Below the pieces are notes generated by a model. It ran no database searches, was not told where the DNA came from, and worked only from the letters and a program-made list of their open reading frames with translations. This document shows positions 1 to 45,361 of a stretch of 45,361 nucleotides of DNA, one piece after another. The stretch is from a virus. The position numbers and the translations under genes are program-made. The stretch lies in IMG/VR virus record IMGVR_UViG_3300021962_000198, positions 1 to 45,361 of that record. One strand, written 5' to 3'. Each line of letters starts with the position of its first letter. The first letter of the stretch is position 1.

Positions 1-448
1 CAACATATCTCCATTTAGTATCTGGATCACTATCGCTAGATTTACCGCCATAAGGTCTAATAAAACCTTCTTCTGTACCATAACTACCTGCACTTATAGA
101 ACCCATATTTTCACCAAAAATAACATATCCATTCAATACTTGTTGATCACTAAAAAGTTTTACAGCAATGTTACCGGTTGTATTTGCACCCCAGTAAATA
201 GGCTTTAAATAACCCTTAACATTAAAATATTTAAATGGAATTAATTCATGATTATATCTCATACCTCCATCTTCAAAATAAGCATTGATATATGGATTAG
301 AATTATAACCAGACTCTTTCATGAAGGTTTTATATTCTTCAATTTCAGGGCTATTTTTAATAGCTTCGAAAAAATCATATACTGTTACGATAGATTTTGG
401 TGAAATTTTCTCGGAAATATATTGTTCGAATAGTTTTACAGGTTTCAT
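1..448 (-). CDS. Putative internal head protein with capsid-targeting-like N-terminus (partial, 3' end off the window)
   Basis: An open frame of 149 codons runs from ATG at 448-446 to the left edge without a stop, so the C-terminus is missing. The protein begins MKPVKLFEQYISEK. This nearly matches the starts of the proteins at 44619-45308 and 42646-43071, and resembles the T4 internal-protein targeting tag MKTYQEFIAEA. Residues 11-13 (I-S-E) fit the L/I-x-E site of the T4-type prohead protease gp21. The rest is soluble-looking with many Gly, Tyr and Asn residues and no domain I recognise. It follows the tail-tube-like gene by 10 bases. Function inferred only from the tag: packaged in the prohead, trimmed after residue 13 and present inside the mature head. 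Confidence 0.75.
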   Translation of the reverse strand, partial: MKPVKLFEQYISEKISPKSIVTVYDFFEAIKNSPEIEEYKTFMKESGYNSNPYINAYFEDGGMRYNHELIPFKYFNVKGYLKPIYWGANTTGNIAVKLFSDQQVLNGYVIFGENMGSISAGSYGTEEGFIRPYGGKSSDSDPDTKWRYV

Positions 449-458
449 ATATTATATA

Positions 459-1010
459 TTATTCTATTTCCAGTCTCAGATTTAATTTATTATAAACAAA
501 CGTAACTTCAAATGTACTAAAATCAGACACGTTCTCCGAGAAATTTAAATTTAATTCATTGATAGAATTCATAATACAATCAGTGAATTCCATATAAGCA
601 ACAGATGCACCTTCAGAATCTAATATTCTTAAACTAAGTGGATCAATATACGCCTGTTTAGTTGATCTAGCATAATACCAAAGTAATGTGTCCATCATGA
701 TCCAATAATTAATAAAACCGTCCAGCAGTTGCATAGTAACCGTGAATTCTCTATTAATTGCATTTTGAATAGGCATTGCGCCTCTATGATACCTTTTAGT
801 ACCATCGTTATCTTCTTGTGTTACTGGTTCAAATGCAACGCCTGGTATATTAATACCCTGAATGCTATAATTTACAAAATCTACAGGTTCTGACAATAAA
901 TTACCAGGTACCTTATTCAAATATTTTTTATATTTATCAGATACTTCGGTAGGTATAAACCCTCTGGGAAACCTAAAATCAAATGCATTATTTCTACTAT
1001 TAAGAACCAT
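459..1010 (-). CDS. Putative tail-tube-fold virion protein (gp19-like)
   Basis: This 183-aa protein resembles contractile-phage tail tube proteins in size and strand pattern. It has an early S-I-Q-G-I-N-I-P-G segment, a central F-T-V-T-M-Q-L-L-D-G strand followed by N-Y-W, and an L-R-I-L-D-S-E-G turn. It closes with F-T-D-C and T-F-E-V-T-F-V-Y strands. T4 gp19 has 163 residues and a similar order. If correct, copies would stack as hexameric rings forming the inner tube of the tail. The gene starts 2 bases after the stop of the 687-aa structural gene, so it is probably co-transcribed. It could instead be a tube-like terminator or tube-initiator protein. The call rests on pattern only. Confidence 0.45.
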   Translation of the reverse strand: MVLNSRNNAFDFRFPRGFIPTEVSDKYKKYLNKVPGNLLSEPVDFVNYSIQGINIPGVAFEPVTQEDNDGTKRYHRGAMPIQNAINREFTVTMQLLDGFINYWIMMDTLLWYYARSTKQAYIDPLSLRILDSEGASVAYMEFTDCIMNSINELNLNFSENVSDFSTFEVTFVYNKLNLRLEIE

Positions 1011-1012
1011 AA

Positions 1013-3076
1013 TTAAATTTTAAATTTACCAGATAAAATCATATTTTCATCTATGCCATTATTAACGCTAATATAAAAAGTGTTATTTTTCATGCCTCTG
1101 ATAGTATTAGCGTTTGCTTCGCTAATCTTAAATAAGACTTCACCTTCACCTAAATTAATCTCTTTATTAGATACGTGATTAAATTTTAACTTTTGATTTC
1201 CGTCACCAAATGTCATAATAACATTTTCAGTATTTACGAATGACATTAATTCAACATCATCGCCTCTTCTTTTTGCTATAACAAATTTGTAATACGAAGT
1301 AAATGGTGGAATATCAATAATTAAATCTCCCTCATTCTTAAATTCAGAAGTATCTACCTCGGTAATATTTTGTGTCATAATGTTTTCATTTGCAGTATCA
1401 AATATAATATTAGATTTTGATGCAATAACATTATGTCTTTCAATAAATGTCGGAACATATTTTACACTCTTTGGTAAATTGTCAGTAAAAATGCCTTGTA
1501 TAATTTTATTAGAAGCCATTTGAGGCAAAACATTATATACTTCAGTTAATTGGTTAGGTGAGTTTATTTTTAATTTTTGTAATCTTTTACCATATTTAGC
1601 TGCTTGACCTATTGTTAAACTTGCACGCTTAACAATCTGTGTATTGTCAGTTTGATTCCAAATTCTCATTGTTACATCTATTGAAAAATGAGAAGCTAAA
1701 TTACTATTAATAATAACAGGTCTAAATACAATAGGTGTATTAAAATCTTCGTATTGAGTATAAGTTGTTTGAAATGTTTTTATTTCAGATGTACCTACAT
1801 GCTCAAACACATCAACATCAAAAAGAACCACTATATCATCGGAAGTTGTTGTAATTTGATTTAAAATATATGATTCAAATGCACCTATGGAATTATCTTT
1901 TTCTCCATAAATTTTAAAATAATCACCGTCTGTTGCGTCTTCAATGATTACTGTAAAATCCTGAAATTCATCCTCCCTTGAAACCGTAAATTTATTTTCT
2001 TCACCGGTATAAAAATAATCATAGCCATCAATAGTTATTAATCTATCAATCAACTTAAATGAAATTTCATAATTAGAAGTAAGGTCTAAGTCGCTTGACC
2101 CGAGTGTACCGTCACCATAAAATAAATCATTGAATTCCTCGTTTTGATTAACTAAAGTTGGAATTTTAATATCAATAAATTTACTCCACAGTGTTTCACC
2201 TAAAATAAATGGTTTTGGATTAGCATATTCATAATTACTAGTATTCAAATAAACCAATTGTGTTAGATAGTTTCTAACATTAGATTGTCTTTTAGCTGCT
2301 ACTTGAAATAAGAAACCTTCATAACCTCTAGCAGCAAAACTAAAACCACTTCTTAAGTGAAGTCTAATACCGTCATATTTAATATAATTAATATTAGCTG
2401 TCGCATTAGTTTGTGAATTTAAAAGATCAGTTTCATTTCCACCAGCCCAATCAACATTATTATTAATGTAATTAAACATTTCATAATCTCCAGTTGAATC
2501 GTAACCTAATAACGCATATTTAGTATTAGTAGAATCCGCTTTTACAGCATGATATCTACCGATGGTTTGATTAATATCATTACCAGTATTTTCATCAGGA
2601 TTTGCGAATAATGGATTTGCTCTTGTGTCAACTATAATTTTACCACCAATTAGACCCTCGTATGAGTATTCAATTGTACCATTTTGTGTAGGTGTAAACT
2701 GACCAATCATTGTAGTACTAGAATATGAATAAATTCCTAAATTACCACTAATTGTAAAAAGACTTGGATTGGCTAATTGACTTAGATTAAATTTATAAGT
2801 TTTTCCATTTTGTAACAATAGGGTTCTTGCTGCAAAATTTTCAACAGACAAATAACCTCCACTTTGTGTTACGTCAAAATTTACAACAGCACTACCCAAT
2901 TCACTAATTAAATGACGTTGTTTAGTAGAATCGCCTTTAATAGTGTCTAAGAATTTTACCTCGCTACCATTGTCATCCACTTCTATTTGATAGTTAGATG
3001 GATTACTCTGATCGTGGTAAATAAATTCTAATAGAATATCAGAATCTAGATAAAAATATCTTGATGATTGTGCCAT
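1013..3076 (-). CDS. Large virion structural protein, unassigned (687 aa)
   Basis: I do not recognise this family. The sequence is rich in Asn, Thr, Ser, Ile and aromatic residues with alternating hydrophobic patterns, as expected for a mostly beta-stranded structural protein. There is no signal peptide, membrane segment or enzymatic motif. It starts MAQSSRYFYLDSDILLEF, and the C-terminus ends in a strand-like M-I-L-S-G-K-F-K-I. It sits between the spanin-like gene (8-base gap) and the tail-tube-like gene (2-base gap), inside a run of tail and fibre genes. A baseplate or tail-decoration role is the most economical reading. Confidence that it is a real gene is high; functional confidence is low. 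Confidence 0.6.
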   Translation of the reverse strand: MAQSSRYFYLDSDILLEFIYHDQSNPSNYQIEVDDNGSEVKFLDTIKGDSTKQRHLISELGSAVVNFDVTQSGGYLSVENFAARTLLLQNGKTYKFNLSQLANPSLFTISGNLGIYSYSSTTMIGQFTPTQNGTIEYSYEGLIGGKIIVDTRANPLFANPDENTGNDINQTIGRYHAVKADSTNTKYALLGYDSTGDYEMFNYINNNVDWAGGNETDLLNSQTNATANINYIKYDGIRLHLRSGFSFAARGYEGFLFQVAAKRQSNVRNYLTQLVYLNTSNYEYANPKPFILGETLWSKFIDIKIPTLVNQNEEFNDLFYGDGTLGSSDLDLTSNYEISFKLIDRLITIDGYDYFYTGEENKFTVSREDEFQDFTVIIEDATDGDYFKIYGEKDNSIGAFESYILNQITTTSDDIVVLFDVDVFEHVGTSEIKTFQTTYTQYEDFNTPIVFRPVIINSNLASHFSIDVTMRIWNQTDNTQIVKRASLTIGQAAKYGKRLQKLKINSPNQLTEVYNVLPQMASNKIIQGIFTDNLPKSVKYVPTFIERHNVIASKSNIIFDTANENIMTQNITEVDTSEFKNEGDLIIDIPPFTSYYKFVIAKRRGDDVELMSFVNTENVIMTFGDGNQKLKFNHVSNKEINLGEGEVLFKISEANANTIRGMKNNTFYISVNNGIDENMILSGKFKI

Positions 3077-3084
3077 ATGTTTTG

Positions 3085-3906
3085 TTAAAATCTCAAGAAT
3101 TTAGGCGACCAATAAAGTCCAAGACCAATTGAAGGTCCAACACTAATTACTTGATTATTATTTAAATTTATACCATAACCAACCCCGACGCCAATTGACC
3201 ATCCCGCTTTTTTCTCAGCTCGTTGATTAAGTTTACTATTTATTAAGTTTATATTTTCTATATTTCCAATCGTTAAACCAGGGTAAGAAGTTGCTATTTT
3301 AATAGTATTGAATCCGTCAACTTCTTCTACAGCAGCACTAAGTGTAAGTGTTTGCTCAATATTAAATTGATTAGGTCCTATAACGTTAAATCTGCCGTTC
3401 AATCTATCATATGAAACAATAGTTGATCCATTTAAACTTCTAGTATTACCTTTACCAAAATCATCATATTTTTTAAAATTAATTTTACTAGTAGTTGAAT
3501 CAATAACAACCACACTAGCTTCAGCTAATAAACTATCCTTAATTCTAATTTCAGCCCTAAGCAAAGAATTAATTTTATTTAAATCCTTATTTAAATTAAG
3601 AACACCATTATATTTTTTGATTAATTTTTTTTGATCTTCTGTTAAATTAGCAATATCAAATTCATAACCTTTAATAGTTGAAATCATATCACCGTTCTTA
3701 CTCTTTAAAACCCTAACAGAATCTTTAGAAACTAAATAATTATTATAATTTCTATTGGCACTAGCCTCTGCAGTTTTTACTTCCTGCTTAAGACTTGATA
3801 TTGTATTACATTGTTTTAAAAACAATAATACGAATATTGCTCCAGCAATAAAGGTTAAAGCTGTTCTACTAAGAGATATGTTTTTAATTTTTTCTAACAT
3901 CATCAT
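3085..3906 (-). CDS. Membrane-anchored coiled-coil protein, candidate spanin-like lysis protein
   Basis: The 273-aa product has a short basic N-terminus and one hydrophobic helix at about residues 15-30 (T-A-L-T-F-I-A-G-A-I-F-V-L-L-F-L). A long heptad-like Lys/Glu/Leu/Asn segment follows at about 35-125, then a beta-rich C-terminal part. The last ~40 residues alternate Gly and hydrophobics and end in aromatic W-S-P-K-F-L-R-F. An inner-membrane anchor followed by a periplasmic coiled coil is the architecture of i-spanins. The strand-rich tail with terminal Phe could contact the outer membrane. Similar proteins occur in Bacteroidota phages without assigned function. Three successive ATGs (3906, 3903, 3900) make the exact start uncertain. 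It might instead be a tail-assembly or membrane structural protein. Confidence 0.5.
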   Translation of the reverse strand: MMMLEKIKNISLSRTALTFIAGAIFVLLFLKQCNTISSLKQEVKTAEASANRNYNNYLVSKDSVRVLKSKNGDMISTIKGYEFDIANLTEDQKKLIKKYNGVLNLNKDLNKINSLLRAEIRIKDSLLAEASVVVIDSTTSKINFKKYDDFGKGNTRSLNGSTIVSYDRLNGRFNVIGPNQFNIEQTLTLSAAVEEVDGFNTIKIATSYPGLTIGNIENINLINSKLNQRAEKKAGWSIGVGVGYGINLNNNQVISVGPSIGLGLYWSPKFLRF

Positions 3907-3910
3907 TTAT

Positions 3911-4573
3911 TTATACTTGTTGGAATTGGCTTCCACCTCCGCCGCCTCCGCTATTACATACATCAGTACTGTTAACATATCCATTTAATATGTAATACCA
4001 ATTAAATCCATCAGAATAATATCCACCCGAAGGTATAGACATTTGATCTTGATCAGCAAAGACCGCAGTACCTACTTGTAAAGCAAATTCAGAGTAAACT
4101 GTTCTTGTTTCAAATGCACTATTACATGCGGTGAACTGATCATAATCAAAACTTAAAGTGTATGCAGTAAGATTATTATTTCTGCTTGACGTTGCAGTTG
4201 GTGTAGGTGTCGCAGTTGGGCCTGCACCAGAAGGACTAGTTGGTGTTGGAGTTGGGCCTGCACCAGAAGGACTAGTTGGTGTTGGAGTTGGGCCTGCACC
4301 AGAAGGACTAGTTGGTGTTGGAGTTGGGCCTGTGCCAGAACCTGATGATGTGCCTGCTTGGGAAACATTAATTGTATCAGTCGTGGAACCGTTTCCATGT
4401 CTAACTGTTAATACAGCATTTCTTGCTGATCCGGCATTAGGTGATACAGTAATAGTCCATTCATCTGTAGTACCTACTCGCGTAATGGTAATCCAGCTAG
4501 GTGGAGTGTCCCATGCATAAGCTGTACCCAGTGGAGTAATATTTACCGTTCTTGAATAATCGTTTGCTGCCAT
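3911..4573 (-). CDS. BACON-domain tail protein with Thr-Pro repeat linker and Cys-bounded C-terminal module
   Basis: The 220-aa protein has three parts. Residues about 1-76 match a BACON domain (Bacteroidetes-associated carbohydrate-binding often N-terminal). Signs are P-S-W-I-T-I near residue 25, then W-T-I-T-V-S-P-N-A-G-S-A-R-N-A and terminal I-N-V-S-Q-A-G. Residues about 80-135 are a linker of three identical 12-residue PTPTPTSPSGAG-type repeats plus a degenerate copy. Residues 150-206 form a module bounded by Cys150 and Cys206 with G-Y-Y-S-D-G and W-Y-Y-I-L-N-G-Y-V. Modules of this type recur in the 2465-aa protein. A glycine run precedes the end. BACON domains often bind mucin or glycans in Bacteroidota, so an exposed adhesin or decoration role on the tail is plausible. 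Confidence 0.75.
   Translation of the reverse strand: MAANDYSRTVNITPLGTAYAWDTPPSWITITRVGTTDEWTITVSPNAGSARNAVLTVRHGNGSTTDTINVSQAGTSSGSGTGPTPTPTSPSGAGPTPTPTSPSGAGPTPTPTSPSGAGPTATPTPTATSSRNNNLTAYTLSFDYDQFTACNSAFETRTVYSEFALQVGTAVFADQDQMSIPSGGYYSDGFNWYYILNGYVNSTDVCNSGGGGGGSQFQQV
4218..4340. repeat. Three perfect 36-bp tandem repeats encoding a Thr-Pro/Ser-Gly linker
   Basis: Units at 4218-4253, 4254-4289 and 4290-4325 are identical 36-mers beginning gggcctgcaccagaagga. A partial fourth copy begins at 4326 (gggcctgtgccagaa). On the minus strand each unit adds 12 in-frame residues to the BACON protein. Perfect identity points to recent expansion or slippage. Confidence 0.95.
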
Positions 4574-4593
4574 TTTATTTGTTTATGTTTTTA

Positions 4594-4601
4594 TATTTAT
4601 C
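4594..4601 (-). promoter_or_regulatory. Late-promoter candidate, GATAAATA variant, upstream of the BACON gene
   Basis: On the minus strand GATAAATA ends 20 bases before the ATG at 4573, in the 37-base gap after the fibre gene. It differs by one base from the recurrent GATATATA found in other gaps and by one base from the T4 late promoter TATAAATA. Confidence 0.5.
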
Positions 4602-4610
4602 TTCTTTTTA

Positions 4611-6635
4611 TTATACAGTTATAATACTTGCCACCAGGGTGCCTGAGGTTGTACCTCCAGATTGTTGTACATATGATGTTAATGTATATGGATATGTACC
4701 AGCTGGTAATGTTACAGATGAAGAACTTTCATTGCTACTTGCGCCACCACTCGTATGATAAGCGACCAATGTAACACCGTTAACCGCTAAAGTTGCTTGA
4801 CCAGCGTTGCTTATATTATAAGGCATATAAGCGCTAGCCTTAAATGTCATAGAACCGCCAGAGATATTCACATAACCTGTTACAGATTGTGTCGCCGATG
4901 TATTTGGACTACTAAAACTAGATGTTACTGAAGTGGCTGCGCCCCACGTTGCTGTCGCTCCCGCGCCTGAACCGCTACTAGTTGGGGTTGGGGTTGGACC
5001 TGCGCCTGAACCGCTACTAGTTGGAGTTGGGGTTGGACCTGCACCTGAACCACTACTAGTTGGAGTTGGAGTTGGACCTGAAATAGGTGCAACGCTCACA
5101 ACATTAGAATCTACATAATATGGTGCAAATTGTTGTATTCTAAAATACATCGTAACGGTAGGTATGCCAGGCAATTGCAAGGTATTAGCAGAACAACTTC
5201 CCGTACTATTTACATTTCCAGTGTTAAACGTTGGATCTGAAGAAGCTTGTAAATTCATAGTTTGACAAGCTCCTGGAATTGTAGCGTTAAATGTAGCTAC
5301 ACCATTCAGTGGGTTTATACTTACACTATTTAAAACAGGTACACCACTGTTATCAATAGTTGGCGTTGGAGTTGGATCAACTGTAATAGGAGTAATTGTC
5401 CATATAACAGAAACGTTAGAATCATCAGGGTGAGTAACTGATACATACCATGGTAAACCAACTGTTGTACTGCTAGTAACAACTTTAATGCGATTATTAT
5501 TAGGTTCCATAGTTAAAGTTAAACCTGATCTATTAACAGAAACATTACCTTGTGTCGGATCTGAAGTAGCTGGATTAATAGCATACTCTAAATAAAGTGT
5601 AGTAACTTGATTATATGCTGCTGTTAAACTAGTTGAATTAGTAGCAGACAATGTTGCACTAGAAACTGGAGTTCCATCTTGATTTGCATTAATATCTCCA
5701 CCTGAAACTGAAACTGTATCACCTGCAGGGGAACCATCTTGATTTGCATTAATATCTCCACCTGAAATACCAACACTATCTCCAACTGGTGCACCACAAT
5801 CAGTACATAATTCTCTCCATTCAGGTGAACCTGAATTTGCATAATATGCTTCAACTACATCTAGATCCGTGTTGAATCTAATCATACCAACTTGAGGTAC
5901 ACTAGGTCGTTGACCGGTTGTACCAGAAGGCAATCTTAAATAACCTTTAAATTCTGCATTAATATCAACGTCTAAGATACCGGTTCCAGATGTATGTAAT
6001 TTAATATTGGTAGCACCAATAGATTTGATATCTACCCCAGCGCCATTTAAATTCAGTGTAGATGTATTGGCTGTTAAACTTATTTTATCAGTTAAAATTG
6101 AAAAGGCAATATTAGAACTTCCAAATGCATTCTGCAAACTAAACTTAGAGAAAACCCCGTCAGCTTCACTAGTTAAAACTAATTCTTTATTAGTGCTATG
6201 TTGAAGTTTTAAATAATTTTCAAAAATATCATCTTTAGCAATAGTTAATCTAGCATTGGTAGAAATATCTCCATCGTTAAAATCTTCTTCAAAATTAGGA
6301 TCGCCTAGCCAAATAATGGGTAAATTTAAATCAGAACTTCTTTTAGGTTTTAGAATAGTAACTTCATTAAAACCATCATTATTAATATCTACTTCAACTT
6401 TATACCAAGGACTATCAGTTGCGCCTGAATCTCCTTTTTCTCCAGTCACGCCGATATCACCTTTTTGACCTTTTTGACCTGTGGACCCTACTTGACCCTG
6501 ATCACCCTTTTGACCCTTAGGTCCAGCAGGTCCTCCACCATTTGCCAAAATCTGGTCAAAATTATAATTAATCTTTTCAAACTTTATGGAGTCCGAATCG
6601 CTTGGATGTAATATCTCTTGAATGTTAATTGCCAT
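4611..6635 (-). CDS. Collagen-like tail fibre / adhesin with Thr-Pro linker
   Basis: The 674-aa protein starts with an attachment-type segment (I-Q-E-I-L-H-P-S-D-S-D then K-I-N-Y-N-F). It is shared in pattern with the short fibre at 19772-20323. Thirteen Gly-X-Y triplets follow at residues 35-73 (GPAGPKGQKGDQ and so on), a collagen-like trimerising stalk. Next come beta-rich fibre modules and a duplicated 20-residue unit containing S-G-G-D-I-N-A-N-Q-D-G. After two or three Ig-like stretches there is a linker of 13-residue PTPTPTSSGSGAG repeats and a C-terminal beta domain of about 120 residues. This fits a trimeric fibre with an exposed distal tip. It lies 1 base after the giant 2465-aa gene. 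Confidence 0.8.
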   Translation of the reverse strand: MAINIQEILHPSDSDSIKFEKINYNFDQILANGGGPAGPKGQKGDQGQVGSTGQKGQKGDIGVTGEKGDSGATDSPWYKVEVDINNDGFNEVTILKPKRSSDLNLPIIWLGDPNFEEDFNDGDISTNARLTIAKDDIFENYLKLQHSTNKELVLTSEADGVFSKFSLQNAFGSSNIAFSILTDKISLTANTSTLNLNGAGVDIKSIGATNIKLHTSGTGILDVDINAEFKGYLRLPSGTTGQRPSVPQVGMIRFNTDLDVVEAYYANSGSPEWRELCTDCGAPVGDSVGISGGDINANQDGSPAGDTVSVSGGDINANQDGTPVSSATLSATNSTSLTAAYNQVTTLYLEYAINPATSDPTQGNVSVNRSGLTLTMEPNNNRIKVVTSSTTVGLPWYVSVTHPDDSNVSVIWTITPITVDPTPTPTIDNSGVPVLNSVSINPLNGVATFNATIPGACQTMNLQASSDPTFNTGNVNSTGSCSANTLQLPGIPTVTMYFRIQQFAPYYVDSNVVSVAPISGPTPTPTSSGSGAGPTPTPTSSGSGAGPTPTPTSSGSGAGATATWGAATSVTSSFSSPNTSATQSVTGYVNISGGSMTFKASAYMPYNISNAGQATLAVNGVTLVAYHTSGGASSNESSSSVTLPAGTYPYTLTSYVQQSGGTTSGTLVASIITV
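4957..5073. repeat. 39-bp tandem repeats encoding the fibre's Thr-Pro linker
   Basis: Three near-identical 39-base units (4957-4995, 4996-5034, 5035-5073) each carry cctgaaccgctactagttgg or a close variant. They are followed by the start of a fourth (ggacct). Each encodes 13 residues (PTPTPTSSGSGAG). Unit length differs from the 36-base units of the neighbouring gene although the encoded composition is alike. Confidence 0.92.
5674..5767. repeat. Direct repeat, two 34-bp copies with 60-bp period, in the fibre gene
   Basis: The sequence ccatcttgatttgcattaat plus the following 14 bases occurs at 5674-5707 and again at 5734-5767. It encodes the duplicated S-G-G-D-I-N-A-N-Q-D-G unit. The copies are identical over 34 bases, which suggests a recent 20-codon duplication. 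Confidence 0.9.
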
Positions 6636-6636
6636 T

Positions 6637-9600
6637 TTATGACTTTATTTTTATCATAGGTTTGATGTCGTAAGAATATCCTAATCTTTTATTATATATC
6701 AATCTAAAATTCATAGGCTTTTGCTTATGTGGTTTAAACGTAAAATTATTATCTGGTGAAAATCCACCTTCACTTATAGAATTCAAACTTGACACATCTT
6801 GAATTGTTGAAGCACTACCTTTGAATTTTCTAGTATAAAGAGATATTGAATCTACTACAAATTTTTGTAAAATATTTTTATTAATATAGAGCTCAGCATC
6901 ATCTGATAGTGTTGTTTTATCACCAGCAGAATTTTCTTCTGTTACATAATTTTGAATTTTAGCCAGTACACCATCATTTTTCAATAATCTAGTAGCAGCG
7001 TTAATAACATAAAAATCCGCGATAATTTCGTTCTCATCTTCGAAAAATAACACCTCAGCCTGATTAGTATTATTTTTTAAAATCTCATCCAATTGTTCTT
7101 GACTACCTACAATTTGATAAGTAAACGAAATGATATCATAATTATTTCTAATCTTCATTGCTGTAGAAGCAAAATAAGATTTTTCTTCAGTATTGTCTAA
7201 CGTACCTGGAATTTCTTCATTTTTACCACCTGGGAAAGATCTAGTATAATAGCCAGCATCCCATGAAGATCTAAATACATTTACGTTCTTTTTAGAGATA
7301 GCTATCTCATCAATTAACGGATACAAAGGTAGTTTATCAGATGACTCAGACAACTTAGTTACACCTTCTGGATTGATCTCATTCACTTTATGATAAAAAT
7401 GATTTTTAATAATTCCCCAGTTTAAATCATGTACACCGTTATCTTGTATAAACCCTACATTAAATGTTGTACCACATCTATTATATCTTTCATAATAACC
7501 TTTAGCCACAGAAATGTCGCGGGCGTTACTAAGAGAATGTTTGTATAACAAAGATTCAAATCCTACTTCTCTTTGATCACCACTCGCTTGAATTCTATTT
7601 GACTTGAAATGAGTATACATGTCAGTAAACGTAATCACAGGTCTTAGATCAACAGTGTATGGACCGTTATGTCTAATTAAAAATGGATAATATGATGCAT
7701 CTTCAGACGAAACCAAGTTATAACCAATGGTACCTTTGAATAATTTATAACTTTTAGGTTTATCATTGTCCTCTTCAATAGAAAGAGTAGCATACTTGAT
7801 TATCTCATTACCGTCCTCAAAATTAATAACAAATCTATTATTGTTAACCGAACCATTTTCTTCAACCGTAGTATACTTGACACTGTTATCATTTAAACTT
7901 AACATGTCAGCAACGTTGTGAATTGATATTTTATCTAATAAATTTTTATGAATATTTGTACCACCATTTGTATAGTAATACTTAATTTGCTTTTGTAAAT
8001 AATTAGGCAAATATTCAACATCCAACACATCATTAGGATCGTTTACATTAACTGGGGGACCACTAACCTTAAGTATATTTGTTCCTTCAACTGCGTAAAT
8101 AGAAAATTTATAAATAGAGTTTCCTGGCGTATTAGGATATAAATCCATCAATACATCGCCGTATAATCCGTTTTCACCCAATAGAATTTGATTTTCAAAA
8201 TCAGGAATACTTCCATCAAAATGATTTATACCTTGTACGTCATAAGGTGATTGACCAGTAAAGTCCGTATCATTCCATGCTAATGCACCATCGAATGATG
8301 TGTTAGCATAAATGTAATCCCCAATGGTGTGATCATAAACAATTTTATGATTTAATTCGTAAAGTAATTTTCTATTCATATTACCCTTTATCCAGTAATC
8401 ACTAATATTTAGCGTAATAAAGAATATTACAAATTTGAATTTTTTATTTTGAATAACCTCAAATTCTACATCATTGCTGTTTGTATCGGTATTGGTTTTT
8501 AATAGAATACTAAATTTATATCCGTTAAATTCGCTATTCTTAACAAAATCTAAGGCTACATCATTTGTAAACTCTTTTCTGCTTTTTAATACAACTTTTA
8601 AACCCTTAAAAATAGTACTAGCAAAATCCGTATTACCACCACCATCAATTAATGTATATTTTTTCTTTAATTCAGTTTTAAAGAAAGTATTATTAACATC
8701 GGTTGGATTTAAATATCCTTGTGTATAATTACCAAAATTATTGTAAATATTTTCAATATCTTCAATGTTGAGATTTTTTTCAAAACCATCAACAATCATA
8801 AATTTATCAAAATAATTATTTCTAGTACTTTTAAATAGAGAAGGTGTAAGTTCAAAATCCTCAATAAAATTAATATAAGAGAATGTGTCATTTAATTGGT
8901 CATATCTCATGTATGTAGGAACTTTATCCATATAAAACCATTCATGAGTCATCTCGTTTTTACTACGCGATATTGCCGATAAGTCTGGTGAGAAATTAGT
9001 TCTACCAAAAGCTTCGTTAGCATTTAAGTAATATGGCTTATCTCTAACGGTCAATGAATCTTTTAAAACCCACTTGTTAATATTAGGTACCACTCTAGAA
9101 TTAGTTGCAAACTCTTTTAATTGATTTTCTTTTAATCTATCAAACTCGCTAGTAATATTTTCAGGCAAAATAGTATTTACCGACTCTTCGCTTAATATAC
9201 CAGATAAATTAGCAAAATAATTATTTGGACTTAATGCAAAATTATCGTCAAATATTTCGTTAGCAGATAGCAATGTATTAAATTCACCAGTGATTGGATC
9301 AATATTATTTAATACGTGATCATACGGTTCGTATGAAATATTATCTCTTGTTTCATATTCCAATTCTTTTAATTCTGAATTTGAAGTATCATAAAAATCA
9401 AAATTCATATCATAGATATCATATGCCGAAAACAAACCTATTCTAACAACGTTCTTGTTAAAAACTCTAGCCTCTCCGTTACCTATGTCTGATTTATCTT
9501 CTAAAATTAGTTTGAAATTAGTGGAATTTTGCACCGTAATATCTTCCACTATATCGATAACTTTGTTAAAAACACCCGGTAATCTTGTTTCTAAATAATC

Positions 9601-12600
9601 ACCGATTGAAATTTGACTAACAGTAAGATTATCTACAAAAATTGATTTACCAGTAGAATTACCACCTTTTAAATAATGTGCTCTCCAATTTGAAAGAACA
9701 GTGTTGGCTCCGCTTCTAAGTTTTAAAATATTATTAGTATCTAAGTTTTCAACTTTAATAAAATCGATCACATTAGCCTTGCTAACCAATACTACCTGTT
9801 GTAACAATTTGTAGCCCGGTACTTTGGCCTTAACCCATATATCAGCACCTATGTTGTATGCATCTAATGGACTATCATCACTGTGAATTGCTGCAGCTAA
9901 AGCAGATGCAATATCACCCAATGTACCCTGATTTGAGAACATTTTACCGCTATGTGTACCCTTTGGTAAAGTATAACTAGCGGAGTATGTTCTATTTTGT
10001 ATATTTACATTTGTTTGAATTTGATCAACCCTAATAATAGAACTTATTGCACCAGTTACATACATATTTAGATCGCCTAAATTTGTTTGAATCTCGGTGA
10101 TAACAAACGATTTTTTATTATAATCGATCGTGATGTCTAAATAAAATCTTAATGGTAAATTATTCCAAACAGTGAAGATGTTATTAACAGTATCTTCAAA
10201 TGTTGGACCAGTTATAAAAGAAAATAAATATGGTGTAGATCCATCTTCAATATTAATAGAAATGCTTTCATTAGGAGTGTGCTTAACAAATGTAAATTTA
10301 TAAGACTCCTCTCTAGATGCTATAGCAGCTATTCTATCACCGCTATCTGGCGTATCTATGATTGACATTTTTACAAAATCATAACCTCTATCATCATTCT
10401 TTGTTAAATTAACAGATTTACCAGTGTGTGAAATTCCAATAGTTTTTTGTATAATAGAATTAACAGCATCTACTTTAACCTCGAAAGCTGTCGGATCATA
10501 TAATCCAGTATTGGATATTTTATAAAAATTATTATTAATATTAATATAACCCAGTGTTGGAGAATTAGTCATTTGTGTATGACTAGGGATTGCACTACTA
10601 GGGTCATTCGGATTAATATAAGATGTTAACTTACTGAATGTAATAATATTGTTATTAATAGAATCTATTTCACCAAAACCCGAATCAATAGAATCTACGT
10701 ATAGGCCAAAATATCTATTAATACTGTAATCAGCAGCATTTTCATCGTCAAATAAAAATTCTAAGTTTAATAAATTAGCACATAATATTTGATTTCTTCT
10801 AAAACCATCGGTAATAAAATCATTAGCTTCGATAAGAGGCTTATCTGCTTCAACATAATCTTTGTAAATGTATTCACCCTTACTGGTTAACTCTCCAGAA
10901 CCTAGATCAATACCATTAAACTTAGTATCTTCGTTTTTATCAAACGACACAGTGATCGGTGATTTTGGAAAAGTTTCCTGCTGAACGTGATTTCTAATGT
11001 ATTTACCAATATTAGAATTCTTAGATAAATCAAATGTTTTGATAATCTCAGCATTTTTTAGAATCTCTTGAATTCTATCAAAATTAGTATTATTAATATT
11101 ACTAGCATCAACACCTGTTGGGTTTTTAACTTTAAATATTACGAAGTTATTTGGTATATTATTATCCAACCAGATCGGAGCAAATATTCTATAGCCCTCT
11201 GTATAATTTTTAGAATAATTATAAGTGACTCCATACTGGTACTCCTCTTCTATTTGTTTATCATAAGAATCTAAAACAGTTAAGTCAGAATTAGATCTCT
11301 TGGTTAGATAAATTAAATCTGCTGGTGTTCCAGTAGATTTAAAGAATGAACAAACGTCAGTACCATAATTACCGTTAGGATTAATTGGGTATTTTTTATA
11401 TTTGATAGCGGACAATTCAGCACTAGCATTTATACTTTCTAAATAAACAGAATCGTTTGAATCTACCAACACTTTAACATTTCCAGATAATTTTGGATTT
11501 GTTCTTAATAGCGGTTTAGAAACATGATCTAATTTATAATTTTCTTGAGTATTAAAATTTGGTCCGAATTTAATAGTCTCGTAGCCATCAATATATGGAA
11601 ATGTATATAGAGTTGCAGTTGAAGAATTACCAATAACACACTCGCTACTATCAACGTTTTCATATACTTTAACAACAGCTTCACTGCCTAAACCTAATTG
11701 AACTCCGCTCGAAGCAACTGGTCTCTGTTGAGATGTGATATTAGAGGATCTTAATAAAAACAATGCATCATCAAGATCTTCAGCTAAAATTTTAAAGCTG
11801 TATTCTAAACAACTATTGAAGTCACTGGTCTTAATTACATTACCAAACGATAATGTATCTATAAAATCCTTTATGTGACTACCAGTGTCTCCTGATAAAT
11901 TGGTATGAAGGCCATCTATAACATAAATAGGCCAAAAAATAGTTTCTATATTATTATCGTTTTCTGGTCCTTCTATTTCTGGATCACAGCTATAAAATCC
12001 ATAAAAAAGATTAACATCATTTACATTAGGTGTCTCTCTAGAAATTAAATTCTCATTTATAACAGGCTTGTCATATACTGAACATTGACCATATTCGGTA
12101 ATAAGACCATCCGCCATAGTTAAACCAACACTATTGTATCCGTACCAATTCAAGTTTAATCCATCTCCTTGATTTTCCCAAATTAAGTAACCATTAGTAT
12201 CGGCAAAAATATTAGATTCGAATAGATCTGTTTGATCTTCGCCCAAAGCGCCAATAGCACTCATATAAATTGGGGTGTTAGACTGAGCTAAACTTAATAA
12301 ATCTAAATAAGCGCTAGAACCAACTGGTCTAACATAGAATAAACTAACCGTAGAAGTTGGGGCTTGACAGAATTGATTAATAGTAGGATTGCTCAATTGT
12401 GTTTTTTGAATAGAACTTAATTCAAAAACTTCATTAACCACTGCCTCTTCACAAGTCCAAATTAAACTTCCATCAATATTTTCACCCCACGTACCAACAG
12501 TGGATCTTTTATAATATGTGTCTGTTGAATTAATTTCACTATAAATACCGCTGTCAATAACTCCAGAAACAGTATTACCACCTGTGCTAGTATATAAATT

Positions 12601-14034
12601 CGAATCATACTCAGTGACAAATACTGGAATATTATTATCAACTAATTCATTTAAAGTTAATTGTGTGGTACCATCATACCAAATATCCACCAATTGAAAA
12701 TCGCCATCACAATAAGTAATACTATTTGTAGCATATTTAACGGTAGTATAAGACGAACTCGCAGAATTATCACAATTTGTTATCTCTAAGATCTTACCAT
12801 CTATATCGATTTTTAATATTCTAGTGGCAGACGAGTCAGATACTGGGATAAGCATCTCAATTTGATTAGCCGGAAGAATTAAATTGGTTAAACCAATATT
12901 ATTATAGATCATATCTCCGACCTCTAGTTGACTTACGTTATTTGCTTGAGAAGTATTACCGTAAGCTATATTATTTCTAGACGCTAGACATGCTGAATTT
13001 GCATCATTAGTAAATGAACCAATATTCATTTGAAAATATGGCGCATAGTCTACGACGAAAGAAACTGTTAAATTAGTAGATTCTGCTCCTTTTTCATCAG
13101 TTGCTTTTATAACCCAAGTATCGCTACCAGAAAATCCTAACGTAGGAGTATATTTAACACTTAAGACATTGCCAACCTGGTTGTTTATGGTAATAGTACC
13201 GTTACTAGGGTTTGTGATAGTACTTAACGTAGCGTCATCGCCGTCTGCATCAGAAATAACAATATTAAAATTAACAAAGCTATTTTGAGTCAACGAAATT
13301 ATACCAGGATTCTGAATAACTGGAGCCGCATTAATGGGATTGATAGTTATTGTTGCCGCAGAGGAAGTTTGGTTTGAACCATCTGTTACAGTAAACGTAA
13401 ATGTATCTTGACCAATTTGCGATGCAGTATGTGTATATGTTGCAACATTACCATTAAGGACTACCGTGCCTCTTGTAGGCTGATTAACTATATTATAAAC
13501 TAGTGAATTTGAATCAAAGTCATCTGTTCCAACCAATGTAATGTTCAATGTACCATTCCAAGCAATACTATATGTTGCTGGAAAAGCAGTTGGCGCACCG
13601 TCCGGTGTTGCAGTCGGAGTCGGTGTTGCAGTCGGAGTCGGTGTTGCAGTTGGAGTTGCAGTTGGTGTTGCAGTTGGAGTTGCAGTTGGACCTGGTGTTG
13701 GAGTTGCTGTCGGTTCAACAGTCGGTGTTGGCGTCGGTGTTAATTCAATCGTCGCGGTAGGAGTAGGGCTTAGGGTTTGACATGTGTCAACTGAAATTAC
13801 TACACCACTATCATCTATTTGATATGCACTAGTATTAGCCGCATTAGGGTACCATGTACTTCCGCCCGCATATGGGTTAGTTAGATTACCATTACCGTCA
13901 TCGGTTCCGTATAAAACAGTGTTGACACCAATAGCTCCATCATAATATAATGTAATTGTTCGCCCGTCAGCTGCTGCACAGGCTAAATTTGAACTACTAT
14001 AAGTACCTTCCCTTAGGATTATTGATGATGCCAT
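6637..14034 (-). CDS. Giant modular baseplate/fibre protein with Ig-like and Cys-bounded modules (2465 aa)
   Basis: At 2465 residues this is the largest gene here. Residues 19-85 form a Cys-bounded module (C19, C85; T-L-Y-Y-D-G then W-Y). Residues about 88-146 are a long Thr-Pro linker. Two cadherin/bacterial-Ig-like domains follow at about 150-233 and 236-331, the second with D-A-D-G-D-D. Further Cys-bounded modules with W-Y or L-I-W segments run to about residue 690. The remaining 1700 residues are Asn/Asp/Tyr-rich and beta-patterned, with no enzymatic motif seen. It is not a tape measure, because it lacks long helical repeats. It is most likely an extended peripheral tail protein, perhaps carrying receptor-binding tips near the N-terminus. 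A candidate promoter lies upstream in a 58-base gap. Confidence 0.7.
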   Translation of the reverse strand: MASSIILREGTYSSSNLACAAADGRTITLYYDGAIGVNTVLYGTDDGNGNLTNPYAGGSTWYPNAANTSAYQIDDSGVVISVDTCQTLSPTPTATIELTPTPTPTVEPTATPTPGPTATPTATPTATPTATPTPTATPTPTATPDGAPTAFPATYSIAWNGTLNITLVGTDDFDSNSLVYNIVNQPTRGTVVLNGNVATYTHTASQIGQDTFTFTVTDGSNQTSSAATITINPINAAPVIQNPGIISLTQNSFVNFNIVISDADGDDATLSTITNPSNGTITINNQVGNVLSVKYTPTLGFSGSDTWVIKATDEKGAESTNLTVSFVVDYAPYFQMNIGSFTNDANSACLASRNNIAYGNTSQANNVSQLEVGDMIYNNIGLTNLILPANQIEMLIPVSDSSATRILKIDIDGKILEITNCDNSASSSYTTVKYATNSITYCDGDFQLVDIWYDGTTQLTLNELVDNNIPVFVTEYDSNLYTSTGGNTVSGVIDSGIYSEINSTDTYYKRSTVGTWGENIDGSLIWTCEEAVVNEVFELSSIQKTQLSNPTINQFCQAPTSTVSLFYVRPVGSSAYLDLLSLAQSNTPIYMSAIGALGEDQTDLFESNIFADTNGYLIWENQGDGLNLNWYGYNSVGLTMADGLITEYGQCSVYDKPVINENLISRETPNVNDVNLFYGFYSCDPEIEGPENDNNIETIFWPIYVIDGLHTNLSGDTGSHIKDFIDTLSFGNVIKTSDFNSCLEYSFKILAEDLDDALFLLRSSNITSQQRPVASSGVQLGLGSEAVVKVYENVDSSECVIGNSSTATLYTFPYIDGYETIKFGPNFNTQENYKLDHVSKPLLRTNPKLSGNVKVLVDSNDSVYLESINASAELSAIKYKKYPINPNGNYGTDVCSFFKSTGTPADLIYLTKRSNSDLTVLDSYDKQIEEEYQYGVTYNYSKNYTEGYRIFAPIWLDNNIPNNFVIFKVKNPTGVDASNINNTNFDRIQEILKNAEIIKTFDLSKNSNIGKYIRNHVQQETFPKSPITVSFDKNEDTKFNGIDLGSGELTSKGEYIYKDYVEADKPLIEANDFITDGFRRNQILCANLLNLEFLFDDENAADYSINRYFGLYVDSIDSGFGEIDSINNNIITFSKLTSYINPNDPSSAIPSHTQMTNSPTLGYININNNFYKISNTGLYDPTAFEVKVDAVNSIIQKTIGISHTGKSVNLTKNDDRGYDFVKMSIIDTPDSGDRIAAIASREESYKFTFVKHTPNESISINIEDGSTPYLFSFITGPTFEDTVNNIFTVWNNLPLRFYLDITIDYNKKSFVITEIQTNLGDLNMYVTGAISSIIRVDQIQTNVNIQNRTYSASYTLPKGTHSGKMFSNQGTLGDIASALAAAIHSDDSPLDAYNIGADIWVKAKVPGYKLLQQVVLVSKANVIDFIKVENLDTNNILKLRSGANTVLSNWRAHYLKGGNSTGKSIFVDNLTVSQISIGDYLETRLPGVFNKVIDIVEDITVQNSTNFKLILEDKSDIGNGEARVFNKNVVRIGLFSAYDIYDMNFDFYDTSNSELKELEYETRDNISYEPYDHVLNNIDPITGEFNTLLSANEIFDDNFALSPNNYFANLSGILSEESVNTILPENITSEFDRLKENQLKEFATNSRVVPNINKWVLKDSLTVRDKPYYLNANEAFGRTNFSPDLSAISRSKNEMTHEWFYMDKVPTYMRYDQLNDTFSYINFIEDFELTPSLFKSTRNNYFDKFMIVDGFEKNLNIEDIENIYNNFGNYTQGYLNPTDVNNTFFKTELKKKYTLIDGGGNTDFASTIFKGLKVVLKSRKEFTNDVALDFVKNSEFNGYKFSILLKTNTDTNSNDVEFEVIQNKKFKFVIFFITLNISDYWIKGNMNRKLLYELNHKIVYDHTIGDYIYANTSFDGALAWNDTDFTGQSPYDVQGINHFDGSIPDFENQILLGENGLYGDVLMDLYPNTPGNSIYKFSIYAVEGTNILKVSGPPVNVNDPNDVLDVEYLPNYLQKQIKYYYTNGGTNIHKNLLDKISIHNVADMLSLNDNSVKYTTVEENGSVNNNRFVINFEDGNEIIKYATLSIEEDNDKPKSYKLFKGTIGYNLVSSEDASYYPFLIRHNGPYTVDLRPVITFTDMYTHFKSNRIQASGDQREVGFESLLYKHSLSNARDISVAKGYYERYNRCGTTFNVGFIQDNGVHDLNWGIIKNHFYHKVNEINPEGVTKLSESSDKLPLYPLIDEIAISKKNVNVFRSSWDAGYYTRSFPGGKNEEIPGTLDNTEEKSYFASTAMKIRNNYDIISFTYQIVGSQEQLDEILKNNTNQAEVLFFEDENEIIADFYVINAATRLLKNDGVLAKIQNYVTEENSAGDKTTLSDDAELYINKNILQKFVVDSISLYTRKFKGSASTIQDVSSLNSISEGGFSPDNNFTFKPHKQKPMNFRLIYNKRLGYSYDIKPMIKIKS
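6693..6700 (-). promoter_or_regulatory. GATATATA motif inside the 3' end of the giant gene, possible promoter for the fibre gene
   Basis: On the minus strand GATATATAATAAAAG reads 57 bases upstream of the ATG at 6635. It resembles GATATATAATACATG before the giant gene. It lies within coding sequence (residues around Ile-Tyr-Asn-Lys), so it could be fortuitous. Confidence 0.3.
13600..13767. repeat. Low-complexity Thr-Pro/Ala-Thr-Pro coding repeat
   Basis: Short units of the type gttgcagttggagttgcagt and gtcggtgttgcagtcggagt repeat across this stretch. They encode about 58 residues of TPTATPTPT-type linker near the N-terminus of the 2465-aa protein. The repeat is imperfect and made of 6- and 12-base sub-units, unlike the 36/39-base units near 4.2 and 5.0 kb. 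Confidence 0.9.
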
Positions 14035-14076
14035 TTAATTAAATCTTTTTTACACACACAATTTGGTTGCATGTAT

Positions 14077-14084
14077 TATATATC
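14077..14084 (-). promoter_or_regulatory. Late-promoter candidate GATATATA upstream of the giant gene
   Basis: GATATATA on the minus strand lies in the 58-base intergenic gap and ends 42 bases before the ATG at 14034. The same octamer occurs in other gaps of this window. It would begin a transcript for the giant structural gene and the downstream fibre genes. Confidence 0.5.
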
Positions 14085-14092
14085 CAGATTTA

Positions 14093-17000
14093 CTAAGCAC
14101 CATATCGCGTCAACTTGGCCGCTTTAATAGAGTTTAAGTTTTTACCATTGGGACTATATTTAGCAAATACTTCTAGATCAAATGAGAATTGTTGATCATA
14201 TTTGTCAAAAATATCTAAACCAATTTTCTTAGTATAAGTTAAATTGGGGAATTTTAATTTAGCTTGACCACCGATTCTACCGATATCAGAAGATGCATCA
14301 TTACCAAAATAATCCGTCATTCTATATTGGAAAACAATATCAACAGAAAGAGCATTAGAATTATCTAAATTACCAACTTTTTTATTAATATCTTTTCTAC
14401 TTTGCTTAGTATCACCCTCTACTTTTAATGTATTTAAATTAATAGGAGACAAGAATAAGAATGCACCGCATGATCTTCCACCCAAAAGATATTGATCATT
14501 TGCATCAAATGACATTTTAAACGTTCTATCGCCCAATGTAATCAAGTTAGAAGTTTTTTGAAATGCTAATTGTTTAGTAGCTTTAATAGAGTCAACTGCG
14601 GATGGCGAGAATGATGTACCTATTAAAGAATTTTCTCCACTAAAAACAAAAGTTGTGCCAGTTGCATAAGTTGCAGTAATAGGCATGGTATAAATTGCAT
14701 TATCAACAATTGTTTTAATATTTTCTTTTTGTTCTGTGTCGGTAACAGCGCTGTCGTTGGCTGCAATCCCTTGTAAATCAGAATATAAGTTTTCTAAATC
14801 TGGGTGATCTTTGTGAATATAAAGACCGTTGTTATAGTTGGCCGCGCCGATAGTTGCTGTACTACATACGTCAACTACACTTTTTGTAAAATCTGCAGAC
14901 AAATTAGGTGCAACTACGCCTCCGCTTTTACCAAATGTTCCAGTCCAAATAAAATCAACAGAATTACCATTACCGGTTGGTGTAATCAATCCTATACCAG
15001 ATGCAGCAGTTTGAAATTCTGCATAACTAAGACCATATTCATAATTGGTTAAATTAGTAACACCGGTAGACAATAAAGATTCAGTTACATATAGAGGATT
15101 TTGGTTAGCAATATCCATAAATCTAGAGTAAACGAATTGTCCACGTCTTTGTGCAGATTGATATGGTGCCTCAGCTAATAAGTCATATGATGAAATATCT
15201 CTTGGATCAATGTTCTGATATTGAATGGGTACTAAGTCATACTTACCTTCAGACGTATAATAATTATCAGAACTGATTTTAACATCAGTATCAGCAATAC
15301 CATTATCATTTAATCTTACACCAAAGCCATTATCTGCGATAGCAGAACCAGCTGCAGTTGATCTATATGCTGGTAAATTTCTATCTCCAACTAATCTAGA
15401 AACCAATTCTAATTTAGTGGCCTTGGTATTTTCTAAAATAAGTTTAAATGTTTTGGTAACAATATGACCTTTCTTAATAGTTAAGCTTGCAACCTCATCG
15501 GTGTAATATCCTGCGAAGATTTGGTTTTTAGTACCGTTGTTGATAACGGTTACTGTACCATCTTCATCCATAATTTTAACAACCAATTCGCCGATTTCAA
15601 CTTCTACAGTACCCTTAAGTGCTGCAATCTGTGCCTCTAATTCAGCAATTTTATCATATACTGAAATCGGTTTTTGTTCAGCTGATAAGAAACCTGACGC
15701 AATGTTAGTTGCGCTATGCGCATAATACTTTTCGTTAGCACTAAAGCTATCATCAATGTGGGAGAATACACCTCTAGATGTAAGTTCTTCCGAAATTTTG
15801 ACAGCAGCTGTTTCAGCCGAGTTAGTTAATAATAAAGCATCGACATTAGTTGTATCAATCTCAGCAATTGGGAAATCAATAGTAATTGATTCAGACCAAT
15901 CAGAATAAATTGGGTTTGCAGGGTAACCAGCTTCAGATACAGATTTTACTCTAATTTCTACTAGTTCGCCCTCATTAATAGCAATGTCAAGTTGATTAAA
16001 ATTAACCTCTTGTGCATCTTCAACTAAACTATCTTGCCACTCAAATTTATTAGTAGATTCATTTCTAAATCTGTCTCTAACCTTGGTTTTCATTTCGTTC
16101 CAATTAGAGAATACTGCGGTTTTTTGTCTTGTACCCTCAGTAAATGGAAGTTGAGTAACTTCACTTGCCTTACCGCTAGTTGACAAATATCTATACTGTA
16201 CAATAAACTGTACAACATTTTGATCAACTGTATCAGCCACTTTCTTTGCACCAGGTACCTCCCAGAAGCCTCTAACACGATACTTAGGCGCTACCGTGGT
16301 TGCATTAGTACCTGAAGCCAAAGCTTGAATCTGGTTAACGATACTATTATATAAGCTTGTCTCACTAGCTCTCTCTGTAATAAGCGAGTTTAATTCGTTT
16401 TTATCTTTATCCTTTTGAATGCTTGATTCATATTTCTTAGTAGAGATTTCAGATCTTTTCTTAACGATAGTTTCGTCTAGTTTTTTAATCTTCTCTTCTA
16501 CGCTAATTTTATCAGCGGATAATTTTTTGATCTTATCTGAAGTATCATTAGCAGTCAGGTGACTATTAATTTGTACTACCTTAAAGTTGTCATTGACAAG
16601 TGTTGGTGCATCAGGTGTAATACCCTGTGCTGCAGGTGGAATAGCATCTTCTTTTAATGCATTGATATATCTACCGAAATCAGCAACTTCAGCTTTATAG
16701 TAATCGTCTAATCTGATTTCAGATCCGTCTTCTTGAATTAGCGTTAATTCATTGGTGTAAAAACCAATACCAGGTGACCAATTTTCGGCTAAGATTTTTG
16801 AATCAGGATCAATTGCTTTAACAAAAATCAACAATCTTTCATTAAAACCTACATTGATTTGTATATTTAAATTAGCTGCATCATTTTTATAAATGCCCAA
16901 TTGATTAGCACCTATTTTAATAGTATCATAACCTTCAACAATAAGAAGCTCTACTTGATTAGTAGAACCATCAATTCTAGTAATTTTATATCTAGTGTTA

Positions 17001-17812
17001 TTGCCTCCACCTTGAACCATTAATTCATCACCTACTTTTAGTGTTTCAGTGTCATTAAAATCCTTATTAGAGTCGCTATAAGTTAAACTATCAAGTGTAT
17101 AAAGTTTAATTGATCTCTTAGTTGTAACGCCGTCGACAATCACTTCTCTTTTAGAATTATCAATTTTTAACACGTCGAATTTACCAGTGAATTGTGCATT
17201 TCTGTATGGCATATCGCGAGTGTCCTCGTCCAATGTATAAGAAAGATTATTGTTTGCAATATCTCTAATTACAGTTGCATAATCTAAACCTTCTCTATTC
17301 TTGAAATTAGTATTGAAATAATCAACAGTAACCGCGTTCGAAGAATTAAATAAAATTCTTTTTACTAAAATTTTTTCAGTATTGTTTGGAATTTGACCGG
17401 CAACACTAATTGTTGTAGTCAACAATGGATTTAAAAAATCCTCGAAGAAATAATTAGGCTTTGTTGAAAAATTAACAGGTCTAGCAAAACTAGTAATATC
17501 ATTAGCTGGAGTCTTTAATCTCGTAGTAATAATGTTTTGATATGTACCATCTGGTAATTTAACTCTAGTGTTACCTTTACCTAATCCAGCCAGGGCTTTT
17601 AAATTTGTATCTAATCTCTCTAGCTCTCTCATCATATAACCAAATGACGGTACATAAACAGTTTTAGTTCCATCATTAGTTAATATCTCAAGAGGTACAT
17701 CCTTTTGATCAGTAGTAATCGCCTCATTAATTCTTTCAAATGTCTTTAATGAATTTGAATTAATTTCAAGTAACTTCTTGAGAGAGTTAGAAATAGAGTT
17801 ATTAGTGTTCAT
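14093..17812 (-). CDS. Large virion structural protein with coiled-coil and fibronectin-like segments (1239 aa)
   Basis: I do not recognise a named family. The N-terminus (about 1-100) is helical with a Leu/Asn-rich start. Residues about 425-490 form a Lys/Glu-rich coiled coil (K-I-K-K-L-S-A-D-K-I-S-V-E-E-K-I-K-K-L-D-E). The middle, after residue 510, carries fibronectin-III-like strands (Y-R-V-R-G-F-W-E-V-P, then F-I-V-Q-Y-R-Y-L). Another short coil (I-A-E-L-E-A-Q-I-A-A-L-K-G) follows near residue 730, then beta-rich sequence to the end. It lies between two other large structural genes, starts 1 base after the 645-aa gene, and ends just before a promoter-bearing gap. Coil plus beta architecture suggests a trimeric baseplate-periphery or fibre-connector protein. 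Confidence 0.6.
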   Translation of the reverse strand: MNTNNSISNSLKKLLEINSNSLKTFERINEAITTDQKDVPLEILTNDGTKTVYVPSFGYMMRELERLDTNLKALAGLGKGNTRVKLPDGTYQNIITTRLKTPANDITSFARPVNFSTKPNYFFEDFLNPLLTTTISVAGQIPNNTEKILVKRILFNSSNAVTVDYFNTNFKNREGLDYATVIRDIANNNLSYTLDEDTRDMPYRNAQFTGKFDVLKIDNSKREVIVDGVTTKRSIKLYTLDSLTYSDSNKDFNDTETLKVGDELMVQGGGNNTRYKITRIDGSTNQVELLIVEGYDTIKIGANQLGIYKNDAANLNIQINVGFNERLLIFVKAIDPDSKILAENWSPGIGFYTNELTLIQEDGSEIRLDDYYKAEVADFGRYINALKEDAIPPAAQGITPDAPTLVNDNFKVVQINSHLTANDTSDKIKKLSADKISVEEKIKKLDETIVKKRSEISTKKYESSIQKDKDKNELNSLITERASETSLYNSIVNQIQALASGTNATTVAPKYRVRGFWEVPGAKKVADTVDQNVVQFIVQYRYLSTSGKASEVTQLPFTEGTRQKTAVFSNWNEMKTKVRDRFRNESTNKFEWQDSLVEDAQEVNFNQLDIAINEGELVEIRVKSVSEAGYPANPIYSDWSESITIDFPIAEIDTTNVDALLLTNSAETAAVKISEELTSRGVFSHIDDSFSANEKYYAHSATNIASGFLSAEQKPISVYDKIAELEAQIAALKGTVEVEIGELVVKIMDEDGTVTVINNGTKNQIFAGYYTDEVASLTIKKGHIVTKTFKLILENTKATKLELVSRLVGDRNLPAYRSTAAGSAIADNGFGVRLNDNGIADTDVKISSDNYYTSEGKYDLVPIQYQNIDPRDISSYDLLAEAPYQSAQRRGQFVYSRFMDIANQNPLYVTESLLSTGVTNLTNYEYGLSYAEFQTAASGIGLITPTGNGNSVDFIWTGTFGKSGGVVAPNLSADFTKSVVDVCSTATIGAANYNNGLYIHKDHPDLENLYSDLQGIAANDSAVTDTEQKENIKTIVDNAIYTMPITATYATGTTFVFSGENSLIGTSFSPSAVDSIKATKQLAFQKTSNLITLGDRTFKMSFDANDQYLLGGRSCGAFLFLSPINLNTLKVEGDTKQSRKDINKKVGNLDNSNALSVDIVFQYRMTDYFGNDASSDIGRIGGQAKLKFPNLTYTKKIGLDIFDKYDQQFSFDLEVFAKYSPNGKNLNSIKAAKLTRYGA

Positions 17813-17813
17813 A

Positions 17814-19751
17814 TTATCTTAAAATATCGGCTTCAAATTGATAATTAGTAGGATCAATACATACTAACTCAATATATGGTTTGTTTGTTATTAATTGTGT
17901 TGCGTCAATATCCGTAATTAATTTATTATAGCCAGTTGTTGCGCTAGTCCATATTTTAATATTATTACCTGACATATTAATAGAATCAAATGTGATTTTA
18001 AAAGTTTGGCCAGCTTTCCAAGCAACTAAACTATCATCTAAATATATATTAAGATCACTTTCGGGATCAGATGAAATTAAACCTCTAAGACTTAACCTAT
18101 TTGAGAACATTTCGAGTCTAGACCAAATTGCAAACTTAGAAGATCCATTACCAGCCACACCTGCATCAAATTGATTTGTGGTAGACAATTGAGTTGCAAT
18201 AGCCGCTGCAGATATATTCCACAGATATGGCGCATTTAAGCGATAACCGTCGACAGTGCTATTAATTTTAATTTTATTAGGAATAGTTTTATCAACTTCA
18301 GTTCCCTTTCCAGCAAATATAACATCAGTATTGTATTGTAATTCAACTGGAATCGTACCGTCGATTAATTTATTAATTTTATTATGTGCTTTTGTAATTA
18401 AATCTAATAAAGCAGTAGAATCGGCTAATTGAATAGAAGCGTTTTGAAATTCTTCTTCTAATGTAGAAATTCTATTTAAGATTCCAGCAGTGTCTTCTTT
18501 GGCTGCAACTAAAAGTTCCATACCATCTAATCTTTCACTTAAGCCAGCATATCTGTTATTAGCCTGTAATAAAAGCTCTGTCGCATTCTCCAATGCAGTT
18601 GTGGTATCCATGAATAAATCCATGGAAAAAGTTGTAAAATCATTAACTGAAGTTTCAACACCAACGTTGTCTAACGATGAATTAAATTTAAGGTTTAATT
18701 TTAATGAAAATGCATTGCCATTTAAACCTGTAACTTCATTGGGTTTATATTTAATTTGTTCGTTGATTTTTGAACCTGGACCATATGAATCTTGAATATC
18801 ATCAAGTATTAAAATGCCGTATAAGTTGGTAGCTCTATTTGCGGGTACTGATTGGCTGTAGATGTCATAATATACAAGAATGGCATTAAAAGTAAATTGT
18901 TGACCTCTTTTAGCAAAATCTAATAATGACTTAATGTCAGGATTAGTATTAATCTCTTCGTATGCATTTGCATCGAATTGAATACCTACGCTGTTAGTAG
19001 CATTTGTTTGAATATTATAATAAGCACCGCTCGATAGTGTATAATCATCTACAATAGTATTCATATTAATATTCGGATCAGGGTGTGTTTGACCCTCTCT
19101 GCCCGCAATATAATCAGATGCATACAATTTAGTAGCAGTTGTATTATAATTTGTTGGTTTAAATAAAACCGTAGGAGTGTAACCTACCGAGGTTGGTACG
19201 TTAATATAAACCTCGTGAAATGTATTACCTTGATAAGCAACATCGTTCTCAACGTCGATTGTACCCAAGTATTTAACTACGCGATCGTAATTTTCGCTAG
19301 CCAAATTACCATTAACTTTTTCAGTATAATTACCCAAAAGAGTTTGGTTAGAATCTGCTACCATAAAATCGATTGCACCCAACGCAGATAACCATTTAAA
19401 GAATATCTTCTCAGCATCGGATTGTAAAACAATAGGATCGTAATCGTCATCTTGCAATAAAAGTTCTTCTAAGTTCAGCGCATAGTTCTGAAATGTTTGA
19501 GCAAAATCAACATTAGGCATGCCAGCAACATAGGGTTGCCCAGAAGCCTGCTTAAGATTTAATTCAAAATCAATTGTGTTAGAACCATTAACCGAATCAG
19601 TAAAATCTGGAAGATCTAATAAAGCATATTTACTAAACTCAAAATTTAAGTCTGAACTATTAAAGGCTCTAGTCATATCTCTCGCAGAAGATGCGAAAGC
19701 GTACATTGTGCCGCCCATTGGCTGCGGTATTCTAACTAGAGGAGTTGCCAT
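17814..19751 (-). CDS. Virion structural protein, baseplate-associated (645 aa), unassigned
   Basis: The product begins MATPLVRIPQPMGGTMYAFA and has no signal peptide. The first 370 residues are mixed, with many Asn, Asp, Tyr and Phe. Residues about 385-475 are helical (A-T-E-L-L-L-Q-A-N-N-R-Y, then R-I-S-T-L-E-E-E-F). The last 150 residues look beta-stranded and fibre-like. It lies directly before the 1239-aa protein (1-base gap) and after the short fibre, within the baseplate block. T4 gp8, gp9 or gp10-like positions are possible, but I see no residue-level match. The structural role is inferred from size, composition and neighbours. Confidence 0.55.
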   Translation of the reverse strand: MATPLVRIPQPMGGTMYAFASSARDMTRAFNSSDLNFEFSKYALLDLPDFTDSVNGSNTIDFELNLKQASGQPYVAGMPNVDFAQTFQNYALNLEELLLQDDDYDPIVLQSDAEKIFFKWLSALGAIDFMVADSNQTLLGNYTEKVNGNLASENYDRVVKYLGTIDVENDVAYQGNTFHEVYINVPTSVGYTPTVLFKPTNYNTTATKLYASDYIAGREGQTHPDPNINMNTIVDDYTLSSGAYYNIQTNATNSVGIQFDANAYEEINTNPDIKSLLDFAKRGQQFTFNAILVYYDIYSQSVPANRATNLYGILILDDIQDSYGPGSKINEQIKYKPNEVTGLNGNAFSLKLNLKFNSSLDNVGVETSVNDFTTFSMDLFMDTTTALENATELLLQANNRYAGLSERLDGMELLVAAKEDTAGILNRISTLEEEFQNASIQLADSTALLDLITKAHNKINKLIDGTIPVELQYNTDVIFAGKGTEVDKTIPNKIKINSTVDGYRLNAPYLWNISAAAIATQLSTTNQFDAGVAGNGSSKFAIWSRLEMFSNRLSLRGLISSDPESDLNIYLDDSLVAWKAGQTFKITFDSINMSGNNIKIWTSATTGYNKLITDIDATQLITNKPYIELVCIDPTNYQFEADILR

Positions 19752-19771
19752 CTATTATTTAAGTTTTGTTT

Positions 19772-20323
19772 TTATACTATTGTTGCCATATGAGATGAGA
19801 TAACATACCATACGGTATTAAAACATCTCAATGTTACTGTTGAACCTACACTATCCAATGCAATTGAGCGCGGAGTTGAACCCAAGATAGATTTAGCATC
19901 AGATGTTACATTAATAACAGTGATTTCTTGTCCATCTACTGCAGTCGGTAAAGTGAAGTTTGCGTCGACGAAATATGTTGTTGCAGTAATCGTAGTAGGT
20001 GCATTTTGTACAGTAGGTACAGCAGCTGAACCTAAAACACCACTTTTTATTAATGATCCGCCCATATTTAATGAAGAACCAAATACTGCAGCAGCATTAA
20101 AAGTAGCACCTAAGTTATTTACAGTTAATAAATTTACTCCGCCCTGTGCAACTGTTAATGTGGCGGTAGAAACACTTGCTAAACCGCTTAACGTTAATGT
20201 AGTCGGATTTAAAAGCGCCGTAACCGATGCCAATTCATCATTTAATAGCTCGAAATTGCTATTGATAATTGGTCTTGATGAAGAAACCGAATCAGTTCCT
20301 AAAATTTCAGTAATGTTTGCCAT
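19772..20323 (-). CDS. Short tail fibre / adhesin-like protein
   Basis: The 183-aa protein begins ANITEILGTDSVSSSR and then I-I-N-S-N-F-E-L-L-N. The same attachment pattern (x-I-x-E-I-L, D-S, I-N-x-N-F) opens the collagen-like fibre at 4611-6635. The middle is Ala/Thr/Ser/Val-rich with beta-helix-like alternation. The end (I-A-L-D-S-V-G-S-T-V-T-L-R-C-F, W-Y-V-I-S) resembles a small beta-sandwich head of phage fibres. It follows the gp7-like wedge gene by 16 bases. It probably forms a small trimeric fibre or tip attached to the baseplate. Confidence 0.65.
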   Translation of the reverse strand: MANITEILGTDSVSSSRPIINSNFELLNDELASVTALLNPTTLTLSGLASVSTATLTVAQGGVNLLTVNNLGATFNAAAVFGSSLNMGGSLIKSGVLGSAAVPTVQNAPTTITATTYFVDANFTLPTAVDGQEITVINVTSDAKSILGSTPRSIALDSVGSTVTLRCFNTVWYVISSHMATIV

Positions 20324-20339
20324 TTTTTTGTTGTTTTTA

Positions 20340-23084
20340 TTATTTTACTTTTAACATGTTTCTTTTTACAAGGTTTTTGTTACCGTGTGTGTCTTCCGCT
20401 TCTAATTGAATCGAATAGTATCCGGGTTCTTTAAAGATGTACGTCAGCCACATATTATTATAGTATATATCAGTGATTTTTGGGTTAGTTATATTTGTGA
20501 TGGTCCACTTGGCATTTTTTCTACCTGGGAATTTTGAAATATCAGTTGAGATTGTGATATGGGTTGATCTTTCAACTTCTGCGAAATCTTTGAAGATTAC
20601 AGTATCATCAAACGTTGGATTATAATGTTGAACATGTGTTTCACCCGTAACATTAGAATTAGAAGCTGGATTTATTTTATTAATAGAAACAGTTTCAAAA
20701 TCATATGTTTTTGAATATTCCCAACCAACCGCTAAGATAAATCTAAACACATCACTAATATTATTGTCATCTAAGTCCTCAAAGACTGCATTAAAATTAA
20801 ATTTTTTAATAATCAAATCTTGACTATCATTTAATTCATTCATGATATTTTTCCAACCGTTAACATCATTTATAGTTGTTGGAGTTGGACTAGTTATAAC
20901 ATGCTGACCTACGCTAATATCACCAGTGACTGGATGTTTGTGAGTTATTACTAAAGTATCTCCCTGTTGAATATCATTAATTTTAAAACTAGCCGCTAAA
21001 TCAGGACCAACTCTCATATAATCCCAATTGATGTGTTTAGTATCAGTCCATCTAAATGTTGATTCGTCCCATTGGTATGGTCCAGTTGTTTCACTAAAAC
21101 CGTTTTCGGAATAAATATCAACATATCTTCTAACGGTGGAAAATCTAACACCTTGATCATCCTCTAAATGTACATAATTTGCCCTATCGAGTGTTAGGTA
21201 TAATGTGGCAATTGCATCTTCGATTGAAGTTTTATTATCCTGTGGTGAATTCCAATATCCACCTGATTTATCCCATGGCAATGACTTATCATTCCATCTT
21301 AAATCATTTAACCACTTGTAAATGCCATACAATTCTAATTTTTTAAGATTGACTTGAATAACATCATTCTTTCTATAGTGCGATCTATGCCCAAATAGAT
21401 CATATGTTCTCATCTCTACGCTGTAAGTGTCAGCATATGGTAATATCAGTGGTAATACTAAGTAGTCATCAATGGCGCCTCTGTATGTTTGGTTGTAACC
21501 CCTGTCTTTACTTGTAATGACCCATTCAATCTCATACACCCAAGCTTTCCACCAATCGTTCCAAGTTACTAATAAGTTTGAGTTGGGATTATGAGCATCT
21601 TCCCATGTGAAATTAGCCTCGTCCCAAATATCGTCAAACGACTCGGTACCATCTAATAAAATTGGACAACCGATTGGAATATTAGGGTTATATGAATGTA
21701 ATTCTCTATCGTGATATGTTTCGTAAAACGATTTAATAATAGTTTTTAACTCTACTCTTTGTTCAGTGCTCAATGTATCCTCATTACCAATTCCTAGATT
21801 TAGGAATAAATCATAATTATCGGCTAGATCATTTTGATCTAAAATAGGTTTTAAGACCATTGATAGATCTTCTATATAGAGCTGTCTACCTTGAGGTAAA
21901 ACATTAAATCTAATATCATGGCCCTCACTAAAGAAATTAATACTATTTTGTATGTTCCAAACATTTAGATTTCTTTGCGTAAAATAATCACCTTCAGCTG
22001 TGATGTCGATAATCTTAGCTTGCAGTGGCAAATACTCTTTTTGTAGTTTGGCCTTTAAACCATATAGTTTAATTAAAACTTCTTCAGGTGTATAATCAAA
22101 TGTTTCAGTTACATTAGGAATATCCCATTGATCAAACGTACCGTTAGGTTCATTTAATCTATAAACAAGACTAAACTTGCTAGTCTTCTTCATTGTACTA
22201 GAAGGTAATTTAAACTTTAATTTCTTTCTAGTCATTTCACCTCTAACCGAAGAGTGTGGAACCGGCACTGCAAATAGTTTACCAAAGTTCTTAGTAGAAT
22301 TATCTACATTTAACCAGTATTCTTTTAATGTAATTTTGTCATAACCAAAGAAATCGATGGCATTCAAAATAGCTTTATAAGTGCCAACAAATGGTTTAAT
22401 ATTATGTAATTCTAAAAGAAGTTCTTTTCTTTTTTGATTCAATAAAATATAATCAGGTGACATTTCGCTAATGTCATGATCCTTGAATAACATAAAGTCC
22501 GACTCAGATAAACTAGCTCCAAAATTTTGTAATAAAACCTTAAGTCTTTCGTCCTCCGCAACCACCTCACCATAAAATTCAATTTGAGCCAAAAGAGTTT
22601 TAACTCCATCGGCCAAATGATATACATATAAATTTCTGGCATGTGGACCGGCTTTAGTAGAACTTAATGTTACATTTAATTGAATAGCAGTGTTGTCTAT
22701 TAAACTTAAATGCTTAATATCGTCTACTACACTATTAACATGAGACCCGCTAAATAAGTCGACTGAAACAGTTTTTAGTTGTTTAATAGTTGGAATGTTT
22801 CCAGAATTATCGATATCATATAAAATAATATCTTCACTCTCAGATGGTTCGGTCTGCTTCCATTCAAATATGAATTTTTCAGAACCTAAACCTTCAGCTA
22901 CTGGGAAATTTATATTTGGATCTCCGTTGAATAAACACTCTTCCAAGATAAATAGGTTTACACTTTCGTATAAACCTTCAGAAACCTCAGGCAAAAACAC
23001 CGTTCCTTGATAAACTCCCGAAATATCTTTCTCAAAGTTTAAATCATACTCTAGGCCTCTAAAAAATCTTAAGTTATTATACAT
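20340..23084 (-). CDS. Baseplate wedge protein, gp7 / P2 gpI-like, with PKD-like domain (914 aa)
   Basis: Residues 230-257 contain K-P-F-V-G-T-Y-K-A-I-L-N-A-I-D-F-F-G-Y-D then L-K-E-Y-W. This is the typical core of phage tail protein I family members, which join the baseplate wedge next to the baseplate-J/gp6 protein. T4 gp7 is 1032 aa, similar in scale. Two segments (Y-S-V-E-M-R-T-Y-D-L-F-G-H and, near the C-terminus, Y-S-I-Q-L-E-A-E-D-T-H-G) are typical PKD-like strand endings. The gene overlaps the stop of the 93-aa gene by one base (TAATG), giving translational coupling. Order gp25, gp6, small gene, gp7-like is consistent with a wedge operon. Confidence 0.65.
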   Translation of the reverse strand: MYNNLRFFRGLEYDLNFEKDISGVYQGTVFLPEVSEGLYESVNLFILEECLFNGDPNINFPVAEGLGSEKFIFEWKQTEPSESEDIILYDIDNSGNIPTIKQLKTVSVDLFSGSHVNSVVDDIKHLSLIDNTAIQLNVTLSSTKAGPHARNLYVYHLADGVKTLLAQIEFYGEVVAEDERLKVLLQNFGASLSESDFMLFKDHDISEMSPDYILLNQKRKELLLELHNIKPFVGTYKAILNAIDFFGYDKITLKEYWLNVDNSTKNFGKLFAVPVPHSSVRGEMTRKKLKFKLPSSTMKKTSKFSLVYRLNEPNGTFDQWDIPNVTETFDYTPEEVLIKLYGLKAKLQKEYLPLQAKIIDITAEGDYFTQRNLNVWNIQNSINFFSEGHDIRFNVLPQGRQLYIEDLSMVLKPILDQNDLADNYDLFLNLGIGNEDTLSTEQRVELKTIIKSFYETYHDRELHSYNPNIPIGCPILLDGTESFDDIWDEANFTWEDAHNPNSNLLVTWNDWWKAWVYEIEWVITSKDRGYNQTYRGAIDDYLVLPLILPYADTYSVEMRTYDLFGHRSHYRKNDVIQVNLKKLELYGIYKWLNDLRWNDKSLPWDKSGGYWNSPQDNKTSIEDAIATLYLTLDRANYVHLEDDQGVRFSTVRRYVDIYSENGFSETTGPYQWDESTFRWTDTKHINWDYMRVGPDLAASFKINDIQQGDTLVITHKHPVTGDISVGQHVITSPTPTTINDVNGWKNIMNELNDSQDLIIKKFNFNAVFEDLDDNNISDVFRFILAVGWEYSKTYDFETVSINKINPASNSNVTGETHVQHYNPTFDDTVIFKDFAEVERSTHITISTDISKFPGRKNAKWTITNITNPKITDIYYNNMWLTYIFKEPGYYSIQLEAEDTHGNKNLVKRNMLKVK

Positions 23085-23365
23085 TATCTAGTTTGTTTAT
23101 CGTCAGGTTTGACGGTATAATTTTTATATTTTTTCAAATATCTAGCACTTTTTAATAGATTTAAAACAGCATCACTCATGAACATCATAAAATGTTGCAT
23201 TGTCTCATTTCTTTGAATATGACCAGATACAGCTCTGCCTAAAAATTCACCAGGTGGTAATTTTTCATAATCATATCCAGAATTTAATCTTTCATCCTTT
23301 CTGGTTTTATGAAAATCATAACGTCTTTCTCTAGCGTAGCCAAATAAATTATCAAATAATGCCAT
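23084..23365 (-). CDS. Small basic protein between baseplate wedge genes, unassigned (93 aa)
   Basis: The product is rich in Arg, Lys, Tyr and Phe (MALFDNLFGYARERRYDF) with a helical middle (H-F-M-M-F-M-S-D-A-V-L-N-L-L-K). Its start shares the A of the gp6-like gene's TAA stop (TAATG). Its own stop overlaps the next start in the same way. Such tight coupling between two wedge proteins suggests a baseplate component or assembly chaperone made in proportion to them. No family recognised. Confidence 0.6.
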   Translation of the reverse strand: MALFDNLFGYARERRYDFHKTRKDERLNSGYDYEKLPPGEFLGRAVSGHIQRNETMQHFMMFMSDAVLNLLKSARYLKKYKNYTVKPDDKQTR

Positions 23366-25194
23366 TATCTAAGTGCTCTTCTATTTCCTGCCTGTAATCT
23401 AGTGTAAATTGTTCTAGGTACTGGATCAGCTTCGAAGTTTATACTAACTGCTCCTTCGGCGTTTAACATTACATCATCTTCGATCACATCTCCGTCTCTG
23501 TCCATCCAACCGCCTCTAAATACAGCAACTTCTTCTTTTTCCATAATAATATCACCCCACTGATCTAAACCTTTAACAGTGTATGGAATTTCGGTGTTAG
23601 CATCGACTGGTACAACTTTGACGTCTTCTATTCTTTTAAAGAAAACATATTTTTGCTTACCATTACCGACCGTTTCTAATGTCACCGGTTCTTGTGGAAC
23701 TACGCTAACATTAACAGATTCGTAATAACCCAATCTTCTTGCAGTTTCTTCAGTTTCAGAAATAAATCTAACATTAACCGCATCAATACCTTCAATCTCT
23801 TCTAAGATATAAATAATGTCTGATTTTGGTAATTTGTCTCTTCTTGTAATATTCAATAAATAATCAGAAACTTTAGATCTAACTTGATTGTAGATTTCTT
23901 GTTTAGTGAAACCTTCGAAATATCTAATATTAATATCCATGCTATAATATCTGATTTGTGGCTTAACGAAAACAACTTCAGTTGTCACCATTTGTTGACC
24001 GCTATCTTCTAATACTTTATGCATAGCATCATATTCACCTTGATCAAAGAACATTTCTTCCTGGGGTAAACTAAAATAATCTTGGTTTTTAGCCAGCTTT
24101 TTCTTAACGTCTGGCACCGCAAAAATATAAATCACGTTATCGTCATCTAAATATTGATCATCAGTCGTATTGTATGCATCAATATAAGAGAACATATTAT
24201 ATCTTGATAGGAAATATTCGTAATTATCAGGTGTTGCTAAAACAAATGACTTTGAAGCCAATGGTGTCATGATCTTTGTAAACTGAGTGTTCTCTCTATC
24301 ACTACCCATTTTAGGTGATGAAGTAATAGTAACATCTAAAAATTCATTTAAATCATGTTCGGTTCCATTAGAATCCGTGCCTTCTCCGTCCCATTTAATA
24401 GTTAAATCTGGTGAATCATCTAAATTACCAGATAAACCAGCATGTTTAATATACTCCACTTGAATGCTAGCGCCCTCAGGCGGTACCATACCAAAACTAC
24501 CGTTACCAAAATAAATATCTAAACCGCCACTGATTCCTGTTTTAATTAAATATGCTTTTTCGTTTGCACCTAAATCATACAAAGATTCGTGTTTAGTCCA
24601 TTTTTCTCCATTTACACTTACACTTACTTTGCTATGATCAGTAATACCGCCCGTGTTAATGTTAAACGATTGTAATTTTTGACCGCCTGAAGTTACAGTT
24701 TGTTGTTCAAATTCTCCTTGAATAATAGCGGATTTAAACGAAGAAAAATTACCCTTTTCTAATTTAAATTTATCAATAGAATTTAACAATGTATATGTTA
24801 ATCCATTTGCGTCAAATATTAATTTAGCCCTACCGTCAATGTTCAACGTATTACCCGCTATTTTAGACATATCCGCTCCGGGTTTCCATCTAAATTCAAT
24901 TTCTCCAGTGGCAGCAAAACCTCTAGTCGCATCGTGACCAGTTAGTCTAGACATACCATAAATGGATTCAGGTTGTTGTGCAGTGTAAATATTTTGTTCA
25001 ACTACAGAATCTTCAACATAAAACATAATTAATTCCGACATCTCAGCCAATACACTAATAATCTGTGCAAAGGGGGATGCCGTAGTAAATAGTGTTCCTG
25101 CTCTATTATACACTCTAGAAATATACGTTCTAGCATCTTCTCTGATGTTACCAGCAGTAATTCTAAGTGTATTTAAAAATTTTAATTCAGCCAT
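23365..25194 (-). CDS. Baseplate wedge protein gp6-like (baseplate J family)
   Basis: At 609 aa it is close to T4 gp6 (660 aa). The N-terminus (M-A-E-L-K-F-L-N-T-L, then a helical region around residues 40-75 with P-F-A-Q-I-I-S-V-L-A-E-M) and the central G-L-D-I-Y-F-G-N-G-S-F-G-M-V-P-P-E-G-A fit baseplate-J proteins. So do the later R-Y-Y-S-M-D-I-N-I-R-Y and D-K-L-P-K-S-D-I-I-Y-I-L-E-E-I-E-G-I-D-A-V segments. gp6-type proteins form the continuous ring of the baseplate wedge. It follows the gp25 gene by 17 bases and is coupled to the next gene through TAATG. Confidence 0.88.
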   Translation of the reverse strand: MAELKFLNTLRITAGNIREDARTYISRVYNRAGTLFTTASPFAQIISVLAEMSELIMFYVEDSVVEQNIYTAQQPESIYGMSRLTGHDATRGFAATGEIEFRWKPGADMSKIAGNTLNIDGRAKLIFDANGLTYTLLNSIDKFKLEKGNFSSFKSAIIQGEFEQQTVTSGGQKLQSFNINTGGITDHSKVSVSVNGEKWTKHESLYDLGANEKAYLIKTGISGGLDIYFGNGSFGMVPPEGASIQVEYIKHAGLSGNLDDSPDLTIKWDGEGTDSNGTEHDLNEFLDVTITSSPKMGSDRENTQFTKIMTPLASKSFVLATPDNYEYFLSRYNMFSYIDAYNTTDDQYLDDDNVIYIFAVPDVKKKLAKNQDYFSLPQEEMFFDQGEYDAMHKVLEDSGQQMVTTEVVFVKPQIRYYSMDINIRYFEGFTKQEIYNQVRSKVSDYLLNITRRDKLPKSDIIYILEEIEGIDAVNVRFISETEETARRLGYYESVNVSVVPQEPVTLETVGNGKQKYVFFKRIEDVKVVPVDANTEIPYTVKGLDQWGDIIMEKEEVAVFRGGWMDRDGDVIEDDVMLNAEGAVSINFEADPVPRTIYTRLQAGNRRALR

Positions 25195-25211
25195 TATCTA
25201 TGTATACTTTT

Positions 25212-25568
25212 TTAGTACATGTTTATTTTAACAGAATATCTACTATCAATAGTGATATCTATAAAAGCAATATCTCTAACTGTACCTTTAACGAAATCCA
25301 CCTGTACATCTAGATTATATTTTTGAGCCAACGGACAATGTGTATTTAATTGATTTACAATTTTGCTACGAATATTATGCTCGTTTACTCCTAGTTCATA
25401 CACAAGTTTCTCTAAATCACATCCAAAACCAGCATCACCCATCACTTCGCCACTATTAGTAAATAGAATAGTTTGAATTTGAGTGATCAACATTTCTATT
25501 TCACTATTAGTTTGAACCTGTGTTGGGTCGTAATTGGGATCAGTAGGATATTTTATGTATAATTCCAT
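25212..25568 (-). CDS. Baseplate wedge subunit gp25 (GPW/gp25 family)
   Basis: The 118-aa protein has the size and motifs of the gp25/GPW lysozyme-like-fold wedge family. It has an N-terminal helix (S-E-I-E-M-L-I-T-Q-I-Q-T-I-L-F-T), then G-E-V-M-G-D-A-G-F-G-C-D-L-E-K-L-V-Y-E and I-R-S-K-I-V-N-Q-L-N. The strands V-D-F-V-K-G-T-V-R-D-I-A-F-I-D-I-T-I complete it. gp25 binds gp6 and nucleates the sheath from the baseplate. Adjacent gp6-like and gp7-like genes support the call strongly. Confidence 0.93.
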   Translation of the reverse strand: MELYIKYPTDPNYDPTQVQTNSEIEMLITQIQTILFTNSGEVMGDAGFGCDLEKLVYELGVNEHNIRSKIVNQLNTHCPLAQKYNLDVQVDFVKGTVRDIAFIDITIDSRYSVKINMY

Positions 25569-25589
25569 TTATATATGTATCTTGTTTAT

Positions 25590-26432
25590 TTAGGTGTGCA
25601 TCATCCAGTCTACACCTTCATCGCCCTTAATTTCTTCTTCAATTGCTGCAAGTTCATCATCGCCCATAGATTTGATAGCATCATAATCAAAATCAACATT
25701 ACCGGGTAATGCAAATTTAAAGATACCTAATTTTGTACCAATAGACTGTTTGATCTTAGCACTTACATATCTAAAGAAAATCTCATCTTCAAACAGTGCA
25801 CAATCAGGAATTGTTTCGTAAATTTCTAGGATCACATCACCTTTAGGTGTATCACCCAAGAATTTAAGTTCTCCTGTTAATTGCGAGTATGAATATGAAA
25901 TTGGGTTTTCTAGGATTTGTCTGGACAGATCTGCCATTGAAGCATTCAATACATAATATTGCAATTCTTCTGCAGCCTCAGCCATACCAGAACCTTCATA
26001 CATACCTCTAAATAACATTCTCTCCATTGAGAAGTCACCACCTGATTGGAATCTAAGATCCAATCCACCACCTTGACCATGGAAACCAGATGCTAAGTCG
26101 TATAAACCATAAACAGAGAATACGCCACCGCCACCGTCTAAACCTGGGCCTGGCAAATTAAGTGTTCTGTGCGATTTAAAATAATCGCTACTAAATACAC
26201 TATTAGGAATGTGATACAAATTCTCTTTCACAGAGTATTCATACTTCTTATAAAACCATTTTTTGGCTCTTTTAGTTATATTAATAATCTCTTTTTGTGG
26301 TAGATTAATAGGTACCATACATGCTCCAGTAATATCATCAGCAAGCTCGTCCAAAAATGCATTTAAACAATTTGGATCGTAATATCTTCCAGTTAATAAG
26401 TCATTGTTAGACCCGCTTCTAATTTCACTCAT
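25590..26432 (-). CDS. Putative neck / head-tail joining protein (T4 gp13/gp14 type)
   Basis: The 280-aa protein has an early helix with I-N-L-P-Q-K-E-I-I-N-I-T-K-R-A-K-K-W-F-Y-K-K-Y-E-Y. Later come E-L-Q-Y-Y-V-L-N-A-S and L-T-G-E-L-K-F-L-G-D-T-P. The C-terminal part reads K-L-G-I-F-K-F-A-L-P-G-N-V-D-F-D-Y-D-A-I then E-L-A-A-I-E-E-E-I. This layout (amphipathic helix plus Trp/Tyr-Tyr, beta middle, L-P-G-x-V and acidic helical end) is what I recall for neck proteins of marine T4-like phages. There is also a Gly-rich loop around residues 97-130. It lies upstream of gp25. If not neck, it is another minor virion protein. Confidence 0.5.
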   Translation of the reverse strand: MSEIRSGSNNDLLTGRYYDPNCLNAFLDELADDITGACMVPINLPQKEIINITKRAKKWFYKKYEYSVKENLYHIPNSVFSSDYFKSHRTLNLPGPGLDGGGGVFSVYGLYDLASGFHGQGGGLDLRFQSGGDFSMERMLFRGMYEGSGMAEAAEELQYYVLNASMADLSRQILENPISYSYSQLTGELKFLGDTPKGDVILEIYETIPDCALFEDEIFFRYVSAKIKQSIGTKLGIFKFALPGNVDFDYDAIKSMGDDELAAIEEEIKGDEGVDWMMHT

Positions 26433-26438
26433 TTTATA

Positions 26439-27746
26439 TTATTTTATTTTTTTACTTACTACAACTTCAGTACCATCAAATCTAGCACTGTCACTGATGA
26501 ACCCCTCTCTAAAGATTCCACCGGTCATTTTACCTTTAAACATTGTATCTCTACCAGCAACATAGCAATTAACCAGTTCACAACTACCATGTGTATATGA
26601 TGATTCTACTTTAGAGTCTTTAACGACTGTGCCCTTGTACAAACTGCTTAGCATGATAGCAGAACCAGTAACATTACAGCCATACATACTGCAGTTAGTA
26701 ATATTTCCAGCTAACTCACAATCCATGAATTCAAAGTTTTCCAATAAATATACTGTTGGGAATTTACCGTCTTTTATTTGTACTGCAGAATAATCAGAAT
26801 CGTAATTAATAATACCCTCTTCCATGCTACCATTAACGATAAGGTCCATTACTCTATTTTTAAATCTATCCCAATGCACCTTTATAATTTTTGGATCTTC
26901 TTGTAGATCTGCCAATATTTTTATTTTTGGCCAATGTTCAGACACCTTAGTGTAATCTCTGAGCATTTCAACAATAGGCTGATTTCTATTAATGATCTTC
27001 TGTAATTCAATTTTATTTTCTGGTGTAAATCTAGGATCATTGCAAGAATTCCACATTTGTACCAAAAATCTTTCAGTCAAATATAGAATATCATCGGTTT
27101 TTTTCTCATAGCTATCTCCACCTAAATATCTAAATTCTAAATAGTTTTTCTCTTTCTTAGAAAAATTAATACCATAGTATTTAGTGTCAGCAAATTTAAA
27201 ATTGTTTGAGGATATTTGATCAGGGTTAAAATGATATGCATCCCATTTTGGCATAATCCATTTAATACTTTTGGCATAAGCAGATTTTTCTCTATTCGGG
27301 AAGAATTTATAAACCTGAGATTCATCAAAATCTAAAATAAACTTAAGTACGTTCATTTTAGAAATAAGATCCTTATCTTCTAGATATTGTTTATCAAAAG
27401 AAAGATTAATGTGAATAGATGCTCTATCATTGGTATATCCATTATCAGATATCCACTTTAACATCTTAATTACCATAATTCTAGCATTTCTATATGGTAA
27501 AGCACCTGTAACCAACTCAATTAAACCTTTACCGCCCGACATATCGGGTTCCATTTTAAACTCTTCCGGAGAAGGTTGAAAATCGGAATGAGCCTTGTCT
27601 TCTAATCTAATCTTTCGATCTAGAAGCTCCATTAAGCTTTTTCTAGTAGCTTCTAGATCGAGATTAGAATAAAATTCAAACTCAACACCCATTAGTGCCG
27701 CGTTTAAGATTGATTCTCTTGAAGAATCAGGTGTTAATTTTTGCAT
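26439..27746 (-). CDS. Amidoligase-like enzyme fused to a beta-helix-like C-terminal region
   Basis: The first ~300 of 435 residues fit the phage amidoligase family (COOH-NH2 ligase fold related to glutamine synthetase and ATP-grasp enzymes). Signs are G-V-E-F-E-F-Y-S near residue 20, M-E-P-D-M-S-G-G-K-G-L-I-E-L-V-T-G near 70, and A-S-I-H-I-N-L-S, which corresponds to the conserved H-x-H/N strand. Family members are predicted to form peptide-like amide bonds. Residues about 330-425 are a run of short strands rich in Cys, Ser, Gly and Asn (F-M-D-C-E-L-A-G-N-I-T-N-C-S-M-Y-G-C), resembling a right-handed beta-helix. It lies between the S1-like gene and the neck-like gene, with its own candidate promoter. 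The substrate is unknown; virion or host envelope modification are possibilities. Confidence 0.65.
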   Translation of the reverse strand: MQKLTPDSSRESILNAALMGVEFEFYSNLDLEATRKSLMELLDRKIRLEDKAHSDFQPSPEEFKMEPDMSGGKGLIELVTGALPYRNARIMVIKMLKWISDNGYTNDRASIHINLSFDKQYLEDKDLISKMNVLKFILDFDESQVYKFFPNREKSAYAKSIKWIMPKWDAYHFNPDQISSNNFKFADTKYYGINFSKKEKNYLEFRYLGGDSYEKKTDDILYLTERFLVQMWNSCNDPRFTPENKIELQKIINRNQPIVEMLRDYTKVSEHWPKIKILADLQEDPKIIKVHWDRFKNRVMDLIVNGSMEEGIINYDSDYSAVQIKDGKFPTVYLLENFEFMDCELAGNITNCSMYGCNVTGSAIMLSSLYKGTVVKDSKVESSYTHGSCELVNCYVAGRDTMFKGKMTGGIFREGFISDSARFDGTEVVVSKKIK

Positions 27747-27773
27747 ATTGAGATTATGATATTATTGTTTCAA

Positions 27774-27781
27774 TATATATC
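27774..27781 (-). promoter_or_regulatory. Late-promoter candidate GATATATA upstream of the amidoligase gene
   Basis: GATATATA on the minus strand ends 27 bases before the ATG at 27746. Its GATA overlaps the 3' arm of a perfect 7-bp inverted repeat (27778-27798). It is one of six such motifs in non-coding gaps here. Confidence 0.5.
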
Positions 27782-27798
27782 ACACTCTCGTTGTGATA
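27778..27798 (-). terminator. Inverted repeat (7-bp stem, 7-base loop) after the S1-like gene
   Basis: The minus strand reads TATCACA-ACGAGAG-TGTGATA, a perfect 7-bp stem, starting 4 bases past the S1-like stop codon. No T-run follows, so intrinsic termination is uncertain. It may instead stabilise the mRNA 3' end or act as an operator, since it abuts the GATATATA motif. Confidence 0.4.
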
Positions 27799-27802
27799 GT
27801 TA

Positions 27803-29086
27803 TTAGGGCATTTTTAAAAATACCTTCATAGATTCTGCATCAATTCTAGTGATCTGTACTGTGATAGGATCACCATTTTTAAATACTCCCATAACCTCTT
27901 CACCAATGTCGCTCACGTGTAATAAACCTGTTACGCCTTCTTCAATTGTAATGAATATACCGTAATCTTTTTTAGTTTTAACTGTAGCCTCTACAATCGA
28001 TGGAATTTGATATCTACTTGTAATATCAGACCATGGATTTACTGTAATATTTGCCCTTTGAGTTAATGTGATCTTAGTATCACTGATGATATCTTTTACC
28101 ATAAATGAAATTTCATCACCCGGTAAAATTTGTCTAGCTTTGAATTTATTAGCAGTTTCTTCATCTAAATCATTAGTATGAATCATACCGGTTAAACACT
28201 TATTGAATTCTACGAATACACCGTATTTAGCAGTACCTGTTACGTTACCCGTGATAGTTTCACCCTGAGACTCTCTTAATGCTTCGATTTCGTTAGGTAT
28301 TAAAGCTTGTAAATATTTTCTATGAGATACAACTAGGGTGCCTCTTTCTGCTGAGAAACTTACGGGTACAACATACATTTCTGTACCGATAATAGAACTG
28401 AAGTCGTGTAATTTATTAATACCGGCTAAAGAACCTGGCATAAAACATTCTACACCTTGAACGTTTACCATATAACCTCCGTTTTCGATCATATTAGTAA
28501 CTCGACCGATCCAAGCTGTACCTCCAACCTCGACTGCTTCTCTAAGATCCATGAATACCTTTTGTTTTACTCCACCACTAATAGTACCTAAAACGTGAGA
28601 ATTTTTTGCAGTTTGTGTAATCAATACTGCTGTTTTATCACCAGGACTTAACGATTGAATTTCAATAGGTTCCTTTTCATACTTAACATACACAAGTTCT
28701 CTATAGCCCACGTCAACACTGATAAAATCTTTGCTAACTGCATAAATGGATCCTTCATGAATTTCGCCAACATTTAAAATGCTTACAAATTCACCACTTG
28801 ATCTGTCGAACGAAGTAAGAATATCATACATCTCTTGAGCATATGACTCTCGAGAGTATACCTTGTCTCCGTTTTGGGTTTTAATGTGTGGGTTTGGTTT
28901 TCTCAATCTAGAAGGACAAGTAGCTTCATATGCTTCCCACATGAATTGTCCGTTTTCGTCATAGAATTGATCTGATGTGTTTTGAAATTGGTCGTCTAAT
29001 TTTAGTTGAAAATTTGTTTCTTCGACCTCGGGTTGGTTAGCGTTTGATTCACCAATTCTAACTCTTTTGTTTTTTTCGTTGTTCAT
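27803..29086 (-). CDS. Ribosomal protein S1-like RNA-binding protein with four S1 domains
   Basis: After an acidic N-terminal ~100 residues, four S1 (OB-fold) repeats can be traced. They are at about 105-175 (G-S-I-Y-A-V-S-K-D-F-I-S-V-D-V-G), 185-255 (A-W-I-G-R-V-T-N-M-I-E-N-G-G-Y-M-V), 275-345 (G-N-V-T-G-T-A-K-Y-G-V-F-V-E-F) and 358-427 (A-T-V-K-T-K-K-D-Y-G-I-F-I-T-I-E-E-G-V-T-G-L-L-H-V). Bacterial bS1 usually has four to six. S1 proteins bind mRNA leaders and bring them to the 30S subunit, so a phage copy could favour late phage mRNAs, whose leaders are A/U-rich and lack Shine-Dalgarno sites. It sits inside the baseplate block behind its own candidate promoter. Replacement or competition with host S1 is inference. 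Confidence 0.88.
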   Translation of the reverse strand: MNNEKNKRVRIGESNANQPEVEETNFQLKLDDQFQNTSDQFYDENGQFMWEAYEATCPSRLRKPNPHIKTQNGDKVYSRESYAQEMYDILTSFDRSSGEFVSILNVGEIHEGSIYAVSKDFISVDVGYRELVYVKYEKEPIEIQSLSPGDKTAVLITQTAKNSHVLGTISGGVKQKVFMDLREAVEVGGTAWIGRVTNMIENGGYMVNVQGVECFMPGSLAGINKLHDFSSIIGTEMYVVPVSFSAERGTLVVSHRKYLQALIPNEIEALRESQGETITGNVTGTAKYGVFVEFNKCLTGMIHTNDLDEETANKFKARQILPGDEISFMVKDIISDTKITLTQRANITVNPWSDITSRYQIPSIVEATVKTKKDYGIFITIEEGVTGLLHVSDIGEEVMGVFKNGDPITVQITRIDAESMKVFLKMP

Positions 29087-29114
29087 TTAATTTTATATTA
29101 AAGGTGTAATATAG

Positions 29115-29122
29115 TATATATC
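29115..29122 (-). promoter_or_regulatory. Late-promoter candidate GATATATA upstream of the S1-like gene
   Basis: GATATATA on the minus strand lies in the 46-base gap after the 586-aa gene and ends 28 bases before the ATG at 29086. No hairpin was noticed in this gap. Confidence 0.5.
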
Positions 29123-29132
29123 TGTTCACTTT

Positions 29133-30893
29133 TTAGAATACCACAGGTACAAACCCTATCATGGGCACTGGACCAACTGGAGTTGGAATACCTCCCAGAT
29201 AAAGTAGTTTAAATTCTAATAAATGTAATGCATAAGCTGCAGCAACCGCAGTTGAAACTGCTAATGCGGGAGCCTGTGGCGCGGGTATCTTACTAAAAGT
29301 TTTACCGGTATTCCACGCTCTTCTAAGATTTTTAGCCAATCTCTTTTTTCCGCCATAATAAATCGGTATATAAATACCAGTCAGTGGCGGTGGGATTAAT
29401 GCAGGTGTCATAGATGGCGTCGGCGCAAAAGGTTTGACTAAGCATGCATACCAATATGCAATAGTTATTTCTGCCATTTCTTCATATGGATCTCCACCTG
29501 GCCAATTATAATCTATATCAGTATCCTCTTCTGCATCATCACATTCTTCAGCCGCTTTTTTAGCATCAATAACTTGTTGTCTTTGAAATTTAAAAATAGT
29601 ACCACCACTTAAAGGGTCGATAGCTATAATATCTTCGGGTGTTTTAACACTGCTCATTGCATTGGGTATTAATCTCCAATGTATATCATATTCTATTTTT
29701 TCATATTTAGCCTCGACATATGAATTATCTTTTTTCCACCAAATAACTCGAGTATCTTCATTTACACCGTATTTAAAATCATTTTTAGTTGAACTATCAT
29801 ATGAAAATAGAGTTACAACATGATCAGTTAAAACCTTTGGTCTTTTACTAGGATATTCGGGTAAATTATTTTCTCTATCAAAAGAAACTTGAATTTTATA
29901 TTGAGATAATGGGCATTCTGGATTTTCCTTAGGATTATAAGGCCATGGTTTTTTACTTAGGTTGCCAGCAGATGATTCAAACAAATTGCTAACACCATCG
30001 ACCAATTTTGCCCAATCATATCCAGCGTCACCTATATCCTTTCTAGCTCTTTCGCTCACATTAACGTATGGAAATCTACCTACAAAATAAGTACCACCAA
30101 AAGCCTTCTGTGCGTCAGATAAACCGCTGTACTTTTTCTTACCGAGGCTAGTTGCCCATAGTTTGTATTCATCTTTCTGTGCTTGTGTAGTCAAAGATTC
30201 ATACTGTTGTAATAATCTATTAGTAATTAAAATAATTAGATCATCGATTGTTTCTTTGCCGTCTAAACAATGAAATTCAAAAAATTTAAATTTATATAAA
30301 TTTAAAGATGTGTCATTTTTATGATCTTCTAAAAATTTATTAAATTTTTTTTGTTGTTTCTTTTCTTCTTCAATTGGATCTGGTGGTTCAATTGGATCTG
30401 GACAAAAATCAGCATAAGCTGGATGGGACTCTTTACCCATTTTAATTATATTACCATCTTTATCTTTTTGATCCATTAACGGAATATCTCCTTCTTTTAA
30501 CATTCTTTCAAATATTAAACCATAGCCTTGTTTCAATAAAAGTTCAGCCGCCGGATTATTTGTGTGAACTGCTCCAAGCGGAGTCATAGCCAAACTCTTA
30601 ACAGCTTTAATATATCTTTCAGCTACTCTAACACCAAAATCATATCTACCGCTCAATGGATTTAAATTAATCGCATTGATCATCGATGCTGGATTGGTGA
30701 TTAAAGCAGCATTGGCTGGATTTCCAGGTTTAATGGATTCAACTAATTCTTTCGATGGAGGAAAAATAGGAACTTGATCTTTACCAACTTTTGGCATATC
30801 ATATGAAACTAATGCACCGCCAGGTTTAGTAAAAGACTGGCTTGCAATGTCGTTCGCTAGATTCGTGATGAATATGGGCCACAGTGCAGGCAT
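29133..30893 (-). CDS. Unassigned virion-associated protein next to the baseplate spike (586 aa)
   Basis: I do not recognise the family. The N-terminus (MPALWPIFITNLANDIA) and segments such as G-Y-D-W-A-K-L-V-D-G-V-S look globular. Residues about 165-190 are acidic, Pro- and Lys-rich (P-D-P-I-E-P-P-D-P-I-E-E-E-K-K), possibly a linker. The last ~110 residues are Pro/Ala/Gly-rich (P-A-P-Q-A-P-A-L-A) and end hydrophobic (G-F-V-P-V-V-F). There is a W-W-K-K segment and an acidic D-D-A-E-E-D-T-D-I-D patch near residue 455. It starts 2 bases after the gp5-like spike gene and ends the transcription unit before the S1-like promoter. A hub or baseplate role is likely by position; the function is unknown. 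Confidence 0.5.
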   Translation of the reverse strand: MPALWPIFITNLANDIASQSFTKPGGALVSYDMPKVGKDQVPIFPPSKELVESIKPGNPANAALITNPASMINAINLNPLSGRYDFGVRVAERYIKAVKSLAMTPLGAVHTNNPAAELLLKQGYGLIFERMLKEGDIPLMDQKDKDGNIIKMGKESHPAYADFCPDPIEPPDPIEEEKKQQKKFNKFLEDHKNDTSLNLYKFKFFEFHCLDGKETIDDLIILITNRLLQQYESLTTQAQKDEYKLWATSLGKKKYSGLSDAQKAFGGTYFVGRFPYVNVSERARKDIGDAGYDWAKLVDGVSNLFESSAGNLSKKPWPYNPKENPECPLSQYKIQVSFDRENNLPEYPSKRPKVLTDHVVTLFSYDSSTKNDFKYGVNEDTRVIWWKKDNSYVEAKYEKIEYDIHWRLIPNAMSSVKTPEDIIAIDPLSGGTIFKFQRQQVIDAKKAAEECDDAEEDTDIDYNWPGGDPYEEMAEITIAYWYACLVKPFAPTPSMTPALIPPPLTGIYIPIYYGGKKRLAKNLRRAWNTGKTFSKIPAPQAPALAVSTAVAAAYALHLLEFKLLYLGGIPTPVGPVPMIGFVPVVF

Positions 30894-30895
30894 CT

Positions 30896-31609
30896 TTACT
30901 TATTCTTTTGTTGATAGTTAATATGTGTACTCGATAATTTTCCTACGGTAGCTGGAGTTGGTGGCATAGGTGGTCCCGACGGTCCAACACCTGTTGGGTG
31001 AATGTGTGCATTATAGTCATCAAGTAAGGCTTGTAACCAATCCTGTAATGATTGACCTCTAACAGCGGGTTCAGTCTCATCTGCTCCTGGTTCACCAGTG
31101 TTTGAGACGAATATATTTCCACAGTCTAAGAACATCTTAGCGTCTGTGCTAATCTTAATAAATCCCTCTTCGTCCATTTGGATAATAGGTCTCTCTTTAG
31201 CACCAGTGCCTCGAGTAATAACAAGACCATCCTCGGGTGAGTGATAGATTCTAACGTTACGTACAGCATCATAGACCAAAGACACCACATCATGCGGTGC
31301 ATCAGAAGCTTCTAGAATGTCTGTCTTTAGGTCTTTGTTTTGATCAATCTGAAACCAGTATTCAGGGTGATAAATGTTACCATTATCAAAACGAACGGCA
31401 ACAATGTCACCAACCCTTGGCACAGCATGAGCACCAACTTGGTCGCGGTTCATTGGTGTTGCCCACGGAATAGCATCATCAGTTAGTTTGTCAAACTTAC
31501 CATAAACTTTTACTTTACATCTTCCATTTAACAATGGATCCTCGTTTACGACTACTTCTCCCAACCAATGCGTATCTCTTAAATTATCAGCATATACTTC
31601 GTTAGCCAT
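30896..31609 (-). CDS. Baseplate central spike protein, gp5-like OB domain, no lysozyme domain
   Basis: At 237 aa, residues about 15-90 match the gp5/gpV N-terminal OB-fold: W-L-G-E-V-V-V-N-E-D-P-L-L-N-G-R-C-K-V-K-V, I-P-W-A-T-P, then V-P-R-V-G-D-I-V-A-V-R-F and Y-W. The lysozyme domain present in T4 gp5 is absent. Residues about 110-175 look like a short beta-helix stem, and the end holds A-H-I-H-P-T-G (His202, His204) followed by a Pro-rich tail. H-x-H near a spike tip is the arrangement that binds an iron ion in P2 gpV-type spikes. The start overlaps the upstream stop by one base (TAATG). Confidence 0.87.
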   Translation of the reverse strand: MANEVYADNLRDTHWLGEVVVNEDPLLNGRCKVKVYGKFDKLTDDAIPWATPMNRDQVGAHAVPRVGDIVAVRFDNGNIYHPEYWFQIDQNKDLKTDILEASDAPHDVVSLVYDAVRNVRIYHSPEDGLVITRGTGAKERPIIQMDEEGFIKISTDAKMFLDCGNIFVSNTGEPGADETEPAVRGQSLQDWLQALLDDYNAHIHPTGVGPSGPPMPPTPATVGKLSSTHINYQQKNK

Positions 31610-33045
31610 TATTTATATACATTATCGTTTAAATTACCATCTGGACTGCTGTCAATACCGGGTTCATGAATTCTACCGGGTGAAATAGGTTGATTTTGTT
31701 CAACTGGTGACGAATCATAAACGTTACTATTCATAGAACCATCTGGTGTACTATCAACCGCTTCACTATCATATACATTATTAGCTCCCTTTTCGTATTC
31801 TCTTTTAGAATTTTTCATACCGTATTTAAAGCCTAAATTTGCTAGACCGTTTATACTACCCGCAGCAAGAGCGTCCTGAACAGATCCAAAGATATCCAAG
31901 CCTTTATCAAAGCCATGTACATTATCACTTAACATCCTTTTAAGTCGATTCATGCCAGCGTTGACTAATGCGTCCGCTGCACTCGCCAGAGGACCTGTTA
32001 ATCTTTTTGGATAAACTGCACCTAGTGGATTATTACCAACCCCCGGTAAGCTATCTTTTATATTATTAAATCTATTTACCATAGATCCTGCAATTCCATT
32101 TACTTTATCTGCAATTGCGTTTTGAGCATTAGCAAAGGGGTTAAACGGTTGATCAGGATATAATCCATCGGCCGGTTTCAGTGGAGTAGGAGGTATTAAA
32201 TTTTCATCTAATTCACCTTTACTTGTGATATTTGGACCGAATTTTTGACTTTCAACATGAACTTTTTGCCAAGTAAAACTAATTTTAGGTTTTTTCATTT
32301 CGGCTTGTTTACTCAAATCAGCCAACATATCGGCAATTGAATCTTGTTGCCATTCACAGAAATTTAATTCAAACTTAATAAATGGCATTGATTCTGCGGA
32401 AAAATTAGTCACATCTGGGTTAAACTTCGCACCTGTTCTAGTACCTGATTCGGCTCCTCTATTCTTAAAAATCTTAATGGATTTTGTATCATTTGTAGGT
32501 GCCATATTTGCACCAAATAAGTTTTTATCTCTAGCCGTTTTATCTTGTTGAAAAGTTCTAACTTCAGAAACTATTATCCAAACTCTAAAATGTCTTAAAT
32601 TTTTTGGTAAAATTTCAACAAATCTTTGGTAATCATAGACTGCATTTTTATATAATGACATTAGACCAATCGCCGTTAACTCAATATTCTCTTCTAAACA
32701 CTCAATTTCAATCTTCGGCGATTCAGAACCTCTCCAAGGCTCTTGCATTTTACCATATGTTTCGGTTAATTCTAGACCGTTAATCTTTGAAAAAAACCAA
32801 GGCATTTCTCTGTTGATTTTAAGTAAAACGTTCTGAAAGGCTTCTAGCCTAACAGCATATTTAGTGTCCATCCAATCATCAACAAATTTAGTAAGATATT
32901 CTTTAGCTGGACCGGCGAATAGAGGAGAGTGTTCCCTGTCCACTGTATCGAACAAGAAAGAAAAGCTAAGATAAGTAGGGTCTTCATTGACCGTTCTTAC
33001 GACAGCTCCTTTTCTAAATTGGTTAATATGTGTAAAGTCAGACAT
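31609..33045 (-). CDS. Putative baseplate hub / tail-tube-initiator protein (478 aa)
   Basis: The first ~265 residues look like a tube-type domain. They contain L-P-K-N-L-R-H-F-R-V-W-I-I-V-S-E-V-R, K-S-I-K-I-F-K-N-R-G-A-E and M-P-F-I-K-F-E-L-N-F-C-E-W. This order of strands resembles hub or tube-initiator proteins that join the tube to the baseplate centre. The C-terminal ~200 residues are low in order, rich in Asn, Gly, Ala, Pro and Asp, and contain a repeated N-V-Y-D-S-like unit (N-N-V-Y-D-S-E-A-V-D-S, N-S-N-V-Y-D-S-S-P). It is followed directly by the gp5-like spike (TAATG overlap) and preceded by the gp27-like gene, which supports a hub role. The T4 equivalent is uncertain (gp48 or gp54). 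Confidence 0.5.
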   Translation of the reverse strand: MSDFTHINQFRKGAVVRTVNEDPTYLSFSFLFDTVDREHSPLFAGPAKEYLTKFVDDWMDTKYAVRLEAFQNVLLKINREMPWFFSKINGLELTETYGKMQEPWRGSESPKIEIECLEENIELTAIGLMSLYKNAVYDYQRFVEILPKNLRHFRVWIIVSEVRTFQQDKTARDKNLFGANMAPTNDTKSIKIFKNRGAESGTRTGAKFNPDVTNFSAESMPFIKFELNFCEWQQDSIADMLADLSKQAEMKKPKISFTWQKVHVESQKFGPNITSKGELDENLIPPTPLKPADGLYPDQPFNPFANAQNAIADKVNGIAGSMVNRFNNIKDSLPGVGNNPLGAVYPKRLTGPLASAADALVNAGMNRLKRMLSDNVHGFDKGLDIFGSVQDALAAGSINGLANLGFKYGMKNSKREYEKGANNVYDSEAVDSTPDGSMNSNVYDSSPVEQNQPISPGRIHEPGIDSSPDGNLNDNVYK

Positions 33046-33058
33046 ATATTATGTATCC

Positions 33059-35074
33059 TTATTTTTCGATTACGGTTACCATGGTTTGGTTGGTAAAAGT
33101 TTTACCTTCAGCTTTAATTGTAATTATAAGAGGATATGTACCATTACCAAAGCTACCGGTTTGAGATAAGTCTAATACCCAAGTACCGTCCTTTTTAAGT
33201 GTCATACCGCTTCCAGCACCAATAATAGTATCATCTAAATCTGCTTCCCAATCATCAACCGAATCTAATTCTTTATTAGCAGTCCAGGTTCCACCAAATT
33301 TAGCATATGTATTTCCTGATCCCCATATACTACTGGCATCTTCTTCGGAACTAGTAATTGTAAAACCTATTTGAATATCTAAATCAACATCGGGTGTTGG
33401 AGTAGGCGTTGGAGATGGTGTTGGAGCTGGTGTTGCGGTTGGCAATCCTTCAGGTGTAGGTTCGGGGCTATTTTTCTTAATATTTTCAGCTTTTTCTTCA
33501 TCACTTGCACCCTCCAATCCAGGTGGATTAATTAGGTTTTCAGTTCTAGTAGGCCACTCTCTTCTTAAAAGAGTTACAACCTGAGTAGTCTTATTACCTT
33601 CTGCTTTATAAACAATATCTTCGATCAAATAATAACCTGATAAAAATGTATCTAACGCTTGATTAGGTTGTCTTTCAGACTCTTGAACGTCTTCGGCCAC
33701 TCCTAAATCAAACGGTTCATCTTTATCCATACCTAAATCTTTTTTATCACCCTTAATCCTTTCGTTTTGAGCTATCTCAGATGGATTAGTAAGATACATT
33801 AAGACTGGTATTTTTTGAAATTTATACAAAGATGGATTGAATGAATTTAAAGTTACTTTAAGTTTCATTTTAGCCACTTCAGCCGAGTTTTGAGCTGCAT
33901 GCATTTTTGAAAAAGCATGGTTGGGATGAACATTACCAAGGCCATCTTCCCCAGCCTCTTGTCGACCCATATACTTATACTTAATTTGTTCAGTGTGCCT
34001 AGTATCGTTTCTATTACCTTTTAGTGGTTCCTCTAATTCCCTTAGGTTCTTACTATTTAATGGCTGAACTCTGAATTCTTGTTTTTTCTTGTCACCATTA
34101 TTGTCATAAATAACAACCTCTCTTGCATAACCAAACGTTGCACTAATTAAACTAGAATTATTAATAATTTCATGTGCCTCGACAAATGAGTTTTGACTCA
34201 TAAACATCACATGGTTTGTTAACATTAATGGCACCTCAGTATTATCTCCATTTTCTGCATCTTTGGCAGATTTAGCATCTGGCGTTGTTGTGCTCGAAAC
34301 CGAAGAGAGTGATGCTGCAAATTCTTCAATAGGCGGATTAGGAGAATTAAATAATGCGTTAACATCAATATAATTCAAATAATAATATGGATCAACCCAC
34401 CATCTTTGAAATGATTCCTCACCAATATAGCTACTCTTAACTATAGATTGTATAAAATCAAAATAAGGTTCATACGCCATAATTCTGGCCTGATTGTCAT
34501 TTGTTTTATCAATATTTGTAGCTAATCCTAATTTTAAATCTCTTGCAATTTTTTCAATGTGATCTAGTGAGCTTCCACTAGGAAGACTAACACAATCTTC
34601 AGAATATAATTTAGGAATTTTACAATAACCAGAAATAGAAAATTGAGCATTTCCGACATTACCTTCTTTAGGTGATTCACATCTACTAATGTCAAAATCC
34701 ATATGAATGGATTTAAAAGTTTCTTGATTCTTAGAATTTATTAAAATAGTAAAATAATCACCGTCTCTTGGATAACTACCTACCTTAAATTTGCCAGCGC
34801 GATCCAGCAATTCTAAGTTACATATCGGTATAGGAGCAGTTAGATTTAATTCAAATGATTTAATATCTCCGGCTTGAAATTGATAGCCATTAATCAATAC
34901 GATCGGATGCATCGTACCAATAACACTAGTTTGCTTATATCTAGGTTCTTCACCAGATTCGTCATTTTTATTCTGAGACTCATCTAGTTTTTCTTCTGCT
35001 AATGCATCTATCTTTATTTCAGTAGGTCTGATTTCAGGTTCAACTACCGCTAAAATATTGTTTGATATTTCCAT
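33059..35074 (-). CDS. Baseplate hub protein, gp27/gpD-like, with C-terminal Ig-like domain (671 aa)
   Basis: Residues about 50-520 look like a hub protein of the gp27/late-control-D type. They contain I-N-G-Y-Q-F-Q-A-G-D-I-K-S-F-E-L-N-L, a domain with W-W-V-D-P-Y-Y-Y-L-N-Y-I-D-V-N, and the closing strand pair Y-Y-L-I-E-D-I-V-Y then V-V-T-L-L-R-R-E-W. In this family such a pair precedes the spike-binding end. A Thr-Pro linker (about 535-565) then connects to a beta-rich domain of about 100 residues with F-G-G-T-W-T-A-N and G-N-G-T-Y-P-L-I-I-T. The gp5-like spike is two genes downstream. The extra Ig-like domain is unusual for a hub protein and may project from the tail. Confidence 0.6.
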   Translation of the reverse strand: MEISNNILAVVEPEIRPTEIKIDALAEEKLDESQNKNDESGEEPRYKQTSVIGTMHPIVLINGYQFQAGDIKSFELNLTAPIPICNLELLDRAGKFKVGSYPRDGDYFTILINSKNQETFKSIHMDFDISRCESPKEGNVGNAQFSISGYCKIPKLYSEDCVSLPSGSSLDHIEKIARDLKLGLATNIDKTNDNQARIMAYEPYFDFIQSIVKSSYIGEESFQRWWVDPYYYLNYIDVNALFNSPNPPIEEFAASLSSVSSTTTPDAKSAKDAENGDNTEVPLMLTNHVMFMSQNSFVEAHEIINNSSLISATFGYAREVVIYDNNGDKKKQEFRVQPLNSKNLRELEEPLKGNRNDTRHTEQIKYKYMGRQEAGEDGLGNVHPNHAFSKMHAAQNSAEVAKMKLKVTLNSFNPSLYKFQKIPVLMYLTNPSEIAQNERIKGDKKDLGMDKDEPFDLGVAEDVQESERQPNQALDTFLSGYYLIEDIVYKAEGNKTTQVVTLLRREWPTRTENLINPPGLEGASDEEKAENIKKNSPEPTPEGLPTATPAPTPSPTPTPTPDVDLDIQIGFTITSSEEDASSIWGSGNTYAKFGGTWTANKELDSVDDWEADLDDTIIGAGSGMTLKKDGTWVLDLSQTGSFGNGTYPLIITIKAEGKTFTNQTMVTVIEK
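33392..33470. repeat. Thr-Pro coding repeat in the hub gene
   Basis: A run of ggtgttggagtaggcgttgg-type units encodes P-T-A-T-P-A-P-T-P-S-P-T-P-T-P-T-P between hub core and Ig-like domain. It is the same linker chemistry as in the three fibre-region genes. Confidence 0.85.
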
Positions 35075-35080
35075 AATCTA

Positions 35081-35905
35081 TTATTTAGCACAAGGTGAAT
35101 CAGGATTATTAGTAGGATTATTGTCCTTTGGTTTTGGAGCAGAGCCATCTGGTTTACTTCCGCCAAGCTTATCGGCTGCATCTATTTTACCAGCACCGCC
35201 TGCGCCCGTTCCACTGCCGCTACTCTTAAATTTACCACTATTATTTTCTAATGCTTTTTCATATATTTTACCAGCGCCAGTCTGTGATACGTTTTCTACC
35301 TGGGTGTTATCATTTTTATCAATTATTAGATCAGCCTCAGCCATTTTTCTTGGCATAATTTCTTCTGGTGAAATATCTGCTAAAATAGATTTAACCACAG
35401 GATCGGTCTGAACGTGCATACCCAATCTAACATTAGTTCCATCGAATTCATAGTTCTTTTTACCCAAAGGAATTACATTAGGTGGCAATAAATTCTCTTT
35501 ATTATACTTTTGTTTTAATGCTTCAACCCTTCTTTGATCAGTTTTACTTAATCTCTTTGTTTGTAAAAATTGATTCTTAATTGGATTATCTTCATACATT
35601 TGCGGAGAATCCAATTTATAATAAGGAGAATCATTCATTAGAATCCACAATTCTTCACCGGGATTAATTGAAAATGGATCAGATATACCATTAAATTTTA
35701 ATATTAAATCCAAACCATCTGTTGTTCCAAAATATTTTGTAGCAATTCTATCAGGTCTTACGATATCGTCTTCAGTTACTCTGTGTTTTGCTACTATAAA
35801 AAAATTAGCAGGATTTAAGCTTCTAAAGAGCATAGTCGGTTGAGCCAAATTTAATTTGGTTTTATCAGTACCTTGACTCTTGTTTTTAAATACTTTAAAT
35901 TCCAT
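35081..35905 (-). CDS. LysM-like baseplate protein (gp53-like)
   Basis: Residues 44-90 read T-E-D-D-I-V-R-P-D-R-I-A-T-K-Y-F-G, then D-L-I-L-K-F-N-G-I-S-D-P-F-S-I-N-P-G-E-E-L-W-I-L. This is the LysM-like pattern of phage baseplate wedge proteins related to T4 gp53. It can bind glycan or, in the virion, serve as a protein-protein module. The C-terminal ~70 residues are Gly/Ser/Ala/Pro/Lys-rich and probably disordered. It lies between the 616-aa gene and the gp27-like hub, in keeping with a baseplate role. 274 aa is somewhat longer than T4 gp53 (196 aa), the excess being the disordered tail. Confidence 0.6.
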   Translation of the reverse strand: MEFKVFKNKSQGTDKTKLNLAQPTMLFRSLNPANFFIVAKHRVTEDDIVRPDRIATKYFGTTDGLDLILKFNGISDPFSINPGEELWILMNDSPYYKLDSPQMYEDNPIKNQFLQTKRLSKTDQRRVEALKQKYNKENLLPPNVIPLGKKNYEFDGTNVRLGMHVQTDPVVKSILADISPEEIMPRKMAEADLIIDKNDNTQVENVSQTGAGKIYEKALENNSGKFKSSGSGTGAGGAGKIDAADKLGGSKPDGSAPKPKDNNPTNNPDSPCAK

Positions 35906-35920
35906 CTTAGTTTTTTAATT

Positions 35921-37771
35921 TTATCCAGCTGACATATCTGACAATCTAGAAACATATGGTGCATTTGACAATAGTTTGCCCTGACCTGTTTTACCACCAT
36001 ATGCATCGACGTTAACCATTGAGTCGATATCAATACCACCTTCGCCGTCTTTCCAATCTGGTTGTAAATACATTCTACCTCTACCAGCGTTAAACATTGA
36101 TTCTATTTCAGTTTTATCTCTTGGTCTACCAGGTTTTAATGTTATAACTACTAACATTTTTGTAGGAAATCCTTCAAAACTTAAAGGACCATCAAAACTA
36201 ATTTCAGTATCTTGTAATGCTAAGTTACCACAAACCATAATAGGATTCATAGGATTACCAACAGTTAGGTGCCATTGACCGGTTGGATCACCAGTTAAAA
36301 ACGCTTTAATTACATCACCACCCGAAGGTCCACCCATTAATTTCATTAAACCACCTCCGACAATATTTTCTAGAATACTAGAATCACCTATAATTTTATT
36401 AATACCGGCCTTATTTTTAATGTTACTTGCAGTTTTCTTAAGTTGATCTAGAAAGTTTCCACCCATACCGGCAAGAGTATCAGCGATAGAACCTAAATAA
36501 CCAGCATAATCTCCAGAAGCTAATTTACTCATATCACCGAATGGTTTACCAGTACTTCCAGAACCACTAAATCTAGTAGCACCTCCCCAGAAAGGTGCAG
36601 AATTATATGTCAACGCTAATATATTAGACATTGTATCCATAAATGCAACCTTAGGACTTGTACCAGGATATGCCTTAAGATCGTAGTGAAAACTTAATTT
36701 AAATTCTTGTTCAAATTTTAAACCCTTATCTCTGGCCAAAACTTCGTCAATAATATTAAGAGGGCCAAACACCTTATTAGGGTATGTTTCTTTAGCGTGG
36801 TCAACGTTACCAACTTTTCTTAGTGTAGCGGCTTGAACCGAAGTGAATCCATTTAGACCTGCTTCTGCACCAGCTAACCAACTTCTATTATCAATAAAAT
36901 CGCCCACCTTACCTCTATCAGATTGTCTTGATTGCGCATCTTGAATTTCTGATTTAGCTTCTGACCATTTATATCCAGTTTTAAACTTAAGAATTTCTTT
37001 TAGATCATTACCTAATGCCGGAGAAAGCCAAGTTACTGCTCTAGCCAAGTCAGGAGAAGAGGCATCCATGTCTGTCTTACCGTCTTTTTGTTTAACAGTT
37101 GGATCTAATAAGTCATCGCCCACTGGATAGGCAAACCTCCTAAGAGTAACCAAATAATCATTGGATATTTGACCATAGTGTTCCATTTGAATAAAATCAC
37201 TATACTTATAAGAAAATGCTGCACCACCAGTTTCATTAGAATATTCTACAATATTTCTAGCAGTTGGATTATTAATTCTATTTGATCCCAGGCCACTAAA
37301 CACTGGTCTATTGTAATCAGTACCATTAGTAGGCTCTACAGAACCATACGTTTGTCCGGTTCTATTTCTATATTTCATTAAAGTCCAGTTGTTAAACAAA
37401 GATCTAGGTGCTTTTCCTAAATTAACTTCATCTCCTTTTGTTTCAACTTTGTCACCTCCTTCACCACTAGTTACCTGATTAATAAGATATGTTCTAGAAT
37501 CTCGACCGTTTTGTGGATAAAGAGATTGTCCTTCAGTTGCTGGACCGAAAACATTTTCCTCACTTAGTGTAGTCTTGCCAGTACCTGTTAAATTTTCAGG
37601 TTGTGGCGGTGTTTGACCTAATGCTTTTTTCTTAGGAGTTGTACTTTTAACTTCTTTGCCAGTCTTTTTATCATTGTATACGTACTGAGTAGTTTCTAAA
37701 CCCGTAGTAGCATCAACGACCTTAAGAACTTTCTTAAAAACATAATTTAAATCATCACTAAAATCACTCAT
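35921..37771 (-). CDS. Putative baseplate tube-cap / tube-initiator protein (616 aa)
   Basis: It is the first gene after a promoter-bearing gap. The end of the protein carries L-T-V-G-N-P-M-N-P-I-M-V-C-G-N-L, I-S-F-D-G-P-L-S-F-E-G-F-P-T-K-M and L-V-V-I-T-L-K-P-G-R-P-R-D-K-T-E-I-E-S-M-F. This recalls the C-terminal region of T4 gp48/gp54-type proteins, which start tube polymerisation (N-P, F-G-P, then a final beta strand and acidic-aromatic end). The middle has a Gly/Ser-rich, weakly amphipathic stretch (about 395-470). It is not a tail sheath: no sheath-typical repeats, and the gene order starts the hub block. Assignment is tentative. Confidence 0.4.
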   Translation of the reverse strand: MSDFSDDLNYVFKKVLKVVDATTGLETTQYVYNDKKTGKEVKSTTPKKKALGQTPPQPENLTGTGKTTLSEENVFGPATEGQSLYPQNGRDSRTYLINQVTSGEGGDKVETKGDEVNLGKAPRSLFNNWTLMKYRNRTGQTYGSVEPTNGTDYNRPVFSGLGSNRINNPTARNIVEYSNETGGAAFSYKYSDFIQMEHYGQISNDYLVTLRRFAYPVGDDLLDPTVKQKDGKTDMDASSPDLARAVTWLSPALGNDLKEILKFKTGYKWSEAKSEIQDAQSRQSDRGKVGDFIDNRSWLAGAEAGLNGFTSVQAATLRKVGNVDHAKETYPNKVFGPLNIIDEVLARDKGLKFEQEFKLSFHYDLKAYPGTSPKVAFMDTMSNILALTYNSAPFWGGATRFSGSGSTGKPFGDMSKLASGDYAGYLGSIADTLAGMGGNFLDQLKKTASNIKNKAGINKIIGDSSILENIVGGGLMKLMGGPSGGDVIKAFLTGDPTGQWHLTVGNPMNPIMVCGNLALQDTEISFDGPLSFEGFPTKMLVVITLKPGRPRDKTEIESMFNAGRGRMYLQPDWKDGEGGIDIDSMVNVDAYGGKTGQGKLLSNAPYVSRLSDMSAG

Positions 37772-37792
37772 GAGAGAATACGTTATTTTTAA

Positions 37793-37800
37793 TATATATC
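37793..37800 (-). promoter_or_regulatory. Late-promoter candidate GATATATA opening the baseplate block
   Basis: GATATATA on the minus strand ends 21 bases before the ATG at 37771. It directly follows the small inverted repeat at 37800-37815. A second T4-type element lies 30 bases further upstream. Confidence 0.55.
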
Positions 37801-37815
37801 TACCTAATATGGTAG
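37800..37815 (-). other. Small inverted repeat abutting the baseplate promoter motif
   Basis: The minus strand reads CTACC-ATATTA-GGTAG (5-bp stem, 6-base loop), ending in the G of GATATATA. It may be a weak terminator for the upstream genes or a protein-binding site. The short stem makes chance possible. Confidence 0.3.
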
Positions 37816-37822
37816 GATAATA

Positions 37823-37830
37823 TATTTATA
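37823..37830 (-). promoter_or_regulatory. Exact T4-type late-promoter octamer TATAAATA
   Basis: TATAAATA on the minus strand overlaps the stop codon of the 199-aa gene and ends 51 bases before the ATG at 37771. T4 late promoters use exactly this octamer. Together with the nearby GATATATA it could form tandem starts for the baseplate block. Confidence 0.35.
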
Positions 37831-38425
37831 CCCACTCCACGTTATCCATTTCGTCGGTTTCTGGTCTATATAATAAATTATCCGCCCACTTGGGGTCTTT
37901 TGGATATTTATCTCCTAAAAATTTCTGTAGAGATTTTATATATTCACCCTTAGTGTGCCAATAAAATTCTCCGTCTCTATAAACGGATCTATTGACCAAT
38001 TCGTACAACTCTTTAAGTTTCATTTCAATGTGAAACGTTTGAATTTTATTAAATAGCTCTTCTTGTTCGGCTCTGGTTCTAGTGCAGAAAACTGAATCTA
38101 CTACGATTAAGTATTGTTTCCATTTTTCACCATTAAAAATATTATTTTCAATATCTTCAACTGTTGGGTACAAAGCTCTTTTGAGATTCATCTTAGTGTC
38201 GGCTCCTTCAAAATTTTTAATAAATCTACCGCCGAAAAGATTTTTCTTTAAAAAATAAACAGGATCATAAAATTTCTTAATCCTTATTTGATATTGTGGA
38301 TTGACGTCATCGAATTTAACGTCATAAATAGTTGCCCTAACTGGAATTAATAAGTTAGGTTGTTGTGTTGTAGAAATCAGGGCGTGAATTTGATCGCCCT
38401 TAGAAAAGAGTTTATGTTTAATCAT
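37826..38425 (-). CDS. Unassigned protein (199 aa)
   Basis: No family recognised. The protein looks cytoplasmic and globular: an N-terminal beta part (G-D-Q-I-H-A-L-I-S, then Y-D-V-K-F-D-D-V-N-P-Q-Y-Q-I-R-I) is followed by a helical part rich in Lys, Glu, Phe and Tyr. The first strands resemble a small SH3-like barrel. It overlaps the upstream 133-aa gene by 8 bases and ends the operon of small genes before the baseplate promoter. The frame is clear and the overlap is typical of phage early or middle genes, but I cannot infer a role. Confidence 0.6.
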   Translation of the reverse strand: MIKHKLFSKGDQIHALISTTQQPNLLIPVRATIYDVKFDDVNPQYQIRIKKFYDPVYFLKKNLFGGRFIKNFEGADTKMNLKRALYPTVEDIENNIFNGEKWKQYLIVVDSVFCTRTRAEQEELFNKIQTFHIEMKLKELYELVNRSVYRDGEFYWHTKGEYIKSLQKFLGDKYPKDPKWADNLLYRPETDEMDNVEWV

Positions 38426-38819
38426 TGTCTATAAATCTAACATTATCAAATTTACTCAAAACACCTTTTTTTGGAAAATCACATCTATTAATTACCAATA
38501 AATCTAATTCACATTGATCATCAATCATAGAGTTAATAAACTCTCTAAAATTGCTGACTGTTTCCGCACTTAAGGTTTTAAACATATAAAGGATCTTGAT
38601 GTTCTCGCGATCATCAAGATCCATTAATGCTTTTTGAATAGTTTTTCTAATGTAGATAGAGACAATTATGTTAGAAGGTTCAGCATTATCCGGATCGCTT
38701 TTAATTAAACGATTAAAGATGTCATAATAAGACACGGTAAGATCATAGTCACCGTTTTTAGATAACTTATCGAATTCCGTCCTAGTTTTACACCAAACTC
38801 CTTCTATTTTCAAGTTCAT
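38418..38819 (-). CDS. Unassigned protein (133 aa)
   Basis: No family recognised. The product begins MNLKIEGVWCKTRTEFDKL and alternates strands (I-I-V-S-I-Y-I-R-K, I-K-I-L-Y-M-F, L-D-L-L-V-I-N-R-C) with helices, an alpha/beta arrangement. Its ATG overlaps the upstream stop (ATGA) and its own end overlaps the next start by 8 bases, so it is translationally coupled on both sides. Confidence 0.6.
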   Translation of the reverse strand: MNLKIEGVWCKTRTEFDKLSKNGDYDLTVSYYDIFNRLIKSDPDNAEPSNIIVSIYIRKTIQKALMDLDDRENIKILYMFKTLSAETVSNFREFINSMIDDQCELDLLVINRCDFPKKGVLSKFDNVRFIDND

Positions 38820-39139
38820 TCCTTTATTAGAGACTCAAGTCTTTTAATTTCTTTTTCTAAAGATTGAATCTTATTTTTTATTTCAGTGTTGGAACCAGTG
38901 TATTTAATTCCCCATCCAATGTGAATATGAAGACAATCTGAATCCAGTTCTGTTCCAATATCTAGACCTAAATCAAAAATAATGTCCTTTAAAAACTTAA
39001 CTTGATTAGATCGCTTCATAGGACCAGTAAACTCATAAACGTGTCTAGATTCGAATTCTTCTCCTCCTCCGTTTACGTTGTCATCTACAAGAGTTTTAAT
39101 AACGCCATTATCTGCTGGCTCTATAGCGATACTTAACAT
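38816..39139 (-). CDS. Unassigned small protein with C-terminal coiled coil (107 aa)
   Basis: No family recognised. Residues 1-80 are alpha/beta-like with L-H-I-H-I-G-W-G-I-K near residue 72. The last 25 residues form a heptad-like helix (I-K-N-K-I-Q-S-L-E-K-E-I-K-R-L-E-S-L-I). The start is 5 bases after the previous stop, and the stop overlaps the next ATG as ATGA. Confidence 0.6.
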   Translation of the reverse strand: MLSIAIEPADNGVIKTLVDDNVNGGGEEFESRHVYEFTGPMKRSNQVKFLKDIIFDLGLDIGTELDSDCLHIHIGWGIKYTGSNTEIKNKIQSLEKEIKRLESLIKE

Positions 39140-39144
39140 ATGAT

Positions 39145-39555
39145 TTATTGTCTAGAAGCCCTTAATTCTGCGGCTTTTTTGGTTAATGCTAAAGCTTCTT
39201 TTTTATCTTTACGATAATTTTCTTTGGTTGAAGTCCATCTAATTGCTGTAGCTTCTTCTAAAAGAGCGATTTCTTCAGCATTGTAACCCAACTCATACCA
39301 TGTTTCTTTCATGCTTTCTAACTTAGCTTCAAAATAAGCTTCATGTTCTGCCTCAATTTGAGTGCGTCTGATTTCTTGAATTCTAACTCCAGTTCTAATA
39401 TTCTCAGCTCTGAAATTAGCTCTAATTGGATCAAAGAATGAAAGCTTACTCAAATATCTGAGTACACCTTGTTGCTTTAATCTAAATCTACGCTCTCTGC
39501 GATTAGGAATTCGTTGAGTCTCCTGATTCTGTGTTTGTTCCATTTGTTTTGACAT
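39145..39555 (-). CDS. Unassigned basic/helical protein (136 aa)
   Basis: The product is rich in Arg, Glu, Lys and Ala and almost wholly helical in pattern (R-R-E-R-R-F-R-L-K-Q-Q-G, E-I-R-R-T-Q-I-E-A-E-H-E-A-Y, K-K-A-A-E-L-R-A). The basic N-terminal half could bind nucleic acid. The frame overlaps the 3' end of the upstream gene by 53 bases; a second ATG at 39543 would shorten the overlap to 41. No family recognised. Confidence 0.55.
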   Translation of the reverse strand: MSKQMEQTQNQETQRIPNRRERRFRLKQQGVLRYLSKLSFFDPIRANFRAENIRTGVRIQEIRRTQIEAEHEAYFEAKLESMKETWYELGYNAEEIALLEEATAIRWTSTKENYRKDKKEALALTKKAAELRASRQ

Positions 39556-40099
39556 TATAATAGTTGTTAATAAATGATTCGATTTGTTCTTTTAAACTGT
39601 CTCTTAAATTATCTATCTGACTCTCTACGAGCGCAACAATTTGACTGTTTAAATCTTTTTTAGTGATATCCATTTGATCTTTAAGCAATGCATAAATTTC
39701 TTTAGATGGAATATTAATTTGTACTGGCATATTTGCTTTGTTTTTAGCACTCATCTTTTTCAACATCTCTTGCATCACATTAACTTCAGCCGCGGGTTCA
39801 GCATCTCTGCGAGGTCTGACTGGTGTTGCATTAGATGGTTCAGCATCTCTGCGAGGTCTAACCGGTGTTGCATCAGTTACGATAGCTCCAAAATCTTTAG
39901 CTATTGAAAGTGCTTGATCTTTATCATTTGCCGGTAATAAAAATTCATTCACTAGCTCGATGTTACATTGTGTACCGTCTGTGAATTTTAACCATTTTTT
40001 ATCGTTTTGAATTTCAGATGTTTCAACAATTTGTCCAATTCTTTCAGACTTAATCCAAACATAAAATTGTCTATTTTCGGTTTTTAATTGTTCTCCCAT
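39503..40099 (-). CDS. Unassigned protein with duplicated Arg-Pro segment and C-terminal coiled coil (198 aa)
   Basis: I place the start at 40099 (MGEQLKTENRQFYVWIKSER). The longer frame from 40141 would overlap the preceding gene, which stops at 40104. Residues 1-60 look like a small beta domain (F-Y-V-W-I-K, W-L-K-F-T-D-G-T-Q-C-N-I). A duplicated A-T-P-V-R-P-R-R-D-A-E-P segment follows, then a helical region (I-Y-A-L-L-K-D-Q-M-D-I-T-K-K-D-L to F-I-N-N-Y-Y). The coil suggests an oligomer. Function unknown. Confidence 0.6.
   Translation of the reverse strand: MGEQLKTENRQFYVWIKSERIGQIVETSEIQNDKKWLKFTDGTQCNIELVNEFLLPANDKDQALSIAKDFGAIVTDATPVRPRRDAEPSNATPVRPRRDAEPAAEVNVMQEMLKKMSAKNKANMPVQINIPSKEIYALLKDQMDITKKDLNSQIVALVESQIDNLRDSLKEQIESFINNYYNVKTNGTNTESGDSTNS
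39795..39875. repeat. Direct repeat, two ~39-bp copies with 42-bp period
   Basis: The sequence ggttcagcatctctgcgagg occurs at 39795 and 39837. Each copy continues with about 19 more near-identical bases. It encodes the duplicated A-T-P-V-R-P-R-R-D-A-E-P segment of the 198-aa protein. Confidence 0.88.
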
Positions 40100-40103
40100 A
40101 ATC

Positions 40104-40334
40104 TTATTTTTTAATATCTGTAATAGTTTCATTTTGTACAAATATTAGTTTGCTATTATTATATGCAATGTCAGCAAAAGGTTTAATGAAATCATGTGAT
40201 TCACTAGGACCAATAGTAGCATCAGATTTTTGAAGTCTTCTTAACCAATGTTTGCCAAATTCTTCCTCTCCCAATTCGCTTAATTGTTTTTCTAAAAAAC
40301 TTACTTCAGGTAAGTATAATTTGTTAAATCCCAT
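40104..40334 (-). CDS. Unassigned small protein (76 aa)
   Basis: The product begins MGFNKLYLPEVSFLEKQLSE and has a helical first half with acidic E-L-G-E-E-E-F-G, then H-W-L-R-R-L-Q-K. It lies 9 bases after the helicase gene and 4 bases before the start of the 198-aa gene. A T4-like phage small regulatory protein is possible, but no family is recognised. Confidence 0.55.
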   Translation of the reverse strand: MGFNKLYLPEVSFLEKQLSELGEEEFGKHWLRRLQKSDATIGPSESHDFIKPFADIAYNNSKLIFVQNETITDIKK

Positions 40335-40343
40335 ATCTATATT

Positions 40344-42074
40344 TTATTTAATTGTTTTAATTCTTTCCATGAAGCTTGGAGGGAAAAATCCCTCTTTATT
40401 TATCAAACTTCTAAAACATGCATCTAGAATATACGTCACCGCCCAATCGTCCTCATTTCTAACTGAACGACCTACACCTTGCATGATACTGATACCCGTT
40501 TTCCAATCGTACCACTCATTAGAGACTTGCATTTTTGCTTTAATTAACGGGTCGCCCAATGAAGGATATGGTACTTTAAAAAATATTTGAAATCTACTGG
40601 TGTCGTCTTTTAAATCAAGACCTTCTAACAAAGAAGGACCCATTAAAATTGCTTCTTCTTTCTTTTTGAAGATTTCTAATACATCTGCTTTTTGTTTAGA
40701 ATTTTCATAGTCCATTAGTCTAAATGTGTGCTTAGAATTGGATTTTATATAATTCATAAATTCATATGATCCACAGTGGATAATACCTCGCTGGCCTTTG
40801 TGCTTACTTATGATCTGATCCATGATTTCAACTACTCTGGGTAAACTGGCTTCTCTTTCTTTAAACGAAAGTTTGTGGCGATTAACGAAAACTACTGGAG
40901 ATTTATCATAATTGAATGCATTATCCATGCGAATGAATTTAGCATTCTTAATACCCATAATTCTAACAAAGGCTCTAGGATCCCCAATAGTAGCACTCAT
41001 GAATACTTTAAATCCAGCCTTTTCATGTAAATATTTGTTGATCATTAAGCTCTCTTCGACACACATGAATTTGGCCTCATTTTCATTTTGATCCAAAACC
41101 ATTTTATTAACACCGACTTCTTTGATTAAACTCAAATAATCTTCTACTTTACAGTGTACATCCTTTAACCTATCAAAGTGTGCGAACGAGGTTTGCCAAT
41201 CTTTAGGAACCTCTGAAATACCAAATCTTTTTTTGGCCATTTTATTGGCTACTTGTCTAACTTTACCGAATCCGTGTAGAATTCTTTCGAATTCACTCAT
41301 TGCAGTAAAGACTTCATTTTTATCTCCTACCATCATCGTGTTAATAAGAGATTGAATTTTGTTTTTAGTATAAGCAGCTTCTTGAAAACCTTGTTTACTG
41401 GCAAATCTATTTAAAGAGACCATTCTATCGACCAAGCTCGGATCAATACGAGGACTAAAGTGACTCTGTACAATATCATCGATTCGGTGTGCTTCATCAA
41501 AAAAGACAAAGTCTCTCTGTTCGAATGGAATGGTACGTTCTTCTTGTAGCATTTTAGCCTCAACATAGTTTCGTTGAATTAACCAAAATGAATAATTAAG
41601 TAATGAAATAGGTTGATCAATAGCTCTGCGTCTATTTTGTAAATATTCACATGAATTATAACAACTTAATCTTTCTGCTTGTTCATAACCCATACCCTTG
41701 AGCTTGCAATCCCCGAGGGAAAATGGCAAACCATTCACTGAACATTCATAATTATCAACACCTTTAATAGACGGCCATCTCAAACCATATTTATAGAAAT
41801 CAGATTCATACTGATCCTGAAGACTCAGGTCACTCGTAACCATGTAACCTCTATTTCCCATTTCTTTTAAGATATGAGCAGCCCACATCGCAATCAGTGA
41901 CTTACCAGCACCAGTTGGTGCATCAATAACTAAAGTTGAATTAGGATCATCTAAATAAGTTTCACAAATTTTGGTAATAATCTCACGCTGTCCTTTTCTA
42001 AATTGAAAATTCTGACCAAACGTATTTTTCTCTAGTGCTAAATCTATAATTTGATCTATTCTGCGTTCCAACAT
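40344..42074 (-). CDS. XPD/DinG-type superfamily 2 DNA helicase with Fe-S cysteines
   Basis: The 576-aa protein shows the Q-like G-Q-R-E-I-I start and Walker A D-A-P-T-G-A-G-K-S (residues 51-59). Cysteines 111, 123, 138 and 142 are placed like the iron-sulphur domain of Rad3/XPD/DinG helicases. It has Walker B D-E-A-H (193-196), M-S-A-T (motif III), and motif VI Q-G-V-G-R-S-V-R (532-539, Arg536 and Arg539). These enzymes unwind DNA 5' to 3' and act on R-loops, forks and repair intermediates. The start lies 19 bases inside the dCMP deaminase gene, so the two are coupled. It probably serves phage DNA replication or recombination. Confidence 0.92.
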   Translation of the reverse strand: MLERRIDQIIDLALEKNTFGQNFQFRKGQREIITKICETYLDDPNSTLVIDAPTGAGKSLIAMWAAHILKEMGNRGYMVTSDLSLQDQYESDFYKYGLRWPSIKGVDNYECSVNGLPFSLGDCKLKGMGYEQAERLSCYNSCEYLQNRRRAIDQPISLLNYSFWLIQRNYVEAKMLQEERTIPFEQRDFVFFDEAHRIDDIVQSHFSPRIDPSLVDRMVSLNRFASKQGFQEAAYTKNKIQSLINTMMVGDKNEVFTAMSEFERILHGFGKVRQVANKMAKKRFGISEVPKDWQTSFAHFDRLKDVHCKVEDYLSLIKEVGVNKMVLDQNENEAKFMCVEESLMINKYLHEKAGFKVFMSATIGDPRAFVRIMGIKNAKFIRMDNAFNYDKSPVVFVNRHKLSFKEREASLPRVVEIMDQIISKHKGQRGIIHCGSYEFMNYIKSNSKHTFRLMDYENSKQKADVLEIFKKKEEAILMGPSLLEGLDLKDDTSRFQIFFKVPYPSLGDPLIKAKMQVSNEWYDWKTGISIMQGVGRSVRNEDDWAVTYILDACFRSLINKEGFFPPSFMERIKTIK

Positions 42075-42562
42075 ATAACTTCATTTACTTCTATTCCTGC
42101 CTTTTTTAATAATTCTACCCCACTCATATCTCTATAATCCTCTGAATAATAAACTCGTTTAATACCTGCTTGAATAATCAGTTTAGCACAATCAAAGCAC
42201 GGTGCAGTAGTGGTATAAAGATCGGCATTATTAGAAGTCATCGTGGATTTAGCTAATTTAGTAATAGCATTTGATTCAGCATGTAAAACCTCATGTTTGG
42301 TTACTGTCTTACTACAACATCCATCTTTACAATCATATCCCTTGTCTATTAAAATTTGAGCATGATCAGGATTATCATAGTGTCTAATTTGTAATTCTTC
42401 ACACGCGTTATCAAATCCATGTGGTGTTCCATTATAACCAAATGAAACTATTTGTTCGTCTTTAACGATAATACATCCTACGCGTCGACGTTCAGCATAA
42501 CTTAATTTAGCCGTTTGATAGGCTATTTGCATATAGATAATATCTACTGGTATTCTTGGCAT
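42056..42562 (-). CDS. dCMP deaminase
   Basis: The 168-aa protein carries the zinc-dependent cytidine/deoxycytidylate deaminase motifs H94-A-E96 and P-C122-F-D-C125. It also has G-C-I-I-V near residue 29, G-Y-N-G-T-P-H-G-F near residue 42 (typical of dCMP deaminases) and a Cys-rich insert C-K-D-G-C-C (about 78-83). That insert, with His90, may form the second zinc site seen in T4 and related enzymes. It converts dCMP to dUMP, supplying dTMP synthesis in an A+T-rich phage. The length is near T4 gene cd (193 aa). It follows a terminator candidate and overlaps the helicase. Confidence 0.95.
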   Translation of the reverse strand: MPRIPVDIIYMQIAYQTAKLSYAERRRVGCIIVKDEQIVSFGYNGTPHGFDNACEELQIRHYDNPDHAQILIDKGYDCKDGCCSKTVTKHEVLHAESNAITKLAKSTMTSNNADLYTTTAPCFDCAKLIIQAGIKRVYYSEDYRDMSGVELLKKAGIEVNEVICWNAE

Positions 42563-42577
42563 ATTTAAAGTCTATTA

Positions 42578-42613
42578 AATAAAAAAGGTCCATGCATTAT
42601 ACACAGACCCTTT
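42578..42613 (-). terminator. Rho-independent terminator candidate after the internal-protein gene
   Basis: On the minus strand AAAGG(G)TCTGTG pairs with CATGGACCTTT around a 7-base loop (TATAATG), with one bulged G and two G-U pairs. A run of six T follows (42586-42581). It sits 33 bases past the stop at 42646 and 16 bases before the dCMP deaminase start, ending the head-internal gene block. Confidence 0.7.
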
Positions 42614-42645
42614 AAAAAGTTTAATTCGATGATACTTAAACTCAA

Positions 42646-43071
42646 TTAGTATTTAGGCTCTTCAATAACCTTTAATTTGATTAATTCGTCAATAAATTCA
42701 GTCATTGTCATTTTCATTGCATCAGGAATAATAGTCTTACTACCTTCTACGAAGTCAACATCATCAAAATAGTATGATTTACCATTATCTGCAGCTATAG
42801 TTATGACTTCACCTAACATTACATCACCTGGAGCTCTTCTTGCACCTGATAATGCCTTAACAGCATCTTTACCCCATGCACTAAAATAGATAACATTGTC
42901 TGGATTACTGTCAGTTCTTGTTGGATTTAAGCCCATATCAAAAAGTGCTTTTTCACGACCGCTACCTTCTGGTGCATACCAATAAGCGATCATACCTTTT
43001 GCTAATTCTTCGTCTCTACCCTTTTTAAGGCCTTCGTTGATGAATTCTTCGTATAATTTTACGTATTTCAT
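42646..43071 (-). CDS. Putative internal head protein with capsid-targeting-like tag; possible ADP-ribosyltransferase-like fold
   Basis: The 141-aa protein begins MKYVKLYEEFINEGLKKG. The first 13 residues match the tag of the proteins at 44619-45308 and at the left edge, and I11-N-E13 is a gp21-type cleavage site. After the tag, A-Y-W-Y-A-P, then M-G-L-N-P-T-R-T, V-I-Y-F-S-A-W-G-K-D-A and M-L-G-E-V-I-T-I follow an order seen in ADP-ribosyltransferase-like folds. The catalytic triad is not clear, and the T4 Alt parallel (an internal, injected ADP-ribosyltransferase) is only a hypothesis. It lies 14 bases after the acidic protein and is closed by a terminator. Confidence 0.65.
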   Translation of the reverse strand: MKYVKLYEEFINEGLKKGRDEELAKGMIAYWYAPEGSGREKALFDMGLNPTRTDSNPDNVIYFSAWGKDAVKALSGARRAPGDVMLGEVITIAADNGKSYYFDDVDFVEGSKTIIPDAMKMTMTEFIDELIKLKVIEEPKY

Positions 43072-43085
43072 GTTAATTTAGTTTT

Positions 43086-43694
43086 TTATTTTGAAGACCA
43101 AGTTTCTTTTAACTCGTCTATTTTTTTAGTAAAAGATTCTTTAACCGTATTTAAAACAGCTTCATACATTTCTGTAGTTAATTCGTCGCCTTCATGAATA
43201 ATAGCATGAGACTCTTCCATTTTCTGTGCGATCAATGTAGCAGCCAAAGCGGCATTCTCTTTTAAATAAGATTCCATTGTATGATCAGGATAATCGTCCT
43301 TATGATATTCACACATTTCATCTACCATTTTATCATAGGCTTCTTTTAACATTTCAGAAACTGGTTTTACCTTTTGGTCATCTTCAGCCTCTTCTCCACC
43401 TGCAGCCTCTTCCTCTTCTTCTTTGGCTTCTTCATCGGGGCTTTCTAGTTCTTCATGTTCTTTTGATTCTTCGTCGTCATCATCGTCATCGTCGTCATCG
43501 TCGTCATCATCAGATTCTTTGGCAGTGCCTTTGATTTTTTCTTCATCGTCGTCATCTGATTCTTCACCTTCACACACACATGGTTCTTCACCACATGTTT
43601 CGCAAAGCTCGTTGGTTTCTTCAGCGATTTCTTCGCTATTCTTCAAGTTTTTACTAATAGCAAATTCCTCGAAAGATAAAATTTTCTTTGTCAT
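43086..43694 (-). CDS. Extremely acidic protein with Cys knuckle, candidate prohead core/scaffold (gp67-like)
   Basis: The 202-aa protein has an N-terminal L-S-F-E-E-F-A-I-S-K related to the internal-protein tag, with I23-A-E25 as possible protease site. A C31-E-T-C34-G-E-E-P-C39-V-C41 knuckle that may bind zinc follows. Next are long Asp/Glu runs, including 13 consecutive Asp at 62-74, and a helical last third (L-K-E-A-Y-D-K-M-V-D-E-M, then V-K-E-S-F-T-K-K-I-D-E-L). T4 gp67, a minor prohead core protein, has a comparable acidic Asp/Glu tail, and scaffold cores are helical and acidic. It lies between two probable internal-protein genes. Assignment by composition and context only. Confidence 0.55.
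   Translation of the reverse strand: MTKKILSFEEFAISKNLKNSEEIAEETNELCETCGEEPCVCEGEESDDDDEEKIKGTAKESDDDDDDDDDDDDDEESKEHEELESPDEEAKEEEEEAAGGEEAEDDQKVKPVSEMLKEAYDKMVDEMCEYHKDDYPDHTMESYLKENAALAATLIAQKMEESHAIIHEGDELTTEMYEAVLNTVKESFTKKIDELKETWSSK
43473..43511. repeat. Asp-codon trinucleotide run
   Basis: Thirteen GAT/GAC codons on the minus strand (read as atc/gtc triplets on the plus strand) encode 13 consecutive Asp. The mixture of GAT and GAC argues that the acidic run is kept by selection and not only by slippage. Confidence 0.9.
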
Positions 43695-43714
43695 AATACA
43701 ATATTATTTTATTT

Positions 43715-43722
43715 TATATATC
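43715..43722 (-). promoter_or_regulatory. Late-promoter candidate GATATATA upstream of the acidic protein
   Basis: GATATATA on the minus strand ends 20 bases before the ATG at 43694, in the 39-base gap after the glycosyltransferase gene. The spacing matches the GATAAATA at 4594-4601 and the GATATATA at 37793-37800. Confidence 0.5.
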
Positions 43723-43733
43723 TATTTTTCAAA

Positions 43734-44615
43734 TTAATAATTATTATTCAGTAGGTAGTCAATATTCTTAACGGCATACTTATATGAATGTGTGTTATCA
43801 GATGATACATCTGCTCTTTGACCGATACAATTATATTTTGATCCATATACATTTAAATCTTTCATTTGATGATTAATCCACACATCCACTGGACCGACGA
43901 TAGGAAAATTATTTAGCAGTTTTTTAGCAGCTCTTTGACTGATAAAAACACCAGAAAGCCACCATAAACCCCTATTAATTTTGACTATATCTTCAGAATA
44001 TGGTTCGCTCTCGAAACCATACACGCACGGAGCATATGAAATATAAAACATGTCCCAATCATTTGGTAATTGTTCAAACATTTTATTAACTAGCCAAGAA
44101 AAGCCTATGCTGAATTCAACATCATCTTCTAATATTAGTGCTGAACTTATATTTTTATCAACAATGTCTTGTAAAATACTAGCATGACCAAGTGCAATAT
44201 TACTTTCTGCTAATGAAGATTTAACATTAAGATTCTCTAACTCTTCTCTACTAGCAGTTCTTCCTAAATTTAATTCTACGATAGGATCTGGATCCAAACC
44301 CCAGCAATAATAAAATGAATAATTGGGATTGTGGATATTTTTATCCCATTCTTTTTTACCGTATGAACCTTCCCACCATGTGATAGAATCCAACAGCGTT
44401 GAATTCTTTGTTTTAACTCCAGCTAAATTTGATTTAGTGGCATTCAATTTATCAGTTCTAAATGGAAGATACAACATATATGTTTTATCAACAAATTTAT
44501 CTATATCTAATTCGATATCATCCCAATATTTTCTAGGATTTGTTCTAAGAACTTTAAAAAAATCATCTCTCCACTGTCGAGTTTCTTTGTAAAAGGGAGT
44601 GTGTTGTAAATGCAT
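43734..44615 (-). CDS. Glycosyltransferase family 25-like protein
   Basis: The 293-aa protein shows the GT25 (LPS/lipooligosaccharide galactosyltransferase-type) pattern. It has A-E-S-N-I-A-L-G-H-A-S-I-L-Q-D (about 136-150), A-L-I-L-E-D-D-V-E-F with E163-D164-D165 as the nucleotide-sugar/metal motif, then W-D-M-F-Y-I-S-Y. Later G-L-W-W-L-S-G-V-F-I-S-Q-R-A-A-K-K-L-L matches the acceptor part. It would transfer a sugar to a protein, lipid or glycan. It sits between two genes for likely head-internal proteins, so a virion protein target or a host-surface change are both possible. No signal peptide or membrane segment is seen. Confidence 0.82.
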   Translation of the reverse strand: MHLQHTPFYKETRQWRDDFFKVLRTNPRKYWDDIELDIDKFVDKTYMLYLPFRTDKLNATKSNLAGVKTKNSTLLDSITWWEGSYGKKEWDKNIHNPNYSFYYCWGLDPDPIVELNLGRTASREELENLNVKSSLAESNIALGHASILQDIVDKNISSALILEDDVEFSIGFSWLVNKMFEQLPNDWDMFYISYAPCVYGFESEPYSEDIVKINRGLWWLSGVFISQRAAKKLLNNFPIVGPVDVWINHQMKDLNVYGSKYNCIGQRADVSSDNTHSYKYAVKNIDYLLNNNY

Positions 44616-44618
44616 ACT

Positions 44619-45308
44619 TTATTTTTTATCTGAGGCTTTTTCTCTTTTCTTAACGGTTTTTATCTTGGCCTTTAATGCAATTTGCTGCTTTTGAACTGCA
44701 GCTTTCATACCGTCTACAGAAGCTTGTTGCATTTGAGTTTTCAATAGAGCACTTTGTAATTTATCAGTTGGCTCCTTTTCATCATCTTTACCTAATTGAT
44801 TAATTTGAGCCAAAATATCTTTTGTTTTATCTGATAAACTTTTTTGTTTTTTAGTCAAGTCTTTTATTTTCTGCTTGTCTGACTTGGGCTTACTCTTTTT
44901 CTTTTCATTTAAAAAGGCCTCAAATGTATTAAGAGATTCGTCGATCTCTTTTGATTTTTCTAATGCCCAATCAACACCTTCATCACCGCCCCAAATTAAC
45001 CAAGACACATAACCTTTGTCTTTCCATGGTGTATCTTTTAATTCTGGATCAATGGTTGAATTTTTACGATGTCTATTAAATGAGGCCATTCTTTTAACAG
45101 TATCTGCTGAAATGTTTTCACCTTTGGCCAATTGATGTGCTCTCGCCCAACCAACTGCAGTACCAGCATCTACCTCTTCGCGACCGTATTTTTCTTTCCA
45201 GTCAATAGCCATTTGAGCATTCTTTTTTGCCGCAGCAGGATAGTCATTGTATGACTCCTCTGTGGAAGACTCTTGAATAAATTGCTCAAATAATTTAATA
45301 GGTTTCAT
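44619..45308 (-). CDS. Multi-domain internal head protein with capsid-targeting-like tag and three I/L-x-E sites
   Basis: The 229-aa protein begins MKPIKLFEQFIQESS. Residues 1-13 are the recurrent tag and I11-Q-E13 is a gp21-type site. Residues about 20-122 are a conserved phage domain of unknown role (Y-P-A-A-A-K-K-N-A, T-A-V-G-W-A-R-A-H-Q-L-A-K-G, R-M-A-S-F-N-R-H, W-L-I-W-G-G). A second tag-like segment follows (L-N-T-F-E-A-F-L-N-E), giving I122-D-E124 and L133-N-E135 sites. The last ~90 residues are a Lys-rich helical tail suited to contact DNA. Processing would release the folded domain and a basic peptide. It is preceded by the end of another gene with a 2-base gap. Confidence 0.75.
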   Translation of the reverse strand: MKPIKLFEQFIQESSTEESYNDYPAAAKKNAQMAIDWKEKYGREEVDAGTAVGWARAHQLAKGENISADTVKRMASFNRHRKNSTIDPELKDTPWKDKGYVSWLIWGGDEGVDWALEKSKEIDESLNTFEAFLNEKKKSKPKSDKQKIKDLTKKQKSLSDKTKDILAQINQLGKDDEKEPTDKLQSALLKTQMQQASVDGMKAAVQKQQIALKAKIKTVKKREKASDKK

Positions 45309-45310
45309 AA

Positions 45311-45361
45311 TTATTGTGGTAATCTAACCATGGTTTCTTTGGTCTCGTTTCTATATGTATT
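45311..45361 (-). CDS. Possible C-terminal end of an upstream gene (partial)
   Basis: Reading the minus strand from the right edge gives 16 codons (N-T-Y-R-N-E-T-K-E-T-M-V-R-L-P-Q) then TAA, ending 2 bases before the next ATG. A second frame is also open across the edge and would overlap the next gene by about 14 bases, so the frame is uncertain. The tight spacing fits the gene packing in this window. Identity cannot be judged. Confidence 0.35.
   Translation of the reverse strand, partial: NTYRNETKETMVRLPQ

Follow-up and report, generated by a model that had tools for sequence, protein, structure and literature searches.

The capsid targeting sequence (CTS) of the T4 internal proteins IPI-IPIII was reportedly described by Mullaney and Black in 1996. 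T4's own head-delivered proteins are inhibitors of restriction enzymes. The CTS of the T4 internal proteins has been reviewed (PMC9026906, PMC3012670), CTS-type head delivery is already known for the T-even phages (PMC3012670; PMC12373910), and T4 internal proteins with this kind of tag are injected (PMC12373910). In IPIII, targeting depends on CTS residues 4 and 7 and processing on residues 8 and 10; a position-10 Asp prevents processing and leaves targeting unaffected (PMC9026906). T4 Alt has a short N-terminal propeptide cut at I-T-E, and the head propeptides of phiKZ and SPN3US, on inner-head and ejected proteins, are removed after x-x-E by a gp21-related protease (PMC5694885). Unlike the tag described here, the phiKZ and SPN3US propeptides are mostly >100 residues long and do not form one common short tag (PMC5694885). 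The open-access literature (subscription papers and preprints lay outside the scope of the search) contained the T4 CTS and phiKZ-like long propeptides and no report of the present tag. A CTS in a huge-phage lineage, the size of its repertoire, its presence on core ORFs and the fusion of protease and scaffold appear to be new.

The DNA analysed here (the window) spans 45,361 bases and is a genome fragment recorded as a virus in IMG/VR. The sequence-only reading had claimed that three of its ORFs, starting at 45308, 43071 and 448, open with a common 13-residue peptide and then diverge; both coordinates and consensus proved correct, and the mature parts of the three proteins fall into separate blastp clusters. 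The features concerned are as follows.

44619..45308, minus strand: tagged protein 1 (229 aa), consisting of the tag, a conserved phrog_2859 domain (residues 17-115), an internal tag copy and a Lys-rich helical domain
45270..45308, minus strand: tag MKPIKLFEQFIQE of the 45308 protein, with a predicted cut after E13
44904..44936, minus strand: second, internal copy of the tag, SLNTFEAFLNE, at residues 125-135 of tagged protein 1, with a further predicted cut
43086..43694, minus strand: acidic 202-aa protein with the tag-like start MTKKILSFEEFAISK, predicted to be uncleavable
42646..43071, minus strand: tagged protein 2 (141 aa)
43033..43071, minus strand: tag MKYVKLYEEFINE of the 43071 protein, with a predicted cut after E13
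1..448 (ORF 2-448), minus strand: tagged protein 3 (149 aa within the window), open at the window edge
410..448, minus strand: tag MKPVKLFEQYISE of the 448 protein, with a predicted cut after E13

The closest long relative, G005 (150 kb), is collinear with the entire window, with 31 of 34 ORFs matching at a median identity of 72%. Remoter relatives include the 462-kb huge phage LR756500 and, further away, Sphingomonas phage PAU and phages of Tenacibaculum, Chryseobacterium and Prevotella; these relationships suggest that the host belongs to the Bacteroidota. The 448 gene, which is cut by the window edge and encodes approximately 320 residues once the overlapping contig L204 is added, is missing between the flanking homologues in G005 and is thus an insertion relative to that genome. 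The tagged gene set between the 45308 gene and a helicase gene also differs among close relatives, and this changing set, together with the 448 insertion, is as expected of an arms-race island. A glycosyltransferase family 25 gene (window 43734-44615) lies amid the tagged genes, and its position varies among the relatives.

In the 45308 protein, the Lys-rich domain behind the internal copy resembles a stand-alone tagged ORF of G013 (MKYLKIYEEFLFE followed by KKKS...; 46% over 52 residues), which fits a fusion that retained the second tag. An AlphaFold model of this protein (pLDDT 69) gave no PDB fold match at E < 0.001. An IMG/VR search for homologues of the 43071 protein found none except those in L001 and L002, and the tag pattern MK..KLYEEFINE shows no variation across the three homologues; the AlphaFold model of this protein was set aside (mean pLDDT 47, three sequences).

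The tag consensus of the lineage is MK[YH]IKLFEEFINE, in which residues 1-10 follow M-K-x-[IVL]-K-x-[FY]-E-x-F and residues 11-13 follow [ILV]-x-E. When ORFs were selected by residues 1-10 alone, residue 13 was Glu in 89 of 126, compared with 4-17 at nearby positions. Position 11 is I, L or V, and since V is common this is slightly wider than the L/I-x-E motif. Many ORFs that lack Glu13 have [ILV]NE a few residues further on (for example, MKHVKLFEAFASTVNE and MKRIKLFEEFLLSRINE, each followed by A), indicating that the docking part and the cut site are separable; natural Asp13 variants such as MKYIKLFESFVND also exist, and some tagged ORFs have no cut site at all. The likeness to the T4 internal-protein peptide drawn in the sequence-only reading was borne out by the mapped T4 residues: CTS residues 4, 7, 8 and 10 align with F7, F10, I11 and E13 of the tag, the spacing from F/Y7 and F10 to the Glu is that of the aromatic targeting residues 4 and 7, and the [ILV]-x-E end fits. 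With the IPI-IPIII CTS the tag shares a short N-terminal position on otherwise unrelated small proteins, aromatic residues three positions apart, an [IL]-x-E end, a gp21-type protease in the genome and variable gene islands. It differs in its length (13 rather than 10 residues), in its consensus and in the many more tagged genes per genome, as well as in its occurrence on core ORFs and in the fusion of the protease to a scaffold.

We consider it very probable that the tag is a T4-type capsid targeting sequence of a huge T4-like phage lineage, with a dialect that is new and a use on a larger scale than in T4. The first ten residues would be a short amphipathic helix by which the protein docks on the scaffold core of the prohead, and residues 11-13 would be the cut site of a gp21-type prohead protease, which would remove the tag and free the passenger in the maturing head. 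The passengers would then exit with the DNA at infection or remain as head parts.

The scan of relatives for the tag that had been proposed was run, and yielded 277 distinct tagged ORFs in approximately 145 unrelated passenger clusters, these counts being approximate because ORFs in the relatives were called by a simple ORF picker. The tag is short, such that a few regular-expression matches per large genome are expected by chance, and counts were therefore compared with shuffled N-termini. The core pattern occurred three times in the window (0.05-0.06 expected) and 4-22 times in six related long records (0.3-2 expected), in which the pattern of residues 1-10 occurred 3-28 times (0.3-2.1 in shuffles). 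Four long relatives each gave 10-28 tag matches against 0.3-2 in shuffles, which together with the window count excludes a chance origin; the weakest record was G007, in which three matches to residues 1-10 equalled the shuffled maximum of 3. Overall, the larger relatives have 8-28 tagged genes per genome and the least tagged has three.

Tagged genes occur in tandem runs (for example, G013 101.7-106.8 kb), as would be seen if the common start were a by-product, either of recent duplication of 5' gene ends or of a DNA or RNA element favouring translation. This explanation seems to us extremely improbable. Where different tags of one genome share a residue, their codons for it diverge about as much as, or more than, codons drawn at random from the usage of that genome; with the codons randomised and the peptide kept, selection acts on the peptide and not on the DNA. 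Moreover, neither Glu13 nor the aromatic spacing has a DNA-level reason, and a DNA pattern for the tag, 39 bases long, matched at least 120 stretches in IMG/VR, whereas a version with the tag codons in scrambled order matched none there. The true pattern had no match in 84,980 prokaryote genomes.

If the tag is a capsid targeting sequence, a gp21-type protease should accompany it, as the sequence-only reading had pointed out. No Peptidase_S77 was found in the 45-kb window fragment, and this comparison consequently rests on the relatives. The family was found above its curated cut-off in G005, G006, G007 and G013, weakly in G012, and also in LR756500 and PAU. Among 18 contigs >100 kb picked via the tag alone, 16 encode an S77 protease and two gave no match. 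The catalytic His, Ser and Asp regions of the relatives' enzymes align with those of T4 gp21 (GELDHP/GELNHP, ISSRAAG/VSSRGLG). Three contigs >230 kb (G020, G024 and G029) have a second, short S77-like ORF of approximately 132 aa that is distant from the main protease.

The protease of G005, G006, G007, G013 and LR756500 is part of a fusion whose C-terminal half is scaffold-like and contains repeats such as QYAEHIAEKLDQS; the G005 example is given below.

L082/G005 111307-113367: protease-scaffold fusion, gp21-gp22-like, with 14-residue repeats

The scaffold halves contain 19-30 [ILV]xE sites, compared with 9-15 in shuffles (weakest in G005, 22 against 15.4), and T4 gp22 contains 20 compared with 10. 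This enrichment suggests that the protease of the lineage would cut at [ILV]xE. Among the scaffold sites, x=1 was the most frequent spacing. A tag-like context around these sites was significant for G006 (p=3e-5) and for G013 (p=9e-4); the signal was weak for G005 and G007, and LR756500 and T4 gp22 showed none. Since this signal is uneven across genomes, mimicry of the scaffold by the tag is offered as a hypothesis only.

The gap between the portal and protease genes of T4 holds gp67 and gp68. In G005, G006, G007 and G013, the gene order is portal, a tagged acidic ORF of approximately 112 aa, protease-scaffold and major capsid protein, so that the tagged ORF occupies the gp67/gp68 place in all four relatives. 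An ORF of 400-530 aa follows the major capsid protein in G005, G006 and G013, and has the tag or a tag variant in G005 and G006; the G007 contig stops within the capsid gene. The tagged ORF at the gp67/gp68 position and the post-capsid ORF of approximately 520 residues look like head-core parts. The acidic 43694 protein, whose start MTKKILSFEEFAISK has no cut site, is another possible head-core protein. A homologue adjoins the tagged island in all close relatives checked.

An amphipathic-helix spacing could also dock proteins elsewhere, and most of the window consists of tail genes, so that the tag might direct its passengers to a replication compartment, the membrane or the tail. We regard such a destination as quite improbable, because the head operon includes tagged genes, the prohead protease accompanies the tag in the contigs, and the tag ends in the cut motif of that protease.

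The sequence-only reading had gone on to predict that any gene with the tag encodes an injected effector. This overreaches, since the same tag is present on two types of ORF that resemble head-core parts; the tag predicts head loading, not an effector role. The passengers themselves are more basic than the background once mature (median pI 7.9 against 5.9). Few of 140 passenger representatives match families, namely a DUF2201 metallopeptidase with a VWA domain, PNK3P phosphatase, NUDIX, PAP2 and leucine-rich repeats. A further passenger resembles a 2H phosphodiesterase.

L252 1760-2359, minus strand: tagged 2H phosphodiesterase-like protein with both H-x-T motifs and a tag ending in Asp13

This protein lies near the anti-CBASS protein Acb1 at E 3e-5, which is below the family cut-off. 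T4 Alt is an injected ADP-ribosyltransferase, and the G013 passengers at 102716 and 104466 resemble one by eye only; as they gave no significant family match, this identity was set aside.

The head-core-like ORFs raise the possibility that the tag brings proteins to the prohead core for assembly only, where they would be shredded or kept in the head with no injected effector among them. Apart from the tagged ORFs at the gp67/gp68 place and behind the major capsid protein, this would agree with the occurrence of the 45308 protein domain in unrelated viruses, within ORFs whose annotation is prohead protease or major capsid protein, and with the name 'scaffolding' given to one tagged protein of PAU (gp152). 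However, the passengers are highly diverse, their set varies between close relatives, and they include enzymes with no obvious assembly role (the PNK3P phosphatase, PAP2, metallopeptidase with VWA, NUDIX and 2H phosphodiesterase near Acb1 described above); T4 internal proteins with a similar tag are, moreover, injected (PMC12373910). A role confined to assembly is therefore unlikely in our view, and a targeting sequence whose passengers would leave with the DNA or stay as head parts remains the preferred reading. The tag resembles the load-then-cut signal of T4, and it may be used to predict proteins that are packed in the head and possibly injected.

In the cultured Sphingomonas phage PAU (JQ362498 9332-201592), 19 ORFs share an MKT[LI]xxLYE N-terminus such as MKTLTQLYE, compared with 0.24 in shuffles, and 14 of the 19 cluster near the protease, no more than 12 kb away (p = 4e-9). 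In the depositors' annotation, the tagged ORFs gp142 and gp154 are each an 'internal capsid protein', and gp152 is 'scaffolding'. The capsid protein of PAU is shortened from 585 to 520 residues at maturation (PMC5646251), and this mature length places its start within one residue of the junction between LME64 and N65. PAU is thus like the window lineage in its common N-terminal peptide, the clustering at the head operon and the S77 protease, and unlike it in its dialect, MKT[LI]xxLYE[AS]KLNE; the window dialect showed no enrichment over shuffles in PAU and PTm1.

A plausible but tentative extension is that large T4-like phages in general deliver proteins to the head by such short cleavable tags, with a dialect in each lineage that matches its own protease-scaffold. 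In the window lineage, the tag may mimic the repeated 14-residue unit of the scaffold (QYAEHIAE and similar) in order to dock, and one genome may then encode an injected arsenal of 10-30 proteins, including anti-defence enzymes, that could be read from its sequence. For most huge-phage genes no function is known, and the tag lists candidates for proteins delivered ahead of phage gene expression. A proteomic study of one cultured relative could thereby test what huge phages inject, and the tag itself is a candidate cargo-loading signal for heads far larger than that of T4.

Several further features were observed. Within the tail gene block of the window, a protein with S1 RNA-binding domains adjoins a putative amidoligase (27803-29086 and 26439-27746). 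Three large tail-side ORFs of the window (3911-14034) have Pro-Thr-rich linkers that recur as SGAGPTPTPTS units, together with a collagen-like stretch. In T4 (NC_000866 18966-19130, L202), the hypothetical protein gp61.1 starts with MKTFKEFIKED, which resembles the T4 CTS, and this protein may be an unrecognised internal protein.
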